Below, one piece after another: positions 1 through 64,000 of a DNA stretch of 64,000 nt. Location: assembly GCF_002201535.1 (NCBI RefSeq), contig NZ_NIWW01000005.1, forward strand, positions 1-64,000, read 5' to 3'. The stretch's first letter is position 1, and every line of letters begins with the position of its first letter. A program made the position numbers and the translations under genes. The DNA comes from Lacimicrobium sp. SS2-24 (lineage in GTDB: Bacteria > Pseudomonadota > Gammaproteobacteria > Enterobacterales > Alteromonadaceae). A model generated the notes under the pieces. The model ran no database searches. It saw only the letters and a program-made list of their open reading frames with translations, and was not told the DNA's origin.

Positions 1-232
1 CCGTCACACGCCATTCTTCAAAGGCTATCGTCCTCAGTTCTACTTCCGTACAACAGACGTTACTGGTGCGGTAGAGCTGCCAGAAGGCGTAGAGATGGTA
101 ATGCCAGGCGACAACCTGAAATTCAAGGTTGAGCTGATTGCCCCGATCGCGATGGACGAAGGCTTGCGCTTCGCTATCCGTGAAGGTGGCCGTACAGTAG
201 GTGCTGGTGTTGTATCTAAAATCATCGAGTAA
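1..232 (+). CDS. tuf: Elongation factor Tu, C-terminal 76 residues (partial)
   Basis: This is the 3' end of an EF-Tu gene cut by the window start. The readable frame opens at base 2 and ends in TAA at 230-232. The translated tail covers the C-terminal beta-barrel domain 3, with [13 protein letters not shown], the MVMPGDN turn and the terminal [12 protein letters not shown] signature, which matches proteobacterial EF-Tu almost residue for residue. EF-Tu delivers aminoacyl-tRNA to the ribosomal A site as a GTP complex. A strong terminator follows at once, so tuf is the last gene of its transcript. This is probably the str operon, since S10 lies downstream, but the upstream genes are outside the window. 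Which tuf copy this is cannot be told. Confidence 0.97.
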
Positions 233-253
233 TATCGATATTTAGGTAACAGC

Positions 254-284
254 GAAAAAAGGTCACTTCGGTGGCCTTTTTTAT
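254..284 (+). terminator. Rho-independent terminator of tuf
   Basis: A run of A, then stem GGTCAC / GTGGCC (one G-U pair) around a TTCG tetraloop at 261-276, followed by six T. It lies 29 bases after the tuf stop. Confidence 0.9.
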
Positions 285-331
285 TGCCTGAATTTGGCTA
301 TGCTGTGACCAAAAGACGAGTCGGAGTCATC

Positions 332-1384
332 ATGCAATACGATCTGTTAGGTTCGAGCGAACTCAAGGTTTCACAGGTTTGTCTGGGTAGTATGACCTGG
401 GGCAAGCAGAACTCGCAGCAAGACGCTAATGAGCAGCTGGAGATGGCTCTCGCCAAAGGCGTTAACTTCATTGATACGGCAGAGATGTATGCGGTTCCCC
501 CCTCTGCAGACACCTATGGTGCGACAGAAACTATTATTGGTCATTGGCTAGCTAAGAAGCCTTCACGCCGCCAGCAGGTTGTTATCGCCAGTAAAATTGC
601 CGGTCCAGGCTTATCCTACATTCGCGGCGGAAAGCCCGTTGACCGCAGCGCTATCATGCAAGCCGTAGAAGGCTCCCTAACCCGCTTACAGACGGATTAT
701 CTGGATCTGTACCAGTTACATTGGCCAAACCGCACTTCTCCACATTTTGGCAGGCATTGGCCCGACACGCTGCGATTCAAAGATGTGGACACCAGGCATG
801 AATCAGCTCAGATGCTGGAAATCCTTGAAGCGCTTGATGACTGTGTGAAAGCCGGCAAAATCCGTTACCTGGGGCTTTCCAATGAGACACCCTGGGGGGT
901 GAGCGAGTATCTTCGATTAAGTGATCAGCACCAACTGCCGCGGATGGTCTCAGTCCAGAATGAATTGAGTCTGTTGCACACCAAGGATTACCCTTATCTG
1001 CTGGAGCAATGTGTCAGAGAAAATGTCGGGTATCTGGCATGGTCACCTCTCGCCGGGGGCGCGTTATCCGGGAAATATCTGGGCGGGAAACGACCTGATG
1101 GAAGTCGCTGGACGATGTTGCAACGAAACGGACTATTCAGAAACACTCAGGCCTCTGAACGGGCGATCAGTGAGTATGTAGCGCTGGCCGATGAGTGTGG
1201 GCTGACACCCTCACAACTGGCGTTGCGTTGGTGCCGTGAAGTCGAGGGAGTATCATCAGTGATTATTGGTGCAACGTCCACAGAGCAGCTCAGTGAAAAC
1301 CTTACAGCCTTTGAGCAATCGCTTAGTGATGATCAGAAAAAACGCCTTGTGGAAGCATTAAGGGCGCATCCGGCGCCGTTTTAA
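332..1384 (+). CDS. Aldo/keto reductase of the Tas family
   Basis: The 350-residue product is a cytosolic NADP(H)-dependent aldo/keto reductase. It closely resembles E. coli Tas (346 residues): it opens MQYDLLGSSELKVSQVCLG, has the catalytic Asp/Tyr region FIDTAEMYAVPP, the segment RLQTDYLDLYQLHWP, the conserved KIRYLGLSNE strand, and the nucleotide-binding SSVIIGATSTEQL near the C-terminus. I start at ATG 332, which has GGAG eight bases ahead and matches the Tas N-terminus. An upstream in-frame start at 284 would add a non-homologous stretch lying in the tuf terminator. The gene stands alone between the tuf terminator and a convergent gene. The natural substrate is unknown. Confidence 0.9.
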   Translation: MQYDLLGSSELKVSQVCLGSMTWGKQNSQQDANEQLEMALAKGVNFIDTAEMYAVPPSADTYGATETIIGHWLAKKPSRRQQVVIASKIAGPGLSYIRGGKPVDRSAIMQAVEGSLTRLQTDYLDLYQLHWPNRTSPHFGRHWPDTLRFKDVDTRHESAQMLEILEALDDCVKAGKIRYLGLSNETPWGVSEYLRLSDQHQLPRMVSVQNELSLLHTKDYPYLLEQCVRENVGYLAWSPLAGGALSGKYLGGKRPDGSRWTMLQRNGLFRNTQASERAISEYVALADECGLTPSQLALRWCREVEGVSSVIIGATSTEQLSENLTAFEQSLSDDQKKRLVEALRAHPAPF

Positions 1385-1419
1385 TCCTGATTGCAGAACG
1401 GCGCAGCGGCGGCCAGCTT

Positions 1420-2211
1420 TTATTCACCTACATCAATAGACTGGTCTGGAATAGGTTTTAGTGCTGTGGGCGCTTTGATGATGTCCTCAAGGCTGTTTAC
1501 CCGTAAGCCCACGTCCTGAATGCTTTGCTGCACATCACGTAGTTTAGATCGAAGTTCATCTACCTGACTGCTGAGTTTAGGCTGAGCGCTGAGCATCTTT
1601 TCCATGCTGACCTGCAGATTGTCCTGTGTGCTTTGCACTTTACTGAACTGCTCTTCAATTGCCGTGAAGCGGGTGTCGTTCATGGTAATGTCAGAGGCTA
1701 ACAAGTTGGCCCTGTCCTGCAGGGTATCCTGCTGTTTATTCAGCGTTGCCAGTGTGTTTGCTTGTCTGGCTATTTTACTGTTGAGTTCCTTGATCTCTTC
1801 CTGATTACGCCGCCACGCAGAGGCCCATAACTTGTCCATCTGTTCCCAGAGTTCATCGGTTTTCTCTCCCAGTTCACGTACTTTTACCTGCAGGGCTACA
1901 GTGGATTCGCCGATTTCCTCACCGGTATCGGAAAGACGACGTTCAAGTTCATCAATCCGTTGCTGGGATGAGAGCAGAAGGGTCTGCTGTTGCTGGTTTT
2001 CATAGTACAGCCAACCATTAGCGGATAACGCAGCCAATACCAGTATCAGGCTCAAGATCGCCACGCCTCTGCCATTGCTGCCACCGCTGCTTTTATCGAC
2101 TTCCGGAGGCGGGGGCGTTTTCGGTGTTTTGCTCCGCTGTTTCAGGTAAGCCTGACGATCTTCCTGGTCGAGTTGAATTGTCGGCATATCATCGGGGTTG
2201 TCTTTTGTCAT
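1420..2211 (-). CDS. Single-pass membrane protein with a long coiled coil, function unknown
   Basis: A 263-residue protein I cannot name. Residues 1-45 are polar and proline-rich (PKTPPPPEV) and presumably cytoplasmic. One hydrophobic helix follows at about 49-70 (GVAILSLILVLAALSANGWLYY). From about residue 72 to 245 the sequence is heptad-rich with Gln, Leu, Glu and Lys, typical of an extended coiled coil. This layout, an inner-membrane anchor with a periplasmic coiled coil, is seen in envelope scaffold proteins, but nothing catalytic is visible. It lies downstream of fusA2 on the same strand, but the fusA2 terminator stands between them, so it is probably transcribed separately. Confidence 0.75.
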   Translation of the reverse strand: MTKDNPDDMPTIQLDQEDRQAYLKQRSKTPKTPPPPEVDKSSGGSNGRGVAILSLILVLAALSANGWLYYENQQQQTLLLSSQQRIDELERRLSDTGEEIGESTVALQVKVRELGEKTDELWEQMDKLWASAWRRNQEEIKELNSKIARQANTLATLNKQQDTLQDRANLLASDITMNDTRFTAIEEQFSKVQSTQDNLQVSMEKMLSAQPKLSSQVDELRSKLRDVQQSIQDVGLRVNSLEDIIKAPTALKPIPDQSIDVGE

Positions 2212-2310
2212 AAAGGCTCTTTAAGGAATTGCGGCTGGTTATAGAGTACCTAAAAATGAGGGCTTTCAAAAGCGACATCGCTTAACGAAGGAGATCGCGT
2301 CTTAAAGGCA

Positions 2311-2340
2311 AAAAAAAGCCCCGACACTGCGGGGCTTTTA
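2311..2340 (-). terminator. Rho-independent terminator of fusA2
   Basis: Perfect stem AAGCCCCG / CGGGGCTT at 2316-2323 and 2330-2337 with loop ACACTG. On the minus strand it is followed by a run of seven T. It lies about 20 bases past the fusA2 stop. Confidence 0.9.
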
Positions 2341-2360
2341 TGAAGTGCTAAGACAGAGGC

Positions 2361-4448
2361 TTATTTCTTAGCGTTTCTAGCTTTCACTTCTTCGATGACT
2401 TTCTCTGCGACGTTCTGAGGACATGGCAGATAGTGAGAGAATTCCATTGAGAATTGTCCACGACCTGATGTCATTGTACGCAGGTGGCCGATGTAGCCGA
2501 ACATTTCTGACAGAGGGACGTCTGCTTTAATGCGCACGCCTGTTGCGCCAGCTTCCTGATCCTTGATCATGCCACGGCGACGGTTCAAATCACCAATGAC
2601 GTCACCCACGTTATCTTCAGGAGAGAACACATCGACTTTCATGATGGGTTCAATCAACTGAGGACCGGCTTTTGGAATTGACTGACGGAATGCGCCTTTC
2701 GCTGCAATTTCAAAGGCAACGGCAGAGGAGTCAACGGCGTGGAAGCCACCGTCAAACAGTTCGATTTCGACATCGAGTACCGGGAAGCCAGCCAATACGC
2801 CGGTTTCCATCATGTTCTTGAAGCCTTTTTCGATGGCTGGGAAGAACTCTTTAGGTACATTACCGCCAACAACGGTAGAGCTAAATTTAAAGCCAGAACC
2901 CGGCTCTCCAGGACGGATACGGTAATCAATCTTACCGAACTGACCAGAACCACCTGACTGCTTCTTATGGGTGTAGCTGTCTTCAATTTGCTGCGTGATG
3001 GTTTCACGATACGCCACTTGCGGCTGACCCACTTCCAGTTCAACGCCATAAGTACGCTTGAGGATATCGACTTTGATATCCAGGTGTAATTCACCCATAC
3101 CTTTGAGGATCGTTTCACCGGAATCTTCATCCGTTTCCACCTGGAAGGAAGGATCCTCTGCTACCATCTTACCGATAGCGATACCCATCTTCTCAGTCGA
3201 ACCTTTGTCTTTTGGTGATACGGCGATGGAGATAACCGGATCGGGGAAGATCATAGGTTCCAGTGTGCAAGGATGTTTAGGATCACACAGGGTATGACCT
3301 GTCTGTACGTTCTTCATACCGACAATGGCCAGAATGTCACCGGCATGAGCAGAGCTCAGTTCGGTACGATCGTTAGCGTGCATCTCTACCATACGACCGA
3401 TACGCTCAGTCTTGCCAGTAGCTGAGTTGAGGATGGTGTCACCCTTATTCAGTCTGCCTGAGTAAATACGTACGAAGGTCAGGGCACCGAAACGGTCGTC
3501 CATAATTTTAAATGCCAGGGCGCGCAGTGGCTCATCCAGGGCGACTTTAGCCACTTCACCAGTAGGCTCACCGGTTTCTGCATCAGTCAGATCCTGAGGA
3601 TCGACTTCTGTGGGGCTTGGCAGATAATCAACAACTGCATCCAGAACCAGCTGGATACCTTTGTTCTTAAATGCAGAACCACAGAACGTCGGGAAGAAAG
3701 CCAGGTCACGTGTTCCTTTGCGGATACAACGCTTGAGGTCTTCAAGGGAAGGCTCTTCGCCATCCATGTAGGCCATCATCAGGTCGTCGTCTTGCTCAAC
3801 AGCGGTCTCAACCAGGGCTTCGTGATATTCGTTTACCTTGTCGACCATGTCTGCCGGAACATCTTTGACTTCGTAGTTTTCTGGCAAACCAGTGTCATCC
3901 CAGATGTAGGCTTTTTTGGTCAGTACGTCGACCACACCAACGAAGTCATCTTCGATACCGATTGGCAGCGTCATAACCAGTGGGTTAGCCGCCAGTACAT
4001 TTTTAACCTGGCCAACGACACGGTAAAAATCTGCACCCATGCGGTCCAGTTTATTAACGAAGATGATACGTGCTACTTCTGAGTCGTTCGCATAACGCCA
4101 GTTCGTCTCGGACTGTGGCTCAACACCACCAGAGCCACAGAACACGCCGATACCGCCGTCCAGTACTTTCAATGAACGGTATACTTCAACAGTAAAGTCA
4201 ACGTGTCCGGGAGTGTCGATCACGTTCAGACGGTGATCTTTCCAGAAACAGGTGGTTGCAGCTGACTGGATGGTAATACCACGCTCAGCTTCCTGTTCCA
4301 TGAAGTCAGTGGTTGATTCACCATCATGTACCTCACCGGTCTTATGGATCTTGCCGGTAAGCTTTAGGATACGTTCAGTCGTGGTAGTTTTACCCGCATC
4401 AACGTGGGCGAAAATACCGATATTTCTGTATTGGGATAAATCTGCCAT
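2361..4448 (-). CDS. fusA2: Elongation factor G 2
   Basis: A 695-residue translational GTPase of the EF-G family. G1 [11 protein letters not shown]2 RGITI, G3 DTPGH, G4 NKLD and the G5-like GSAFK are all present, followed by domain IV and V sequence with [16 protein letters not shown] and the [16 protein letters not shown] signature. It most resembles the second EF-G of Shewanella, Vibrio and Colwellia rather than the canonical str-operon protein. It also lies alone on the opposite strand to tuf, not in an rpsL-rpsG-fusA-tuf order. I start at ATG 4448, which has AAGGAAACC just ahead. A GTG four codons upstream overlaps that ribosome site and is unlikely. Second EF-Gs in other bacteria can split translocation and ribosome-recycling roles; which applies here is unknown. 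Confidence 0.93.
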
Positions 4449-4486
4449 GGTTTCCTTCACAAGTTAGGGAGAAAAAATCGCGCGCA

Positions 4487-4492
4487 AGTATA
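4487..4492 (-). promoter_or_regulatory. Candidate fusA2 -10 element with GC-rich discriminator
   Basis: On the minus strand TATACT is followed by TGCGCGCG, a GC-rich discriminator of the kind found at stringently controlled translation promoters, about 39 bases before the fusA2 ATG. No good -35 hexamer is seen at 16-18 bases. The call rests on the -10 and the position. Confidence 0.4.
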
Positions 4493-4722
4493 CAGGAAAA
4501 CACAGTGAAAAACCTGCCTTCTTGGTAAATATTGCGCAATTTTTGTCTGATTATTACATTTCAGGGTGTTCTGACCTGATCTTGGATTGCCAATTCAACT
4601 TGTTTGGCAGCAGGCCAGAAGCAGGTGGGGCGGAATTTAGCATATCTGTCGGTGGCTGGCTAAAGATTATGCAATTTCTTTGTGAAAAGCTGGTCACTAT
4701 AGCCGATGTCGAGTCCGACGAA

Positions 4723-5763
4723 TTACGTCTGCATTGGCATCACACGGTTGCGTCCGAGACGCTTTGCTTCGTACAGGTATTTGTCAGCCTGTTCTAATAA
4801 ATCACTGCGGCGCATACCCTTTTTGTATTCGGCGACACCAAATGACGCTGTAACGCCGTCCAGATTTTTTCCGCTGCGCCGGTCGATGACACTGACTCTT
4901 TCCATGGCGCGACGCATGCTTTCAGCCTGATGGATGGCCTGAGACAGCTTGCTGGCTGTCATTAGCACGGAGAATTCTTCTCCTCCGAAGCGATACGCCA
5001 CAGCATTTTCACGGCAATTGTCTTTGATACGCTTTGCGATGGCTTTGAGGACTCTGTCACCCATCTGGTGACCGTACTGATCATTAATAGACTTGAAGTG
5101 ATCGATATCAATCATGATCAGACAGACGCCCTGATCTGGTGCCATGGCAGCAATTTCTTCATCCAGCACGCGACGGTTATACAGGCCGGTAAGCGCATCA
5201 TAGAGTGCGTCTTTCTGGCTCTCAGCCAATTGGCGACGCAGTTGCGCAATTTCTTTTTCTGCGGTGGCCAGTGATGCACTGAAGTCAAGAGTGGAGCGCT
5301 TGATCTGCTGCGTTTCCCGGACCATTTCACGTACCAGTGTCATCACTTCTTCCACTGACCAGCCTTCTCGCTCTACCTTTTCCAGGTCTTCAAGACAGTT
5401 ATCCATACTGTGTTTAAAGCCCTGTGTATCGGTTTTGGTATCAGTAAGCGATTGCGTTAAATCAACCAACATCGCTTCCAGTGACTGGCGTAACTGCCAG
5501 GTACTGACTTCTTGTTGATCGGCCAGATAGGCTCGATGCAACTCCTGGGCTTTGGCCGATGACAGAGGACGCTGGTTCTCTGTCATTTTGTCCAGCTCTG
5601 CATTTAACTCTGCGGACTGGCCGCTGGCATAGGTATACCAAAGGGCATAATTGGTGGGAATGGCAGAGATGCGGTGCTTGAGTAATAAGGGCACCGTTTG
5701 TTTGAGGATCTGAAAGGACGCCTCGATGTTCTCTTCTTTTTTCTGCTCGTCTTTCCCGGCCAT
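4723..5763 (-). CDS. Diguanylate cyclase (GGEEF domain), no visible I-site
   Basis: A 346-residue soluble protein. The C-terminal GGDEF domain (about 183-346) has the DALTGLYNRR opening at 189-198, the Mg-binding IDIDHFKSIND and the active-site GGEEF at 260-264, so it should make cyclic di-GMP from two GTP. The inhibitory RxxD site expected five residues before GGEEF reads RENA, so product inhibition through that site is probably lost. The N-terminal 100 residues contain ISAIPTNYALWYTYASG, an accessory segment that recurs ahead of GGDEF domains, and residues 85-180 look coiled-coil. No membrane segment is present. It lies 48 bases or more downstream of the GAF-ATPase gene on the same strand and is likely cotranscribed with it. 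Confidence 0.92.
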   Translation of the reverse strand: MAGKDEQKKEENIEASFQILKQTVPLLLKHRISAIPTNYALWYTYASGQSAELNAELDKMTENQRPLSSAKAQELHRAYLADQQEVSTWQLRQSLEAMLVDLTQSLTDTKTDTQGFKHSMDNCLEDLEKVEREGWSVEEVMTLVREMVRETQQIKRSTLDFSASLATAEKEIAQLRRQLAESQKDALYDALTGLYNRRVLDEEIAAMAPDQGVCLIMIDIDHFKSINDQYGHQMGDRVLKAIAKRIKDNCRENAVAYRFGGEEFSVLMTASKLSQAIHQAESMRRAMERVSVIDRRSGKNLDGVTASFGVAEYKKGMRRSDLLEQADKYLYEAKRLGRNRVMPMQT

Positions 5764-5811
5764 TTTAGCGTCCTGATAGATGACTAACCTGCAGCTTTAA
5801 GCATAACAGTA

Positions 5812-8034
5812 TTATTCCGTACCACTAATAATCTGTACCTGAGCGATATCAGTATCACCTTTGAGTACTTTATAAATACCGTCTTGCGTCAGGGTGCGCA
5901 TACCGTCTTTCATGGCTTGCTCTTTCATCAGTGCAACAGAAGACTCTTTGTACACCAGGGCACGCAAGTCCGGTGTCATCGCCAATAGCTCATGTACACC
6001 GGTACGGCCCTTGTAGCCAGTATCACCGCAGGCGTCACAGCCTTTGCCACGATGTAGAGTAAGCGGTTCGTCGAGGGCTATCTCATCCAGATACTGCTCG
6101 CCATATTGGCGTTTAATAAAGCCAATATCGGTGTCGGTAGCCTCATAAGGCTCTTTGCAATTAGGGCATAGTGTACGGATCAGGCGCTGTGCGAGAATGC
6201 CCACACAGGCGTCAGAAAAGTTAACCGGGTCGAGACCCAGATCCAACAAACGGGTAATGGTTTCGGGGGCCGAGTTGGTGTGTAGGGTTGATAACACAAG
6301 GTGCCCGGTGAGTGAGGCCTCAATACCGGCATGGGCTGTTTCTTTGTCCCGCATCTCACCAATCAGAATAATGTCAGGGTCGGCACGTAAAAATGCACGC
6401 AGTGCATTGGCAAAGGTGAAACCAATCTTGGGGCTAACCTGAACCTGCTGTAGACCTGCCTGAGTAATCTCAACCGGGTCTTCTGCCGTCCAGATTTTCT
6501 TCTCTGGCGTATTCAAGTCACCGAGCACCGCATGCAGCGTGGTGGTTTTACCAGAGCCCGTCGGACCCACTACCAGGATAATCCCGTGCGGTTTCTTAAT
6601 CATTTCTTTGATGGACTTACTGTTTCGCGGTGACAGATTCAGTTTGTCCATCGGCATGGCACCACCGGTAGCAAGGATACGCATCACCACCCCTTCGCCG
6701 GCGACCGTCGGAATAGTAGCTACACGCACTTCAACAATCTGACCGGACATCTTGACCGCCAGCTTTCCATCCTGTGGAACCCGTTTCTCTGCGATGTTCA
6801 GGTTTGCCATAATCTTTATGCGTGCGACCACGGCATTGTGGTGTGAAGCGGGAACCTGAGTAATGTCGCGACAGACCCCGTCGATTCTCATGCGAACACG
6901 GGTCGGGCCGCTCTTTTCTGCATCAACATGGATATCAGAGGCATTCAGTTTCTTGGCATCATGCAGGATCCGGCTTACCAGACGCACCACTGCAGGCGCA
7001 TCGTCAGACATTTCCTCAGTCTGCTCTTCGAGCTCATCGGCGCTGGTACCAATTTCATCGAGAATTTCATCCATGTCACCGGGGCCACTGTTGCCACCGG
7101 CACTTTCACCCAGATATTGCAGCACCGTGTTGGGCAAGGCCACACAAATATCGTAGCTGTCGATACCGATGGCGCTCTCTATCTCCATCAAAAGTGCAGC
7201 ATTATTAGGCTCGGCCATAACGATAATAGGATTATCAGAAACATCGCTGATGACCGCAACATAGTTGCGTTTGAGATACGACAGGTTGAGCCGGCTGTCA
7301 CTTTGGTAAAGGTGATATTTATCGGGTAGGTAGCCAATGTAAGGCACCTGATAGTGGACGGATAAGGCATGTCCCAGCTCATCGTCTGCTATCCGGTATT
7401 CCGTCGTCAGGCGTTGCACCAGTTGCCTGGGATCGCGGCAGCTTTCAATCAAATTGTCCAGATCTGAGGATGAAATGAGCTGTCGGTGCACCAGATATTG
7501 GAAGGGCTTGTTTGTGCCTCCCAGTTCGTAACGGAACTTGTTGCCGAGCAGTGTGGCAAGTTGATTGGCTAAATCCAGATCCTCGTTGATGAAGTCGCCG
7601 CGTTGCTTATTGATAATTTGCATAACACCAAGCAGTACGCCGGCATTCATGATGGGAACGCAGATAATATTGCGTGTTTTAAAAGAACTGGACTTATCAA
7701 ACTTGTCAGCAAACTTAAGGCGGGGATGAATGGCGCTTAGCTCTTCCTTATTATAAGGGTCTTCAATTAATAGGGGTAACTGACTGAGAGCAACGTACCC
7801 AGCAATAGACTGTGGCGTGATAGGAACCTTGATTTCTCGTACTTCCTTTCCGGTTTTGAAGCGAGCGACCAGATCCTGATGCTGGCGGCGCCGCTGAAAA
7901 ATACTCATGCGCTCCGCGGCAAACATGTCGAGAATGATGGGTTCAAGGGCTTCATAAGCGTCCATCAATTCCTGATGGGTTTCCAGCAGTCGATTGATTT
8001 GTTCCAGTTGCTGGTCGGCTTTAGTGGTCATCAT
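5812..8034 (-). CDS. GAF-domain GspE/PilB-type secretion ATPase
   Basis: A 740-residue type II secretion / type IV pilus family ATPase. From the chosen start: a GAF-like domain at about 35-170, a T2SSE_N-like region at about 180-305, then the ATPase with ASDIHVD, Walker A GPTGSGKTTT near 490, Asp box and Walker B DPDIILIGEMRD near 552, His box STLHTNSA, and paired CxxC zinc motifs (CPNC near 623, CDAC near 666). The family powers pilus assembly or secretion through hexamer motions. A GAF domain at the front is unusual and suggests small-molecule control. No other pilus or secretion gene is nearby; the next gene makes cyclic di-GMP. The start is uncertain: a GTG at 8067 would add 11 residues, and neither start has a strong ribosome site. 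Confidence 0.85.
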   Translation of the reverse strand: MMTTKADQQLEQINRLLETHQELMDAYEALEPIILDMFAAERMSIFQRRRQHQDLVARFKTGKEVREIKVPITPQSIAGYVALSQLPLLIEDPYNKEELSAIHPRLKFADKFDKSSSFKTRNIICVPIMNAGVLLGVMQIINKQRGDFINEDLDLANQLATLLGNKFRYELGGTNKPFQYLVHRQLISSSDLDNLIESCRDPRQLVQRLTTEYRIADDELGHALSVHYQVPYIGYLPDKYHLYQSDSRLNLSYLKRNYVAVISDVSDNPIIVMAEPNNAALLMEIESAIGIDSYDICVALPNTVLQYLGESAGGNSGPGDMDEILDEIGTSADELEEQTEEMSDDAPAVVRLVSRILHDAKKLNASDIHVDAEKSGPTRVRMRIDGVCRDITQVPASHHNAVVARIKIMANLNIAEKRVPQDGKLAVKMSGQIVEVRVATIPTVAGEGVVMRILATGGAMPMDKLNLSPRNSKSIKEMIKKPHGIILVVGPTGSGKTTTLHAVLGDLNTPEKKIWTAEDPVEITQAGLQQVQVSPKIGFTFANALRAFLRADPDIILIGEMRDKETAHAGIEASLTGHLVLSTLHTNSAPETITRLLDLGLDPVNFSDACVGILAQRLIRTLCPNCKEPYEATDTDIGFIKRQYGEQYLDEIALDEPLTLHRGKGCDACGDTGYKGRTGVHELLAMTPDLRALVYKESSVALMKEQAMKDGMRTLTQDGIYKVLKGDTDIAQVQIISGTE

Positions 8035-8172
8035 AGTAATTATTGTCTGCTCTTCGGTTATACGCACATCATCGCAGCGTCTTATATGAAGCTATGTTAG
8101 GTGGTTTCATCTTGCAAGGCCAACACCATTGCGCCATGTTGCCACAAATAGCGAGTTTTTTACTATTGTGGC

Positions 8173-8200
8173 TTGCATAAAAAACCGACATAGGTATAAT
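8173..8200 (+). promoter_or_regulatory. S10 operon sigma-70 promoter
   Basis: TTGCAT at 8173-8178, 16-base spacer, TATAAT at 8195-8200, followed by the GC-rich discriminator TCGCGGCC. Transcription from here gives a leader of about 155 bases before rpsJ. Confidence 0.75.
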
Positions 8201-8292
8201 TCGCGGCCACTTGTCCTGACGGACATGCGTTCTTCTCTCTGGTAACAGGTTAAGAATGAACTACAAGGCCCCGATTGGGGGTCAGCAGTTTA

Positions 8293-8675
<383 letters not shown>

Positions 8676-8693
8676 CAAGAGAGGGTTTAAACA

Positions 8694-9332
8694 ATGGCGA
8701 TTGGTATAGTCGGTCGTAAAGTCGGTATGACTCGCATCTTCACTGAAGATGGCGTGTCTATTCCTGTGACTGTTATCGAAGCAACGCCTAACCGTGTGAC
8801 TCAGCTCCGTACTGAGGAAAAAGACGGTTACCGGGCGTTGCAAGTCACTGCAGGTACCAAGAAAGCTAACCGCGTCAACAAGGCCGAAGCTGGTCAGTTT
8901 GCTAAAGCTGGTGTGGAAGCCGGTCGTGGTAAGTGGGAATTCCGCCTCAATGGTACTGAAGGTGAAGGCATTGAAGTGGGCAGTGAAATCACTGTCGAAA
9001 TCTTCGCAGAGAATGCCATGGTAGATGTAACGGGTACTTCTAAAGGTAAAGGTTTTGCCGGTGCTATCAAACGTTGGAACTTCAGTTCTCAGCGTATGAC
9101 ACACGGTAACTCTTTGTCTCACCGTGCTCCAGGCTCGATTGGTCAGAACCAATCTCCTGGTAAAGTTTTCAAAGGTAAGAAAATGGCTGGTCACATGGGC
9201 GCTGAGCGCGTGACAGTTCAATCTTTGGAAGTAGTACGTGTCGATACAGAGAACAACCTTCTGCTGGTCAGAGGTGCTGTCCCTGGTGCAACAGGTGGCG
9301 ATGTAATCGTTAAGCCTGCGGTTAAAGCGTAA
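8694..9332 (+). CDS. rplC: 50S ribosomal protein L3
   Basis: A 212-residue L3. It opens [16 protein letters not shown] and carries the long finger that reaches the peptidyl transferase centre, with [21 protein letters not shown]. The Gln in this GQNQ segment corresponds to the residue methylated by PrmB in E. coli, so modification is plausible. L3 nucleates early 50S assembly. It lies 18 bases after rpsJ with its own GAGAGGG ribosome site. Confidence 0.97.
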
Positions 9333-9349
9333 CGTCTGGGAGATTAGTG

Positions 9350-9955
9350 ATGGAATTAGTATTGAAAGACGCGAACAGCGCTCTTGAAGTATCCGAAGCT
9401 ACCTTTGGACGTGAGTTTAACGAAGCTCTGGTACACCAGGTAGTTGTCGCATACGGTGCAGGTGCCCGTCAGGGAACCAAAGCACAAAAGACCCGTTCCG
9501 AAGTTCGCGGTGGTGGTAAGAAGCCATGGCGTCAGAAAGGTACAGGCCGCGCCCGTGCTGGTACAATCCGCAGCCCAATCTGGGTTGGTGGTGGCCGCGC
9601 GTTTGCAGCTAAGCCTCAGGATCACGGTCAGAAAGTAAATAAGAAAATGTATCGCGGTGCGATCAAAAGCATCCTGTCTGAACTGGTTCGTCAGGAGCGT
9701 TTGATTGTTGTTGAGAAATTCGGTGTTGAAGCGCCTAAAACCAAAGAGTTGGTGGCTAAGCTTAACGAACTGAACCTTAATGATGTTTTGATCGTGACCA
9801 AAGAACTGGACGAGAACCTGTTCTTGTCAGCCCGCAACCTGTACAAGGTTGATGTACGTGATGTACAGGGTGTGGATCCGGTCAGCCTGATTGCATTTGA
9901 AAAAGTGCTGATTACTGCTGATGCAGTGAAGCAGTTAGAGGAGGCGTTGGCATGA
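9350..9955 (+). CDS. rplD: 50S ribosomal protein L4
   Basis: A 201-residue L4, the same length as in E. coli, opening [16 protein letters not shown]. The extended loop [17 protein letters not shown] lines the nascent-chain exit tunnel and is where macrolide-resistance changes fall in other species. L4 is the autogenous repressor of the S10 operon in E. coli, so the leader hairpin upstream probably reports on this protein. I use ATG 9350 rather than the adjoining GTG at 9347 because it matches the family N-terminus. It overlaps rplW by four bases. Confidence 0.97.
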
Positions 9956-10254
9956 TTAACGAAGAACGTCTACTGAAAGTGGTGCTGGCACCACATGTTT
10001 CTGAAAAGTCTACTTTGGCTGCCGAGAACAGCAACACCGTTGTGTTCAAAGTGCTCAAAGATGCCACTAAAGCTGAAATCAAGCAGGCGGTTGAAAAACT
10101 GTTCGAAGTTGAAGTTAATGGTGTCCGCACTGTGAACGTAAAGGGTAAAACCAAACGTCATGGTATGACTTTCGGTAAGCGTAAAGACTGGAAAAAGGCT
10201 TACGTGGAGCTGAAAGAAGGTCAGGACATCGACTTCGTCGGTGGCGCTGAGTAA
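9952..10254 (+). CDS. rplW: 50S ribosomal protein L23
   Basis: A 100-residue L23. It has the core [14 protein letters not shown], the [21 protein letters not shown] strand-helix and [15 protein letters not shown]23 sits at the tunnel exit and docks trigger factor and SRP. Its ATGA overlap with rplD indicates translational coupling. Confidence 0.97.
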
Positions 10255-10269
10255 CAGGGGGATTAAGAT

Positions 10270-11094
10270 ATGCCATTAATGAAAGCTAATCCAACTTCTC
10301 CGGGTCGTCGCCACGTCGTTAAGGTGGTTAACCCAGATTTGCACAAAGGCGCGCCTTACGCTCCTTTGTTGGAGAAGAAAAGCAAGTCTGGCGGTCGTAA
10401 CAATGGTGGTAGTATTACTGTTCGTCACATCGGTGGCGGTCACAAACATCATTACCGCAACATTGATTTCAAACGTAACAAAGATGGCGTACCTGCCAAA
10501 ATTGAACGTCTGGAATACGATCCAAACCGCAGTGCAAACATTGCTCTGGTGCTTTATGCAGACGGCGAACGTCGCTACATACTGGCGCCTAAAGGCCTGA
10601 AGGCCGGTGATCAGGTTCAGTCAGGTTCCAATGCACCGATCAAGGCCGGTAATAGCATGCCGATGCGCAACATCCCGGTAGGTACTACGGTACATGCTGT
10701 GGAAATGAAGCCTGGTAAAGGTGCCCAAATGGCACGCTCTGCCGGTGCTTATGTGCAGATCCTTGCCCGTGATGGAGCTTATGTCACTCTGCGTCTGCGC
10801 AGTGGCGAAGTTCGTAAGGTATTGGCTGATTGCCGTGCCACCATCGGGGAAGTTGGCAATGCAGAACATATGCTGCGCCAGTTGGGTAAAGCAGGTGCCA
10901 CACGCTGGCGCGGTGTTCGTCCTACCGTTCGTGGTGTTGCCATGAACCCGGTCGATCACCCACACGGTGGTGGTGAAGGTCGTACCTCTGGTGGCCGTCA
11001 TCCTGTATCCCCCTGGGGTAAACCTACTAAGGGTAAGAAAACCCGTAGTAACAAGCGTACCGATAAGCTTATCGTACGTCGTCGTAATAAGTAA
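10270..11094 (+). CDS. rplB: 50S ribosomal protein L2
   Basis: A 274-residue L2, one residue longer than E. coli. It has the N-terminal [15 protein letters not shown], the central RNA-binding fold, and the conserved [19 protein letters not shown] loop, whose His approaches the peptidyl transferase centre, then the basic tail [16 protein letters not shown]. It is needed for subunit joining. It lies 15 bases after rplW with GGGG ahead of the ATG. Confidence 0.97.
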
Positions 11095-11109
11095 TAGCGA
11101 GGATTCACC

Positions 11110-11385
11110 ATGCCACGTTCTCTCAAGAAAGGTCCATTCATTGACCTGCACTTGTTGAAGAAGGTAGAGACTGCGGTGGAAAAGAACGACAGAAAACCGA
11201 TCAAGACCTGGTCGCGTCGTTCTATGATCATCCCCAATATGATTGGGTTGACCATTGCAGTCCATAACGGTCGTCAGCACGTTCCTGTATTAATCAGTGA
11301 CGAAATGGTCGGCCATAAGTTGGGCGAATTTGCGCCAACGCGTACTTATCGCGGCCATGTCGCTGATAAGAAAGCCAGAAGATAA
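11110..11385 (+). CDS. rpsS: 30S ribosomal protein S19
   Basis: A 91-residue S19 with [18 protein letters not shown], the [17 protein letters not shown] centre and [12 protein letters not shown] near the end. S19 pairs with S13 in the 30S head and contacts the A-site finger. It lies 15 bases after rplB, preceded by GCGAGGA. Confidence 0.97.
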
Positions 11386-11395
11386 GGGGGAAATA

Positions 11396-11728
11396 ATGGA
11401 AGCATTAGCTAAACACCGTTTTGCCCGCACTTCGGCTCAGAAAGCGCGCCTGGTTGCAGATCAAATTCGCGGAATGCACGTTGAGAAAGCACTTGAACTG
11501 CTCAGCTACAGCCCTAAAAAAGCTGCTGATCTGGTTAAGAAAGTGCTGGAATCTGCCATCGCCAATGCTGAGCATAACGAAGGTGCAGATATCGACGAGC
11601 TGAAGGTTGCGAAGATTTTCGTCGACGAAGGCCCGACCATGAAACGGATTAAGCCAAGAGCTAAAGGCCGTGCGGATCGGATATTTAAGCGTAGCAGTCA
11701 CATCACTGTGGTTGTGGCTGATAACTAG
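11396..11728 (+). CDS. rplV: 50S ribosomal protein L22
   Basis: A 110-residue L22, the E. coli length. It opens [26 protein letters not shown] in the family pattern, and the C-terminal tunnel loop has [20 protein letters not shown] 11396, with GGGGGA just ahead, is the true start; longer in-frame starts run back through rpsS in another frame. Confidence 0.97.
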
Positions 11729-11737
11729 GAGTAGATT

Positions 11738-12439
11738 ATGGGACAGAAGGTACATCCTACAGGTATTCGCCTGGGTATCAGTAAACCATGGACTTCTACC
11801 TGGTACGCTAATACTAAAGAATATGCAGATAACCTGTTCAATGATCATCAGGTACGTCAGTTCCTGACTAAAGAACTGAAGAATGCTTCAGTTTCTAAGA
11901 TCATCATTGAGCGCCCTGCGAAAAGCATCCGTGTCACTATTCACACTGCCCGTCCGGGTGTTGTGATTGGTAAGAAAGGTGAAGACGTAGAAAAACTGCG
12001 TAAGCACGTTTCTAACCTGGCCGGCGTACCCGCGCAAATCAACATTGCCGAAGTACGTAAACCAGAACTGGATGCGCAACTGGTTGGTGATAGCATTGCC
12101 AGTCAGCTGGAACGTCGTGTCATGTTCCGTCGCGCCATGAAGCGTGCGGTACAGAACGCTATGCGTCTGGGTGCCAAGGGTATCAAAGTAGAAGTAAGTG
12201 GTCGTCTTGGCGGCGCTGAAATTGCTCGTTCAGAATGGTATCGTGAAGGCCGTGTGCCGCTGCACACTTTCCGTGCTGACATCGATTACGCAACATCTGA
12301 AGCCAACACTACTTACGGTATCATCGGCGTAAAAGTGTGGATCTTCAAAGGTGAAGTATTGGGTGGCTTACCCGCTGCTACAGAGCAACCAGCTCCGACA
12401 CCTAAGAAGAAAGGCCGCAGCGCTAAGCAAGGGGGCTAA
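11738..12439 (+). CDS. rpsC: 30S ribosomal protein S3
   Basis: A 233-residue S3. It has [13 protein letters not shown] at the start, the KH domain with the [15 protein letters not shown] turn, the C-domain [23 protein letters not shown], and a short Lys/Pro-rich tail. S3 lines the mRNA entry channel and has helicase-related contacts. It lies nine bases after rplV. Confidence 0.97.
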
Positions 12440-12441
12440 AG

Positions 12442-12855
12442 ATGTTACAACCAAAACGTACGAAATTCCGTAAGCAGCACAAAGGTCGTAACCGCGGCAT
12501 GGCAATTGCCGGTGGCAAAGTGAGCTTCGGTACTTACGGTCTGAAAGCCGTTGGTCGTGGACGTATGACTGCCCGTCAAATCGAAGCAGCTCGTCGTGCG
12601 CTGACCCGTCACGTTAAGCGTCAGGGTAAAATCTGGATTCGGGTATTCCCTGACAAGCCTATCACTGAGAAGCCTCTTGAGGTTCGTCAGGGTAAAGGTA
12701 AAGGTAACGTTGAATACTGGGTTTGCCAAATCCAACCTGGCCGCGTGCTGTATGAGATGGAAGGTGTTCCTGAAGAACTGGCTCGTGAAGCATTTGCTTT
12801 GGCCGCTTCCAAGTTGCCTTTCAAAACAACCTTTGTAACTCGGACGGTGATGTAA
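12442..12855 (+). CDS. rplP: 50S ribosomal protein L16
   Basis: A 137-residue L16, one residue longer than E. coli because of an insertion near residue 23. It has [35 protein letters not shown] and [20 protein letters not shown]. Arg82 here corresponds to E. coli Arg81, the target of the RoxA/YcfD hydroxylase. L16 helps position A-site tRNA. Two bases separate it from rpsC. Confidence 0.97.
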
Positions 12856-13046
12856 TGAAAGCGACTGAACTGAAAGAAAAAAGCGTGGAAGAGCTGAATG
12901 CAGAGCTGTTGAATCTGCTCCGCGAACAGTTCAACCTGCGCATGCAACACAGCACAGGTCAGCTGGAAAAAAGTCATCAGCTGAAAACAGTGCGTCGCAG
13001 CATTGCGCGTGTAAAAACCATTCTGACTGAAAAGGCAGGTGCGTAA
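12855..13046 (+). CDS. rpmC: 50S ribosomal protein L29
   Basis: A 63-residue L29 made of two helices, with [27 protein letters not shown] and the [15 protein letters not shown] signature. It sits near the tunnel exit beside L23. Its ATG shares one base with the rplP stop (TAATG), so the two are probably translationally coupled. Confidence 0.96.
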
Positions 13047-13306
13047 TGACTGAACAAACTATACGTACACTGCAGGGCCGTGTGATCAGCAATAAGATGG
13101 AGAAATCTATCACTGTTGCTATCGAGCGCCGTGTGAAGCACCCAATTTATGGGAAGTTCATCAAGCGCACCACGAAACTGCATGCTCATGACGAAACCAA
13201 CCAGTGTAACGTCGGTGACGTGGTAACGATTCGCGAGTGTCGTCCATTGTCTAAGACTAAAAACTGGATGCTGGTAGACGTTGTTGAGAAATCCACACAG
13301 ATCTAA
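13046..13306 (+). CDS. rpsQ: 30S ribosomal protein S17
   Basis: An 86-residue S17 with [43 protein letters not shown] and the [13 protein letters not shown] strand. It is an early 16S-binding OB-fold protein. Its ATG shares one base with the rpmC stop. It is the last gene of the operon here: a strong terminator follows 21 bases later, and no rplN or other spc-operon gene comes after it. Confidence 0.97.
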
Positions 13307-13321
13307 TCCATCTGTAGTGAT

Positions 13322-13348
13322 AAAAAAGCGCCGAAAGGCGCTTTTTTT
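13322..13348 (+). terminator. Terminator of the S10 operon
   Basis: Six A, stem GCGCC / GGCGC around a GAAA tetraloop (13328-13341), then seven T. A textbook intrinsic terminator and, with A/T on both sides, active in principle in both directions. Confidence 0.93.
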
Positions 13349-13416
13349 ATGCCTGTAGGGCCGTCAGGAGTTAGGAAAAATTTCGACATATCATTCACTT
13401 AAGTCAAAATATTTCT

Positions 13417-13500
13417 GCCTCACGCCTCACGCCTCACGCCTCACGCCTCACGCCTCACGCCTCACGCCTCACGCCTCACGCCTCACGCCTCACGCCTCAC
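13417..13500 (+). repeat. Twelve perfect tandem copies of GCCTCAC
   Basis: 84 bases made of exactly 12 identical copies of a 7-base unit (GCCTCAC). They start 69 bases after the S10 terminator and end 78 bases before the next gene. There is no coding frame through it and there are no spacers, so it is a simple-sequence repeat, not a CRISPR array. A 7-base unit in non-coding DNA can change copy number by polymerase slippage and so vary promoter spacing. Confidence 0.98.
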
Positions 13501-13578
13501 AACAATACAAAGGTATCAACCGACTTACGCTTGATGGTTAAAAACTGCGCTATGCTGTGTACCTGAAGCGGAGGTAGT

Positions 13579-14133
13579 ATGATGTTCAGGTTCGCAGTAA
13601 GTGTTGGAGTTCTCTTCCCCTTGTCGGTCGCAGCGGCCGATTTCCATGTTCCCGATAGCGTGTTTAAGTCTATGACTGACAGTTCAGTGCATCTGCATAA
13701 GCAACGCTGGGGCGGCGCAGACTACCATCACGAAATAAAGCGATTCAGTTTTACTAAAGTTCTCAGTCCGTCGGTTTCCGTTGCAGCCAATATTGTTAGC
13801 AGTCAACGGGGCCTGCAAGACTGCGCCAATAGCTATGATCAAAGAACACTCGGCTATGAAATACTGCCTCGCCTTAAAGTAAGGGATAACCTTCAGGTCA
13901 GCCTGGGAGTAGGGCGACTCGATGGTGGGCACATGGCGTTCGTAACCGGTGATAAACTCGATATGGTAGATCGCCGCAGCGTAATTCTGGCCGCTTCAAT
14001 ACCTTTCAGTCAGCCATCAGAAGCGCTGGAGTTGCGGGTAAGCCGCTCTCATTACGACGCACATGCTGTGTACGACCAACAAACCGGATTCTATGACAAC
14101 AGCCTCAGAATAAGTTACCAGTTGCGTTTCTGA
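13579..14133 (+). CDS. Small exported, probably outer-membrane beta-strand protein, function unknown
   Basis: A 184-residue protein not recognised. Residues 1-20 are a Sec-type signal (FAVSVGVLFPLSVAAA, likely cut before DFHV). The mature part is rich in alternating hydrophobic strands (FSFTKVLSPSVSVAANIV, LQVSLGVGRL, RSVILAASIPF) and ends RISYQLRF. A final aromatic residue after alternating residues is the BAM-recognised ending of outer-membrane barrels. GGAGG stands five bases before ATG 13579; an ATG follows directly at 13582. The 12-copy heptamer repeat lies 78 bases upstream, where a promoter would be expected. Confidence 0.7.
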   Translation: MMFRFAVSVGVLFPLSVAAADFHVPDSVFKSMTDSSVHLHKQRWGGADYHHEIKRFSFTKVLSPSVSVAANIVSSQRGLQDCANSYDQRTLGYEILPRLKVRDNLQVSLGVGRLDGGHMAFVTGDKLDMVDRRSVILAASIPFSQPSEALELRVSRSHYDAHAVYDQQTGFYDNSLRISYQLRF

Positions 14134-14157
14134 GACTCATCCACAGGCCTGTCATGC

Positions 14158-15012
14158 TCAGGCGAAAACAACGGTTTTATGCTGGTGAATGATGACCCTG
14201 TCTTCCAGGTGATAACGTACTCCGTTTGCCAGCGCCTGCTTTTCACAGTTCTTACCCTTACGCACCATATCTGCTGCGGTGTCACTATGACTGATGCGCA
14301 TTACTTCCTGTTCGATAATCGGCCCTTCATCCAAATCTGAAGTGACATAGTGACAGGTGGCGCCGATCAGTTTTACGCCTCTTTCATAGGCTTGCTGATA
14401 GGGCCGAGCGCCGGCAAAAGAGGGCAAAAAGCTGTGATGAATGTTAATGGCCTTGCCTGCCAGCTCAGTACATAAGGTATCCGGTAAAATCTGCATAAAG
14501 CGGGCAAGTACCGTGAGATCAACATGATAGTGATTCAGCAGTTTCTGAATATCGGCGAAAGCCTGTTGTTTGCCCAGTGCCTCAAAATCGACCCAATGAA
14601 AGGGAATGTCATACCAGTCGGCAAATTGCTGCAGGTGAGGGTGGTTGGCAATAATGCAGGGAATATCGCAATGCAGTTCATGGGTGTGCCAGCGGTGCAA
14701 AAGGTCATTGAGGCAGTGAGATTCCTTACTGGCCAGTAATGCCACCTTTTGTTTCTGATGTGAATCGGTGAGTCGCCAATGCATGTCATATTGTCTGGCA
14801 ATGGGTTCAAACAGTCCCCTGAACGCTTCGAGACTTAAAGGTAAGGAATCGGCCCGTATCTCGTGCCGCATAAAAAAGCGACCGGTCTGTTGGTCTGTAT
14901 GGTGACTGGCTTCAATAATGGTGGCATTGTGGCTGGCTAAAAATTGGCTCACTGCTGCCACCAGGCCGACCTGGTCGGGACAATCAATGACCAGACGAAA
15001 CGTTTGTTGCAT
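14158..15012 (-). CDS. purU: Formyltetrahydrofolate deformylase
   Basis: A 284-residue PurU that hydrolyses 10-formyl-THF to THF and formate, feeding formate to purine synthesis and balancing one-carbon units. An N-terminal ACT domain (about 5-85, LVIDCPDQVGLVAAVS) precedes the formyltransferase fold, with INIHHSFLPSF at 189-199 (Asn190, His192) and SDLDEGPI (Asp228), the catalytic trio shared with PurN. I start at ATG 15012, preceded by AGGTACCCC; a TTG 15 codons upstream would add a non-homologous stretch. It lies convergent to the small exported protein gene and downstream of thpR, 174 bases away. Confidence 0.93.
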   Translation of the reverse strand: MQQTFRLVIDCPDQVGLVAAVSQFLASHNATIIEASHHTDQQTGRFFMRHEIRADSLPLSLEAFRGLFEPIARQYDMHWRLTDSHQKQKVALLASKESHCLNDLLHRWHTHELHCDIPCIIANHPHLQQFADWYDIPFHWVDFEALGKQQAFADIQKLLNHYHVDLTVLARFMQILPDTLCTELAGKAINIHHSFLPSFAGARPYQQAYERGVKLIGATCHYVTSDLDEGPIIEQEVMRISHSDTAADMVRKGKNCEKQALANGVRYHLEDRVIIHQHKTVVFA

Positions 15013-15186
15013 GGGGTACCTGTCTGTCAATCGTATAAAAGTTTTCTCTGGGTACAAGTAGTACCTCGACGCGCTACCAATCGCAAGGGCTTAACCATGA
15101 AAATACCGATTACTTGTCACTGAGCTGCCTTTTGGTTCTTATCTTTCTCGCCGCCCGGCTTCCCCCATAGTCTGTGTCCCCCTCTA

Positions 15187-15744
15187 TTATAGGAAACGCC
15201 CCTGTGCCAGATTGTCGCGGACATTACCCGGGCCGCGCAGCGGCCAGCGGGCTAAAACAGGGTAGTGGACTCCGCCGCGCCCTGAGACCGACTCAAACAG
15301 GGAGAAGTGCGTAAACGCCAGTGGGAAATGCGGTGGTGTCAGACAAACCGGCGGATTGGTGGGTTGTTTACGGTACAAGCTGATATGCGGTACATAGGGT
15401 CGATTTTCTACGGGTAAGCCCAGATTGCCAGCAAGGCCGCGTAAAGAGCGGGCCAATTGTGTCAGTGCTGGAGGCGTCGCCGACGCGCCAATCCAGAGTG
15501 TTTTCGGTTTGGGCCAGTAGCCCATTTGGTCAACCGTCAGATCAAACGTCTCACACGCAAGGCTATCTGCCCCGTCAAACAGTCTTTCCTGTTGCTGCAG
15601 CGAGACCTGTCCCAGAAACGCAAGGGTAATATGAAAGTTGGCGGCAGGTACAGGACCGTGCAATGGTGGTAAGTTGATATCTCGCCACTTTTCGACAGCC
15701 AGCTTTTCCGTGGGACTCAGCTCAAGTCCAAAAAAAAGTCGCAT
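15187..15744 (-). CDS. thpR: RNA 2',3'-cyclic phosphodiesterase (LigT-like 2H family)
   Basis: A 185-residue 2H phosphoesterase with the two diagnostic motifs: HITLAFLG at about 38-45 and HISLYRK at about 120-126. The family opens 2',3'-cyclic phosphates on RNA ends and was first noted as a 2'-5' RNA ligase in E. coli. The start MRLFFGLEL is standard for the family and AAGAGC lies just ahead of ATG 15744. It is divergent from the TonB receptor gene; the 171-base gap carries dyads and candidate promoters. Confidence 0.92.
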   Translation of the reverse strand: MRLFFGLELSPTEKLAVEKWRDINLPPLHGPVPAANFHITLAFLGQVSLQQQERLFDGADSLACETFDLTVDQMGYWPKPKTLWIGASATPPALTQLARSLRGLAGNLGLPVENRPYVPHISLYRKQPTNPPVCLTPPHFPLAFTHFSLFESVSGRGGVHYPVLARWPLRGPGNVRDNLAQGRFL

Positions 15745-15806
15745 TAATAGCTCTTATCCAAATTAAATTTTGATTATTGATGATTTAGTAAAACAAGTAA
15801 CAATTG

Positions 15807-15820
15807 GACAAAAATTTGTC
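15807..15820. promoter_or_regulatory. Inverted repeat GACAAA-AA-TTTGTC
   Basis: Two perfect 6-base arms with a 2-base centre, in the gap between thpR and the TonB receptor. It overlaps a possible -35, TTGTCA at 15816-15821, paired with TAGTAT at 15839-15844 (17-base spacer). Candidate regulator site. Confidence 0.4.
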
Positions 15821-15863
15821 ACACTTGGAAACATCTTTTAGTATGGACCCACGGAAGTCATCT

Positions 15864-15894
15864 TTGCCCATGGGCATCGTACTTTCCATATAAT
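15864..15894 (+). promoter_or_regulatory. TonB-receptor promoter with a palindrome over the -35
   Basis: TATAAT at 15889-15894 with TTGCCC at 15864-15869 (19-base spacer, long). The perfect 12-base palindrome TGCCCATGGGCA occupies 15865-15876, on top of the -35. This is a layout expected for a repressor operator. The start codon is 22 bases after the -10. Confidence 0.5.
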
Positions 15895-15915
15895 TAGAAT
15901 TACACGGGAAACAAT

Positions 15916-18888
15916 ATGAAAACAACATTAGAGCACTTAAAGAAAAGGCCGTTAGTTCATGCAATTGGCTGCATTCTTGCCACCTCGTCGTTTGGTGTGA
16001 TGGCGCAGGAAACTGAGAATGAGGCGCCTGAAGCTGAAGCACAACAAGAGAGAATCGTTATCACGGGTTCACGTATCCGCAATGATGGTTTTGACCGAGC
16101 CCTACCAGTCGACGTGATCAGCGCTGACTCAGCGGTGGATCAAGGCATTGGTGATATCGGTGAGTTGCTGCGCAACTCTACGGTAGCAGCGGGTTCTCCT
16201 CAGGTCACTGCCGCAACATCAACGGCATTTGTTCAGGCCGGTGGTCAAGGTACTGAAACGCTGTCGTTACGGGGATTGGGTGCCAACCGTACACTGGTAC
16301 TGTTGAATGGACGTCGGGCAGGACCGGCAGGCACCCGTGGTGAAGTGTCTGCTTTTGACCTGAACGTATTGCCTCTGTCTGTTATCGACAGAGTGGAAAT
16401 TCTCAAAGATGGTGCGTCATCACTTTACGGCTCTGATGCAGTTGCCGGTGTTGTCAATATCATCACCAAAAAAGGGGATGGAGGTAACGTTGATGTGTCC
16501 TACTCCCAGCCACAGGAAGATGGTGGTGAACTGTTCAGAATAAACGGTACTTATGGCGCAGCTTTTGATCGCGGTTCATTCCGTATCACCGCTGACTATA
16601 AAAAGCAGAGTGAACTGAGAAAAGGTGACCGTGATTACTTCAAATGCGGTGAGCGGTATATTTTCGATCCTAACAGTGGCGAGCGCGTCGATCCGGTTGA
16701 TCCTCGTACCGGTGAATACCATTGTAATGATCTGCTCTGGGGCCATGTCTGGATTTATGACTACCAGGGTGAAGGCGGTAACGTTCCCTCAGGTGCGAAA
16801 GCCCAGTATGATTATGATGGTGACCTGGGGCAGTATATCCCCGGCTTTGCACAGGACCCCAGCAACCCTGATTACATGGTGACGCCGCCAGGTTGGTTCC
16901 CGGTCGCTTATGATCGTGCGTCTGATGCGGTTGCGAACGCGGATCATCCCTTCCAGGATCGTGAGTCACATGTACCAGAAACTGATATTACAACGGTTTT
17001 TGCTCAGGGCGACTATGATCTGACCGATACCACCTCAATGTATGCCGAAGCGCTGATGAGCCGTCGCACAACCAAAAGTAACAGCTATCGTCAGTACTGG
17101 AGCTATCTGTATAACGAAGACTTCTTTGCAGGTAGTTCTCTGAGTGAAGGCTGGACGGGTGCCCAATGGCTAAGTCCCACGCCAATTACGGATCACAGTG
17201 GTTCTGAAGTCGATATTGATTACCAGCGTTTTGTCCTGGGTATGACCGGTGATATTGGTACCTGGTATTGGGACGTGTCCTATCAGTACAGCCGCTCAGA
17301 GGGTGAGTACACAAACAAAGTTATCTTTGATGATGCTATCAGCCCGTATAACTTCGGAACGGGTTCTTGTGAAGGCACTGAAACGCCTGTACGTGGTGTT
17401 CCCTGTGTGGATGTCCCGTGGCTGGATCCGGACTTTTTAGCCGGCAACGTTTCTCCTGAAGTCAGGGCATTCCTGTTTGGTGAGGAAACCGGACGCACTA
17501 TCTACAAGCAGAGTACGCTGGAAGGTTTCGTTTCAGGTGATTTGTTTGAAATGCCGGCCGGACCCGTAGGGGTGGCGTTTGGTGCTCAGTACCAGAAAGA
17601 TGAGATCGAAGATGTACCAGGTGAGCATACTCTTGCCGGTAACATCTGGGGTGCCTCAACTGCAGGCATTACCGCTGGTGATGATGCGTCCTCTGCGATT
17701 TTTGGTGAAGCTCAGATTCCATTGTTGCGTGATGCCGCCATGGCTAAAATGCTTGATTTAACGCTTTCGGCACGATACACCGATGTTGATTCGTACGGCA
17801 GTGACACCACCTATAAAGTGGGTTTGAACTGGGAAATCGTTAATGGTTTCCGTATTCGTGCGTCACAGGGTACGTCTTTCCGCTCTCCAGCCCTGTTTGA
17901 GCTATACCTGGCCGATCAGCGCAGTTTTGCCGGACAACGTACGGTTGATCCCTGTATCCGTTGGGAGCAAAATCTTGCAGACGGATCAATATCTGAACAG
18001 ACTGCTCAAAACTGTGCTGCGGATGGCATTGCACCAGATTATGCCGGCGGGGCTATTTCTGCCGACGTTCTGACTGGTGGTGGAGCTGGTGTACTGGAGG
18101 CAGAAACCTCCGAAGCGACCACGATTGGCTTCGTCTGGCAGCCTGAATTCGCGGATTTGAGCGTGTCGGTGGATTACTTTGACTTCCTGATTGAAGACGA
18201 AGTGACTCAGTTAGGTGCATCGACGATTGTCAGGGAATGTTACGACTCTGATAATTTTTCCACTGAGCCGCTGTGTAATCAGTTTGACCGTAGCAGTGTA
18301 GATGGTCGTATCGAGCTGATTCGGGATAGCTTTATTAACGTTGCAACCCAGTCAAATAAGGGTTATGACATCAATATCACCTATCGTACAGATACGGATT
18401 ATGGTCAGTTAACACTGTCGACTCAGCATACCTTCCAGACCGAGTCTGAAGAGCGTCTGTTTGAAGACAGCGACATCGAAGACACCAATGGTGAGTTCGG
18501 TAATCCTGAGCATGTGGGTAACTTTAATGCCATCCTACAGCGCGATGACTGGACCTTTAACTGGAATGTGCGCTACGTCGGTGAAGTGTCAAACTATCTA
18601 AGTTATGGTAATGACGAGGAAGAGCGTTTCGATGCCACTTATCGTGGTGAAGAAGTGCGCGTGAAGTTGCATAACGACGGTGTCTTCTATCACGCATTCT
18701 CCGTTAATAAAGAGTTTGATGAAGGCTTAAGTGCGACCTTCGGTGTGGCGAATGCTTTCAATCAGAAGCCACCAAGAGTGACGACATTGAACCTTGGTGA
18801 ACTGAACACATCAGGAAACTCTGCGTTCTACAGTCAGTATGACTGGTTAGGTAGACGCTTCTTCCTGAATTTGTCTTACGATTTCTGA
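15916..18888 (+). CDS. TonB-dependent outer-membrane receptor
   Basis: A 990-residue receptor. A signal peptide (residues 1-30, cut after VMA) is followed by an acidic linker, a TonB-box-like ERIVITGSRI, the plug domain (about 45-180, with SLRGLGANRTLVLLNGRR and EILKDGASSLYGSDAVAGVVNI), and a barrel ending FFLNLSYDF with C-terminal Phe. The family imports large or scarce ligands using the proton motive force through TonB. The long barrel and plug resemble the oligosaccharide/peptide-type receptors of Alteromonadales and Xanthomonadales, but the ligand cannot be read from sequence. It heads a same-strand row with a sulfotransferase, halogenase and DUF418 protein. A terminator follows, so most transcripts may end after it. 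Confidence 0.93.
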   Translation: MKTTLEHLKKRPLVHAIGCILATSSFGVMAQETENEAPEAEAQQERIVITGSRIRNDGFDRALPVDVISADSAVDQGIGDIGELLRNSTVAAGSPQVTAATSTAFVQAGGQGTETLSLRGLGANRTLVLLNGRRAGPAGTRGEVSAFDLNVLPLSVIDRVEILKDGASSLYGSDAVAGVVNIITKKGDGGNVDVSYSQPQEDGGELFRINGTYGAAFDRGSFRITADYKKQSELRKGDRDYFKCGERYIFDPNSGERVDPVDPRTGEYHCNDLLWGHVWIYDYQGEGGNVPSGAKAQYDYDGDLGQYIPGFAQDPSNPDYMVTPPGWFPVAYDRASDAVANADHPFQDRESHVPETDITTVFAQGDYDLTDTTSMYAEALMSRRTTKSNSYRQYWSYLYNEDFFAGSSLSEGWTGAQWLSPTPITDHSGSEVDIDYQRFVLGMTGDIGTWYWDVSYQYSRSEGEYTNKVIFDDAISPYNFGTGSCEGTETPVRGVPCVDVPWLDPDFLAGNVSPEVRAFLFGEETGRTIYKQSTLEGFVSGDLFEMPAGPVGVAFGAQYQKDEIEDVPGEHTLAGNIWGASTAGITAGDDASSAIFGEAQIPLLRDAAMAKMLDLTLSARYTDVDSYGSDTTYKVGLNWEIVNGFRIRASQGTSFRSPALFELYLADQRSFAGQRTVDPCIRWEQNLADGSISEQTAQNCAADGIAPDYAGGAISADVLTGGGAGVLEAETSEATTIGFVWQPEFADLSVSVDYFDFLIEDEVTQLGASTIVRECYDSDNFSTEPLCNQFDRSSVDGRIELIRDSFINVATQSNKGYDINITYRTDTDYGQLTLSTQHTFQTESEERLFEDSDIEDTNGEFGNPEHVGNFNAILQRDDWTFNWNVRYVGEVSNYLSYGNDEEERFDATYRGEEVRVKLHNDGVFYHAFSVNKEFDEGLSATFGVANAFNQKPPRVTTLNLGELNTSGNSAFYSQYDWLGRRFFLNLSYDF

Positions 18889-18903
18889 TTAATCGTAATC
18901 AGG

Positions 18904-18930
18904 TAAAAGCCGACGCAAGTCGGCTTTTTT
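18904..18930 (+). terminator. Terminator after the TonB receptor
   Basis: AAAAGCCGAC / GTCGGCTTTT around a GCAA loop (18905-18928), followed by further T. It separates the receptor from the sulfotransferase gene. Confidence 0.9.
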
Positions 18931-18994
18931 ATTTTATACTGACCCGCGCACCTGTATTTATATAACTGCCATTGGATAACCAGAGAAGAGCAGC

Positions 18995-19783
18995 ATGCCC
19001 AGAGTTTTTGCAAAATCCGATAACCTGAATGAACTGAACCCTAAGTTTGAGCAACAACCTATAGCCCACCCGGTGTTTATCAATTCTGTGCCCAAGTGTG
19101 GTACCCATTTGTTGCGCAACATTTTCCGCATGTTTGTCCCGGTTACTCAGCAATATCACCATGACTTTATTCAGTTTCCGAATCTGCGCCAGCATTTGCA
19201 GGCGTTTGATCCCAAGCAGCCACAACTAAGCTGGGGACATTTGTTATTTTCCGATGAGTCTGCCAAGGCGCTCAAGCCAGTCAGACATCTTGTTATTGTC
19301 AGGGATCCCTATGATTGGGTGTTGGCCCGAGCAAGGTTTTTCCTATCCGACACCTTTCAGGGCTCAATGGAACACCTGAAAGATGGTGCGGTATCCATCG
19401 AAGAGATGCTCAATATGATGATCTTCGGTATTTATCAAAAAGCCCCCACGCTTCAGGAAATTTTCACCCACAATGCCGTTGCCTGGTTGGGCACCGGTGT
19501 CAAGTTGGTGAAATACGAACATGTGATCCGTCATTTAAAAGCGTTGGATACCACAGAGGCTGAAGCGTTCTTTTCCGATTTGCTCAGTATACTTGGCGTC
19601 TCTTCACTGCCCGACGACTGGCAGGATAGGATCCGTATTGGCTCCGATCGAAAACAGAGCGGCACCGCCAGAGAAAATCTCTCCGGTAATCAGGTCACAC
19701 TGCCTGATGAATTGCCTGATACGCAAAAGCAGCTGGTTGAATATGCTGCCCCCGGTCTGCGCCGGATCCTCGGCTACTATTAA
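18995..19783 (+). CDS. Sulfotransferase-fold protein in the halogenase locus
   Basis: A 262-residue PAPS-type sulfotransferase homologue. The 5'-phosphosulfate loop reads SVPKCGTHLLRN (31-42), and the 3'-phosphate motif VRDPYDWVLAR lies at 102-112. No signal peptide or membrane segment is seen, so it should act in the cytoplasm, moving sulfate from PAPS to an unidentified acceptor. It lies 18 bases before the halogenase on the same strand, so the two are almost certainly cotranscribed, which suggests both modify the same or related molecules. The acceptor is unknown. Confidence 0.82.
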   Translation: MPRVFAKSDNLNELNPKFEQQPIAHPVFINSVPKCGTHLLRNIFRMFVPVTQQYHHDFIQFPNLRQHLQAFDPKQPQLSWGHLLFSDESAKALKPVRHLVIVRDPYDWVLARARFFLSDTFQGSMEHLKDGAVSIEEMLNMMIFGIYQKAPTLQEIFTHNAVAWLGTGVKLVKYEHVIRHLKALDTTEAEAFFSDLLSILGVSSLPDDWQDRIRIGSDRKQSGTARENLSGNQVTLPDELPDTQKQLVEYAAPGLRRILGYY

Positions 19784-19801
19784 TCAAACGGATACCGGAA
19801 T

Positions 19802-21436
19802 ATGCAAAAGAGAAGAGTTGTTATTGTCGGCGGCGGATCCGCTGGTTGGATGGCTGCATCCTATTTGAATGGCGCGCTGAATAATCGAGGGAAAGACAAC
19901 AAAGTTGACATTCATTTGGTGGAATCACCCGACACGCCCAGAATCTCAGTCGGTGAGGCAACGATCCCATCTATGCGCCACTTGTTATCCGTGGTAGGCG
20001 TTGATGAAACCGAGTTTATGCAGGCGACAGAAGCGACCTTCAAGCAATCGATTAAATATACCAATTGGGTTCATAAGGATAACAGCTTTTATCATCATCC
20101 TTTCTCGCGGGCTCAGATCCATCCCCTGGACTACTCCGGACAGCGCTGGCTACAAAGTGATCAGAAGATCCCCTTTATGGAAACCTGCTCGGCTCAGCCG
20201 ATTATTTGTGAGATGGGCCTGGCCCCGCAAATGCTCGGCGAGTGGCGCATGGGCCAGCCACTGAGTTATGCCTATCATATGAATGCGCAGAAGTTTGCCG
20301 ATTACTTGCGTGATTTTTCTGTTGAACGGGGCGTTAAGCATACTCTGGCAAATATTGTTGAGGTAGAGCTCAGAGATAAAGATCATATTCGCTCAGTGAC
20401 GACGGACCAGGGGCAAACTCTTGAGGCTGACTTGTTTGTTGATTGCACTGGTTTTCGGGCCAGGCTGATTGAAAAGCAGCTCGGTGTAGGCTTTGAAGAT
20501 TGTTCCCAATGGTTGTTGTGTGACCGTGCCGTGACCATGCATGTGCCATACGATGAGTATTATCCTGGTCTGGTGCGGCCTTATACAACTGCCACAGCCT
20601 TATCCAATGGCTGGATTTGGGATATTCCGATGCAGTCCCGTCGCTCTATCGGGTATGTACACTCCAGTGCCTTTATCGACAAAGACGCCGCAGAGCAAGA
20701 GATGCGCGCGTATCAGGGCGGCAATACGGATAAGCTGGATGCTCGCTTCATTGATTTTAAAGTGGGGCGTCGCCACCGCACCTGGCATGGCAACTGTATC
20801 GCCATAGGTTTGTCCGGAGGCTTTATTGAGCCGTTGGAGTCCACAGGTTTGTATCTGAGCGATCTCGGTGCCGTGATGCTGGCAGAGCACTTCCCCTGGC
20901 AGGATGAAGGCATGGAAGTCCTGGCGACCCGCTATAATCGCCTGCTCAGTAACCGCTTTTATGAAATTCTCGATTTCATCAATATGCATTATTGTCTGAC
21001 CAAGCGCACCGATACCCCCTTCTGGCAGGAAGTGCAGAAGCCTGAAAGGATTAATCCCCGCTTGCAGGCAAAGCTGGATTTCTGGCGCATTAAGCCACCC
21101 AGTGCTTCGGATTTTGAGGACATGTGGATCCCGGGGCAGTCTATTTCACCGATGCCAGCAGCAATGACGGGGGGGGACCGACGTCCGCCGATTGACACCG
21201 CCGCGCTGTGGAATCACCAAAGCTACGAATGCATCTTGTACGGGATGAATTATCTGACCGAGGAGTGTGATAAGTGGTTCGGTGTTCAGCGCCCGCCCGC
21301 ACAGGTTCATCCCGCTATTTTGCAGCGATTAAAGATGGCAAAAACTAACCTACCGCCCCACGCCCACTGGTTGCAACAACGGTTAGGGATGGCGATGTAT
21401 TCGGGGGCGGTTAAGCCCGCCGGATGGGTGGCATAA
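19802..21436 (+). CDS. Flavin-dependent (tryptophan-type) halogenase
   Basis: A 544-residue FADH2-dependent halogenase homologue. It has the FAD motif GGGSAGWMAA at 10-19, the family signature WIWDIP at 271-276, a Lys at 81 (ATFKQSIKY) where PrnA has the haloamine Lys79, and Glu346 in FIEPLESTG, the same number as the PrnA catalytic base. These residues argue that it is active. Such enzymes need a flavin reductase, which is not in the window. Homologues often sit beside TonB receptors in Xanthomonadales, Caulobacterales and Alteromonadales, where free tryptophan is not a proven substrate. The product name is therefore family-level only. Confidence 0.9.
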   Translation: MQKRRVVIVGGGSAGWMAASYLNGALNNRGKDNKVDIHLVESPDTPRISVGEATIPSMRHLLSVVGVDETEFMQATEATFKQSIKYTNWVHKDNSFYHHPFSRAQIHPLDYSGQRWLQSDQKIPFMETCSAQPIICEMGLAPQMLGEWRMGQPLSYAYHMNAQKFADYLRDFSVERGVKHTLANIVEVELRDKDHIRSVTTDQGQTLEADLFVDCTGFRARLIEKQLGVGFEDCSQWLLCDRAVTMHVPYDEYYPGLVRPYTTATALSNGWIWDIPMQSRRSIGYVHSSAFIDKDAAEQEMRAYQGGNTDKLDARFIDFKVGRRHRTWHGNCIAIGLSGGFIEPLESTGLYLSDLGAVMLAEHFPWQDEGMEVLATRYNRLLSNRFYEILDFINMHYCLTKRTDTPFWQEVQKPERINPRLQAKLDFWRIKPPSASDFEDMWIPGQSISPMPAAMTGGDRRPPIDTAALWNHQSYECILYGMNYLTEECDKWFGVQRPPAQVHPAILQRLKMAKTNLPPHAHWLQQRLGMAMYSGAVKPAGWVA

Positions 21437-21519
21437 TAAGACAAGGTGCAACGTCTCAGGGAGCAGCTTAGGTGGCCAGCAGTCTGAATTGTTCAATAAG
21501 CGTTAAAAAAGCCTCATGG

Positions 21520-21553
21520 AGCGCACATTATCGCGTACATTGCGGTGTGCGCT
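21520..21553 (+). other. Hairpin in the leader of the DUF418 gene
   Basis: Perfect 8-base arms AGCGCACA (21520-21527) and TGTGCGCT (21546-21553) with an 18-base loop, 34 bases before ATG 21588. No T run follows, so it is not an intrinsic terminator. It may be an RNA processing or regulatory structure. Confidence 0.4.
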
Positions 21554-21587
21554 AAATAGGAAGCCGAAACTCAAAAAGGAAGAGAGC

Positions 21588-22838
21588 ATGACAGAAACAA
21601 CAACAGATCACACACCGGTCGGTGAAAATGAGCGCATCGTGCTGCTGGACGCCTTGCGGGGCTTTGCACTGCTGGGCATCTTGCTGATGAATATCGAATT
21701 TTTCCAGCGGCCGCTACAGGCAATCATGCTGGGTTTTGAGAGTGATCAGCAAGGCCTCGATTACATGGTGGCATGGTTTTCATTTACCTTTGTGCAGGGT
21801 AAGTTCTACACCCTGTTTTCTTTTTTGTTCGGACTTGGCTTTGTGGTGTTTATGGACAGAGCCGTACAAAAAACAACGCGGCCAAAGCGGCTATTTTTTC
21901 GCAGACTCCTGATCCTGCTTGTGATCGGTGTCGCCCATCTATTTCTGGTGTGGGGCGGCGATATACTCCATCTTTATGCCTTTCTGGGCTTAGTATTGAT
22001 GCTGTTCATCAACAGCCCCGCTAAAAGACTATGGAAGTGGGGCGTGTCCTTCTATTTCTTACTACCGGTGCTGATGCTTTGGCTGGGGGCGCTGGCCATA
22101 CAGGCGGCAATGAGCGAGCCTGAAGTGGCCGCGCAGATGCAGTCGGAATTTGAACAGGACAAGGTCAGTCTGCTTGCCGATGTCGCCCGGGGAGAAGCGA
22201 TTTATGCGGGCGGGGACTATTGGCAGGCGGTGCAATGGCGTATTGAAGAGTGGTATGCCATGTATCTGGATGGTGGATTGCTGTTCTTTGGGCCCATCAT
22301 TCTGGGCGCCTTTTTGATCGGTGCTGCCTTTGGCCGCCGCGGTGTGTTTTCTGATGTGTCGGCACATCGGGGACTGTTTAAACGTATGGTGTTGTGGGGA
22401 TATGGTGTGGGGCTGCCTGCCACACTTTACTGGGGGTATGCAGGCCGCGGTCTGGATATGCTCTACCCGACAATAGAGTATGCCGGGATGATCACCGTGA
22501 GTCAGATAGCGAATCTGGCCATGTGTCTGGCGTATATTGGTACGCTGTCGTTGTTGTTCTTACATGGCGCCAGATGGATTCACTACTTGGCTCCGGCCGG
22601 GCGGATGGCGCTGACCAATTACTTGCTGCAGTCTGTGGTCTTTACCATGTTGTTCTATGGCTATGGACTGGGACTTTACGGCGAGTATGGCCGCGCCGCA
22701 ACGACCCTGATGGCGGTGGTGTTTTACGCCCTGCAGCTATGGCTCAGTCACTTATGGTTACGGCGATTCCGTATGGGACCCATGGAGTGGTGCTGGCGCA
22801 CACTGACCTATGGTGAAATCAGATCCATTAAGCACTGA
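21588..22838 (+). CDS. DUF418 family inner-membrane protein (YeiB-like)
   Basis: A 416-residue polytopic protein. It opens with the family signature RIVLLDALRGFALLGILLMNI and has about ten hydrophobic segments, the conserved GKFYTLFSFLFGLGF loop, and a C-terminal DUF418 region with LAPAGRMALTNYLLQS and GPMEWCWRTLTYG. These proteins resemble membrane acyltransferases in outline but their chemistry is not established. I start at ATG 21588, with AAGGAAGAGAGC ahead, rather than 24 codons upstream inside the leader hairpin. The position after the halogenase on the same strand may mean a transport or modification role in the same pathway; this is inference. Confidence 0.85.
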   Translation: MTETTTDHTPVGENERIVLLDALRGFALLGILLMNIEFFQRPLQAIMLGFESDQQGLDYMVAWFSFTFVQGKFYTLFSFLFGLGFVVFMDRAVQKTTRPKRLFFRRLLILLVIGVAHLFLVWGGDILHLYAFLGLVLMLFINSPAKRLWKWGVSFYFLLPVLMLWLGALAIQAAMSEPEVAAQMQSEFEQDKVSLLADVARGEAIYAGGDYWQAVQWRIEEWYAMYLDGGLLFFGPIILGAFLIGAAFGRRGVFSDVSAHRGLFKRMVLWGYGVGLPATLYWGYAGRGLDMLYPTIEYAGMITVSQIANLAMCLAYIGTLSLLFLHGARWIHYLAPAGRMALTNYLLQSVVFTMLFYGYGLGLYGEYGRAATTLMAVVFYALQLWLSHLWLRRFRMGPMEWCWRTLTYGEIRSIKH

Positions 22839-22931
22839 CGTGCTGCCATAACACCCATATATTTCGGACAAACAGGGCCGTGGAAGTGATAAACTCTGCG
22901 GCCGATGCCAACCCGAGATACGGCTTTATTC

Positions 22932-25400
22932 ATGCGTGAACCTTCAGCATTGCCCGTAAGTGACATAGCGTCCCGGCTTGTCGACGGGCTGCAATCACAG
23001 AACGTTATTCTGTCTGCCCCGCCGGGGGCGGGTAAGTCCACCTGGTTGCCCCTGCAGTTACTAAAACTACCCTGGTTATCCGGCAAAAAGATTCTGATGC
23101 TTCAGCCACGCAGAGTGGCGGTCAGGGCCATTGCCGGTTATCTCGCTGCACAGCTCAACGAACCTGTGGGTAAAACCGTCGGCTACCGAATTCGTGGAGA
23201 AGCTAAGGTCAGTGGCAGTACGCGCCTAGAGATCGTGACGGAAGGTTTATTGACCCGTATGTTGCAACAGGATCCTGAGCTCAATGGCGTGGGGTTAGTT
23301 ATTTTCGACGAATTCCATGAACGTAATCTGCATGCTGATTTTGCACTGGCCCTGTGTCTTGAAGCACAACAGGCACTACGAGACGATCTGCGCTTGCTGA
23401 TCATGTCCGCTACCCTCGAACAACAGGCTCTGCAGACACTTTTACCCGGCGCTCAAGCGATCCAAAGTGCAGGACGCAGTTATCCTTTGCAGATGCACTA
23501 TGCGCCGGTGCCGGCCCGGGTCGCTTGGTTGCAGCATATGGCGGGGGTTATTGTACAGGCGCTTAATCAGCGCGATGGCAGCGCATTGGCGTTTTTACCC
23601 GGTGCCGGAGAGATTCGCCGACTGGGTGAAATGCTAACTCAGAGGCTGCCGGCAAATTGCCGCCTCTATTGTCTCTATGGAGAGCTGGGTAAAGAGGCGC
23701 AGATGGCCGCAGTGGGACCGTTGAAGAAGGGGGAGCGTAAGCTGGTACTGGCCACCAATATCGCTGAAACCAGTCTCACCATCGAGGGCATTCATATTGT
23801 TATCGACAGTGGGCTGGAAAAGGTGGCCCGTTTCGATCTGAATCAGGGCATACAGCATTTACGTACTCAGCGAATTTCTCAGGCTTCAGCTACGCAACGA
23901 GCCGGGCGTGCGGGGCGAGTCGGCCCCGGCACTTGCTATCGTTTGTGGCCTCAGGATGAACAGTCCAGGCTGGCTGAGCAGAGTCCTCCACAGATTCTGA
24001 TAGCCGATATGGCGCCGATGTTGTTAGAAGCAGCAGCATGGGGCGCAGACATTACCACTCTGTCACTGCTGGACTATCCCAGTGAGGCACAGATAGAGCA
24101 GGGACTGACATTGCTGCACTCCCTTGAAGCGCTGGACGAGCAAGGGCGAATCACGGCACACGGACGTCAACTCTGTACTTTGGGCTGCCATCCCAGGTTA
24201 GCGCATATGTTGATAAAAGCGCAGCAAATGGGAGAAAGGGATCTGAAACTGGCCTGTTTAATTGCTGCACTGACAGAAAGTAAAGACCCACTTCGCTCGT
24301 CCGGCACGGCATCCCTTGAAGAGCGGCTTGAGTATCTGAGTCACCACAGTGGTGACCCCATTCTGAGGCAAGCTTCAATATGGTTTAAACGGTTGTCGGA
24401 TAAGACGCGCCTGGATACGTCATCGCTGGATGTGGCTGGTGCGGGGCGAGTACTGGCATGGGCATACCCTGACAGGGTGGCAAAATCCAGAGGAGAGGGC
24501 CGTTATCTGATGGCCCGAGGTACCGGTGCCAAATTGTCGCAGCATGACAGACTGAGCAAGGAGCCTTACCTGGTCATTGCCAGTTTGCTCAATACCAGTG
24601 CCGGGGGGGACGCCCGCATCACACTCGCCGCCGCCATGACCGAGGCGCAACTACTGTCCTGTTTCAGCGAAAATATAGAAACCGAAACGGTTTGTCAGTG
24701 GCAGCCAACACAACAGGCGATGCAGGCCAGATCACAGCGGCGACTGAATCAGTTGGTACTGTCCAGTGAACCCGTTCCGGTGCAGCCTGGCCCGGCCTTA
24801 CAGGCGCGCTGGCATTCGCTGATTCGCCAGCAGGGGCTGGATTGGTTGCCCATGAATGACAATGCCTGGCAGTTTATTTACCGCGCACGTTTGGCGACGA
24901 ACTGTTTAAAGGAAGGGCCCGAGTGGACGGAAACAGCACTGCTGGATGAGATAGAGGACTGGTTAGGGCCTTATCTTGAACACTGCCTGAATTTCAAATC
25001 ACTGCAACAGCTGGACTTTGTGTCATTGTTGAAGCATCGCTTAACATGGGAACAGCAGCAGCGTGTGGATAAAGCATGTCCTGCCTATTTACCACTACCT
25101 ACCGGGAACCGAGGCAAAATTACCTACAGGGCTGATGGCAGCGCGGTGTTGGCGGTAAGAATGCAGGAGATTTATGGCTGGACGGATACGCCCTTACTGG
25201 GCAACGGGCAAATCACCTTGCAGCTGGAGCTCTTGTCGCCTGCGCAGCGACCTATCCAGAAAACCGCTGATCTCAAAGGATTCTGGGCAGGCAGCTACAA
25301 AGAAGTCCAAAAAGAGATGAAAGGTCGTTATCCTAAGCATTACTGGCCGGATGATCCTGCACAGGCTCAGGCCACCACCAAAACCAAGAAGAAGATGTAA
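22932..25400 (+). CDS. hrpB: ATP-dependent helicase HrpB
   Basis: An 822-residue DExH helicase. Walker A SAPPGAGKST, motif II DEFH (in FDEFHERNLHADFALAL), motif III MSATL, motif V ATNIAETSLTI and motif VI QRAGRAGR are all present, and the HrpB C-terminal domain ends VQKEMKGRYPKHYWPDDP. It is a homologue of E. coli HrpB, whose substrate is poorly defined. The ATG at 22932 aligns with the E. coli start; an ATG at 22905 would add nine residues, and neither has a clear ribosome site. Its stop shares one base with the mrcB start, keeping the hrpB-mrcB adjacency of enterics. Confidence 0.93.
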   Translation: MREPSALPVSDIASRLVDGLQSQNVILSAPPGAGKSTWLPLQLLKLPWLSGKKILMLQPRRVAVRAIAGYLAAQLNEPVGKTVGYRIRGEAKVSGSTRLEIVTEGLLTRMLQQDPELNGVGLVIFDEFHERNLHADFALALCLEAQQALRDDLRLLIMSATLEQQALQTLLPGAQAIQSAGRSYPLQMHYAPVPARVAWLQHMAGVIVQALNQRDGSALAFLPGAGEIRRLGEMLTQRLPANCRLYCLYGELGKEAQMAAVGPLKKGERKLVLATNIAETSLTIEGIHIVIDSGLEKVARFDLNQGIQHLRTQRISQASATQRAGRAGRVGPGTCYRLWPQDEQSRLAEQSPPQILIADMAPMLLEAAAWGADITTLSLLDYPSEAQIEQGLTLLHSLEALDEQGRITAHGRQLCTLGCHPRLAHMLIKAQQMGERDLKLACLIAALTESKDPLRSSGTASLEERLEYLSHHSGDPILRQASIWFKRLSDKTRLDTSSLDVAGAGRVLAWAYPDRVAKSRGEGRYLMARGTGAKLSQHDRLSKEPYLVIASLLNTSAGGDARITLAAAMTEAQLLSCFSENIETETVCQWQPTQQAMQARSQRRLNQLVLSSEPVPVQPGPALQARWHSLIRQQGLDWLPMNDNAWQFIYRARLATNCLKEGPEWTETALLDEIEDWLGPYLEHCLNFKSLQQLDFVSLLKHRLTWEQQQRVDKACPAYLPLPTGNRGKITYRADGSAVLAVRMQEIYGWTDTPLLGNGQITLQLELLSPAQRPIQKTADLKGFWAGSYKEVQKEMKGRYPKHYWPDDPAQAQATTKTKKKM

Positions 25401-27775
25401 TGGCACCTAAAAAACCTGCAAATCGCGGTCACAAATCCTCATCCACTCGTTCCCCGGCTAATCAGCGTAATAATGGTCGCTCTGTCATTCGCCGGTTGTG
25501 GAGCTGGGGCTGGCGTAATAGCTGGAAGTTTCTGCTGGTGGCATTGCTGTGTCTGAGTGCTTATGGGGTGTATCTGGATGCCCGCATCAAAGCACGTTTT
25601 GAGGGCAATACCTGGCAGGTTCCGGCGCAGATCTATGCCCGGCCCTACACCCTCAGTCGCGGTCAACCTCTGGACATGTCAGAGGTCATTGAGGAACTGA
25701 AATGGTTGTCTTACCGGCCTGTGGCGAACGTGACCACCAGCGGTCAATATGCCGTAAAGGGCAATCAACTTTTTTTCTACCGGCGCGAAGCGCTTTTTGC
25801 TGAGGGACCGGAGTCTGCCGCCATCACAAGGCTCACTTTTTCCAACGGAGAACTCAGTGATATTCGCTTTGATCATCAGGCCGTAGAGCAGGTCAGGCTG
25901 GAACCTTATCTGGTTACACGCTTTACCAACAGCAGCGGCGAAGACCGCATGCTGGTTAAGCTGGAAGACGTGCCACAGGAATTGATCACCATGCTGCTGC
26001 TGGTGGAAGACAGAGATTTTTATCAGCACCACGGGGTTGCGCCTCTGGCAATTCTGCGAGCGCTGCTGGCCAATATCAGTGCCGGCAGAGCCGTGCAGGG
26101 CGGCAGTACGCTCACGCAACAGCTGATCAAAAATCTGTTTCTCAGCAATGAAAAGACGCTGATCAGAAAGGTCAATGAAGCCCTGATGTCATTGGTCATA
26201 GAATTGCGTTACAGCAAGGACGAAATTCTTGAGGCTTACCTCAATGAGGTCTTTCTTGGTCAGAATGGTATTAACGGTGTCCACGGCTTTGGCCTGGCCA
26301 GCTATTTCTATTTTGACCGGCCATTGAACGAGCTCAGTATTCCTGAGATGGCACTGCTGGTAGGGATTATTAAAGGGCCCTCTTATTACAATCCCAGTCG
26401 TAATCAGGAAAGGGCGACAGAACGGCGGAATCTTGTGCTGCGTTTGCTGTTTGAGGAATCCGAGGCCGCTCCTCAGCATTATAAAGGTTGGGTACAAAGC
26501 CCGCTGAATCTGCGCCAGCAAAACCAACACAATCGCAGTACCCATCCTGCGTTTATGGATAAGGTGCGTGAAGAACTGCAACGTCTTCTCCCGGACGCCT
26601 CGTTGCAGCAGGCTGGCATCAAGATCTTTACGACGCTTGATGCCCTGGCCCAGCGTAAAGCGGAAGCGGTAATGAGTAAGGGCATTGAGCGTATCAGTCA
26701 GCAACGAAACGTTCCCGCACTGCAAGGTGCTATGGTCATATCCGATGTCGCCAGCGGCGGTATTCGCGCCATGGTAGGAGATAAGAATACCCACTATCAG
26801 GGGTTTAACCGTGCAATGGACGCCAGGCGACCGATCGGATCACTGATTAAACCCGCGGTGTATCTGACTGCACTTGAACAGCCCTTTTATTACCATCTGG
26901 CAACGCCCATTACAGATAAACCGATACAACTGAAAAGCAGCGAAGGGAAGGTGTGGTCACCACAAAATTCGGACAAAACGTTCCGTGGTCAGGTGTCGTT
27001 GTTACAAGGGCTAAGCGAATCTCTGAATGTGCCCACGGTGACACTGGGCATGGAACTGGGGCTGGGCGCCGTTGCCGAGACCATCAAACGCCTGGGTGTC
27101 CATCAGGAGGTGCCACAATATCCTGCGATGACCTTAGGTGCCCTGTCTTTGTCGCCTTTACAGGTTAATCAGATGTATCAGACCATCGCCAATGAGGGCG
27201 CTTATATCCCATTGCACAGTATCAGCGCGGTGGTGGATCATGACAACCGTGTGCTTTGGCAACATCAACAGCAAGCCAGGCAACGTGCTGACCAAGGTGC
27301 CGTTTACTTGCTTAACTACGCCCTGAATCGGGTGACCCGTGAAGGCACGGCAAAGGTGCTCAGACAACAGTTTCCGGATTTGCACCTGGCGGGCAAAACC
27401 GGTACCACAAATGACTATCGGGATGCCTGGTACAGTGGCTTTGATCGCAGTCAGCTGGCGACCATCTGGCTTGGCACCGATGACAATCAGAGTACCGGTC
27501 TGGCAGGGGCCAGTGGGGCGTTACCGCTGTATATGGATTATCTCAGACAAGGCCACCCTAAATCGCTGTCCCGGCGTTTCCCGCAGGGGCTGGGGATTGC
27601 ACACTTTGATGTGGCCAGTGGAAACCCGGTTCCACCCGGATGTGCCGGTAGCATCAGTGTGCCGGCTGTGATTGACGCGTTGCCTGCCCCCTCAGGCTGC
27701 GTCAGTACAGCAGAAAAGGTGCCGTCCAAAAAAGAGAAAAAGAGCTGGTGGCAAAAATTATTCGGGGGAAGTTAA
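25400..27775 (+). CDS. mrcB: Penicillin-binding protein 1B
   Basis: A 791-residue bifunctional class A PBP. A basic cytoplasmic tail, one membrane helix (about 42-58) and a UB2H-like region (about 75-165) precede the GT51 glycosyltransferase with Glu203 in EDRDFYQHHG and GGSTLTQQLIKNLF. The transpeptidase has SLIK at 481-484, SLN at 541-543 and KTG at 666-668. It polymerises lipid II and cross-links peptidoglycan in the periplasm. The UB2H-like region is where LpoB binds in E. coli. The tail after residue 770 is Lys/Trp-rich (KKEKKSWWQKLFGG). It overlaps the convergent binding-protein gene by 18 bases. Confidence 0.95.
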   Translation: MAPKKPANRGHKSSSTRSPANQRNNGRSVIRRLWSWGWRNSWKFLLVALLCLSAYGVYLDARIKARFEGNTWQVPAQIYARPYTLSRGQPLDMSEVIEELKWLSYRPVANVTTSGQYAVKGNQLFFYRREALFAEGPESAAITRLTFSNGELSDIRFDHQAVEQVRLEPYLVTRFTNSSGEDRMLVKLEDVPQELITMLLLVEDRDFYQHHGVAPLAILRALLANISAGRAVQGGSTLTQQLIKNLFLSNEKTLIRKVNEALMSLVIELRYSKDEILEAYLNEVFLGQNGINGVHGFGLASYFYFDRPLNELSIPEMALLVGIIKGPSYYNPSRNQERATERRNLVLRLLFEESEAAPQHYKGWVQSPLNLRQQNQHNRSTHPAFMDKVREELQRLLPDASLQQAGIKIFTTLDALAQRKAEAVMSKGIERISQQRNVPALQGAMVISDVASGGIRAMVGDKNTHYQGFNRAMDARRPIGSLIKPAVYLTALEQPFYYHLATPITDKPIQLKSSEGKVWSPQNSDKTFRGQVSLLQGLSESLNVPTVTLGMELGLGAVAETIKRLGVHQEVPQYPAMTLGALSLSPLQVNQMYQTIANEGAYIPLHSISAVVDHDNRVLWQHQQQARQRADQGAVYLLNYALNRVTREGTAKVLRQQFPDLHLAGKTGTTNDYRDAWYSGFDRSQLATIWLGTDDNQSTGLAGASGALPLYMDYLRQGHPKSLSRRFPQGLGIAHFDVASGNPVPPGCAGSISVPAVIDALPAPSGCVSTAEKVPSKKEKKSWWQKLFGGS

Positions 27776-28465
27776 TGGCGTAGCCTGTTTAGCCTGGAGT
27801 ATTGCGTTAGCCAGCGAAGGTGCCAGCCAGGCATAACGCTCGCTGATAAAGTGATAGGCGAGGTCGTCGTAAACAGGGGGCTCGGCAATCTGAATGCCTA
27901 CCAGAGTATGTGAACTGTCCGGATCCACCGCCGTAAAGCCATAGTCGATTTTACCGTCTTTGATCATGTTGATGACTTGTTGGTTATAGGACAGAAAGAT
28001 CGGTTTGGCCTGATAGGTTGAGAGAAGTCGGGTGACAATGCTGGCACCAAAAGGCACCGCGATACTGTTTTTTGGATCATTGAGCATACTGGCATGACAG
28101 GGAATATGAAGGCGACAAATCAGATGTACCCGAATCCGCATGATGGGGGCATCGACCATGACTACCCCTTTTAACTCTTCGGCCATGGCACCGAATCTCA
28201 CGGCGATGCCATCGATGGTTCCGTTAGCGGCCAGCAACCGCTCTCTCTCCATGGGCGTTTCAAGAAAGGAAACGTCAATATTGAGCTGCGCATAGGCTTC
28301 TTTTAGCAAGCTTTTAATGGGTTCCATGTGAGGGTGGCGAATGTGCCCGATGAGCAGGTTCGGAGGTGTCGCGTTGGCACTAAAGGGCGCGAAAAATAAC
28401 AACAGCACAAGCCAGCGCAGCGATAGAAAAAACGAAGCAGATAATAGACAGGCGGGCATGATCAT
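27758..28465 (-). CDS. Periplasmic solute-binding-like protein
   Basis: A 235-residue exported protein resembling the SBP_bac_3 fold. The signal peptide runs to about residue 33 (LVLLLFFAPFSANA). The body has the LLKEAYAQLNIDVSFLETPMERERLLAANGTIDG pattern seen when family 3 binding proteins are reused as stand-alone or sensor-linked proteins, and later KDGKIDYGFTAV. No ABC permease or ATPase is near, so uptake is unlikely. It lies 57 bases downstream of a membrane-anchored adenylate cyclase on the same strand, so a sensing role is possible. The start could also be the ATG two codons further in. Confidence 0.65.
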   Translation of the reverse strand: MIMPACLLSASFFLSLRWLVLLLFFAPFSANATPPNLLIGHIRHPHMEPIKSLLKEAYAQLNIDVSFLETPMERERLLAANGTIDGIAVRFGAMAEELKGVVMVDAPIMRIRVHLICRLHIPCHASMLNDPKNSIAVPFGASIVTRLLSTYQAKPIFLSYNQQVINMIKDGKIDYGFTAVDPDSSHTLVGIQIAEPPVYDDLAYHFISERYAWLAPSLANAILQAKQATPLTSPE

Positions 28466-28522
28466 GCCTCAGCAGGGGGCGTCGTTTATCCAGTATAGCT
28501 CAATAGCGCAGTCACACCGTGT

Positions 28523-29611
28523 TCAGAGATTCAGTGCACCGTCCCAGTCTTTTGGCAGCACCTGGCGACGCAACAGCTGGCATTGTTCAATATGATGGGT
28601 GATTAATTTGTCGCCCGGGCAAAGGTGACTGGCTTCCACAAAGCAGGCTATGGCTTCATCCCATTGGCGAACGCGGCGGTGAGCAATGCCTTTTTCGAGC
28701 AGTGGTGCACAGGCTAACTTTTGTTTTTGAATATCATCATTCTGATGCGCGATAATCTCGTAAATCTCGACCGGATTTTTCTTCCCCTTGACCCTGACCC
28801 AGTCCAGCAGCCTGTACTGGTATGTGTTCCGTGCAGCGGCCGTATCGAGGAGCTGTGCGCTAACCAGAATATCGGCCTCATACTGAGGCGCCAGTGATTC
28901 CAGCCGGTAGGCTATGTTGACACTGTCACCGATGACGGTGGTGTCCATTCTGTCTTCGGAGCCCACCGTGCCGAGGATAACCGGGCCAAAATGCACGCCG
29001 ATACCAATATTGATCGGGGGATAGCCCGAGTTGCTGCGGTGCTGGTTGTATTGCTGCACCGCTTTTCTCAGGGCCAGGGCCGCCTTAATGGCGTCTCTGG
29101 CCTTGTCCTGATTGCTACCACCGGGATGATCAAACAGCGCCATAATGGCATCACCGATAAATTTATCGATGAAGCCGCCGTTGGCATGGATAGGCTGGTT
29201 CATACGCATAAAGTACGAGTTGAGGAAATTCATCAACTCCTGGGGTGACATGCGCTCAGATAGCCCGGTAAAACCACGGATATCACAAAACAGGATTGCC
29301 ACTTCGTCTTCATCGGCCCGTCCCAGCTCCAGGGTATCCAGTCCGTGTTTGGCAAAATGCTCTGCAAACTGACGGGGCACGAACTTCTCAAAGGTTTTAC
29401 TGATACGGGCGGCTTGTTCATCCTGCATAGCCTGGCCGGAAGCGTAATCCGGTGCCGCCTGAAAGGTATGTGATTCGAGTTTTACAACCGGGCGCCGATA
29501 CGCCACCCTGGCCTGACGCAGCAAGCTGGCAAGAATGACCACCAATACTGCTAAGAAGATGCAGGTGGCCAGCAGTAGCAGAGTGACAGGGTGTGAAAAC
29601 GGCGCCGTCAT
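28523..29611 (-). CDS. Membrane-anchored class III adenylate cyclase
   Basis: A 362-residue protein with one N-terminal membrane helix (about 10-31) and a class III cyclase domain (about 100-270). Metal aspartates are Asp110 in FCDIRGFT and Asp154 in FIGDAIMALF. Lys150 and Asp223 occupy the base-selecting positions typical of ATP rather than GTP. Asn232 and Arg236 (VNIAYR) are the transition-state pair. All catalytic residues are present, so it should make cAMP. The C-terminal 80 residues (EKGIAHRRVRQWDEAIACFVEASHLCPGD) look like a TPR-type helical repeat. It is upstream of, and probably cotranscribed with, the periplasmic binding-like gene. Confidence 0.88.
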   Translation of the reverse strand: MTAPFSHPVTLLLLATCIFLAVLVVILASLLRQARVAYRRPVVKLESHTFQAAPDYASGQAMQDEQAARISKTFEKFVPRQFAEHFAKHGLDTLELGRADEDEVAILFCDIRGFTGLSERMSPQELMNFLNSYFMRMNQPIHANGGFIDKFIGDAIMALFDHPGGSNQDKARDAIKAALALRKAVQQYNQHRSNSGYPPINIGIGVHFGPVILGTVGSEDRMDTTVIGDSVNIAYRLESLAPQYEADILVSAQLLDTAAARNTYQYRLLDWVRVKGKKNPVEIYEIIAHQNDDIQKQKLACAPLLEKGIAHRRVRQWDEAIACFVEASHLCPGDKLITHHIEQCQLLRRQVLPKDWDGALNL

Positions 29612-29667
29612 AGTGATATCGTCATACTCGTTAAAAAAGAGTCCCGACTTTCCCTGTCGTGTCTTCG

Positions 29668-30948
29668 TTATAATCCAGCCAGTACTGTATCGGCAGCGCT
29701 TAGCGTTTGCGCAATAATCTCATCATCATGGGCCGCAGAAACAAATCCGGCCTCATAGGATGCCGGTGCAAGGTAAACCCCCTGTTCCAACATGCCATGA
29801 TAAAACTGGTTAAACTGCTTCTGATTACAGTTAATCGCCTGCTGATAATTAGTCACCCGCGGCACATCGGTAAAGAATAACCCAAACATGCTGCCAGCAT
29901 AATTAATACTCATGGGTATACCATGCTTGTCCGCAAGGGCCTTCATGCCTTTGGCGAGTTTTTCTGTGCGTGTGCTCAGGATGTCGTAAAGCCCGGGTTG
30001 CTGAATGGCCGTTAACGATGCCAAACCTGCTGCCATGGCAACCGGATTGCCTGAAAGCGTACCAGCCTGATAGACGGGACCAGAGGGGGCAATATGTGAC
30101 ATGATGTCCCGCTTACCACCAAACGCGCCGACTGGCATACCACCACCGATAACCTTGCCAAGACACGTCAGGTCGGGCTCAATGCCATAATGACCCTGTG
30201 CCCCGCCCAGCGCCACACGAAAGCCTGTCATGACCTCATCCAGTATCAGCACCGTGCCGTACTCGTCGCAAATTTCTCTTAATCCCTCAAGAAAACCTGG
30301 CACCGGAGGAATGCAGTTCATGTTTCCGGCGACGGGTTCAACGATAATGCAGGCTATCTGTTCGCCAACCTGAGCGAAGGCCTCTCGCACCGAGTCTAGG
30401 TTATTGTATTCGACAGTCAGTGTGTGTTGTGCCACATCTGCGGGTATGCCGGGGGAGCTGGGTACACCCAGTGTCAGGGCTCCAGAGCCGGCTTTGACCA
30501 GCAACGAGTCGGCATGACCATGATAGCATCCTTCGAACTTCAGAATCTTATCCCGCCCGGTGTAGCCGCGAGCAAGACGAATGGCGCTCATGGTGGCCTC
30601 TGTACCCGAGTTGACCATGCGCACCATTTCCATTGACGGTACCAGCTTGCTGACCAGCTCTGCGATATGAATTTCAGCCTCGGTGGGGGCGCCAAAACTG
30701 AGGCCTTTTTCCACGGCACTGAGTACGGCCTGTTTTATCTGGGGATGATTATGACCCAGTACCATGGGCCCCCAGGACTGCACATAATCGATATAGCGCT
30801 TGCCATCGGCATCGAACAGGTAGGGCCCATCGGCTTTATCGATGAAGACCGGGGTGCCACCCACCGCTTTAAATGCGCGCACGGGTGAGTTTACACCACC
30901 AGGAATGTGTTGCTGGGCGCGTTCAAATAATTCTATGGATTTTTGCAT
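29668..30948 (-). CDS. hemL: Glutamate-1-semialdehyde 2,1-aminomutase
   Basis: A 426-residue PLP enzyme, the same length as E. coli HemL, that converts glutamate-1-semialdehyde to 5-aminolevulinate at the start of haem synthesis. The PLP Lys is residue 265 in [13 protein letters not shown], the same number as in E. coli. LDEVMTGFR and [15 protein letters not shown] are also present. I start at ATG 30948, preceded by GAAGG; the reading frame stays open 25 codons further but that stretch would run into pyrB. It lies 40 bases downstream of pyrB on the same strand. Confidence 0.95.
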
Positions 30949-30988
30949 AATACCTTCGTTGTTTGAGACTGACACCGCAGCGGCGGCT

Positions 30989-32005
30989 TCAAAGATTTTG
31001 TTTGCTGCTGTACCACTGCACATCGCAGTCGTACTGTTGGACGATATTTTCTACCCCAAGGGTTAGGGCAAACAAGGCCATTCGGATCAATACCCCGTTA
31101 TCGACCTGGCGAAAAATCGCCAGGTTAGGATTAAGGTTAAGGTCGTTATCGAGTTCGTTGGCATCGGCGCGAGAATCCCGGGGGAGCGGATGCATGATCA
31201 CGGTTTTGGACTGAAAATGCCGGGTATAAATATCCTGGTTCAGGCGGAAGCGCCCACGATATTTATTGGCCTCAAGCTGGGATTCAAAACGCTCTTCCTG
31301 AATCCGCGTCTGATAACAAATGTCGGCGTCCATACTGCCTTCCATCTGCTCCGTGATTTTAAAGGTATGTCCGCCTTTGCTAATCAGATCTAATATCGCA
31401 TCAGGCATTGCCAGTTCCTTGGGCGATATCAGGGTAAAGCGAATATTCTTGTAAAGACTGAGTAGTTTTGACAAAGAGTGCACGGTACGCCCATGTTTAA
31501 GATCACCGATCATCGCGATATGCATGCCATCAATACTATGACCATGGAACTGCAGTTCTTTACTGATGGTATACAAATCCAGCAATGCCTGGGTCGGATG
31601 TTCATTGGCGCCATCCCCACCATTGATTACAGGAACACGGCTGCCTTCAGCAAACTCCGCCACTGAGCCGGCGTCAGGATGGCGCATGGCGACAATATCC
31701 GAGTAGCTGGACAGCACCCTGGCAGTGTCGTACAGCGATTCGCCTTTACTCAGCGCGGAGGTGGCCATGCCCGCAGTTTCTCTGACTTCACCTCCAAGCA
31801 GGTTAAAGGCGGTGCCAAAGCTGACTCTGGTACGGGTGCTGGGCTCAAAAAAGAGATTGCCGAGAATGGCGCCATCCAGCACCTTGGTCCGTTTGAGACG
31901 GTGTGCATAAGGACGCATGGTATCGGCGACAGAAAAAATCTGGGCAATGCTATCGGGGTCAAACTGGCTGACGGACAGGATATGCTGACCTTTAAACTGA
32001 TTCAT
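30989..32005 (-). CDS. pyrB: Aspartate carbamoyltransferase catalytic chain
   Basis: A 338-residue ATCase that forms carbamoyl aspartate in pyrimidine synthesis. FFEPSTRTR at 52-60 binds carbamoyl phosphate, Lys87 in ALSKGES corresponds to the shared-site lysine, and [15 protein letters not shown] carries the aspartate-site residues. It is about 27 residues longer than E. coli PyrB, including a C-terminal tail ending [10 protein letters not shown]. No pyrI regulatory chain gene follows; hemL comes next. Whether regulation is lost or the regulatory chain lies elsewhere cannot be told from the window. Confidence 0.93.
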
Positions 32006-32041
32006 AACGCGGACAACCTGTTGGACGGCAAAAGTGCGGCA

Positions 32042-32070
32042 ATTTTAGCAAGGCTGGAGGGTTATACCAA
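32042..32070 (-). promoter_or_regulatory. Candidate pyrB promoter
   Basis: On the minus strand TTGGTA (plus 32065-32070), exactly 17 bases, then TAAAAT (plus 32042-32047), ending 36 bases before the pyrB ATG. Confidence 0.5.
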
Positions 32071-32349
32071 TCACTGATTAACACAGAGCAGGGATCTTGC
32101 GATGGGATGTCAGGGCAATCCACATACCCGCTATGAACAAGGTCCGGATACCGTGGCAACCCGACAGGGTCAGGGGAAAAGCCAGTGTCGCGGGCAGCAC
32201 GCCATCATCACAAATAGGTATTAACTCCCATTCCTTATAGTCATTTGCCATGCGCGCCTTTACTGGCGTGGGCTGTATCGGTGGCGTAAAGTTAAACAGA
32301 GGCAGCCTTGATGGCTGCGAAGTCTGTCAGGATTGAGAGGATTACGGTT
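32071..32349. other. Intergenic region between pyrB and parA-like gene
   Basis: No credible gene. The pyrB promoter lies at its left edge. Near the right edge a stem GCAGCC (32302-32307) / GGCTGC (32313-32318) with loop TTGAT precedes the ParA-like start by 31 bases and has no T run. Otherwise I see nothing in it. Confidence 0.5.
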
Positions 32350-33054
32350 ATGATTATTCTGGTTGGTGGTGAAAAAGGCGGCAGTGGAAAAAGCTGTCTG
32401 GCTCAGAATATCGCGGTTCACCTGCGCACAGAGCGCGACGCCTCGGTGTTGATGGTGGATTGCGACCCGCAGCGCACAACGTCTGACTGGATACAGGAAC
32501 GTAACAGCAATAAAAAACAGCTGCCCAACATAAACTGTGTTCAGTTATACGGCAAGATACGCAATGAATTGCTGAGTTTACGCAATCATTATGACTATGT
32601 GGTGATTGATTGCGGCGGACAGGACAACCTGGCGTTGCGCTCATCCATGGCGGTTGCCGATCATATCCTGGTTCCCCTGCGCCCCAAGCGCCGGGATCTG
32701 AAAACTGTCCCGCACATGGAAGACATTATCTCCACCTGTAAGATGGTGAATCCCAAGATGAACGTCGCCTTTGTGATTACCCAGTGCCCATCGCTGCCAT
32801 CTCTGGCCCCTCGTATCATCGAAGCAAAAGAGGTCTGTCGTTCTTTTGAGATCCCCGTACTTAACTCGGTGACATTCAGCCGTAACATGTATGACGACAG
32901 CGAAGAACTGGGGCTGTCTGTCATGGAAAACGAACCCCAGGGTAAAGCAGCCAGCGAAATCCGCGCTATTGTTGATGAGTTATTCGCCCGGGCCAAAGGA
33001 GAGAAGCATGACGTTCGCCAGTTTGAAGAAAAACTCGCCGTCGGCCAGTCCTAA
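32350..33054 (+). CDS. ParA-family ATPase
   Basis: A 234-residue deviant-Walker ATPase of the ParA/MinD group. It opens MIILVGGEKGGSGKS with signature Lys9 and P-loop Lys14, then VDCDPQRTTSDW (switch I) and VVIDCGGQDNLALRS (switch II). I start at ATG 32350 because the P-loop belongs at the very N-terminus and GAGAGG lies ahead. There is no N-terminal DNA-binding extension, as in small chromosomal or plasmid ParA proteins. The next gene overlaps by 47 bases and encodes a ribbon-helix-helix-like protein, so the pair has the form of a partition module. No centromere-like repeats or replication gene are seen, so a chromosomal cargo-positioning role is also possible. Confidence 0.85.
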   Translation: MIILVGGEKGGSGKSCLAQNIAVHLRTERDASVLMVDCDPQRTTSDWIQERNSNKKQLPNINCVQLYGKIRNELLSLRNHYDYVVIDCGGQDNLALRSSMAVADHILVPLRPKRRDLKTVPHMEDIISTCKMVNPKMNVAFVITQCPSLPSLAPRIIEAKEVCRSFEIPVLNSVTFSRNMYDDSEELGLSVMENEPQGKAASEIRAIVDELFARAKGEKHDVRQFEEKLAVGQS

Positions 33055-33331
33055 TGCGGTCAGTGTCGATGAATTTATTGAAGATGCGGAGAATTATGCC
33101 CGTGGCCTGAATAAAGTTATCAGGTTGCACCCGGGCGCAACGGCTGATCAACAGGGGCACGGTGCACCGCTAAAAACTACCAGTGTGACGCTGACCACCG
33201 AGGCCAGGGCAACGCTGGAGCAACTGGCGGCGACAACCGGTATTTCCCGCTCCCGGCTGATGCGGATTTGGCTGGCTGGCGTGGAGATTGAGCTTGAAAA
33301 AGACCGCTACCTGGCCAGTCAGGTTCGCTAG
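33008..33331 (+). CDS. Ribbon-helix-helix-like partner of the ParA ATPase
   Basis: A 107-residue protein. The N-terminal 50 residues are polar and may hold the ATPase contact. Residues 59-95 (TTSVTLTTEARATLEQLAATTGISRSRLMRIWL) fit a ribbon-helix-helix DNA-binding fold, with a beta strand then two helices. ATG 33008 has GGAGAAGC ahead and lies 47 bases inside the end of the ParA-like gene, a strong sign of coupled translation. Small RHH proteins act as the DNA-binding half of type Ib partition systems. A ParB or a repressor role are both possible; not assigned a name. Confidence 0.65.
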   Translation: MTFASLKKNSPSASPNAVSVDEFIEDAENYARGLNKVIRLHPGATADQQGHGAPLKTTSVTLTTEARATLEQLAATTGISRSRLMRIWLAGVEIELEKDRYLASQVR

Positions 33332-33465
33332 GGCGCTGCAAACAGGCTCACCGCTATCAGCCAGGCATTGCCCCGTGCTCAGTGTTCACTAACAAAGCTG
33401 TAAGACTGAAGGACTTTTGACAATAAGCTGCTAAGCTCAATTACCTACCTCAAAAGAGTAATGAC

Positions 33466-34083
33466 ATGCATATTATTGGTGCAGGTGTGGGGCGAACCGG
33501 TACGTATTCTCTGAAGCTGGCATTAAATGAGCTGGGACTCGGTCCATGTCATCATATGGAAGAAGTGCTGCTTAATATGGACGTACAGGTACCACTCTGG
33601 AATAGCGCCCTCAGGGGAGAGCCAGACTGGACGGCCATTTACACCCGTTATAACAGTGCGGTTGACTGGCCGACTGCGGGTTATTTTCGGGAGCTTCATC
33701 AGGCTTACCCTAAAGCAAAGTTTATTCTGACGCATCGTGACCCGGATAGTTGGGCCCGCAGCTTTGGTTCCACCATTTATACGCTGTTAGCCAATCAAAA
33801 TGAGGCGCCCGAGTCTATGCGTGAATGGCTGAGCATGGCTCAACGTGTGGTTGAAAAAAGCGGGTTTGCGCAAGGCCTGGACCATCAGGGGCTGGTCGAT
33901 GGATTTATCGCGCATAATGACGCCGTTAAGGCTGCTATCCCGGCAAAACAACTGTTGTTATTTGAAGTGAAGCAGGGATGGCAACCCTTATGCGACTTTC
34001 TCAATCTGCCGGTGCCAGACACACCGTTTCCGAGAACGAACGACCGCGAAGAGTTCTGGGATCGGGTATCAGGTAAAAGCTGA
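33466..34083 (+). CDS. Sulfotransferase family protein (second in the window)
   Basis: A 205-residue P-loop protein of the Sulfotransfer_4 type. The N-terminal GAGVGRTGTYSLKLAL is the phosphate loop, LTHRDPDSWARSF (88-100) is the 3'-phosphate motif, and the tail PDTPFPRTNDREEFW is characteristic of this group. Homologues occur in bacteria and eukaryotes with largely unknown acceptors. It is preceded by a 134-base gap and stands alone, unrelated in sequence to the sulfotransferase of the halogenase locus. Confidence 0.82.
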   Translation: MHIIGAGVGRTGTYSLKLALNELGLGPCHHMEEVLLNMDVQVPLWNSALRGEPDWTAIYTRYNSAVDWPTAGYFRELHQAYPKAKFILTHRDPDSWARSFGSTIYTLLANQNEAPESMREWLSMAQRVVEKSGFAQGLDHQGLVDGFIAHNDAVKAAIPAKQLLLFEVKQGWQPLCDFLNLPVPDTPFPRTNDREEFWDRVSGKS

Positions 34084-34102
34084 CACGGTGAGTCTGTACT
34101 CG

Positions 34103-34128
34103 CCGGCGGCAGTCACGGCGCCCGCCGG
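34103..34128. other. GC-rich hairpin between convergent genes
   Basis: CCGGCGG (34103-34109) and CCGCCGG (34122-34128) form a 7-base stem just past the sulfotransferase stop. No T run follows on either strand, so termination would be weak or factor-dependent. Confidence 0.3.
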
Positions 34129-34129
34129 G

Positions 34130-34417
34130 CTATTTGAATCGGGAAGCTGCCGATGTGAGCGCCTTGCTTATAGAATCCCAGGCATTATCTGCGCCTGCTT
34201 TAATGTCTTCCCACGCATCATCGCTGGCCTGCCTTAACTCCTCAAGCTTCTGATTCGCCCGCTCCTGTTTCACTCTTAGCTCTTCGATTTGTTTATAGTA
34301 TTCAAGTTGGGCATCCGCCTCGGCTTCATCGGCTTTGGCCTTCAGCTGACCAATCTCTAGCCGGCTTTGTTCCAGCTTTGACTGGAGTTTTTTCTGATAG
34401 GCATCTTTCATACTCAT
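34130..34417 (-). CDS. Small coiled-coil protein (sll1863-like stress family)
   Basis: A 95-residue, almost wholly helical, charged protein. Residues 1-65 (YQKKLQSKLEQSRLEIGQLK, EEADAQ-type heptads) are coiled coil. The tail DDAWEDIKAGADNAWDSISKAL with final SRFK repeats a DAW(E/D)-I pattern typical of a common gammaproteobacterial family annotated as sll1863-type stress response proteins. I start at ATG 34417 with AGGGAAAAG ahead; a second ATG lies two codons further in. Function is not established. Confidence 0.7.
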   Translation of the reverse strand: MSMKDAYQKKLQSKLEQSRLEIGQLKAKADEAEADAQLEYYKQIEELRVKQERANQKLEELRQASDDAWEDIKAGADNAWDSISKALTSAASRFK

Positions 34418-34492
34418 TATCTTTTCCCTGTCGTTTAGTGAACCTACCACTAACCCTAGAAGCCCCAGACCATTGCCGCAAGGAGCCGGTGC

Positions 34493-35020
34493 CTAAAGCT
34501 GTATCTCCTGCAAGTGGTTATAAAAATGCATGGCGTGCGCAAGCGCATAGTCTTGCTTGGATAATGCTCCATAGGCAAAGTGAGCATGCAAGGGCCCGTC
34601 ATGATGCTGGAAGTCAAGCAGAGTCTGTTGCAAGCGCTGATATGCCTGACGTACATCTCCACCCGCCTGAATGCCCTGACTGCCTGGTATCGGCTCATCA
34701 AGCGCATGGTACATTTCACCTTTACGGGCAAACACAGTAAAAGCCAATACTCCCAGGGTATCTTTAAACCACTCCGGTTTATGCTCTGGAAAGCCTGATA
34801 TTGAATATTCAATACTCTGAGCGCAGTGGGTGAGTATCTGATAGAGATCCCAACTTCCGGTGGTTAAATACGCCTGTTCATCCATCTCTTGCAATGTTGC
34901 CAGTACACTGGATATGGACAAGTCCGGCTTTTGATCACCGGTCGCCAACCAGATAAGAGCACCACTGCTTAGGGCTGCACTGGCAGCCAGGGTGCCAAGA
35001 AGAAACTGTCTGCGTTGCAT
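34493..35020 (-). CDS. Exported DUF1569 family protein
   Basis: A 175-residue protein. The N-terminus MQRRQFLLGTLAASAALSSGAL has a twin-arginine pattern (RRQFLL) and hydrophobic core, so Tat export is likely. The rest (LYQILTHCAQSIEYSISGFP, HAHFAYGALSKQDYALAHAMHFYNHL) has the His-rich four-helix look of DUF1569/DinB-like proteins, with histidines that may bind a metal. Tat export would fit a cofactor-loaded protein. No partner gene is obvious. Confidence 0.7.
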   Translation of the reverse strand: MQRRQFLLGTLAASAALSSGALIWLATGDQKPDLSISSVLATLQEMDEQAYLTTGSWDLYQILTHCAQSIEYSISGFPEHKPEWFKDTLGVLAFTVFARKGEMYHALDEPIPGSQGIQAGGDVRQAYQRLQQTLLDFQHHDGPLHAHFAYGALSKQDYALAHAMHFYNHLQEIQL

Positions 35021-35116
35021 ATGACCTGCCGAATTAACAAAAGCGCTCTGGTGGCAGTATAAGATCCTATTCGCGTCAAGGGTACGAAATTTGGACTGGC
35101 GCAGGGTTCACTCCGC

Positions 35117-35545
35117 TCATATGGCAGGCTTGAGTACGGCAAGTATGACGATTGCCAGTAATACCAGCACCGGCGCTTCATTCAGTAAACGGTAAAACCG
35201 CGCAGAGTGACGGTTATTATCATTAGCGAAGTCTTTAACCAGTTTGTACAGATAAAAATGGTAAGCGTAAATCAGCAACACCAGCACCAGCTTGATATGC
35301 AGCCATACCGACAGCTTCAGCCAGGTCATGCCATACAGGTAAATCAGACCTAAGCCAAATATCAGGGTCAGCGCGGCAAAGGGTGTGACGAACCACCACA
35401 GACGACGTTCCATCACCTTAAAGGTATTGCGTGTGGCCTCATCGTTTGTCTCGGCATGATAAACAAAGAGTCTGGGCAGATAGAAAATACCGGCGAACCA
35501 CGCCACCATAAAGAACACATGCAGGGCTTTACACCATAACAGCAT
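35117..35545 (-). CDS. hemJ: Protoporphyrinogen IX oxidase HemJ
   Basis: A 142-residue protein with four membrane helices, matching the HemJ (UPF0093) family that oxidises protoporphyrinogen IX to protoporphyrin IX in bacteria lacking HemG or HemY. It opens MLLWCKALHVFFMVAWFAGIFYLPRL, with the conserved His9, and a Lys in LHIKLVLVLL. The start is ATG 35545, which shares one base with the clcA stop (TGATG). Coupling to a CLC gene is not an obvious functional pairing. hemL lies 4.6 kb away on the same strand. Confidence 0.93.
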   Translation of the reverse strand: MLLWCKALHVFFMVAWFAGIFYLPRLFVYHAETNDEATRNTFKVMERRLWWFVTPFAALTLIFGLGLIYLYGMTWLKLSVWLHIKLVLVLLIYAYHFYLYKLVKDFANDNNRHSARFYRLLNEAPVLVLLAIVILAVLKPAI

Positions 35546-37227
35546 CAATATTGCTCCTTGAGTAACTCAGCATGCAGGCGGTTCCAGGTAATAATACCGA
35601 CAATGTCTTCCGGGTTGTCATCGTAGATATACACGGCGCCGTCTCTGTTGGCCTGCAGCTCTTCATACACTTCGGCTAAGGTTGCCTGTGAGGGCAGTCC
35701 TTCCATATTGAAGAATTTAAGTGGCGTGGTGTTTTCATATCCGAGACTAGTGTCATATTGTACCAGCGAAAACTGTTTCCCAATTTCAAAGTCCTGTGCC
35801 TGTACAACCAGATCTGTGGGGTTGTCATGCAGGTGCGCCAGCAACTGACTTTCCATCGGATCATTAAAGAGTCGGAATTCGCTGTTCATTTCAGCCAGTA
35901 CGCCGGTTTTCTGCAAATGTTCGCGCACAGAGGAACTGGTGTAGGAGAGTTTCTGAAAGTCGAGCTGACGGATAAATATCGAACGGTTGCCCAGCAATTG
36001 GGTTGAGGTCACATAAGCCGGCACGATGACCATCATGGCTGGCAGAATAACCTGGGGGGAGAATGATAACTCCATGACGGCAGAAAGGGCCGCCAGGGGC
36101 GCATGCAATACGGCGGTCAGCAGACCTGCCATGCCGAGTAAGGCAAAGCTACCGGTTAATTGCGTGGTATCCTCCATAAAGATACCCAGCGGCAACAGGA
36201 GTATGGCGCCGGCGAGTACGCCCATGCCGATAACCGGGCCGATAATACCACCGGGAATCCCCAATCCCAGTGCAATCAGTGTCAGCGCCAGTTTGGCCGC
36301 CAGAATAGCGAACAGCAATACCAGGTTGTCAGGGGAGTTGACCAGAAACTGAATGGAGCTCATTCCCGACCCCATGGCTTGGGGCAATAAATAGCCGACC
36401 ACACCGGTGAGCAAGCCCGCCAGCAGCAAACGACTGACCATGTTCAACGGGCGGAACCAGCGGATCAGGTTCATCAGCTGATTGTTAAACAGCGTGGCCA
36501 GCGCGCCGAGGATCATCCCCACGGGAATAAGATACAAGTAGATCCAGTAGCTGAAATTGACGAAATGCAGCAAGTCCAGTTCGCTGCCTTCACCGAAGAC
36601 TAAGCGGGTCAGAACAGAACCACAGGCAGCCGCCAGCATCACTGGAATAAAAATATGAATTTTGTATTCTCTGAGCACCACTTCCATGACAAAGATGACC
36701 GCAGCAAAGGGAGTGTTAAAGGAGGCTGATATGCCTGCTGCAATGCCACAGCCAGCGAGAATCCGGATACTGTTATAGGGCAATTTCAGCCACTGCCCCA
36801 GAAAACTGCTACCGGCTGCACCCAGATGCACCGAAGGGCCCTCGCGACCGACGGAAAACCCCGACGCCAGCGCAATGACGCCGCCGAAGAACTGGTTAAT
36901 GCTGGTACGCAAAGGGATCAAACCATAACGGTGCTTGACCCTATGGATCACGTAAGGAATGCCCATGCGGTAATGTTTAAAGCCCGTCAGGTAGGCAAAA
37001 AACAGGATAAGCACGGCGCCGATAATGGGCAGAATAAAGCGGTCGATGGCGGCCAGCGTGGTAAAATTATCAAACTGCTCAATATACAGGTGCTGAATGG
37101 TTTCAATACTCAGACGAAACAGTATGATAAGCAGCGCGGCACAACTGCCGCCCACGATTCCGAGCAGGCAGAGTTGAACCGAAGTTCTGGGATGAGCAAG
37201 TTCCCGGCGCAGTCCCTGTAATGACAT
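35545..37227 (-). CDS. clcA: CLC-family chloride channel or antiporter with CBS-like tail
   Basis: A 560-residue CLC protein. It has about ten or more membrane helices, the gating glutamate Glu129 in SVGREGPSVHLG, and GIPGGIIGP for the third selectivity segment. The C-terminal 150 residues contain regulatory-domain-like sequence ending VGIITWNRLHAELL, consistent with CBS repeats. At the position of the E. coli ClcA proton glutamate Glu203 the sequence reads MEVV, so that residue is Val183, as in channel-type CLCs. Whether it exchanges protons is therefore open. In E. coli clcA lies between hemL and erpA, as it does here in spread-out form. Confidence 0.88.
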   Translation of the reverse strand: MSLQGLRRELAHPRTSVQLCLLGIVGGSCAALLIILFRLSIETIQHLYIEQFDNFTTLAAIDRFILPIIGAVLILFFAYLTGFKHYRMGIPYVIHRVKHRYGLIPLRTSINQFFGGVIALASGFSVGREGPSVHLGAAGSSFLGQWLKLPYNSIRILAGCGIAAGISASFNTPFAAVIFVMEVVLREYKIHIFIPVMLAAACGSVLTRLVFGEGSELDLLHFVNFSYWIYLYLIPVGMILGALATLFNNQLMNLIRWFRPLNMVSRLLLAGLLTGVVGYLLPQAMGSGMSSIQFLVNSPDNLVLLFAILAAKLALTLIALGLGIPGGIIGPVIGMGVLAGAILLLPLGIFMEDTTQLTGSFALLGMAGLLTAVLHAPLAALSAVMELSFSPQVILPAMMVIVPAYVTSTQLLGNRSIFIRQLDFQKLSYTSSSVREHLQKTGVLAEMNSEFRLFNDPMESQLLAHLHDNPTDLVVQAQDFEIGKQFSLVQYDTSLGYENTTPLKFFNMEGLPSQATLAEVYEELQANRDGAVYIYDDNPEDIVGIITWNRLHAELLKEQY

Positions 37228-37311
37228 CGTTATGCTGACGTTGAGGCTTATGAGCCAGAGTCTAACACAAGCATCTGTAATTAAAGAAAAATCATATATC
37301 CGGAGTAAGAC

Positions 37312-38037
37312 TTGTTACGAGGAAGAGAAATCAAAGAACGGCTGGGGGCCATGCGCTTTTATTTGCTGCTGGTGGCGCTTCTGGTACTGACCATGTATGC
37401 CGGTGTGCGCCTGGGTAACGTGCAATACAGCTATCAGAAGGAGAAGATAGCCGGGTTGGAGCAGACCATTGACGCGATAACCACAGAAAATCATCAGCTC
37501 ACGAAACAGATGAACATTGTGGGTGTCGAACTGGAAGTCGAGCGCCTGGCCAATCAGAAGTTACAAAGCAGTCTCAGGCAAGCGATGGAAGGAGAGACTG
37601 GCTTGCGTCAGGAGCTCGCCTTTTATAAAAAAATTATGGCACCAGAGCTAGAGGAACAAGGGGTCGTCATCGACTCTGTGGATATTGAGGCCAGCAACAG
37701 CGAAGGATACTACCGTTTTGCGCTGGTGCTGATGCAGAAAAATCAACACAAAGGTATGGTGCAGGGCAATGTCTCATTGCAACTGTCCGGCACGGTAAAT
37801 GGTGAGACCCGACAGTTGGATATCCGGACACTGATGGATGAGTCAGCACAGGAGTTGGACTTTAACTTTAAGTATTTTGAAGTACTGTCGGGCACATTCA
37901 GACTGCCCGAAGGCTTTGTGCCTCAGCGGCTTAACGTCGTATGTGATATGACCAAACCGAAACGGGGACAATTAGAACGAAGCTTTCGTTGGCAACTTAA
38001 TAATCCAGAGCCATCCGACACGCCAGTGAATAGTTGA
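37312..38037 (+). CDS. Membrane-anchored coiled-coil protein, function unknown
   Basis: A 241-residue protein. One membrane helix at about 15-32 (FYLLLVALLVLTMYAGVRL) is followed by a coiled coil at 38-107 (EKIAGLEQTIDAITTENHQLTKQ), then a beta-rich domain at 115-230 (VVIDSVDIEASNSEGYYRFALVLMQ, RLNVVCDMTKPKRGQ). The layout matches a conserved gammaproteobacterial family next to erpA, possibly DUF6776. The start is TTG 37312, with GGAG six bases ahead; the next ATG is 13 codons in. It precedes erpA by 69 bases on the same strand. Confidence 0.7.
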   Translation: MLRGREIKERLGAMRFYLLLVALLVLTMYAGVRLGNVQYSYQKEKIAGLEQTIDAITTENHQLTKQMNIVGVELEVERLANQKLQSSLRQAMEGETGLRQELAFYKKIMAPELEEQGVVIDSVDIEASNSEGYYRFALVLMQKNQHKGMVQGNVSLQLSGTVNGETRQLDIRTLMDESAQELDFNFKYFEVLSGTFRLPEGFVPQRLNVVCDMTKPKRGQLERSFRWQLNNPEPSDTPVNS

Positions 38038-38106
38038 TTGAATTAGTCAGGTATTAGATAATGGCGACCGTCGAATCTTGTCCATCCCCCATTGATTGAG
38101 GTAATC

Positions 38107-38451
38107 ATGTCCGTTCAAACAGCCTGCCCGATAGAATTTTCTGATGCCGCGGCCCGCAAGGTCAAAGAGCTGGTGGCGGAAGAAGAAAACCCGAACCTTA
38201 AACTCAGAGTATTTGTCACCGGTGGCGGGTGCTCGGGGTTTCAGTATGGTTTTACTTTTGATGAAAAGGTGAATGAGGGCGATACCACCATCGATAAAGA
38301 TGATGTCACTCTGGTGGTGGACCCCATGAGTCTGCAATATCTGGTCGGTGGTGTAGTCGATTATCAGGATGGATTGCAGGGCAGTCGTTTCCTGATTGAT
38401 AATCCTAATGCCACAACCACCTGTGGCTGTGGTGCAAGCTTCAGCGTGTAA
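38107..38451 (+). CDS. erpA: Iron-sulfur cluster insertion protein ErpA
   Basis: A 114-residue A-type Fe-S carrier, exactly the E. coli length. The three ligand cysteines are in [11 protein letters not shown] and [11 protein letters not shown]. It hands clusters to apo-proteins, including the IspG/IspH isoprenoid enzymes in E. coli. I start at ATG 38107, with GAGG ahead; five residues upstream have no match in the family. It is cotranscribed with the GST gene, 27 bases downstream. Confidence 0.96.
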
Positions 38452-38478
38452 CAACCGGCGAATCAACGGAGAACGACA

Positions 38479-39060
38479 ATGTTAAAATTATACGGCTCTA
38501 CCACATCCCCTTTTGTCAGGCGTCTGCGGCTGTGGCTGGCGAATGTGGAGCATGAATTTATTAACATGCAGATTTTCTCCGGCTCGGATCGTGAACTGCT
38601 GGCGAGGATGAACCCGACGCTAAAGATCCCCATGATTGATGACGAGGGTAAGGTCATTTATGACTCCCGGGTGATCTTCCGTTATCTCAGTGATAAGTAC
38701 GCTGAGCGCCCGCTGAACTGGCAGCAAGAGAATCTGCTGACCCTGATTGATTCGGCTAATGATGCGCTGGTGCAATCGCTAATCCTCAAACGCTCCGAGA
38801 TTGAAGAGGACGACAGCAAGCTGATATTCAGGCTACAGAAAGAACGTATTCAGACCATCCTTGAACATCTTAACCGGCTGGTGGAAGAAGGCGAGTTCGG
38901 ACACTGGCAGTATCCGGAAATCTGTCTCTATTGTCTGGTGGACTGGATCGAGTTTCGCGAGTTGCATGACCTCTCCGCCATGCCAGCCTTACTTGAGTTT
39001 CAGGCCCGCCACAACGACCGTATTGAAGTCACCACCACGAATCCACGCAACCCTGACTGA
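38479..39060 (+). CDS. Glutathione S-transferase family protein
   Basis: A 193-residue protein. The N-terminal thioredoxin-like domain opens MLKLYGSTTSPFVRRLRLWL, with a Ser in place of the catalytic Cys or Tyr seen in some classes, and the cis-Pro motif TLKIPMI and DSRVIFRYLSDKY bind glutathione. The C-terminal half is helical and shorter than usual. Substrate unknown. It lies between erpA and the hydroxylase gene (12-base gap). Confidence 0.85.
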   Translation: MLKLYGSTTSPFVRRLRLWLANVEHEFINMQIFSGSDRELLARMNPTLKIPMIDDEGKVIYDSRVIFRYLSDKYAERPLNWQQENLLTLIDSANDALVQSLILKRSEIEEDDSKLIFRLQKERIQTILEHLNRLVEEGEFGHWQYPEICLYCLVDWIEFRELHDLSAMPALLEFQARHNDRIEVTTTNPRNPD

Positions 39061-39071
39061 CAGGAAGAATT

Positions 39072-40244
39072 ATGAATCAGGCGCAAGCATCACAACAATT
39101 ACAACAAGCTATTACCGCGCTACAACAGGGCCGCTCTCAGGAAGCTCGCTCTTTGTTCAACAGTGTCGTACAACAGGCTCCTCAGGCTGCGCAGGCCTGG
39201 TTAGGGCTGGCGTTCAGCTGCTCTAATCTGGGCGATAGTGAAGCGGCCATGGCCGCGATAGAGCGCTGTCTCAAGTTGGAACCCCGAAACATCAGGGCGC
39301 TGCTCTTTAAAGCTGAACAGCTGGAAAGCGCGGGTCAGAGTCGCAAGGCATTGCCGTTTTTCGAGGCTGCACTGAGTCTGGCTGCCAATATTCAGGAACC
39401 GCTACCCGGTGACATTCAAAAAGGGCTACAGCGTGCACAGCACCTGGCGGATAAATTCTCCGCAGAGTATGCCGACTTCCTCCTCGGTAAACTTAAAGAG
39501 AAAGGTTATCAGGCCGGTGACGCCAGTGACCGGTTTAATTTATCTTTGGACATTTGTCTGGGGCGCAAACAGATTTATCACCAGCAGCCCAATCGATTCT
39601 ACTTTCCTGGTCTGCCGCAGCGTCAGTTCTATGAGCGAGAGGAATTTGACTGGATTGAAGGCCTGGAAGCGCAGACAGACAGCATCAGAACAGAACTCAA
39701 GGGGTTATTGCAGTCACCCGAACGTTTTTCTCCCTATTTACAGTCTGATGCGGATATGCCGGAGATTAACGAATCCGGTAAGCACATCATTAACAACCCG
39801 GATTGGGGCGCTTTGTACCTATGGGAATACGGTCAGGTGGTTGAAGACAATGCCAGTGCCTGTCCATCCACCATGGCGGCAATGGAGCAAGTCCCTTTGC
39901 CGCACGTGAATAGTCAGACACCTATTGTGCTGTTCTCGCGGCTGGCGGCGAAGACTAGTATCCCGCCGCATCATGGTATGCTCAATACACGTCTCATCTG
40001 TCATTTGCCATTGATCGTGCCCAAAAACTGTGGCGCATTGCGCTGTGGTAGCGAGCAGCGAGAGTGGGTGGAAGGCCAGACCCTCATCTTTGATGACAGT
40101 ATCGAACATGAAGCCTGCAACAACAGTGACCAGGAGCGCATCGTGCTGTTATTTGATATCTGGCGGCCAGAGTTGAGTGAGGATGAAAGACGCCTCGTAA
40201 CCATGATGCTGGAGTCGGTAAAAGAATATCAAAGCGCGGAATAA
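39072..40244 (+). CDS. TPR plus aspartyl/asparaginyl beta-hydroxylase-like protein
   Basis: A 390-residue cytosolic protein. Residues 1-110 form TPR repeats (QAWLGLAFSCSNLGDSEAAMAAIERCLKLEP). The C-terminal half (about 170-375) matches the AspH dioxygenase fold, with the iron His in PPHHGMLNTRLICHLPL, the second His in DSIEHEACNNSDQERIVL and the nearby Arg for 2-oxoglutarate. These enzymes hydroxylate Asp or Asn in proteins or lipid headgroups. A TPR front suggests a protein substrate. It is the last gene of the row erpA-GST-hydroxylase. A hairpin follows. Confidence 0.87.
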   Translation: MNQAQASQQLQQAITALQQGRSQEARSLFNSVVQQAPQAAQAWLGLAFSCSNLGDSEAAMAAIERCLKLEPRNIRALLFKAEQLESAGQSRKALPFFEAALSLAANIQEPLPGDIQKGLQRAQHLADKFSAEYADFLLGKLKEKGYQAGDASDRFNLSLDICLGRKQIYHQQPNRFYFPGLPQRQFYEREEFDWIEGLEAQTDSIRTELKGLLQSPERFSPYLQSDADMPEINESGKHIINNPDWGALYLWEYGQVVEDNASACPSTMAAMEQVPLPHVNSQTPIVLFSRLAAKTSIPPHHGMLNTRLICHLPLIVPKNCGALRCGSEQREWVEGQTLIFDDSIEHEACNNSDQERIVLLFDIWRPELSEDERRLVTMMLESVKEYQSAE

Positions 40245-40255
40245 GTAAATTTTTC

Positions 40256-40275
40256 AGCGCCTTATCAAAGGCGCT
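40256..40275. other. Hairpin after the hydroxylase gene
   Basis: Perfect 8-base arms AGCGCCTT and AAGGCGCT with loop ATCA, 12 bases after the stop. No T run follows on the plus strand, so it may protect or slow rather than terminate. Confidence 0.35.
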
Positions 40276-40343
40276 GCTGCCCCCAATGCCATTGGTCTTT
40301 GCCCTCATTCATCCCCCGATGTTTCGTTTTTCTCGCCTCAAAC

Positions 40344-40503
40344 TATCGCAAAAAGCGATTGAAATACATTTTGTTACATTTAGATTGGCCGACGCTTGAT
40401 CGCATTTTAACCGTTTCAAGTGGTCATTTTCAGAATAAAAAACATTAATAAGTGATATTTCTGAAGTTAATTCATTTTGTAATGAGATGTTGAAGGTAAA
40501 AAA
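40344..40503 (+). repeat. Upstream block duplicated ahead of both S8 protease genes (copy 1)
   Basis: About 160 bases that align with 43021-43181. Shared stretches include GCGATTGAAA, TGTTACATTTAGATTGG, TTCAGAAT and TGTTGAAGGTA before the GTG start. The block probably carries the promoter of each gene, but no clear -35/-10 pair stands out. Confidence 0.75.
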
Positions 40504-42741
40504 GTGAAAGTAAAAACATTAAACCCCGTCGTGGCTGCGACGCTACTGGCACTGGGTGCCACCGCGGCACAGGCGGCCAACGATCGCTATATCATTCACA
40601 TAGACAATAACGGTAAAGGGATCGTCAAAGCCCTGAGTAAACAGCTCGGTGGTAACATCGAAGTGGACTCTGATGGCTTTATTGCCGTGACCTTTGCCGG
40701 TAAAAGTCTGGATGAGGTCAAAGGGGTACTCAATAACCCTCACGTGAAATTAATTGAAGAGGATCAGATCCGCAAGCCCATGGCGCTGTATAATGATGAT
40801 CCGGGCAACCCGGAAATGGAGCAGCTGACCCCTTATGCGGTGTATCAGTCGCAGGCAAACCAGGTGGCGCTGCAAATGAGCAATGCCAAAAAGGTTTGTG
40901 TTATCGACTCGGGTATTGCCCGTGAGACCGGTGAAACCGGTGGCTATAATCCTGACTTTGACTGGAGCAGCATCACTGGTGATAGTGACTCGGGCACCGG
41001 CGACTGGTTCCGCGACGGTGGCCCTCATGGTACTCACGTTGCCGGTACGATTGCCGCTGCCGATAACTCCTACGGTGTGATTGGGATGGCACCGGGTAAC
41101 CCACTGCACATCATTAAGGTGTTTAACGATGCGGGCTGGGGATACTCCTCAGATCTGGCCCATGCGGCGAATAAGTGTAGCCAGGCGGGTGCTGAGATTA
41201 TCAGCATGAGCCTGGGTGGTGGTGCTGCCAACAGCACAGAAGAAAATGCGTTCCAGGCTTTTACTGACGCCGGTGGTCTGGTGGTTGCTGCAGCCGGTAA
41301 CGACGGTAACAGTGTGCGCTCCTATCCTGCCGGGTATTCTTCGGTGATGATGGTTGGCGCGAATGACGGCGATAACAATATTGCTGACTTTTCCCAATAT
41401 CCCAGCTGTGCATCAGGTGATGAGACAACCTGTGTGGAAGTGACGGCAGGAGGGGTCAATACCCTGTCCACCTATCCCTCAGGCGGCACATCCATTGCCA
41501 CCCTCAGTGCACAAGGCACCTCTTACCCAACCTCGGCGATGGAAAACTCCGGATTTGCCTCTGGTGAAACTTATTTTATGGGCACCGCAGAATCGATTGA
41601 CGCCGCAGCTAACGGTAAAATTTGTATGATCGATCGCGGCAATATCAGCTTCTATGACAAAGTGTCCAATTGTGAAAACTCTGGCGGGATTGGCGCGGTA
41701 ATTATTAATAACGAGGCCGGCGTGCTGCAAGGAACGTTAGGCACAGCCAATGACACCAGTATCCCGGCAGTGGGTGCGGCGCAGGAAGATCGTTCTGCCT
41801 TGCTGGCTGCCAGCAACGCCGAGATCAATCTTTCAGTCAGTGATTATGGTTATATGAGCGGTACCTCTATGGCCACACCGGCCGTGTCAGGTATGGCTGC
41901 ATTGGTATGGTCTAACCACCCTCAGTGCAGTGGCACCGAGATTCGTGAGGCCTTAAAAGCCACCGCCATGGATGCCGGCACGGAGGGTAAAGATCAGTAT
42001 TTCGGCTACGGTATTGTCAATGCACTGGATGCCGATAATTATCTGACTGCTAACGGGTGTGCGGGTTCCGGCGACGACGGCGGTAATACCGGCTCCGGCG
42101 GGCTTAACAACGGTGAAACGGTCAGTGATCTTTCCGCTGCGACCGGCTCCGAGACATTCTTTACCATCGAGGTGCCTGAAGGGGCAACGGATCTGGGCTT
42201 TGTCATGAACGGTGGAAGCGGTGATGCGGATCTTTATGTGAAATTCGGCTCCGCGCCCACCACTTCCAGCTATGATTGTCGCCCCTATCAGTCCGGTAAC
42301 AGTGAACGCTGTGATTTCAGTAGCCCTCAGGCCGGCACATACCACGTGATGATCCAGGCTTACAGTAGTTATAGCGGTGTAAGTCTGACGGCGAGCTACA
42401 GCGAAGGCAGTACCGGGGGTGGCAGCGGAGATGGATTGGCTAACGGTGAAACCGTCGGCGATCTCTCAGGCGCCAGACGTTCTGAGACCATACTGGAAAT
42501 GAATGTGCCGGCAGGAGCATCTAATCTGAGCTTTGTTATGAGTGGCGGCTCAGGCGATGCCGATCTGTACGTCAGGTTTGGTGCTGAGCCCACGACATCT
42601 AATTATGATTGTCGTCCGTATGAGTCGGGTAATAATGAACGTTGCGACTTCAGTAACCCTCAACAAGGTACCTACTACCTGATGATCCGCGGCTATCGGG
42701 CGTTTTCCGGCGTCAGTCTGACCGCAAGCTTTGATGAGTGA
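40504..42741 (+). CDS. Secreted S8 serine protease with two PPC domains
   Basis: A 745-residue subtilase. Signal peptide 1-25 (cut after AQA), inhibitor I9 propeptide 28-90, and catalytic Asp135 (VCVIDSG), His175 (HGTHVAGT) and Ser455 (GTSMATPAVSGM), with oxyanion Asn266. A PA-type insert occupies about 350-440. Two bacterial pre-peptidase C-terminal domains follow at 540-632 and 648-742, each with GGSGDADLYV and DCRPYxSGN. These are typically removed or bind surfaces after export through the type II system. It starts at GTG 40504, with AAGG ahead, the same arrangement as its neighbour paralogue. A terminator follows. Confidence 0.94.
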   Translation: MKVKTLNPVVAATLLALGATAAQAANDRYIIHIDNNGKGIVKALSKQLGGNIEVDSDGFIAVTFAGKSLDEVKGVLNNPHVKLIEEDQIRKPMALYNDDPGNPEMEQLTPYAVYQSQANQVALQMSNAKKVCVIDSGIARETGETGGYNPDFDWSSITGDSDSGTGDWFRDGGPHGTHVAGTIAAADNSYGVIGMAPGNPLHIIKVFNDAGWGYSSDLAHAANKCSQAGAEIISMSLGGGAANSTEENAFQAFTDAGGLVVAAAGNDGNSVRSYPAGYSSVMMVGANDGDNNIADFSQYPSCASGDETTCVEVTAGGVNTLSTYPSGGTSIATLSAQGTSYPTSAMENSGFASGETYFMGTAESIDAAANGKICMIDRGNISFYDKVSNCENSGGIGAVIINNEAGVLQGTLGTANDTSIPAVGAAQEDRSALLAASNAEINLSVSDYGYMSGTSMATPAVSGMAALVWSNHPQCSGTEIREALKATAMDAGTEGKDQYFGYGIVNALDADNYLTANGCAGSGDDGGNTGSGGLNNGETVSDLSAATGSETFFTIEVPEGATDLGFVMNGGSGDADLYVKFGSAPTTSSYDCRPYQSGNSERCDFSSPQAGTYHVMIQAYSSYSGVSLTASYSEGSTGGGSGDGLANGETVGDLSGARRSETILEMNVPAGASNLSFVMSGGSGDADLYVRFGAEPTTSNYDCRPYESGNNERCDFSNPQQGTYYLMIRGYRAFSGVSLTASFDE

Positions 42742-42807
42742 TATCACAGGCATAGTGTCAAAGTAACCGGGTAGGAATCAGTTAGAACCTTCCCTACCAG
42801 GTGACAG

Positions 42808-42832
42808 AAAAGCGGGCTTCGGCCCGCTTTAT
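42808..42832 (+). terminator. Terminator of the first S8 protease
   Basis: AAAGCGGGC / GCCCGCTTT around a TTCG loop (42811-42828), ending in a short T stretch. The second protease gene has a closely similar one. Confidence 0.85.
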
Positions 42833-43020
42833 ATGTTGTGGATGAGAAAACAAAAGACCCGCTACCTGCAATTCTTCATGTTCTGTAGAGACACAGAACA
42901 ACACGATTTTTTGAGTTGTGCAGATAAATTTTACTGACTCTTGCAGATGGCCACAGCCCACAGCGCAGCTGCATTTCACCGCAATAAAAGGTCATTTCAC
43001 CGCCACTCGAACAGAAAAAA
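42833..43020. other. Gap between the proteases, before the duplicated block
   Basis: 188 bases with no gene or clear repeat. The duplicated upstream block of the second protease begins at about 43021. Confidence 0.5.
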
Positions 43021-43181
43021 TATCGTCAAAGGCGATTGAAATTACATCCTGTTACATTTAGATTGGTTTGTACTTGGTCGATTTATAGTCGGCTTAAAGG
43101 TCTTATTCAGAATTAAATACAATAAAAATAAAATATTCTGAACTAAGTGCATTCCTATAATAAATGTTGAAGGTAGTAGAA
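43021..43181 (+). repeat. Upstream block duplicated ahead of both S8 protease genes (copy 2)
   Basis: Counterpart of 40344-40503 with substitutions and small indels. Shared words include GCGATTGAAA and TGTTACATTTAGATTGG. The offset between the copies is about 2.68 kb, equal to the distance between the two start codons. Confidence 0.75.
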
Positions 43182-45053
43182 GTGAAAACAAGAATTTTAA
43201 AACCCGTCGTCGCCGCCACCCTGATGGCACTGGGCAGTGCCTCCGCGCAGGCAGCCAATGATCGCTATATTATTCAGGTAGATAATAACGGTAAAGGCAT
43301 CGTCAAGGCCCTGAGTAAGCAGCTCGGTGGTAACATCGAAGTGGACTCCGATGGCTTTATTGCCGTGACCTTTGCCGGTAAAAGTCTGGATGAGGTCAAA
43401 GGGGTACTCAATAACCCTCACGTGAAATTAATTGAAGAGGATCAGCTGCGCAAACCCATGGCGCTGTACAATGATGATCCGGGCAACCCGGAAATGGAGC
43501 AGCTGACTCCTTATGCGGTGTATCAGTCGCAGGCAAACCAGGTGGCGCTGCAAATGAGCAATGCCAAAAAGGTTTGTGTTATCGACTCGGGTATTGCCCG
43601 TGAGACCGGTGAAACCGGTGGTTATAATCCTGACTTTGACTGGAACAGCATCACCGGTGACAGTGACTCGGGCACCGGCGACTGGTTCCGTGACGGTGGC
43701 CCTCATGGTACTCACGTTGCCGGTACGATTGCCGCTGCCGATAATTCCTATGGTGTGATTGGGATGGCACCGGGTAACCCGCTGCACATCATTAAGGTGT
43801 TTAACGATGCGGGCTGGGGATACTCCTCAGATCTGGCCCATGCCGCGAATAAGTGTAGCCAGGCGGGCGCTGAGATTATCAGCATGAGCCTCGGTGGTGG
43901 TGGTGCCAACAGCACCGAAGAGAATGCGTTCCAGGCATTTACTGACGCCGGTGGTCTGGTGGTCGCGGCTGCCGGTAACGACGGTAACAGTGTGCGCTCC
44001 TATCCTGCCGGGTATTCTTCGGTGATGATGATCGGCGCTAACGATGCTGACAACAATATTGCCGATTTTTCACAATATCCCAGCTGCAGTAGCGGCAGAG
44101 GAAAGCGCGCTACCACCGATGAAACGATCTGTGTGGAAGTCACCGCAGGGGGAGTGAACACCCTTTCTACGTATCCATCAGGAGGCGCGTCCATTGCCAG
44201 CATGAGTGCCGATGGTCTCGCGTATGCGACTTCTGCAATGGAGAACAATGGTTACGCTAATGCCCCTAACTATTTTATGGGTACGGCTGAAGCCATCGAT
44301 ACAGGTGCCAGTGGTAAGGTTTGTATGATTGACCGCGGCGCAATCAGCTTCTATGACAAAGTTGCAAACTGTGAAAACTCTGGCGGTGTCGGTGCCATTA
44401 TTATCAACAATGAGCCCGGAATGTTGTATGGAACACTCGGTGATACCAATGACACCAGTATTCCGGCGGTGGGCGCAGCTCAGGAAGATCGCTCGGCGTT
44501 ACTGGCAGCCTCAACGGCTGAGATCACGATTTCAGTCAGTGATTATGGTTATATGAGCGGTACCTCTATGGCCACACCGGCCGTGTCAGGTATGGCAGCG
44601 TTGGTATGGTCTAACCATCCTCAGTGCAGTGGCACCGAGATTCGTGAAGCCTTAAAAGCCACCGCCATGGATGCCGGAGCAGCTGGCAAAGATGATTTCT
44701 TTGGTTACGGTATCGTTAACGCCCTGGATGCGCACAACTACCTGACCACCAATGGTTGCGCTGGTGGCGATGGTGGCGACGGCGGTGATGGTGGCGACGG
44801 CGGCGACACTGGCAGTTTCGAATTAACGGCCAATGGTTATAAAGTCAAAGGCAGCCACATTGTCGACCTGAGCTGGTCCGGAGCCAGCAGCAGCAATGTG
44901 GATATCTTCCGCAATGGTGCGTTGGTAGCAACGACGACCAATAGTGGCAGTTACACTGACGCAACCGGCAATAAAGGCGGTGGTGTATATGACTATCAGG
45001 TCTGCGAATCAGGTACTGCAACCTGCTCTGTGACTATCAGTGTGGTCTTCTAA
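43182..45053 (+). CDS. Secreted S8 serine protease, paralogue with a different C-terminus
   Basis: A 623-residue subtilase and tandem paralogue of the preceding gene. Signal peptide, I9 propeptide and catalytic domain (VCVIDSG, HGTHVAGT, GTSMATPAVSGM) are nearly identical to its neighbour, often to the third codon position. The PA insert differs and carries an extra GRGKRATT segment near residue 310. In place of PPC domains there is a Gly-Gly-Asp linker and a 75-residue Ig/fibronectin-like domain (VDLSWSGASSSNVDIFRNG, YDYQVCESGTATCSVTI). I start at GTG 43182 by comparison with the paralogue; an ATG six codons upstream overlaps the ribosome site. Confidence 0.93.
   Translation: MKTRILKPVVAATLMALGSASAQAANDRYIIQVDNNGKGIVKALSKQLGGNIEVDSDGFIAVTFAGKSLDEVKGVLNNPHVKLIEEDQLRKPMALYNDDPGNPEMEQLTPYAVYQSQANQVALQMSNAKKVCVIDSGIARETGETGGYNPDFDWNSITGDSDSGTGDWFRDGGPHGTHVAGTIAAADNSYGVIGMAPGNPLHIIKVFNDAGWGYSSDLAHAANKCSQAGAEIISMSLGGGGANSTEENAFQAFTDAGGLVVAAAGNDGNSVRSYPAGYSSVMMIGANDADNNIADFSQYPSCSSGRGKRATTDETICVEVTAGGVNTLSTYPSGGASIASMSADGLAYATSAMENNGYANAPNYFMGTAEAIDTGASGKVCMIDRGAISFYDKVANCENSGGVGAIIINNEPGMLYGTLGDTNDTSIPAVGAAQEDRSALLAASTAEITISVSDYGYMSGTSMATPAVSGMAALVWSNHPQCSGTEIREALKATAMDAGAAGKDDFFGYGIVNALDAHNYLTTNGCAGGDGGDGGDGGDGGDTGSFELTANGYKVKGSHIVDLSWSGASSSNVDIFRNGALVATTTNSGSYTDATGNKGGGVYDYQVCESGTATCSVTISVVF
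44763..44807 (+). repeat. Five Gly-Gly-Asp codon repeats in the protease linker
   Basis: 45 bases made of five 9-base units, each encoding GGD with synonymous changes (GGTGGCGAT, GGTGGCGAC, GGCGGTGAT and so on). They form the flexible linker between the protease and its C-terminal domain. Confidence 0.95.
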
Positions 45054-45072
45054 CTCCCTGTGACGACCCTGG

Positions 45073-45096
45073 AGCGGGCCTCGGCCCGCTTTTTTT
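45073..45096 (+). terminator. Terminator of the second S8 protease
   Basis: AGCGGGC (45073-45079) / GCCCGCT (45084-45090) with loop CTCG, followed by a run of T. It resembles the terminator of the first protease. Confidence 0.9.
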
Positions 45097-45270
45097 ATGT
45101 CTGCAGTTTGGCATTTGCCGGGCTGCGCGCGGTGACCATCGCAGCAATGGTATCCCAACTAAGTAAAGAAAAGTTTGCTGTGATGTTAATTAAAATCGAA
45201 AGTTAACTCTTAAATAGGAATTATATTCGGTATAGCATGTCGGATAACTTTAAATGTGCGGAAAACAGCT

Positions 45271-47064
45271 ATGCATACAAAAGAGCAGATTGAGCAGGCG
45301 AAAATTCTTTCGCCACGTCGTAACACCACCGAATCCACCACCATGGAAGCACTGGCTGCAGAGCAGCTTAAGCACTTTGGCATCGATAGCCAGAGCGAAT
45401 ATGGTCAGGCGCTTTATGATGCAGCACTGCATTTGTATCAGGCGCAGGTAGATGTGAGTCAACTGTGGGCCGTCACCACGAAAACCCTGAATAGCCTTAG
45501 CCATGAAGACAAGATAGCCCGCTTCAACGCCAAAAAGTTCCTTTCATTTCAGCTGGCTAAAATATTAGATACGCTACAGAACCCGTTCAGAGCAGTGCAT
45601 CAGAGTTTGCACAAACAGCAGGGATCGCATCTGGTGAAAAGTCACTATCCGTTGTTTGATAATGTGACGGCACTGTTTTCGGCAACACCGGTTATTGTTC
45701 GCACAGCAACCTATGTTTATGCCTGCACAGAATGGATAGATGATGCGTTTCAGGGCAAGGAGTTTACCCATCAAATCTATTCGCGGTTGCTGAATCCCAC
45801 TGCCATATCACTGGCTAACGCCATTGTCGATTTGGAAGCTGGCAAATACTCCGCAGACTATCTGGCCTGGAACTACAACTCAGGAATGGCAGCCATTGAC
45901 GGTGTGCTCTCCAATGTACTCAGTCATGGCGATGTTCTGGTTGTCTCGCGCAATGTCTATGGCGGGGTGTTCCAGTTATTGCAGGATTATTTTGCACGTA
46001 GCAATCGAATGGACATTCAGTTGGAATGGTTTGATGGTTATGATGAGCAGAGCTTCCGCGATTTTATGGCACAAGTGAAGCAGCGTCATCAGTCACGCCT
46101 GGACAGTGGTAAGCAGTTACACGTTTATCTGGAATCTCCGTGCAACCCCCATGGTTATGTGCTGGATGTGCCCGGTATTTGCCGTGTTGCCCATGAAGGC
46201 GAACACCTGGTCATGCTGGATGCCACCCTCGCCACCCCGATTTTAAGTCAGCCTTTGCAGCGGGAAGATAAGGCGGAGCGCCCTGATTACATCATTCACA
46301 GTTATACCAAGGATATCTGCGGCAGTGGAGCAACGACCGCCGGGGTTGTGATCGGTGAAACTTACCGGATGTTCCAGCCCAAAGGCGACTCGGTCAACGG
46401 TTTTGACTGGTCTAAGACGATGTTTTGGGACGTGTTTTACATTAAAGGTGCGTTTCTTGATTCGGAGAAAGCCTTTGACGTACTCAATGGTATGAAAACC
46501 CTTGAGCAGCGGGTGATGAACAAAGTCATCAATACGCAAGTTCTGACACGGGTTTTGGGTGCGCATCCTGATTTCAGGGTCAACAGTCACGCATTGCCTG
46601 ATCATGTTAATGCCGGTCTGCGTGAGAAGCAGCACCGCCATGGCTGGCCCTGTGCACTGTTTACCGTAGATATGGAAAGTGCTGCGCTGGACAGAGATAC
46701 CTTCGTGCGCTTTTTCGATGCACTGGAGCCCGGCTTCAGTCATCAGGTATCGATTGGCCAGAATAACACCATTATTCTCTGCCCGGCACTGACCTCTCAC
46801 TCAGAATTGTCAGAAAAAGATCAGCACGCCGCGGGGATCTACCTGACGACCATGCGTATTGCCGTGGGCACGGAAAGCATAAAAGAGCTGATTGCCCATT
46901 TTATTCATTCGGCCAGAATGCATATCGACCCGGTGCGTCCGGGGTTCAGCGATAAGTTTATGGATGCCACGGAGATCGACGCATTGTACTTGCAGATTAG
47001 CACCGAGGTATGCCGTCAGCACTATGGGTCCAGTGCCAGCATGGTAGATTTACTGGCCCAATAA
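45271..47064 (+). CDS. Large PLP-dependent enzyme of the Cys/Met metabolism family
   Basis: A 597-residue fold-type I PLP enzyme related to cystathionine/methionine gamma-lyases. It shows SRLLNPTAISLANAI, YNSGMAAIDGVLSNVL (cofactor phosphate loop), LESPCNPHGYVLDVPGI, MLDATLATP (Asp for the pyridine N) and the Schiff-base Lys347 in HSYTKDICGSG. It is some 200 residues longer than classical members, the excess being a helical N-terminus of about 120 residues plus insertions. The gas or substrate is not predictable. An Lrp-family regulator gene lies close by on the other strand, which suggests amino-acid-responsive control. ATG 45271 is preferred; an in-frame GTG lies five codons upstream. Confidence 0.82.
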   Translation: MHTKEQIEQAKILSPRRNTTESTTMEALAAEQLKHFGIDSQSEYGQALYDAALHLYQAQVDVSQLWAVTTKTLNSLSHEDKIARFNAKKFLSFQLAKILDTLQNPFRAVHQSLHKQQGSHLVKSHYPLFDNVTALFSATPVIVRTATYVYACTEWIDDAFQGKEFTHQIYSRLLNPTAISLANAIVDLEAGKYSADYLAWNYNSGMAAIDGVLSNVLSHGDVLVVSRNVYGGVFQLLQDYFARSNRMDIQLEWFDGYDEQSFRDFMAQVKQRHQSRLDSGKQLHVYLESPCNPHGYVLDVPGICRVAHEGEHLVMLDATLATPILSQPLQREDKAERPDYIIHSYTKDICGSGATTAGVVIGETYRMFQPKGDSVNGFDWSKTMFWDVFYIKGAFLDSEKAFDVLNGMKTLEQRVMNKVINTQVLTRVLGAHPDFRVNSHALPDHVNAGLREKQHRHGWPCALFTVDMESAALDRDTFVRFFDALEPGFSHQVSIGQNNTIILCPALTSHSELSEKDQHAAGIYLTTMRIAVGTESIKELIAHFIHSARMHIDPVRPGFSDKFMDATEIDALYLQISTEVCRQHYGSSASMVDLLAQ

Positions 47065-47245
47065 GCGCTTCAGAGCCAGGCAGCTTTCTGAACTCAGGGA
47101 ATCGGTCAGGATGCCGATACAGGGGCGAACGCTGTTCTGGTCTGAGTCAACAAGCGTACGCTCCTGTATGGTAAGAACAGGGGTGTATCTTGACGGGGAA
47201 GGCAGCGGTTGTTCTGATAAGCACAGTAAAACCAGGAGTAATCTG

Positions 47246-47665
47246 ATGCATGACGTTAAGCTGGAAATTAAATTCGATGCCCCGGTCGAAGCCCTGTTTG
47301 AAGCATGGTACAAACCCGAGTTGCTATTGCAGTGGTTTGCTCCCGGTGATATGACGCTGACCCAGGCCATGTCTAACTTCAGTGTGGGGGGGAAGTACCG
47401 GATAATGATGCAGGATGCTCAGTATCAGCAATATCAAATCACCGGTGAGTACCTGCAAATTGATGAAAACAAGTTACTGGAGTTTACCTGGCAGCTTAAC
47501 GAGCAACCGCCGCTAACCAAAGTGACACTGTTGTTTGATAAGCTTAACGACGCCACGTCATCGCTGACTCTGATACACAGTGACTTAACCGACAGTGGGA
47601 TGCAGCAGCACTATCAGGAACACTGGATTGCCAGTCTTGAGAAACTGTCCTTACTCACCCTTTGA
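47246..47665 (+). CDS. SRPBCC (AHSA1-type) domain protein
   Basis: A 139-residue protein with the START-like helix-grip pattern: FDAPVEALFEAWYKPELLLQWFAPGDM, FSVGGKYRIMMQD, TGEYLQIDENKLLEFTWQL and a final amphipathic helix HYQEHWIASLEKL. Such proteins bind a hydrophobic ligand or a partner protein; no function is assigned. I start at ATG 47246, preceded by CAGGAG; open frame further upstream has no homologous look. It overlaps the convergent Lrp gene by 15 bases. Confidence 0.82.
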   Translation: MHDVKLEIKFDAPVEALFEAWYKPELLLQWFAPGDMTLTQAMSNFSVGGKYRIMMQDAQYQQYQITGEYLQIDENKLLEFTWQLNEQPPLTKVTLLFDKLNDATSSLTLIHSDLTDSGMQQHYQEHWIASLEKLSLLTL

Positions 47666-48130
47666 GGCGTTAAACCGCGGCATGCTGTCACTCTGGCGAT
47701 AGTCATATACCAGTGCAGTCTCCACATGGCTGACTTCCTGCCTAGAGGTGATGGTATTAAACACAAAGTCACGTAAATGACGGGTATCGACCACCGTAAC
47801 ATGAATGAGTAGATCGTTTTCACCGCCAAGGTGATACAGGCTGAGCACTTCCGGCACATGTTGTACCGCTTCCATAAAGCGCTCAAAGGTCTCTCTGTTA
47901 TGGTCTGACAGGCGCACAGCAATCATCGCCTGAATATGGGCGCCCAGCGCGTTCATGTTAAGTTTGAGCGAGCTGCCCTGAATGACGCCTTCGTGTTGCA
48001 GGCGCTTGACCCTCTCAAGGCATGAAGAGGGCGCGAGGCCGACCATTTTTGCCAGATCTTTATTTGATACCCTGGCATCTTTAAACAAATTCGCCAGAAT
48101 TTGCAGGTCCGTGTTATCCAGCGCGCGCAT
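47651..48130 (-). CDS. Lrp/AsnC family transcriptional regulator
   Basis: A 159-residue regulator. The N-terminal winged helix-turn-helix (LDNTDLQILANLFKDARVSNKDLAKMVGLAPSSCLERVKRL) is followed by a RAM/AsnC ligand domain (residues about 70-150, with GGENDLLIHVTVVDTRHLRDFV). It should form dimers or octamers that sense an amino acid. It may control the nearby PLP enzyme or itself; this is inferred from position. It is 17 bases upstream of the M23 peptidase on the same strand. Confidence 0.9.
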   Translation of the reverse strand: MRALDNTDLQILANLFKDARVSNKDLAKMVGLAPSSCLERVKRLQHEGVIQGSSLKLNMNALGAHIQAMIAVRLSDHNRETFERFMEAVQHVPEVLSLYHLGGENDLLIHVTVVDTRHLRDFVFNTITSRQEVSHVETALVYDYRQSDSMPRFNASKGE

Positions 48131-48147
48131 GGCCGTTTCCTTAACGA

Positions 48148-49440
48148 TTAATTCATTGCCAACATAATACGTCGGTTGGTATTTAAATAGCCCATATACT
48201 CTTCGGCAATGGCCGCAAATTTAGACTTTTCACTGCTGGCAATCGGCTCGGCTTTCGGCAGTTCCACGGTACGCGGATTGCGGTGTGTGCCATTAACCAA
48301 AAACTCGTAATGCAGGTGGGGGCCCGATGCCAGCCCGGTGGAACCGACGTAACCTATCACCTGGCCTTGCTTGACGCTTTGGCCTTTTTTCACCGCCCGC
48401 TTTGAGAAATGCAGGTATTTGGTGGTGTATTTCTCGCCGTGCTGAATAAACACATAATTGCCGTTATAGCGATTGTAGGATGCTGCGATCACCTTGCCGT
48501 CACCGGCGGCCATCACGGGTGTTCCGGTGCTGGCGGCATAATCGATACCATTATGTGGCCTGACACTCTTTAATACCGGGTGCAGGCGACGAGGATTGAA
48601 GCTGGAGCTGATGTACTTAAAGTTCACCGGCGCGCGTAAAAAGCTTTTACGCATACTGCGCCCCTCTGGGGTGTAGTAGTTGCCATCGTCATAGCGTATG
48701 GCCCTGAAGGTTTCGCCACGATTAGTAAATTCGGCGGCCAAAATGCGGCCCTGGCCGATAAATTCACCATCCACATATTCTTCTTCATAAACCAGGTTAA
48801 AACTGTCTCCGGCGCGCAGTTCCAGGGCAAAATCGATGTCCCAGCCGAAGATGCCGGCCAGATTCATTATTTGCCCTTCACTCATACCGGCGGCGACGCC
48901 AGCGTGCCAGAAGCTGGTATTAATAGTGCCGCTTGCATAACCCAGGCGGGTATCTACCTGCCGGGACTCGATGCGGCTAGTGATGTCATTGTCGCCGGTC
49001 TTTTCAATACGCAAGGACTCAATGGGGGAATAGGCGTACTGTAGCGCCAGAAAGCGGCCTTGCTCATCTGTTGCCAGTTGCAATTGGTCACCCGGCATCA
49101 TTTTTAACAGACGCTTGGCTGCATCGCCTGCGCGACTTACCTGATAGGTTTCCTGAGGCGTCAGGCCGGCGCGGTCGAAGATCCGTGCCAGATTATCACC
49201 GCGCTTTACTTCATACTTTTGCCAGGCTGGCTCTTCATTGTCCTTCAGATCCAGACTGGCCTGTTCTGATTCAAGTTCAAGTTCAAGTGGATAACGCTTG
49301 CCTGGCTCCAGTTCAGCAGTGTGACGGGATGCACTGGCGGGCTCTGAAGGAAAAATGAACAGCACTACCGCAATAAGTGCCAATGATATAATCAACAGCT
49401 TATGGGGTTTTGGCAGTTGTTTTATGGTTTGTTTTACCAC
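48148..49440 (-). CDS. M23 family murein endopeptidase (MepM-like)
   Basis: A 430-residue envelope protease. One N-terminal membrane helix (about 14-30), an OapA/LysM-like domain at 75-125 (YEVKRGDNLARIFDRAGL), a middle domain, and an M23 domain at about 290-390 with Zn ligands in HNGIDYAAS and HLHYEF. It resembles E. coli MepM, which cuts D-Ala-mDAP cross-links to let the sacculus grow. It is divergent from tyrS over a 244-base gap, an arrangement common in gammaproteobacteria. Confidence 0.9.
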   Translation of the reverse strand: MVKQTIKQLPKPHKLLIISLALIAVVLFIFPSEPASASRHTAELEPGKRYPLELELESEQASLDLKDNEEPAWQKYEVKRGDNLARIFDRAGLTPQETYQVSRAGDAAKRLLKMMPGDQLQLATDEQGRFLALQYAYSPIESLRIEKTGDNDITSRIESRQVDTRLGYASGTINTSFWHAGVAAGMSEGQIMNLAGIFGWDIDFALELRAGDSFNLVYEEEYVDGEFIGQGRILAAEFTNRGETFRAIRYDDGNYYTPEGRSMRKSFLRAPVNFKYISSSFNPRRLHPVLKSVRPHNGIDYAASTGTPVMAAGDGKVIAASYNRYNGNYVFIQHGEKYTTKYLHFSKRAVKKGQSVKQGQVIGYVGSTGLASGPHLHYEFLVNGTHRNPRTVELPKAEPIASSEKSKFAAIAEEYMGYLNTNRRIMLAMN

Positions 49441-49615
49441 CTACAGCAACCTCTCAGAAAACAGCGAACAACAACAACTCTTTATCAGACTCAATTTCAG
49501 AACATTAGTTCTGCATCGTCTTGTTTATGCAGAATATCTGCTTCTTGAGTGAATTTCTACTCCCACCTGCTGACATAGGTATGGATTTAGGCGGTTGTCA
49601 GGCCGAGATCATAAA

Positions 49616-49644
49616 TTGTGTGTCACGGGGGGAGAGGTTAGAAT
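49616..49644 (+). promoter_or_regulatory. Candidate tyrS promoter
   Basis: TTGTGT (49616-49621), 17 bases, TAGAAT (49639-49644), 40 bases before the tyrS ATG. The spacer is G-rich. Confidence 0.5.
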
Positions 49645-49684
49645 GGCCGACTTATTTTCACAGCGGCAGTAAAGAGAAATACAG

Positions 49685-50884
49685 ATGAATGACTGGCAAA
49701 GTGCACTGGCAGAAATCAGGCGAGGAGCAGAAGAAATCCTGATCGAGGATGAACTGGCAGAAAAACTTAAGCAGGGTAAGCCTTTACGCATCAAAGCGGG
49801 GTTTGATCCGACGGCGCCAGATCTGCATTTGGGTCATACAGTCCTCATCAATAAACTGCGTGCGTTTCAGCAGCTCGGCCATGAAGTGATCTTTTTGATC
49901 GGCGACTTTACCGGCCTGATTGGTGATCCCACCGGCAAAAATGTGACCCGTAAGCCGTTGACGCAGGAAGAAGTGTTGGCCAATGCGGAAACCTATAAAC
50001 AACAGGTTTTTAAGATTCTTGATCCCGAGAAAACGCAGATTCGCTTCAATTCTGAGTGGATGAATGAAGTGGGGGCCGCCGGTATGATTAAACTCGCTGC
50101 CCGTCAGACTGTTGCACGTATGCTGGAGCGCGATGATTTCAAAAAGCGCTACAGTTCGGGTCAACCGATTGCCATTCATGAATTTCTTTATCCACTAGTG
50201 CAAGGGTGGGACTCCGTTGCCCTGCAAGCCGATGTGGAGCTGGGTGGAACCGATCAGCGTTTTAACCTGCTGATGGGACGGGAGCTGCAAAAAGACGAAG
50301 GCCAATCACCACAGACGGTGCTGATGATGCCGTTGCTGGAAGGACTCGATGGTGTGCAGAAGATGTCAAAGTCTTTGGGCAACTATATCGGCATTACTGA
50401 CAGCCCCACAGAAATGTTCGGAAAAATCATGTCGATTTCCGATGAATTGATGTGGCGTTATTATGACTTGCTGAGCTTCCGGGCCCTGGAAGACATCGCT
50501 GCGCTTAAACAACGTGTGGCAGATGGGGCGAACCCCAGAGACATCAAAATTGAGCTGGCAAAAGAGATCATCGAGCGCTTTCATGACCAAAATGCTGCAG
50601 AGGCTGCTCACGCCGATTTTACCAAGCGCTTTTCTAAGAACGCCATGCCCGATGAAATGCCCGAAATTGAGATTACCCTCAATGCTGAAGGCGTTGCCAT
50701 TGGCAATTTGCTCAAGCAGGCTAACCTGGTCAGCTCAACCTCGGAAGCCGTGCGCATGATCAAGCAAAGTGCGGTGAAAATAGACGGTGACAAGGTGACG
50801 GATACCCGTTTGGTACTGACCGAAAAAGGTCAGGCAGTCTATCAGGTGGGTAAGCGAAAATTTGCCCGCGTGACATTGGCGTAA
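49685..50884 (+). CDS. tyrS: Tyrosyl-tRNA synthetase
   Basis: A 399-residue class I synthetase that charges tRNA-Tyr. HLGHT at 48-52 is the HIGH motif, KMSKS lies at 226-230, and [14 protein letters not shown] and the tyrosine pocket GGTDQRFN are present. A C-terminal S4 RNA-binding domain covers about 335-399 ([21 protein letters not shown]). It belongs to the shorter, TyrZ-like bacterial group rather than the 420-residue E. coli TyrS type. AAAGAGAAAT precedes ATG 49685. Confidence 0.95.
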
Positions 50885-50897
50885 CGGGCCCCGCTCT

Positions 50898-50916
50898 GCG
50901 GCCTGTCTCAGGCCGC
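50898..50916. other. Hairpin between convergent tyrS and oxidoreductase genes
   Basis: Perfect 8-base arms GCGGCCTG and CAGGCCGC with loop TCT, 13 bases after the tyrS stop. No T run follows, so termination would be weak or factor-dependent. Confidence 0.35.
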
Positions 50917-50972
50917 TGGTGTGTGACACCGCTAGTGTCGCATTGCAGCACAACAACAGCTGTGAGTGCCGT

Positions 50973-52340
50973 TTAGCGAAGCAGGCTGCAGCTGTCCTTG
51001 AACCGCCCCCAGTGATAAAACGCCCACAGTCCCAGTCGTCTGGCCCTGGCTAAGGGAAAGCGCGGCAAGGCTGTTTGCATAAAGGGTAAGTCTGGCAGGC
51101 TGGTGTCACCCGCGACGCGCTGGGCAAGGCGTTTGCCGGCCTGGGTGGAAAACGACACGCCTGAGCCACAATATCCCATGCTGTAGAACACCGTTCCCTG
51201 AGTGTCTGCCTGACAGATACGCGGATAATCATCCAGCGACACACTGACCCAACCGCTCCAGAAGTATGCTGCGTCAATGCCTTTAAGTGCAGGAAAGCTC
51301 TGGGCCAGCGCGTTAAGTAACCGTTGCCGGTAGATAGGATGGTTGGCGTCTTTGCCACGAATGGCGCCTCTGCCCCCAAACAGAATGCGGTTGTCAGGCA
51401 ATAGCCGGTAGTAATATTTAAGCGCCCGCGTATCCATCACCATGAGTCCCGGCTTTAAGCCGCAATCATCCAGTTGCTGACGACTCAGTGGTGGGGTCAC
51501 GATGACACTGGACAATACCGGGAAATGACGGTTGTCTACCAGCGGGTGAAATGTGGCTGGCGTATAGCCGTTGGTGGCAATGACCACTTTGTCGGCGCTG
51601 ACGGTTCCTGTGGGCGTGCTAAGCCAGTGTTTGTCGCCGTGACGTTGCCAGTTCGTTACCGGAGAGTGAGAGTGCACGGCCGCGCCCTGATGTTGGGCGA
51701 GCGTTGCATAGCCAAGCGCCAGCTTTAACGGGTGAATACCAAAGCAGTAGGGGAAAAGCAGTGCGCCATGGGCTTCAGTGCTGCGCAGGTAATGCTGTTG
51801 CAGCGCGCTGGCATCAATGATCTCGACCGGATCCTGATAGTGTCGCTGTAAATGCTCCGCTTGCGAGACAAGCCCTTCTGTCAGTGAGGCTTTATGAGCC
51901 ACTTTAAGGTAGCCGCCAGGGGTTTTGTCACAGGCAATCCCGCCTGCAGAGATGAGTTCATCCACGGTTTCAATACCCTGGCGGTATTCAGCATAGACAC
52001 GGCGCGCGGTGTCCGCGCCCCACTTCTGCTCAATCTGGGGCAGTGACAGTCTGCCCGTACCATTAAGGACAAAACCGGCGTTGCGGCCGCTGCAGCCCCA
52101 GGCCAGCTGGTTCGCTTCCAGGACAACCGAGGGGATCTGATGTGTTTTCGCCAGGTGGTAGGCACAGGATAGCCCTGTGTAACCCCCACCTATAATGGCG
52201 ACCGGTGTATCAATATGGCTCTTAAGCTGAGTCGGGGCGGGAGGCGTAACGTTGGCGGCCCAGTAACTTTGTGGGTAGGCTTCCCCCTGGCCGGGCGAGG
52301 ACGCTACGAGGGGATCATACATACCAGAGCCGGCAGACAT
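50973..52340 (-). CDS. FAD-dependent oxidoreductase (DAO family, PuuB-like)
   Basis: A 455-residue D-amino-acid-oxidase-fold flavoenzyme. The FAD motif VAIIGGGYTGLSCAYHLAK lies at about 47-65, followed by GCSGRNAGFVLNG (flavin side) and, near the end, the FYSMGYCGSGVSFSTQAGKRLA motif. It resembles gamma-glutamylputrescine oxidase and similar enzymes oxidising secondary or primary amines; the substrate is unknown. Start ATG 52340 shares one base with the stop of the GNAT gene (TGATG), so translation is probably coupled. It is the last gene of a five-gene minus-strand operon. Confidence 0.87.
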   Translation of the reverse strand: MSAGSGMYDPLVASSPGQGEAYPQSYWAANVTPPAPTQLKSHIDTPVAIIGGGYTGLSCAYHLAKTHQIPSVVLEANQLAWGCSGRNAGFVLNGTGRLSLPQIEQKWGADTARRVYAEYRQGIETVDELISAGGIACDKTPGGYLKVAHKASLTEGLVSQAEHLQRHYQDPVEIIDASALQQHYLRSTEAHGALLFPYCFGIHPLKLALGYATLAQHQGAAVHSHSPVTNWQRHGDKHWLSTPTGTVSADKVVIATNGYTPATFHPLVDNRHFPVLSSVIVTPPLSRQQLDDCGLKPGLMVMDTRALKYYYRLLPDNRILFGGRGAIRGKDANHPIYRQRLLNALAQSFPALKGIDAAYFWSGWVSVSLDDYPRICQADTQGTVFYSMGYCGSGVSFSTQAGKRLAQRVAGDTSLPDLPFMQTALPRFPLARARRLGLWAFYHWGRFKDSCSLLR

Positions 52341-52912
52341 CAGGCCGGCTCGAATCGCAATAACATTTCGGCGGCAACACAATCGCAGCCGGTGTCACAA
52401 ACGGGGCAGTCATAGCCATCATTGATGACGTTCTCCAGCCATTTACCGGGGTGCTCCTTAACCAGCTCGCCACCGCATTTGGAAAAGTACTTATAGGCGC
52501 TGTTGCCGGGGCTGGCCATCCAGATATGGGCCAGGCCCCCACGGGCTCCCTGTTTTTTTGCATTTTCCACAGACAGCTGGAGCATTTTTGAGCCAATACC
52601 ATAGGCCCGATAATCCTCATCTACCGTGTTGCATTTAAAATAGCAAACCTGATCTTCAGGAAGCAGCCATAGCTGCGGCGAGCACCACTTATCGGCCTGC
52701 CAGTTTTTTGCTGCCAGTGTCAGTCGAAAGCCCACCAGTTTGTCGCCATCCAGCGCCACCCAGCTGGCATTGATCTTGTTGGAAAACCCCGCTTGCCAGT
52801 ATGCTTGCAGCGTAGGCTCATCCATGTAGTTATCACCATGAACCCTGTTGGCGAGCATCAGTAGACGCTCAAAATGCTCGGGGAGCAATTCCTGATATTC
52901 AATATGCTTCAT
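52340..52912 (-). CDS. GNAT acetyltransferase with a cysteine-rich tail
   Basis: A 190-residue GNAT-fold protein. The acetyl-CoA loop is DYRAYGIGSKMLQLSVENAKK (about 102-122), preceded by the beta4 strand DQVCYFKCNTV and followed by HIWMASPGNSAYKYFSKCGG. The last 25 residues carry four closely spaced cysteines (DCPVCDTGCDC), which is unusual for a GNAT and could bind a metal or carry a persulfide. Acceptor unknown. It lies 11 bases after DUF2721 and one base over the oxidoreductase start. Confidence 0.8.
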   Translation of the reverse strand: MKHIEYQELLPEHFERLLMLANRVHGDNYMDEPTLQAYWQAGFSNKINASWVALDGDKLVGFRLTLAAKNWQADKWCSPQLWLLPEDQVCYFKCNTVDEDYRAYGIGSKMLQLSVENAKKQGARGGLAHIWMASPGNSAYKYFSKCGGELVKEHPGKWLENVINDGYDCPVCDTGCDCVAAEMLLRFEPA

Positions 52913-52923
52913 TATTTTTGTTC

Positions 52924-53316
52924 TTATTTGACTTTCTTAACCTGAATATTGACGCTGTCGAGATGGACATCCAGCGCTTCTACGGAGATACGAATTTCCA
53001 GTACCGACAACCACAGCGACCATAATAGCAACACCAGGCTGCCTGCAAAAATCCAGCTGCCGACACTTTGGTATTGCAGGTAGATGGCCAGCATCGACAG
53101 CACACACAAAAAGAAACTGGCTGCGCCGCCTTCCTGCATACGCTTAATCAGCTGGATGCGTTTCCGTAAATTTGTCACCTGTTTATGGGTACTGTCGCTG
53201 TCATCCTCAAAATTACGAATGATGGAGGCAAGGGTGACGAACCTGTTTGTATAAGCCAGTAACAGCAATGAAATGGCTGGGAAGAGCATCGCCGGGGTAG
53301 TAAGGGTAATATCCAT
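52924..53316 (-). CDS. DUF2721 family membrane protein
   Basis: A 130-residue protein with three hydrophobic segments: about 8-30, 65-84 and 88-106. The stretch AMLFPAISLLLLAYTNRFVTLASIIRNF and the basic RKRIQLIKRMQ loop match the DUF2721 pattern. Function is not established. It lies three bases after the orphan gene and 11 bases before the GNAT gene. Confidence 0.82.
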   Translation of the reverse strand: MDITLTTPAMLFPAISLLLLAYTNRFVTLASIIRNFEDDSDSTHKQVTNLRKRIQLIKRMQEGGAASFFLCVLSMLAIYLQYQSVGSWIFAGSLVLLLWSLWLSVLEIRISVEALDVHLDSVNIQVKKVK

Positions 53317-53319
53317 GGG

Positions 53320-53763
53320 TCAGGAAAAGTCGGAATGGGTGTCAGTGATAAGCTCCAGTGCGGCGGCTTCAGCCTTTTCCATCGAGGAATAAATACGCTC
53401 TTCGATGGGACTGTCGATACCACACTGCCTGCGAATCTTCGCCAACTGAGCAATACCCATGGCGGAACTGATGCAGTAGGCATCGCCCACACAACCGCAG
53501 TTGAGCGCACCTTCATAGGCCTGTCTGAGGTAGTCAGCTGCCTCTGGAATAGACGCCTGGTATTCACTGCAATCGGCCATGTAAGCCCATGGCTTAGGCG
53601 GAATCGTGGCGGCTAACTTGAGTAAGTCATTCTTGTAATGACGGGCAAGGCCTGAACCTAAGGCCCCCATAAAGGTTGCCTCAATGATTTTACCCGGACC
53701 GCGATCATGACATTGCAGCTTATAACTGCCGTATTTGTCTTTTCTGCTCAGAGGCTCAGTCAT
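53320..53763 (-). CDS. Cysteine-containing orphan protein in the rhodanese operon
   Basis: A 147-residue soluble protein I do not recognise. It reads as an alpha/beta protein (GKIIEATFMGALGSGLARHY, PPKPWAYMADCSEYQ), loosely like a STAS/SpoIIAA-type fold, which is weak evidence. Cysteines include a cluster NCGCVGDAYC near residue 95-104. I start at ATG 53763, eight bases inside the end of the rhodanese gene, so the two are coupled; open frame upstream lies entirely inside that gene. Confidence 0.6.
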   Translation of the reverse strand: MTEPLSRKDKYGSYKLQCHDRGPGKIIEATFMGALGSGLARHYKNDLLKLAATIPPKPWAYMADCSEYQASIPEAADYLRQAYEGALNCGCVGDAYCISSAMGIAQLAKIRRQCGIDSPIEERIYSSMEKAEAAALELITDTHSDFS

Positions 53764-54127
53764 AGGCCACATCAAATCCCTGTTCCTGCCAGCCCAGCAT
53801 ATCACCTTGCATCAGAAATACCTTGGTATATCCCATCTCTTCGAGTTTCTGCGCCGCCAATGCCGCTCGGCGTCCGCTGCGGCAATAGAGCACCATCGGG
53901 GTTGTGGGGTCAGCGGGCAAAAGTCCGGCATGGGAGTCAATTTTGCTGTGCGCGATGTTAGTGGCACCGGGAACATGCCCCTGGTGATACTCTTCTTCAC
54001 TGCGCACATCCAGCACAAAATAGTCCTGGGCATTTTGTTGAACCTGTTGCGCGGAGATGGGTTCGGCAGCAACAACCACGCCCATAGAGGCTAACAACAG
54101 TGCAACGGAGGCGAGCAAGAATTTCAT
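53756..54127 (-). CDS. Periplasmic single-domain rhodanese
   Basis: A 123-residue protein. A signal peptide (1-20, cut after VVA) precedes one rhodanese domain with DVRSEEEYHQGHVPGATNI and the active-site loop CRSGRRAA, whose Cys carries the sulfane sulfur. The basic loop is typical of single-domain rhodaneses that move sulfur between proteins or small thiols. It is the first gene of the five-gene operon. Confidence 0.9.
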   Translation of the reverse strand: MKFLLASVALLLASMGVVVAAEPISAQQVQQNAQDYFVLDVRSEEEYHQGHVPGATNIAHSKIDSHAGLLPADPTTPMVLYCRSGRRAALAAQKLEEMGYTKVFLMQGDMLGWQEQGFDVAYD

Positions 54128-54281
54128 AGGGCGCTAATAATCAAAAAATTTATACTTTGATGGTACGTCTACTCAGCGGCTGAGTAAATAGGCAGCGCTG
54201 AAACACGCTGTAAATCTGAGCTGGACAGAGGAGCGTGGTGGTAAAAGCCGTGGATAAAACGCGTGATGGAGAGGATAATCA

Positions 54282-54308
54282 AAAAGACCGCCTTGTGGCG
54301 GTCTTTTG
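54282..54308. terminator. Terminator of ahcY (usable in both directions)
   Basis: AAAAGACCGCC (54282-54292) / GGCGGTCTTTT (54297-54307) with loop TTGT. On the minus strand it ends in a run of T, 13 bases after the ahcY stop. Confidence 0.9.
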
Positions 54309-54320
54309 AGCAGCAAAGGC

Positions 54321-55712
54321 TTAATACCTGTAACTGTCGTCCTTGAAGGGACCCTCAACAGGAACATGAATATAATCCGCCTGCTGGGGCGTCATTTTGG
54401 TGATAACACCGCCAAAGCCCTGCACCATGTAGCGGGCTACTTCTTCATCCAATTGTTTGGGCAGCACTTCAACACGCATAGCGTCGGCTTTGTCGGCATC
54501 GTTCATGTCGGCAAAGGCTTGCTTGAACAAGTGCAGCTGGGCCATGACCTGGTTGGCAAAAGAACCATCCATAATACGTGAAGGGTGGCCCGTGGCGTTA
54601 CCCAGGTTAACCAGGCGTCCCTCTGAGAGTAACAGCAGATTGTCATGGGGATCGTCACTGCGCAATATTTTGTGTACCTGAGGTTTGACCTCATCCCATT
54701 GCCAGTTTTTACGCATAAAGGCGGTATCAATCTCGTTGTCGAAGTGACCGATGTTACACACAACGGCGCCCGCTTTGAGAGACTGCAGCATGGCTGCATC
54801 GCAGACATTAACGTTGCCGGTGGTCGTTACCAACAGATCAGTGCTTTGTAGCAAGGCTTTGTTGATATCTTCGATGTTGCCGGTATTGATACCTTCATTA
54901 TAAGGCGACACCACTTCAAAGCCGTCCATACAGGCCTGCATAGCACAGATGGGGTCGATTTCACTGATCCGCACAATCATGCCTTCCTGGCGCAGAGACA
55001 AGGCTGAGCCTTTACCCACATCACCATAGCCAATCACCAGCGCTTTCTTACCGGCGAGCAAGTGGTCGGTTGCCCGTTTGATGGCATCATTGAGGCTATG
55101 ACGACATCCATACTTGTTGTCATTTTTGGACTTGGTGACAGCGTCATTGACGTTGATAGCGGGAACTTTCAGCGTGCCGGCCTTAAGCATTTCCTGCAGG
55201 CGGTGAACACCGGTTGTGGTCTCTTCGGTGATGCCATGGACGTTCTCAAGCACTTGCGGGTACTTGTCATGCAACATGGCGGTCAAATCGCCACCATCAT
55301 CCAGGATCATATTGGCGTTCCAGGGTTGACCGTCCTTAACAATGGTCTGTTCCAGACACCAGTCGTATTCCTCTTCCGTTTCACCTTTCCAGGCAAACAC
55401 GGGCACACCCGCTGCCACCATCGCTGCGGCAGCGTGGTCCTGAGTGGAAAAAATATTACAGGAGGACCAGCGTACTTCAGCACCCAGCGCTAGCAAGGTT
55501 TCAATCAGTACACCTGTCTGAATGGTCATATGAATGCAACCAAGGATTCTGGCACCGGCCAGAGGCTTCTCGGCGCTGTACTTTTCGCGAATGGCCATCA
55601 ATGCCGGCATTTCGCTCTCGGCAATGGTCAGCTCCTTGCGCCCCCACTCTGCAAGAGATAAATCTGCGACTTTATAGTCACCACTTTTTACTGTCATGTT
55701 GTCGTATTGCAT
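54321..55712 (-). CDS. ahcY: S-adenosylhomocysteine hydrolase
   Basis: A 463-residue enzyme that splits SAH into homocysteine and adenosine, relieving methyltransferase inhibition. It has [16 protein letters not shown], the NAD motif [39 protein letters not shown] and a C-terminal SYRY that completes the neighbour subunit. GAGGATCACG precedes ATG 55712; a second ATG lies five codons in. It lies 12 bases after the adenosine kinase gene, so the pair is a SAH-to-AMP unit. Confidence 0.96.
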
Positions 55713-55724
55713 CGTGATCCTCTG

Positions 55725-56726
55725 TTAATTGAATTCGCTCAGGATATCTTGCTGTAACGTTGACGACAGCCTCGGACCGAAACTGGCTACGCACTCAGAC
55801 GCCGCACGGCTGGCCAGATCTCCGGCACGGGACAGGCTCATGCCCTGAGTAATACCATGTAAAAAAGCACCGGCAAAGGTGTCGCCTGCACCGGTCGCGT
55901 CCACCGCTTTGACTTTATACGGGGCCACTGGCAAATAGTCTTCTGAGCCATTATAAATGCGTGCGCCATGTTTACCATGCGTCACCACAATCAGATTAGC
56001 TATCTCTCTGAGCTTTTTGATACCCGTGTCGAGATCCTGATTGCCAGCATAATCCAGCACTTCATCTTTGTTGCAAAATAACAAGTCAACACCATCGTCG
56101 CCAATCACCTTTTCCAGATTGTCTCTGGCGTATTTCACCACCGCCGGATCAGAGAAGGTCAGGGCGATTTTGACATTGGCATCCCGGGCAAGACGCTTGG
56201 CTTTGAGAATCGCCTCCACGGCCGTATCTGAGTAAACCAGGTGCCCCTCAATATACAGATATTGCGCTTTTTGCACGGGCTGTTCGTGTAATTCGTCCAC
56301 CGAAAAGTCTGTGGTCACGCCTAAAAAGGTGCACATGGTCCGCTCGGTGTCCGGCGTGATCATTACCACGCAACGACCGGTATCGCCTTTGGTTGCCTGC
56401 TCTTCAAGACGGTTGTCAACGCCGGCAGCGGCCAGATCCTGTTGGTAAAAATGGCCCAGTTCATCGTCACCCACTTTGCAGCAACAGAACACCTTGCTGC
56501 CAAATTGTGCCGCGGTCACCATCGAGTTGACTGCAGAGCCACCACCGGCTCGATTTCGAAGGTCGCAGTGCTGGTAGAGGTTCTCCAGCAAAGCAAGCTG
56601 AGTGTGTCTATCGATCAGGGTCATGACCCCTTTTTCTATACCCTGCTCTTTAAGAAAGGCTTCGCTGACCTGAAACTCTTTATCCACCAGGGCATTGCCC
56701 AGCGCCACTACATCATAATCGGACAT
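55725..56726 (-). CDS. PfkB-family adenosine kinase
   Basis: A 333-residue sugar-kinase-fold enzyme. The glycine pair GGGSAVNS (about 62-69) and the anion-hole/catalytic motif DATGAGDTFAGAF (about 275-287) are present. Its start VVALGNALVDKEF is typical of the adenosine-kinase branch. Directly upstream of ahcY, it would use the adenosine released there to make AMP and pull the hydrolysis forward. Substrate assignment is by context and subfamily look. Confidence 0.87.
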   Translation of the reverse strand: MSDYDVVALGNALVDKEFQVSEAFLKEQGIEKGVMTLIDRHTQLALLENLYQHCDLRNRAGGGSAVNSMVTAAQFGSKVFCCCKVGDDELGHFYQQDLAAAGVDNRLEEQATKGDTGRCVVMITPDTERTMCTFLGVTTDFSVDELHEQPVQKAQYLYIEGHLVYSDTAVEAILKAKRLARDANVKIALTFSDPAVVKYARDNLEKVIGDDGVDLLFCNKDEVLDYAGNQDLDTGIKKLREIANLIVVTHGKHGARIYNGSEDYLPVAPYKVKAVDATGAGDTFAGAFLHGITQGMSLSRAGDLASRAASECVASFGPRLSSTLQQDILSEFN

Positions 56727-56828
56727 TAACGTTGCTATCTGTTAAAAAAATCAAAGGGCGAATTGTACACGACAAAAGGTGATTCTGGCTATGTGTTAAC
56801 CCTTATACCGCTGAAGACCTGGTTCGGT

Positions 56829-57644
56829 TCATCTGAGACGGTCTAATTGCTCGCATAAGGTGGTGACACCCTCTGATAAACGCAGTGAAAACCGATGTAG
56901 CTGATCCGGATTCACCTGAATGATATGTGACGCATCCATGTCCAGTAAGGGTAGCCAGGGCCGCCAGAACTCCAGGATAGCTGTCATCGGCTGGTGTTGG
57001 GCCGCAATGATCGCCTGTGGCTGGCGTTTGATCACTTCTTCCATCGTCACTTCCGGGTAGTCATTGATGGCATCGGCAAAAACAGCATCACTGTTGCATA
57101 AAGACAGAAGGTGATTGGCCCAGGCTCCTGAACCAATACTCATCAGGGGTTTGGGATGCATGTAATAAAACACGCTTAAGGGTGTTTTTCGACGGTATTG
57201 CTCGGCAAGCGCAGACAACGCCTGACGATGTTGGTGGGCCAGTGTGGCCGCCAGTTCTGATTTACCGAGCAAGGCACCCAGCGCTTCGATTTCATCGGCT
57301 ATATCAAGCGGGCGAGCGGGGCTGGAAATGAACAGCGGATACCTCAATGTTTGTAACTTACGAATATCCTGCGGCTTGTTCCCGCCTTGCCACACTAGCA
57401 CCAGGTCCGGTTGCAGTTTGATCAGCGCTTCAAAATTGATGCCCTGATAGCTGGCAATGCGTGGCAATGATTGCGCGGCCGAAGGATAGTCACTGTAGTC
57501 ACTGACGGCTAACAATTTGTCCCCGGCTTGCAGCGAGTAAACCAGCTCAGTGGTGTGCGGTGCGAGACTGATCAGTCTTTGTGGTGCGTCTGCCTGGCAT
57601 AGCAGGGAAATCAACAGCAATGGGCTGAGCAGCAACCTTCTCAT
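56829..57644 (-). CDS. btuF: Periplasmic vitamin B12-binding protein (BtuF-like)
   Basis: A 271-residue exported binding protein. The signal peptide runs to about residue 18 (LLLSPLLLISLLCQA). The two-lobed fold has RLISLAPHTTELVYSLQAGDKLLAVSDYSDYP and EALIKLQPDLVLVWQGGNK, typical of class III (BtuF/FhuD-like) proteins. I start at ATG 57644, which shares one base with the cbiB stop (TAATG). Linkage to cbiB and mtnN, and the matching E. coli order, support BtuF. No BtuCD genes are in the window. Confidence 0.87.
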   Translation of the reverse strand: MRRLLLSPLLLISLLCQADAPQRLISLAPHTTELVYSLQAGDKLLAVSDYSDYPSAAQSLPRIASYQGINFEALIKLQPDLVLVWQGGNKPQDIRKLQTLRYPLFISSPARPLDIADEIEALGALLGKSELAATLAHQHRQALSALAEQYRRKTPLSVFYYMHPKPLMSIGSGAWANHLLSLCNSDAVFADAINDYPEVTMEEVIKRQPQAIIAAQHQPMTAILEFWRPWLPLLDMDASHIIQVNPDQLHRFSLRLSEGVTTLCEQLDRLR

Positions 57645-58603
57645 TAGCCCAGCCTCAGGGCAAAGAGCATGGCGCAGACGAGGGCGATGGTACAAAGTAA
57701 AATCGCGGTGCTCTTGTGAATGGCATGACGACAGCGGACGATATCTTCTATCTGTGGCAAACGGCTTCCTCCACATTTAGGGCTGCGGCGTTTTTGTCCC
57801 TGATAATAGGCAGGACCTCCGAGCTGAATGCGCAACGCTCCGCCGGCATAACCCAACACCCGGCTGTGGAAACAGGCGCCACGAGGTATAGTTTGACGCC
57901 CTTTAAAGGCGCCACGGATATTTTCTGCCAGCATCAGCGCGAACAGGGTCAGGTAAGCCGGAATAAATTGCATCAATGTAACCATCCATGTCACCGGATA
58001 GCCAAAATGACGAAAACGCGGTTGTCGGGTATTCCATATTTGTGAGAACTCATACAGTATTCTGTAGGTGAGTGCTAACAAACCACCACCGATGAAAAAC
58101 CAGAAAAGTGGGGTGCAAAGCTGATAAATGAAGCGCAGCAGGGTCGTCTCACACAGCGCTTTGCTCAGTCCCATAGGAGATAAACTCTGGGTTTCCCGCA
58201 GCAACAACTGGCTGGCAATATCCCGTGCTAAGGCTTTTTTATTATGCTGCAGTGCCAGCTGAGCACGTTTGAGGTGGCGCAGAACCGGTTTGAAATAAAT
58301 GGCAATTAACAGCAGTACCGCATCAAAAAACACCGGATATTCGGCCAATCCAATAAACAAACCGATACAGATAAGAATCGGCGCTAACAACACAACAGGG
58401 GCAAGAGTACCGGAGATGCGCTGCTGATAGACAGAATCTGTGCCGCGACGATTTACCTTATCCGCCATGCGACTCGCCAGTAGCCGGAAAAAACTCAGAG
58501 GATGATAGGCCATCGGCCATAGCCAGACCCGTTCCGCCAACAGCGTCAGCAGCACAACCCAAAGCGGTTGCAGAAGCGGTTCGGTGAGCAGCCCGCTAAT
58601 CAT
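57644..58603 (-). CDS. cbiB: Adenosylcobinamide-phosphate synthase CbiB/CobD
   Basis: A 319-residue membrane protein with several hydrophobic segments (at 8-30, 70-92, 165-182, 205-225). RVWLWPMAYHPL near the start, the GGPAYYQGQKRRSPKCGG stretch near residue 260-280 and a final helix are the CobD/CbiB signatures. The enzyme attaches the aminopropanol arm to cobyric acid. With no other corrin genes here, it probably serves salvage. It overlaps mtnN by four bases (ATGA) and btuF by one. Confidence 0.88.
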   Translation of the reverse strand: MISGLLTEPLLQPLWVVLLTLLAERVWLWPMAYHPLSFFRLLASRMADKVNRRGTDSVYQQRISGTLAPVVLLAPILICIGLFIGLAEYPVFFDAVLLLIAIYFKPVLRHLKRAQLALQHNKKALARDIASQLLLRETQSLSPMGLSKALCETTLLRFIYQLCTPLFWFFIGGGLLALTYRILYEFSQIWNTRQPRFRHFGYPVTWMVTLMQFIPAYLTLFALMLAENIRGAFKGRQTIPRGACFHSRVLGYAGGALRIQLGGPAYYQGQKRRSPKCGGSRLPQIEDIVRCRHAIHKSTAILLCTIALVCAMLFALRLG

Positions 58604-59298
58604 CTGGCCAGGGCGCTAATCATATCCATGACCAGGCTGGCAGAATTTTTTGCCGCTTGCTCGAGGTATTGACTGAACGACACCAGTGAGGTTTTTCCGG
58701 CAATGTCGGAAAGTGAGCGAATAACCAGGAAGGGGGTGTCCAGCATATAGGCGGTCTGGCCGATGGCGGCACCTTCCATTTCCACGGCACACATATCGGG
58801 GATCAGATTGCGCAGGCGGCCCGCCGCCTCGTCGCAACCGATGAAAGAATCACCGGTACAAATCAGGCCTTTTTTACAGTTAAGGTGCAGGACATCCCGC
58901 GCGGCATGCTCTGCAGCCTCGATCAACGTCGGATCACAGGCAAATCGGGAGGGGAGGCCGTAAACCTGCCCCAGTTCGTATCCAAAGTGCGTCACATCAA
59001 CGTCGTGATGCTGCACGTGTGAGGCAATGACCACATCACCAATATTCAGACTGGTGTCGAAGCCGCCTGCAGAGCCAGTGTTGACCACATAGTTTGGGGC
59101 GAAGCGGTCGATCATAATGGTGGTGGCAATGGAGGCGGCAACTTTACCAATGCCACATTTTACTAAGATCACTTCAACACCGTACAAGGTGCCATCATAA
59201 AAATCAAGATGACCATAGCGAGAGTGGGTGACGTTTTTCAGCGTTTGTTTTAACAGGGCCACTTCCTGATCCATGGCACCCAGAATTGCAATTTTCAT
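58600..59298 (-). CDS. mtnN: 5'-methylthioadenosine/SAH nucleosidase
   Basis: A 232-residue nucleosidase removing adenine from MTA, SAH and 5'-deoxyadenosine. It opens MKIAILGAMDQEVALL, with Glu12 as in E. coli, then Glu175 in AVEMEGAA and the catalytic Asp198 in RSLSDIAG, each one residue from the E. coli numbering. It is the first gene of the mtnN-cbiB-btuF operon. An adenosine-releasing SAH route (ahcY) lies 3 kb away, so SAH has two exits. Confidence 0.95.
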   Translation of the reverse strand: MKIAILGAMDQEVALLKQTLKNVTHSRYGHLDFYDGTLYGVEVILVKCGIGKVAASIATTIMIDRFAPNYVVNTGSAGGFDTSLNIGDVVIASHVQHHDVDVTHFGYELGQVYGLPSRFACDPTLIEAAEHAARDVLHLNCKKGLICTGDSFIGCDEAAGRLRNLIPDMCAVEMEGAAIGQTAYMLDTPFLVIRSLSDIAGKTSLVSFSQYLEQAAKNSASLVMDMISALAR

Positions 59299-59485
59299 AA
59301 CAGCCCGTAGCTGAGGGGATTTATGGCGTTAGTTTACTGGGCTCTACTTAGCAGGCCAACCACTATTATTGGCCGCTCACATAGTTTTAAACCGTAATTG
59401 GCAGGAGGCCCCAGTTTGGCGTGCCTCTTTCTCGCAGATAAACATGGCTCACTCTTGTTACCAGTATGGCTCCTGATGCCAGAGT

Positions 59486-60058
59486 TCACGCCGTGACAGG
59501 ACGGCGCATACCTGGTTTGTCAGCAGTCTTATTGGTGCCCTGAATCAGAGGCTTAGCGGGCTCTTTATAACGAACCGGTGCCAGTTTGGCTTCAATGCAA
59601 TTGCGGATTTCTTCTTTGCTGTACCCTGATTTTATTTTAATCCGCAGGTGAGGTATGCGGGCTGCATCCAGGGTGCTGCTGACAAACCAGTCTCGTTGTC
59701 CTTTGTAACCGTCTTTGCCTTTGGGACTGACCAGATCAATGGCCACCACGGGGCTCAGGTCCTGTCGATCGCAAAGAATAAAATCCAAGTAACGACTGCC
59801 TGCTCTTAACATGGCGCTGCGCGCCGTTTTCTTATCGGTACCCTGGCGCAAAGCAACAATATCACTGAGTTTCACCCGGCAAACAATACGGTATTGATCG
59901 CCTACGGCCTGTTCGAGCATATCCAGAAAGGAACGCTCAACAGGGGTAAACAAATTCATGCGTTTCTTGAAAGGAAAGGCCAGGGTTTCACCATTGAGCT
60001 TAACGGCACCAATGGCGACCACGATTAAGATCATCAGTAAAATTAATGTCAGTTCCAT
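59486..60058 (-). CDS. Membrane-anchored DUF2726 protein
   Basis: A 190-residue protein: N-terminal hydrophobic segment (about 3-18), then a soluble DUF2726 domain at 40-160 with FTPVERSFLDMLEQAVGDQYRIVCRVKLSDIV, YLDFILCDRQDLSPVVAIDL and KDAARIPHL-like sequence. The domain has a restriction-endonuclease-like outline (DFxLCDRxxLxPVVAIDL). Function unknown. It stands alone on its strand, 187 bases from mtnN. Confidence 0.82.
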   Translation of the reverse strand: MELTLILLMILIVVAIGAVKLNGETLAFPFKKRMNLFTPVERSFLDMLEQAVGDQYRIVCRVKLSDIVALRQGTDKKTARSAMLRAGSRYLDFILCDRQDLSPVVAIDLVSPKGKDGYKGQRDWFVSSTLDAARIPHLRIKIKSGYSKEEIRNCIEAKLAPVRYKEPAKPLIQGTNKTADKPGMRRPVTA

Positions 60059-60194
60059 TTGTCACTCCGGTATATTGAAAAACAAGCTTTTGACGCTTGA
60101 GTCAGTTACCAAGAGTTCTGCAAAAACAGTGCCAGTCTATTGGGGTGGGTATTGCGAATGGATATATGTCTGTCAGCGAGGGTGCGCCTCGGTG

Positions 60195-60563
60195 TCAGGG
60201 GTTGTTGGCTTTTACCAATATGTCCACCTGACTGCCTTCACCGTCTTGCGAGATAACAATGACCCAGTGGCCCTGCTGCGACTGCAAAACCTGGCGGCCT
60301 TTACTGTTGCTGTGTTGTGCCGCTGTCATCTGACTCAAATAATAGTCGAGGGTCAGCTCAGGGGTGCCCGCAGAAAAGAAACTGAGACTGGCAGGCAGTT
60401 TATCGTCAAATTGCTGACAGAATTTTGCATCCGTTGTCAGAGGAATGGCGTGAAAGCGCTCCGGGCACCCGGACGCTGCACTGGTAGGAGGGCTAACCAT
60501 TGTTACAGCCGCAAGCAGAGCAGGAAGCAGGTAAGATAGAGATTGTTTTTGCATTGCAGTCAT
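60195..60563 (-). CDS. Small exported protein, function unknown
   Basis: A 122-residue protein. Signal peptide at 4-30 (YLLPALLAAVTMVSPPTSAA), then a compact domain with two cysteines (GCPERF and AKFCQQF) that may form a disulfide, and a beta-rich end (GHWVIVISQDGEGSQVDILV). I start at ATG 60563, with AGG about ten bases ahead; an ATG lies three codons further in. No family recognised. Confidence 0.65.
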   Translation of the reverse strand: MTAMQKQSLSYLLPALLAAVTMVSPPTSAASGCPERFHAIPLTTDAKFCQQFDDKLPASLSFFSAGTPELTLDYYLSQMTAAQHSNSKGRQVLQSQQGHWVIVISQDGEGSQVDILVKANNP

Positions 60564-60730
60564 GCCATAACCTTTTGATAATCGTTGAATATCCCGACCA
60601 TCAGTCACCAGAATACCCTCTGGCGCCGATACCGATGAGTATAATATAGGTGTTGAAGGTGTGCCGGGGCAATCTCTGTGAGCTGTGATTAGGTATGGTC
60701 TTACAAGGACCGGTATAAAGGAGGGGCGTA

Positions 60731-61156
60731 ATGAGCCTGAAAAAGTTTCTTAACCCCAGGCTGGCAGCGGTGGAGCAGGATACCAGTCTGGCCGAGGTGC
60801 AGCGCATTTTTCAGGCGGCGCCTTTTCACCATTTGCTGGTGGTAGAGCACAAGGTGCTGGTGGGGATAATCTCCGACAGGGATCTGTTCAAAGCACTCAG
60901 TCCCAACTTAGGCACTGCTGCTGAAACCCGTAAAGACACTGCCACACTGAACAAAAAAGCACATCAGATCATGAGCCGGCCAGTTCGCTCTCTACACCAA
61001 AAAAATGACATTTATGACGCTATTGATCTGTTTTTAAAACACAAAATATCCTGTGTTCCTATTGTTGACGAGTATAATCATCCCATCGGCATGATCAGTT
61101 GGCGCGATATTCTGGCATTGCTGGCAGCAGGTAAACGGAAAAAGGAACAGCATTGA
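60731..61156 (+). CDS. CBS-domain protein
   Basis: A 141-residue protein made of a CBS pair: first repeat about 1-60 (VEQDTSLAEVQRIFQAAPFHHLLVV, GIISDRDLFKAL), second 75-135 (MSRPVRSLHQKNDIYDAIDLFLKHKISCVPIVD, GMISWRDIL). Such pairs bind adenine nucleotides and act as sensors. A strong AAGGAGGGG precedes the ATG. The partner is not evident. Confidence 0.88.
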   Translation: MSLKKFLNPRLAAVEQDTSLAEVQRIFQAAPFHHLLVVEHKVLVGIISDRDLFKALSPNLGTAAETRKDTATLNKKAHQIMSRPVRSLHQKNDIYDAIDLFLKHKISCVPIVDEYNHPIGMISWRDILALLAAGKRKKEQH

Positions 61157-61180
61157 TGACATGGCCGATGAGCAATCCTT

Positions 61181-62506
61181 ATGACCGTTAGGGCGCTGGC
61201 GAGAAAGCGCGAGATCTTCGCCTGGTCGATGTTCGATTTTGCCAATCAGGCTTACACGCTGTTGATTATCACCGTTATCTACGGTGACCTGTTCACCCGG
61301 GTGATTGTCGGCGATGGACCTGACTACCGTTTGGGAAACCTGCTCTGGAGTGCGGCGCTGGCAATGAGCTATCTGATGGTGGCGGTTGCCAACCCGGTAT
61401 GCGGCGCGATGATGGATCATGCTGCCAATCGCAAAGGGTACCTGTTTATCAGCTATCTGCTCACTGTTTTGACCACCGCCATGCTGTATTGGGTTGAGCC
61501 CGGCTGGATATGGCCAGCTATGGTGCTGATTATTCTCTCCAATTTCGCTTACTCTATGGGTGAAGGCTTTATTGCCAGCTTTCTGACTGATCTGGGGCCC
61601 CGTAAGGCACTGGGCTGGATTTCAGGGCTTGGCTGGAGTCTTGGTTATGTTGGTGGCCTGATGGCTACGGCCTTTGCGTTGTTTTTTCTCGGCGAGGTGT
61701 CGGCGGAAAATTATCCGGTCATTCGCTGGGTCGGTCCCTTTGCGGCACTGTTTTTTCTCATTGCCGCCATACCGACGTTTATCTGGCTACGTGAGCGGGG
61801 CACCAAAAGAATGGTCCCTGTGGGCAGCAATATGCTGCGGATGGGGTGGCAAAGGATCGCAACGACCTGGCAATCTGTGCACCATTTTTCAGATTTGCGT
61901 TGGCTGCTGATTTCCGTGTTCTTCGCCATGGCTGGTGTGTATATCATCATTGCCTTTTCATTTATCTATGGCGCGCAGGTGATTCAATGGGATGAGAATG
62001 TGCGGGTGTTGATGTTTGTCATAGTGCAGATCACCGCGGCGCTGGGCGCCATAGGTTTTGGCTTTTTACAAAGTGTTATCGGGGCTCGCATCACCTATCT
62101 TGCTACCCTGGTGCTATGGTTGGTCGCCATACTCGCCATCTGGCAGACACCGCTGGTGACTGTGCTGCTGAATGACTGGTTTGCCGTAAACTGGCAGGCT
62201 CAGTACGTATTCCTGTTTTCGGGACTCCTGGCCGGACTCAGTCTGGGCTCCTCGCAATCCGCCGGTCGGGCGCTGGTGGGCGTACTCACACCCCATGGCA
62301 AAGCCGGTGAATTTTTTGGTTTTTGGGGAATGACCAGCAAGCTGGCCGCGGTATTCGGTATGCTCGGTCTCGGCCTGATGCAATGGGCCTTTGGCCTGGC
62401 GGATGCGATCATCTTCTGTCTGCTGTTATTTACCCTGGCGATTGTCGCGGTGATTCCCATCAACGAACGCCGTGGCGGAGATCTGGCGGATAACTGGCGC
62501 GACTAA
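61181..62506 (+). CDS. MFS transporter of the UMF1 (Atg22-like) group
   Basis: A 441-residue membrane protein with 11-12 hydrophobic helices. The opening EIFAWSMFDFANQAYTLLIITVIYGDLF and the loop NFAYSMGEGFIASFLTDLGPRKALGWISGLGWSLGYVGGL are diagnostic of this bacterial relative of yeast Atg22. Members export amino acids or other small solutes; the substrate here is unknown. It lies 25 bases after the CBS gene and convergent to the phosphodiesterase gene, 17 bases apart. Confidence 0.88.
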   Translation: MTVRALARKREIFAWSMFDFANQAYTLLIITVIYGDLFTRVIVGDGPDYRLGNLLWSAALAMSYLMVAVANPVCGAMMDHAANRKGYLFISYLLTVLTTAMLYWVEPGWIWPAMVLIILSNFAYSMGEGFIASFLTDLGPRKALGWISGLGWSLGYVGGLMATAFALFFLGEVSAENYPVIRWVGPFAALFFLIAAIPTFIWLRERGTKRMVPVGSNMLRMGWQRIATTWQSVHHFSDLRWLLISVFFAMAGVYIIIAFSFIYGAQVIQWDENVRVLMFVIVQITAALGAIGFGFLQSVIGARITYLATLVLWLVAILAIWQTPLVTVLLNDWFAVNWQAQYVFLFSGLLAGLSLGSSQSAGRALVGVLTPHGKAGEFFGFWGMTSKLAAVFGMLGLGLMQWAFGLADAIIFCLLLFTLAIVAVIPINERRGGDLADNWRD

Positions 62507-62523
62507 GGTGTTAAAGCAATCGG

Positions 62524-63330
62524 TTAGCCGGGTGGTGTGTTGTGTCTGGTGATGGCGTTTTGCAGACTTAAAACTGTATCGCTGAATACCCAGTCAATAT
62601 CGCGGTTAGCTTCACGTCTGGCTATCCGTGGGTGTTCCACCTGACCTGTCCCCACACGCTTGCCGGCGGCCTTCAGTTCCTGCACCAGTTTTGGCGTCAA
62701 CAAAGCAAATGAGCCGGCCACGGCGCCGTGACCCAGTTCCAGATTTTGTCTGATGATAGATCGGGTGTTGGTCAATGCCACATCAATAAAAGCCGCAGGG
62801 GGGATGGCAGTAAAACCGCTGAGATGATCGGGCTCGAGACTGAGCAAGTGGTAGTCCCGACCGGGCTCAAGATCCCCCAATCCCTGTTGCAGCCGGTTCA
62901 CCAGATTGGGATTTTCTCGCCACGAGGTTTTGATTTCCAGCATCAGGTGCATTTTCTGTCCGTAGCGTCGGATAACTTCGTCCAGATGGGGAATATCAGG
63001 AATGGTACGTCTTAGCTCATCGAAGCGGGTCTCAGCAATGGCCAGTCGCGGATAGCCAAATAGTCGCCCGCAATGGGGATCATGAGAAATCACCGGCTCT
63101 CCATCCAGGGTTAGCTGAATATCCAGTTCAATTCCCCAAATACCGCGGTGCAGGCATAGATCAAAAGCGGGCAGGGTATTTTCAACGATGACGCCATCTT
63201 TCGTTTTCCCGTGTGCACCCCGATGGGCAACCAGCCTTGTGCACTCAAGATCGGCAGACTTATAACACCCCGGGCTAAGCAGCCAAAGATAGTTAGCCAG
63301 CTTGTTTAAGTAGTGAGTGGTATCCGCCAT
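62524..63330 (-). CDS. Glycerophosphodiester phosphodiesterase family protein
   Basis: A 268-residue TIM-barrel enzyme of the GDPD family. The catalytic pair and metal sites are in LVAHRGAHG, VENTLPAF, GIELDIQLTLDGEPVISHD and MLEIKTSW; VFSDT near the end closes the barrel. It has no signal peptide and should hydrolyse glycerophosphodiesters to glycerol-3-phosphate and alcohols in the cytoplasm. Start ATG 63330; a TTG one codon upstream is not needed. Confidence 0.9.
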   Translation of the reverse strand: MADTTHYLNKLANYLWLLSPGCYKSADLECTRLVAHRGAHGKTKDGVIVENTLPAFDLCLHRGIWGIELDIQLTLDGEPVISHDPHCGRLFGYPRLAIAETRFDELRRTIPDIPHLDEVIRRYGQKMHLMLEIKTSWRENPNLVNRLQQGLGDLEPGRDYHLLSLEPDHLSGFTAIPPAAFIDVALTNTRSIIRQNLELGHGAVAGSFALLTPKLVQELKAAGKRVGTGQVEHPRIARREANRDIDWVFSDTVLSLQNAITRHNTPPG

Positions 63331-63399
63331 CAATGTTCAGTTAAATACAAAATATAGAAATTCATCATAGCGTAGTAAACAGCAACTACAGAGCCGAAA

Positions 63400-63438
63400 T
63401 TGGAATGTGTAAAAACATTGTGTATTCTGATTGTGTAT
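63400..63438 (+). promoter_or_regulatory. Candidate ccdAB promoter with direct repeats
   Basis: TTGGAA (63400-63405), 17 bases, TATTCT (63423-63428). The 9-base word ATTGTGTAT occurs twice, at 63417-63425 and 63430-63438, over and just past the -10. Toxin-antitoxin pairs of this type bind their own promoters, so the repeats are a candidate operator. Confidence 0.45.
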
Positions 63439-63459
63439 AAGCATTTTCAGGAGAAAAAA

Positions 63460-63705
63460 ATGAATTCCATTGAACCTCTCACAACAGCAAAAAAACGCAC
63501 TAACCTTTCACTGGACGGTGCGCTTTTGCAGGAAGCAAAACACCTTGGCATAAACATTTCCAATTCTGCAGAGAAAGGGATCGAACAAGCCGTCAGGGAG
63601 CGCAAACAAGCGCTGTGGCTGGAAGATAATGTTGAGGCCATTGAAAGCTCTAATGAATTTGTGAACAAGCAGGGTTTGCCTCTGGCTAAGTACAGAAACT
63701 TCTGA
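63460..63705 (+). CDS. ccdA: CcdA-family antitoxin
   Basis: An 81-residue protein. The N-terminal 40 residues (KKRTNLSLDGALLQEAKHLGINIS) form the ribbon-helix-helix DNA-binding part of CcdA. The acidic C-terminal half (LWLEDNVEAIESSNEFVNKQGLPL) matches the toxin-binding arm. CAGGAG precedes ATG 63460; further upstream frame is not homologous. Its stop TGA shares one base with the toxin ATG (TGATG), the usual coupling of the family. Confidence 0.9.
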   Translation: MNSIEPLTTAKKRTNLSLDGALLQEAKHLGINISNSAEKGIEQAVRERKQALWLEDNVEAIESSNEFVNKQGLPLAKYRNF

Positions 63706-64000
63706 TGGCACGATACGACGTTTACCGCAACCCCCATGGCGCAGGCTATATGCTGGATGTGCAAACCGATCTGCTTTATGGGTTAAACACCCGTGTAGTT
63801 GTTCCCCTCTTGCCGGAAGCAGAATCGCCACGACCAGCCAGCCGGCTTAATCCCATTTTTGAGATTCAAGGGCAACAGACGGTGATGGTGACCCAATTTA
63901 TGGCAGCAGTTCCTGTTACTGAGTTAAAAAAGATTGCAGGCAATCTTGGCGGGCATCACGACCAGATTTCCGAAGCATTGGATATGTTGTTTAAGGGGTT
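63705..64000 (+). CDS. ccdB: CcdB-family toxin (3' end outside the window)
   Basis: 98 codons and two bases of a CcdB homologue, whose usual length is about 101-105 residues, so only a few codons are missing. It reads MARYDVYRNP, MLDVQTDLLYGLNTRVVVPL, QFMAAVPVTELKKI and DMLFKG, aligning with the E. coli pattern including VPL and the MxSVPV-like stretch. CcdB poisons DNA gyrase at GyrA and is neutralised by CcdA. No stop codon is seen before the window end. Confidence 0.88.
   Translation, partial: MARYDVYRNPHGAGYMLDVQTDLLYGLNTRVVVPLLPEAESPRPASRLNPIFEIQGQQTVMVTQFMAAVPVTELKKIAGNLGGHHDQISEALDMLFKG

Follow-up and report, generated by a model that had tools for sequence, protein, structure and literature searches.

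What would a sulfotransferase and a flavin-dependent halogenase, encoded in a row behind a TonB-dependent receptor in Lacimicrobium sp. SS2-24, act upon? The locus lies in a 64,000-nucleotide stretch of DNA, which is called the window here. The initial annotation had read it as four genes that belong together and had suggested that a single molecule is both sulfated and halogenated.

Genes of the locus

The four open reading frames of that annotation were all confirmed in position, and all lie on the plus strand. The first encodes the receptor (15916-18888, 990 aa), in which both the plug (PF07715) and the beta-barrel (PF00593) score above their Pfam cut-offs, i.e., the protein belongs to the TonB-dependent receptors. 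Its predicted structure (mean pLDDT 83.7) was best matched in VIA-align by BtuB (1nqe; Z 38.1, 2.8 Å, 537 residues).

The second frame encodes the sulfotransferase, ST (18995-19783, plus strand, 262 aa), for which neither Pfam nor NCBIfam gave a match at E ≤ 0.01 and which has no signal peptide by eye. At a loose limit of E ≤ 5, Sulfotransfer_1 was matched by 14 of the 17 members of the ST alignment, the window protein included, with a best value of 1.1e-6. Searches of solved structures returned no match at E ≤ 1 with the single protein, and five unrelated chains only (E 0.29-0.65) with the ST profile. The AlphaFold2 model (mean pLDDT 87.5) was more informative: Foldseek retrieved SULT1A3 with a best E of 2.9e-6, with TM-scores of only 0.40-0.57 among the matches listed, and VIA-align retrieved SULT7A1 (Z 13.0, 3.6 Å, 212 residues) and the glycopeptide sulfotransferases Teg12 (Z 12.7) and StaL (Z 12.3). 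By predicted fold, ST would thus be placed in the PAPS-dependent sulfotransferase superfamily, and residues typical of that superfamily, K34, H82 (within WGHLL) and R103, are invariant in 17/17 sequences; by analogy, we take these to be the 5′ phosphosulfate loop lysine, the catalytic-type histidine and the arginine of the 3′ phosphate site. A further position, aligned by eye with what is presumably the serine that SULTs have at this 3′ phosphate site, is an alanine in ST (A111, also invariant in 17/17), and we do not hold this serine to define the whole superfamily. ST shares its fold and PAPS-site motifs with cytosolic SULTs, StaL and Teg12, but is only 11-18% identical to them in structural alignments and, unlike them, is tied to an outer-membrane receptor. 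Judging from the model, ST is a small, divergent PAPS-type sulfotransferase with predicted transfer activity, and the initial reading of such an enzyme 18 bases ahead of the halogenase holds for both fold and gap. An APS kinase, for PAPS, is encoded in the genome.

The halogenase, HAL (19802-21436, plus strand, 544 aa), matches PF04820 with a score of 460 bits (cut-off 21), and the previously noted Lys81, Glu346 and WxWxIP motif (WIWDIP, residues 271-276) are all present; by profile, catalytic residues and motif, its sequence places it among the flavin-dependent halogenases. The top-scoring solved structures are 9lu2, 9ltb and the PyrH and PrnA types, with BrvH (6frl) scoring lower; these alignments run to residue 440, short of the region that binds the tryptophan backbone in RebH/PrnA-type enzymes. 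In a sample of the order, for which the best three candidates per genome were scored, the HAL clade is 61-73% identical within itself versus 44% to its next relatives among the matches listed. The source genome contains three further receptor-halogenase loci with five halogenases, to which HAL is only 29-36% identical; two of these three loci look like sugar loci from their sequences.

The fourth gene (21516-22838, plus strand), encoding a DUF418/YeiB-like membrane protein (PF04235), is a neighbour only and lies outside the module. It had been counted as a member, and at 1e-8 none of the other loci with HAL yielded a match to it (0/13), which led us to reject a four-gene operon that includes it.

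A feature absent from the initial annotation, a hairpin at 18905-18928 (plus strand), lies between receptor and ST and resembles an intrinsic terminator, with a perfect 10-bp stem followed by a T-rich tail. Hairpins with a perfect stem of at least 8 bp were found in 20 of 25 same-strand loci, versus 0.3 expected from mononucleotide shuffles. Of the 34 loci with receptor and ST on the same strand, this count took in 25, leaving aside L023 and the eight of family f225; in L020 and L024 the start codon had been set too far upstream, which shortened the searched stretch, and with a longer stretch L020 yields a 12-bp stem. When the region was scanned for terminators in general, they were no more frequent than in shuffles (7 found versus 8.6 expected), so the case for the hairpin rests on its stem length and its recurrence in relatives. 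We regard it as a likely partial terminator from its sequence, and its position between receptor and ST makes a single simple four-gene operon unlikely.

Receptor and sulfotransferase as the core unit

To see which genes recur, all frames of 36 ST-associated loci were clustered, with at most about 10 kb of flanking DNA. The receptor (36 loci), an adjoining ST (35) and HAL (14) stand out; counts for the high-GC loci, where antisense ORFs overlie the true genes, rest on tblastn. Of the 394 genomes sampled across the order, 16 were found to have a close receptor, and ST is present in every one of these, next to the receptor in 15. Among 197 genomes of the order, a full-length ST occurs in six, which are exactly those with a receptor of at least 52% identity; a seventh ST match (G038) is weak, at 26% identity. 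The receptor search scored the best two candidates per genome, the HAL search the best three and another genome search the best five, and with each of them further copies may be missed. When loci were instead found by way of ST, 12/12 in genome contigs had the receptor directly upstream. A class-wide search matched ST in 5 of 369, of which only the window ST is full length and the other four are weak and partial, and none was found in 72,556 plasmid records at E ≤ 1e-10.

The tie between receptor and ST is not mere hitch-hiking in an operon, since in G668 ST lies on a different contig from the receptor, with HAL remaining beside the receptor, and in G014 ST is convergent with the receptor. In alpha- and gammaproteobacteria alike the two stay together, and HAL has been added in some gammaproteobacteria. 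HAL is present in 14 of the 36 loci and absent from the available flanks of 21, with L022 ending about 440 bases past ST. It follows ST directly in 13 of those 14, at a distance of 0-107 bases, and in all 14 loci seen with a HAL of this clade an ST-type receptor adjoins it. Five of the order-sample genomes that carry ST had no member of the HAL clade among the matches listed, the best three per genome being scored. Among named carriers, ST occurs with no HAL seen in Rheinheimera sp. A13L, and together with HAL in Alishewanella longhuensis and Alteromonas sediminis. On the receptor tree, the presence of HAL requires five changes, at least four of them forced by well-supported branches. By gene content, ST tracks the receptor more closely than it tracks HAL, and the core unit is the two genes, receptor and ST, with HAL as an optional third; we are highly confident in the module itself, i.e., in an ST dedicated to the receptor. 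The earlier proposal that the genes belong together therefore stands for receptor, ST and HAL and fails for DUF418: ST is co-conserved, HAL by half, DUF418 not at all. That ST and HAL form an essential pair does not survive the 14/36 count, and an obligate pair was rejected on the many ST loci without HAL and on G668, whose HAL has no linked ST.

The other clusters of at least four loci were antisense receptor frames, a TPR-sulfotransferase, an S9 peptidase and genes of few loci, mostly without identity. In family f225, 7 of 8 loci have a further sulfotransferase, with TPR repeats, behind ST, an addition made here instead of HAL. This protein (Sulfotransfer_3), absent from the window locus, is larger than ST and different. 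A gene of this kind also precedes the receptor in L101, another is found close to the ST of G668 that is not linked to its receptor (L105), and such genes lie near two of the seven f225 receptors without ST (L165, L166). Genes for S9 peptidases are found close to the receptor in L067, L069 and L099 (by Pfam) and in L068, L070, L071 and, weakly, L156 (by similarity).

A receptor loop motif that covaries with ST

Within the receptor, residues 275-283 (WGHVWIYDY; 16738-16764, plus strand) cover a motif that covaries with the presence of ST. Worded as WG[HQ]x[WY]xY[D/N] (residues 275-282), a relaxed form set after the sequences had been inspected, it occurs in 36/36 ST-associated receptors versus 0/11 related receptors without a linked ST. 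A stricter pattern, which demands YDY and which YN variants would escape, was searched in the DNA of the 197 order genomes and matched exactly the six with a full-length ST; a further match in a 249-genome phylum sample (G863) proved, when later retrieved, to be in an ST-linked receptor. In the model, residues 275-283 lie in the first long loop after the strand at 220-231, which strand order suggests is extracellular. Columns 275, 277, 281, 283 and 272 are within the top ten of 975 that discriminate ST-linked from other receptors. Outside the motif, S420 also covaries with ST (36/36 versus 1/11), as do V492, T422 and F745, the last probably in a periplasmic turn of the model; such columns would be equally expected from a shared ligand-binding site or from common ancestry.

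One receptor bears on the motif tyrosine in particular. Genome G1066 has no ST match, its receptor is nested among ST-linked receptors on the tree, and this receptor departs at 2 of 121 otherwise invariant columns, by I162V and by Y281F, the motif tyrosine becoming phenylalanine. Y281F was seen in this single genome, and ST-associated receptors themselves depart at 0-7 otherwise invariant columns. Moreover, Tyr281 is retained in 3 of the 11 non-linked receptors, within a changed loop, and one of the 11 (G941:C4) is a second receptor of an ST-bearing genome. The receptor tree offers only three well-supported independent contrasts for ST, and all three agree (sign test, p 0.25). Taken together, the covariation suggests that ST is concerned with the receptor or with the site where the receptor binds its ligand. 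For HAL, by comparison, only six weak receptor columns were found, no tryptophan among them; nothing found covaries convincingly with HAL, and the proposed single molecule bearing both modifications gains no support.

Candidate substrates of the enzymes

We tentatively favour, at slightly less than even confidence, a receptor with dedicated modifying enzymes whose own loop is the likeliest substrate of ST. While the receptor precursor is still cytoplasmic, ST would move sulfate from PAPS onto Tyr281, and HAL, where present, would halogenate the indole of Trp275 or Trp279, which belong to the same aromatic cluster, although action of HAL on a loop tryptophan is unlikely in its own right. Once exported, the receptor would expose its modified aromatic loop where the barrel opens, by which ligand binding would be tuned, and the hairpin behind the receptor gene would limit the enzymes to catalytic, not stoichiometric, amounts. 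In favour of the receptor as substrate we count the co-occurrence with ST, the distribution of the motif, Y281F in G1066 and the APS kinase; a second sulfotransferase with TPR repeats, which are protein-binding, was counted likewise. Against it we count the other covarying columns, the retained Tyr281, the p value of the contrasts, A111, the lack of a clear HAL mark on the receptor, the single genome behind Y281F, G941:C4 in an ST genome, and the TPR-sulfotransferases near L165 and L166.

The main competing explanation, which we consider possible but rather doubtful, is that the receptor imports an aromatic or phenolic, perhaps peptide-derived, ligand, which ST (and HAL) modify in the cytoplasm, the motif being a ligand contact that is lost together with ligand and ST. 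By strand order, several segments with covarying positions (275-283, 420-422, 492) are indeed extracellular, as in a binding site, the S9 peptidases near several receptors would suit a peptide ligand, and the nearest folds of ST belong to SULTs, StaL and Teg12, which sulfate small phenols. Nevertheless, no inner-membrane carrier or scaffold gene recurs over the 36 loci, and Y281F in G1066 left nearly all other conserved receptor columns intact. In addition, two of the sister loci with receptor and halogenase have the look of sugar loci, and sugar-locus ligands without an aromatic ring argue against the ligand, and for the receptor, as substrate. Quite improbable is a self-made, secreted compound (a signal, pigment or metal chelator) tailored by ST and HAL and retrieved by the receptor: sulfation and halogenation are typical tailoring steps and TonB receptors commonly take back self-made chelators, but no biosynthetic or export gene recurs over the 36 loci, flanks of at most about 10 kb included. 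Least probable is that the enzymes act on another protein, e.g., a partner in the periplasm or at the cell surface, or serve as regulators without catalysis, the receptor covarying with them only indirectly, which the alanine in the SULT serine position would allow, the catalysis of ST being a prediction, but which sits poorly with the invariant lysine, histidine and arginine (17/17) and with the receptor as the only constant partner seen over 36 loci.

Returning to the receptor as substrate, the proposed action of ST would resemble that of RaxST on RaxX in Xanthomonas, where a cytoplasmic PAPS enzyme sulfates a tyrosine beside acidic residues before export. The two are likened by their mode of action, predicted here from the covariation with the Tyr281 motif, and the target would here be an integral receptor, whereas RaxX is a secreted peptide. 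The full statement, that the loop tyrosine is sulfated and in some species a loop tryptophan also halogenated by adjoining dedicated enzymes, and that by extension the halogenases, SapC, cupin_8 and TPR-sulfotransferases beside other TonB receptors may modify receptors, is one we put forward with considerable reserve. If true, bacteria would have a new means of adjusting uptake at the outer membrane, and protein sulfation would be seen in a new setting. Whether such enzymes modify the receptor can be put to a concrete, cheap test here, where one receptor subfamily has a modifying enzyme of another kind and a loop that differs when this enzyme is missing.

In the collection searched, we found no paper combining a TonB-dependent receptor, a sulfotransferase and a halogenase, none joining tryptophan halogenase, TonB-dependent receptor and SapC, and none joining tryptophan halogenase, TonB and N-acetylglucosamine. 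Tyrosine sulfation or sulfotransferase together with TonB-dependent receptor returned co-mentions only, in papers unrelated by title. Term searches found no mention of halogenase, sulfotransferase or SapC in PMC1790865, nor of TonB, sulfotransferase or transporter in PMC8269204. In PMC5945002 and PMC7336383, BrvH and Xcc4156, of the non-tryptophan type, act on indole and not on free tryptophan, larger or peptide substrates are suggested for them, and the native substrates of such neighbourhood halogenases are described as unknown. The present locus is like the TonB receptor-flavin halogenase (-SapC-cupin_8) neighbourhoods in that a TonB receptor lies beside a PF04820 halogenase, but its constant partner is the sulfotransferase, not the halogenase.

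The four genes of the locus and their sulfotransferase

As initially annotated, the locus consists of four ORFs on the plus strand. The first (15916-18888) encodes a TonB-dependent receptor, the second (18995-19783) a protein of 262 aa, the third (19802-21436) a flavin halogenase, and the fourth (21516-22838) a DUF418 protein. The receptor, halogenase, and DUF418 protein each have a Pfam match, and the halogenase carries the Lys81, Glu346, and WIWDIP motif previously ascribed to it. A profile search with the 262-aa protein alone retrieved no Pfam match at E<=0.01. Within its 17-member alignment, however, 14 sequences matched Sulfotransfer_1 at a loose limit (best 1.1e-6), and the protein's predicted model (mean pLDDT 87.5) resembles PAPS sulfotransferases (Foldseek E 2.9e-6, TM-scores 0.40-0.57; VIA-align Z 13.0, 3.6 A, 212 residues), so the name sulfotransferase (ST) was right, though the relationship is distant. 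The APS kinase required for PAPS is present in the genome.

A hairpin with a T-rich tail lies 3' of the receptor gene (18905-18928). Among the 25 same-strand loci counted (of 34 with receptor and ST), 20 have a perfect stem of at least 8 bp between the two genes, where mononucleotide shuffles expect 0.3. ST and halogenase genes are separated by 0-107 bases in 13 loci; six loci have tandem halogenases, and at four of these the two genes overlap. We consider the likely arrangement to be a receptor gene with a partial terminator behind it, then an enzyme operon expressed at a low level.

Genes that travel with the receptor

Receptor-halogenase neighborhoods are already known; among open-licence papers, we found no report joining a TonB receptor with both a sulfotransferase and a halogenase. 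When the ST was scanned against genome_contigs, 12 loci from gamma- and alphaproteobacteria were retrieved (58-81% identity). A receptor related to that of the window is directly upstream of the ST in all 12, and a halogenase of the window's clade follows it in three (in one, L022, the available sequence stops some 440 bases past the ST). In the order sample, 7 of 197 genomes have the ST, six at full length and one weak. A receptor search scoring two candidates per genome found receptors of at least 52% identity in 16 of 394 genomes; in a further three the match was weaker (47-51%). The ST is present in 16/16 of the former vs 0/3 of the latter. It adjoins the receptor in 15 of those 16, convergently in one (G014).

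In genome G668, the ST is on a separate contig and the receptor and halogenase are still together (L066, 5631-10484, with no ST between), which suggests that the halogenase goes with the receptor. The unlinked ST (L105, G668:C9:231000-250500) sits amid four TonB-receptor-like ORFs of other subfamilies, all without the loop motif described below. The halogenase clade (17 copies of at least 61% identity besides the window's own) occurs in 11 of 394 genomes; in each of these it adjoins this receptor, and in six it is doubled. In genome G657, the receptor and ST are bordered by the genes that flank the locus in the window (purU, a short LigT match, HrpB, and PBP1b); two extra ORFs, one an S9 peptidase, are present there, and both halogenase and DUF418 are absent.

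We then clustered all frames of 36 loci. The receptor was found in 36, the ST in 35, and the halogenase in 14; the other two large clusters (19 and 16 loci) include frames antisense to the receptor gene, and smaller ones hold S9 peptidases, genes common to few loci, and a TPR-bearing Sulfotransfer_3 protein. The latter is directly 3' of the ST in seven of the eight ST-linked loci of a further family, f225 (L153-L158 and L160). Similar proteins are encoded ahead of the receptor in L101, close to the unlinked ST in L105, and close to two f225 receptors that have no linked ST (L165 and L166). Together, the co-occurrence, the G668 and G657 layouts, and the clustering point to a core of receptor and ST, with halogenase and TPR-sulfotransferase as lineage options and DUF418 as a bystander.

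A receptor loop that varies with the sulfotransferase

In a first alignment of 32 receptors, WG[HQ]x[WY]xYDY (window residues 275-283) was common to the 28 ST-associated ones (27 adjoining an ST, plus that of G668) and broken in four ST-less relatives, which nest within the tree on a long branch. A DNA-level search matched the motif in 6 of the 197 order genomes, exactly those with a full-length ST, and in 2 of 249 genomes of a phylum sample, the window's own and G863. The latter, retrieved after its motif match and the one genome covered by the ST look-up in that sample, has the motif in its receptor and an ST next to it (50% identity). A search of its family, f225, found 15 receptors in 14 of 149 genomes: eight ST-linked, G863 included, and seven not, six of these in genomes without any ST match and the seventh a second receptor of the ST-bearing G941. 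A relaxed motif, WG[HQ]x[WY]xY[D/N], worded only after these sequences had been viewed, is present in 36/36 ST-associated receptors vs 0/11 others (47 in all); YN replaces YD in five of the former, which lack the second Tyr. The receptor model places this loop between strands 220-231 and 355-368 and shows residues 277-282 as a short strand; we infer from strand order that the loop would be extracellular.

Of 975 alignment columns, the best discriminators are W275 and S420 (each 36/36 vs 1/11), and H277, Y283, D272, and Y281 are all in the top ten. Positions S420, T422, V492, and F745 covary outside the loop, the last probably in a short periplasmic turn; the signal is therefore not restricted to the loop. 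The receptor of G1066, a genome without an ST match, is placed among ST-linked receptors on the tree and, at the 121 columns that do not vary among the 36, departs from them twice (I162V and Y281F), where ST-associated receptors each deviate at 0-7 columns invariant in the remaining ones. Y281F, removing the hydroxyl alone, is what lost sulfation would predict, but it comes from a single genome. Tyr281 is retained within an altered loop in 3 of the 11 other receptors. The tree gives good support to only three independent contrasts, all of which agree (p 0.25).

Possible substrates of the sulfotransferase and halogenase

Our tentative preference, held at a little under an even chance, is that the receptor itself is the substrate. 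Halogenases of this class require electron-rich aromatic rings. The window's genome has five further halogenases in three TonB-receptor loci with SapC and cupin_8 genes, and two of the three resemble sugar loci: L075 (G000:C15:438500-457500; GH1 glycosidase, MFS sugar carrier, and LacI) and L077 (G000:C1:299000-318500; BadF-type kinase, SIS protein, amidohydrolase, MFS, and LacI). L076 (G000:C17:198000-217500) has an alpha-amylase nearby and otherwise mixed neighbors. As a sugar lacks an aromatic ring, we find a protein target attractive. Larger or peptide substrates were suggested by the authors of the BrvH and Xcc4156 studies (PMC5945002, PMC7336383). If the loop is modified, this would be a new form of receptor control.

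Confidence in receptor modification is tempered because tailoring of the ligand, possible though the less probable reading, also fits: a binding site changing upon joint loss of ligand and enzyme would yield much of the same pattern, and a peptide ligand would fit the S9 peptidases found near several receptors, but the 36 clustered loci share no recurrent gene for an inner-membrane carrier or a scaffold around receptor and ST. Action on a self-made compound is unlikely, and any other explanation slightly more so.

Elsewhere in the same genome, L078 (G000:C4:29000-46000) has two partial PF04820 matches, both within a single ORF (about 412 aa) of a long one-strand gene row, which, from gene sizes alone, could be an aryl-polyene-type cluster. 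The window also has a tandem pair of secreted, subtilisin-like proteases (40504-42741 and 43164-45053; named by eye), 88.6% identical over 527 residues; ahead of them, at 39072, is a protein that appears by eye to have TPR repeats and an aspartyl/asparaginyl hydroxylase domain.
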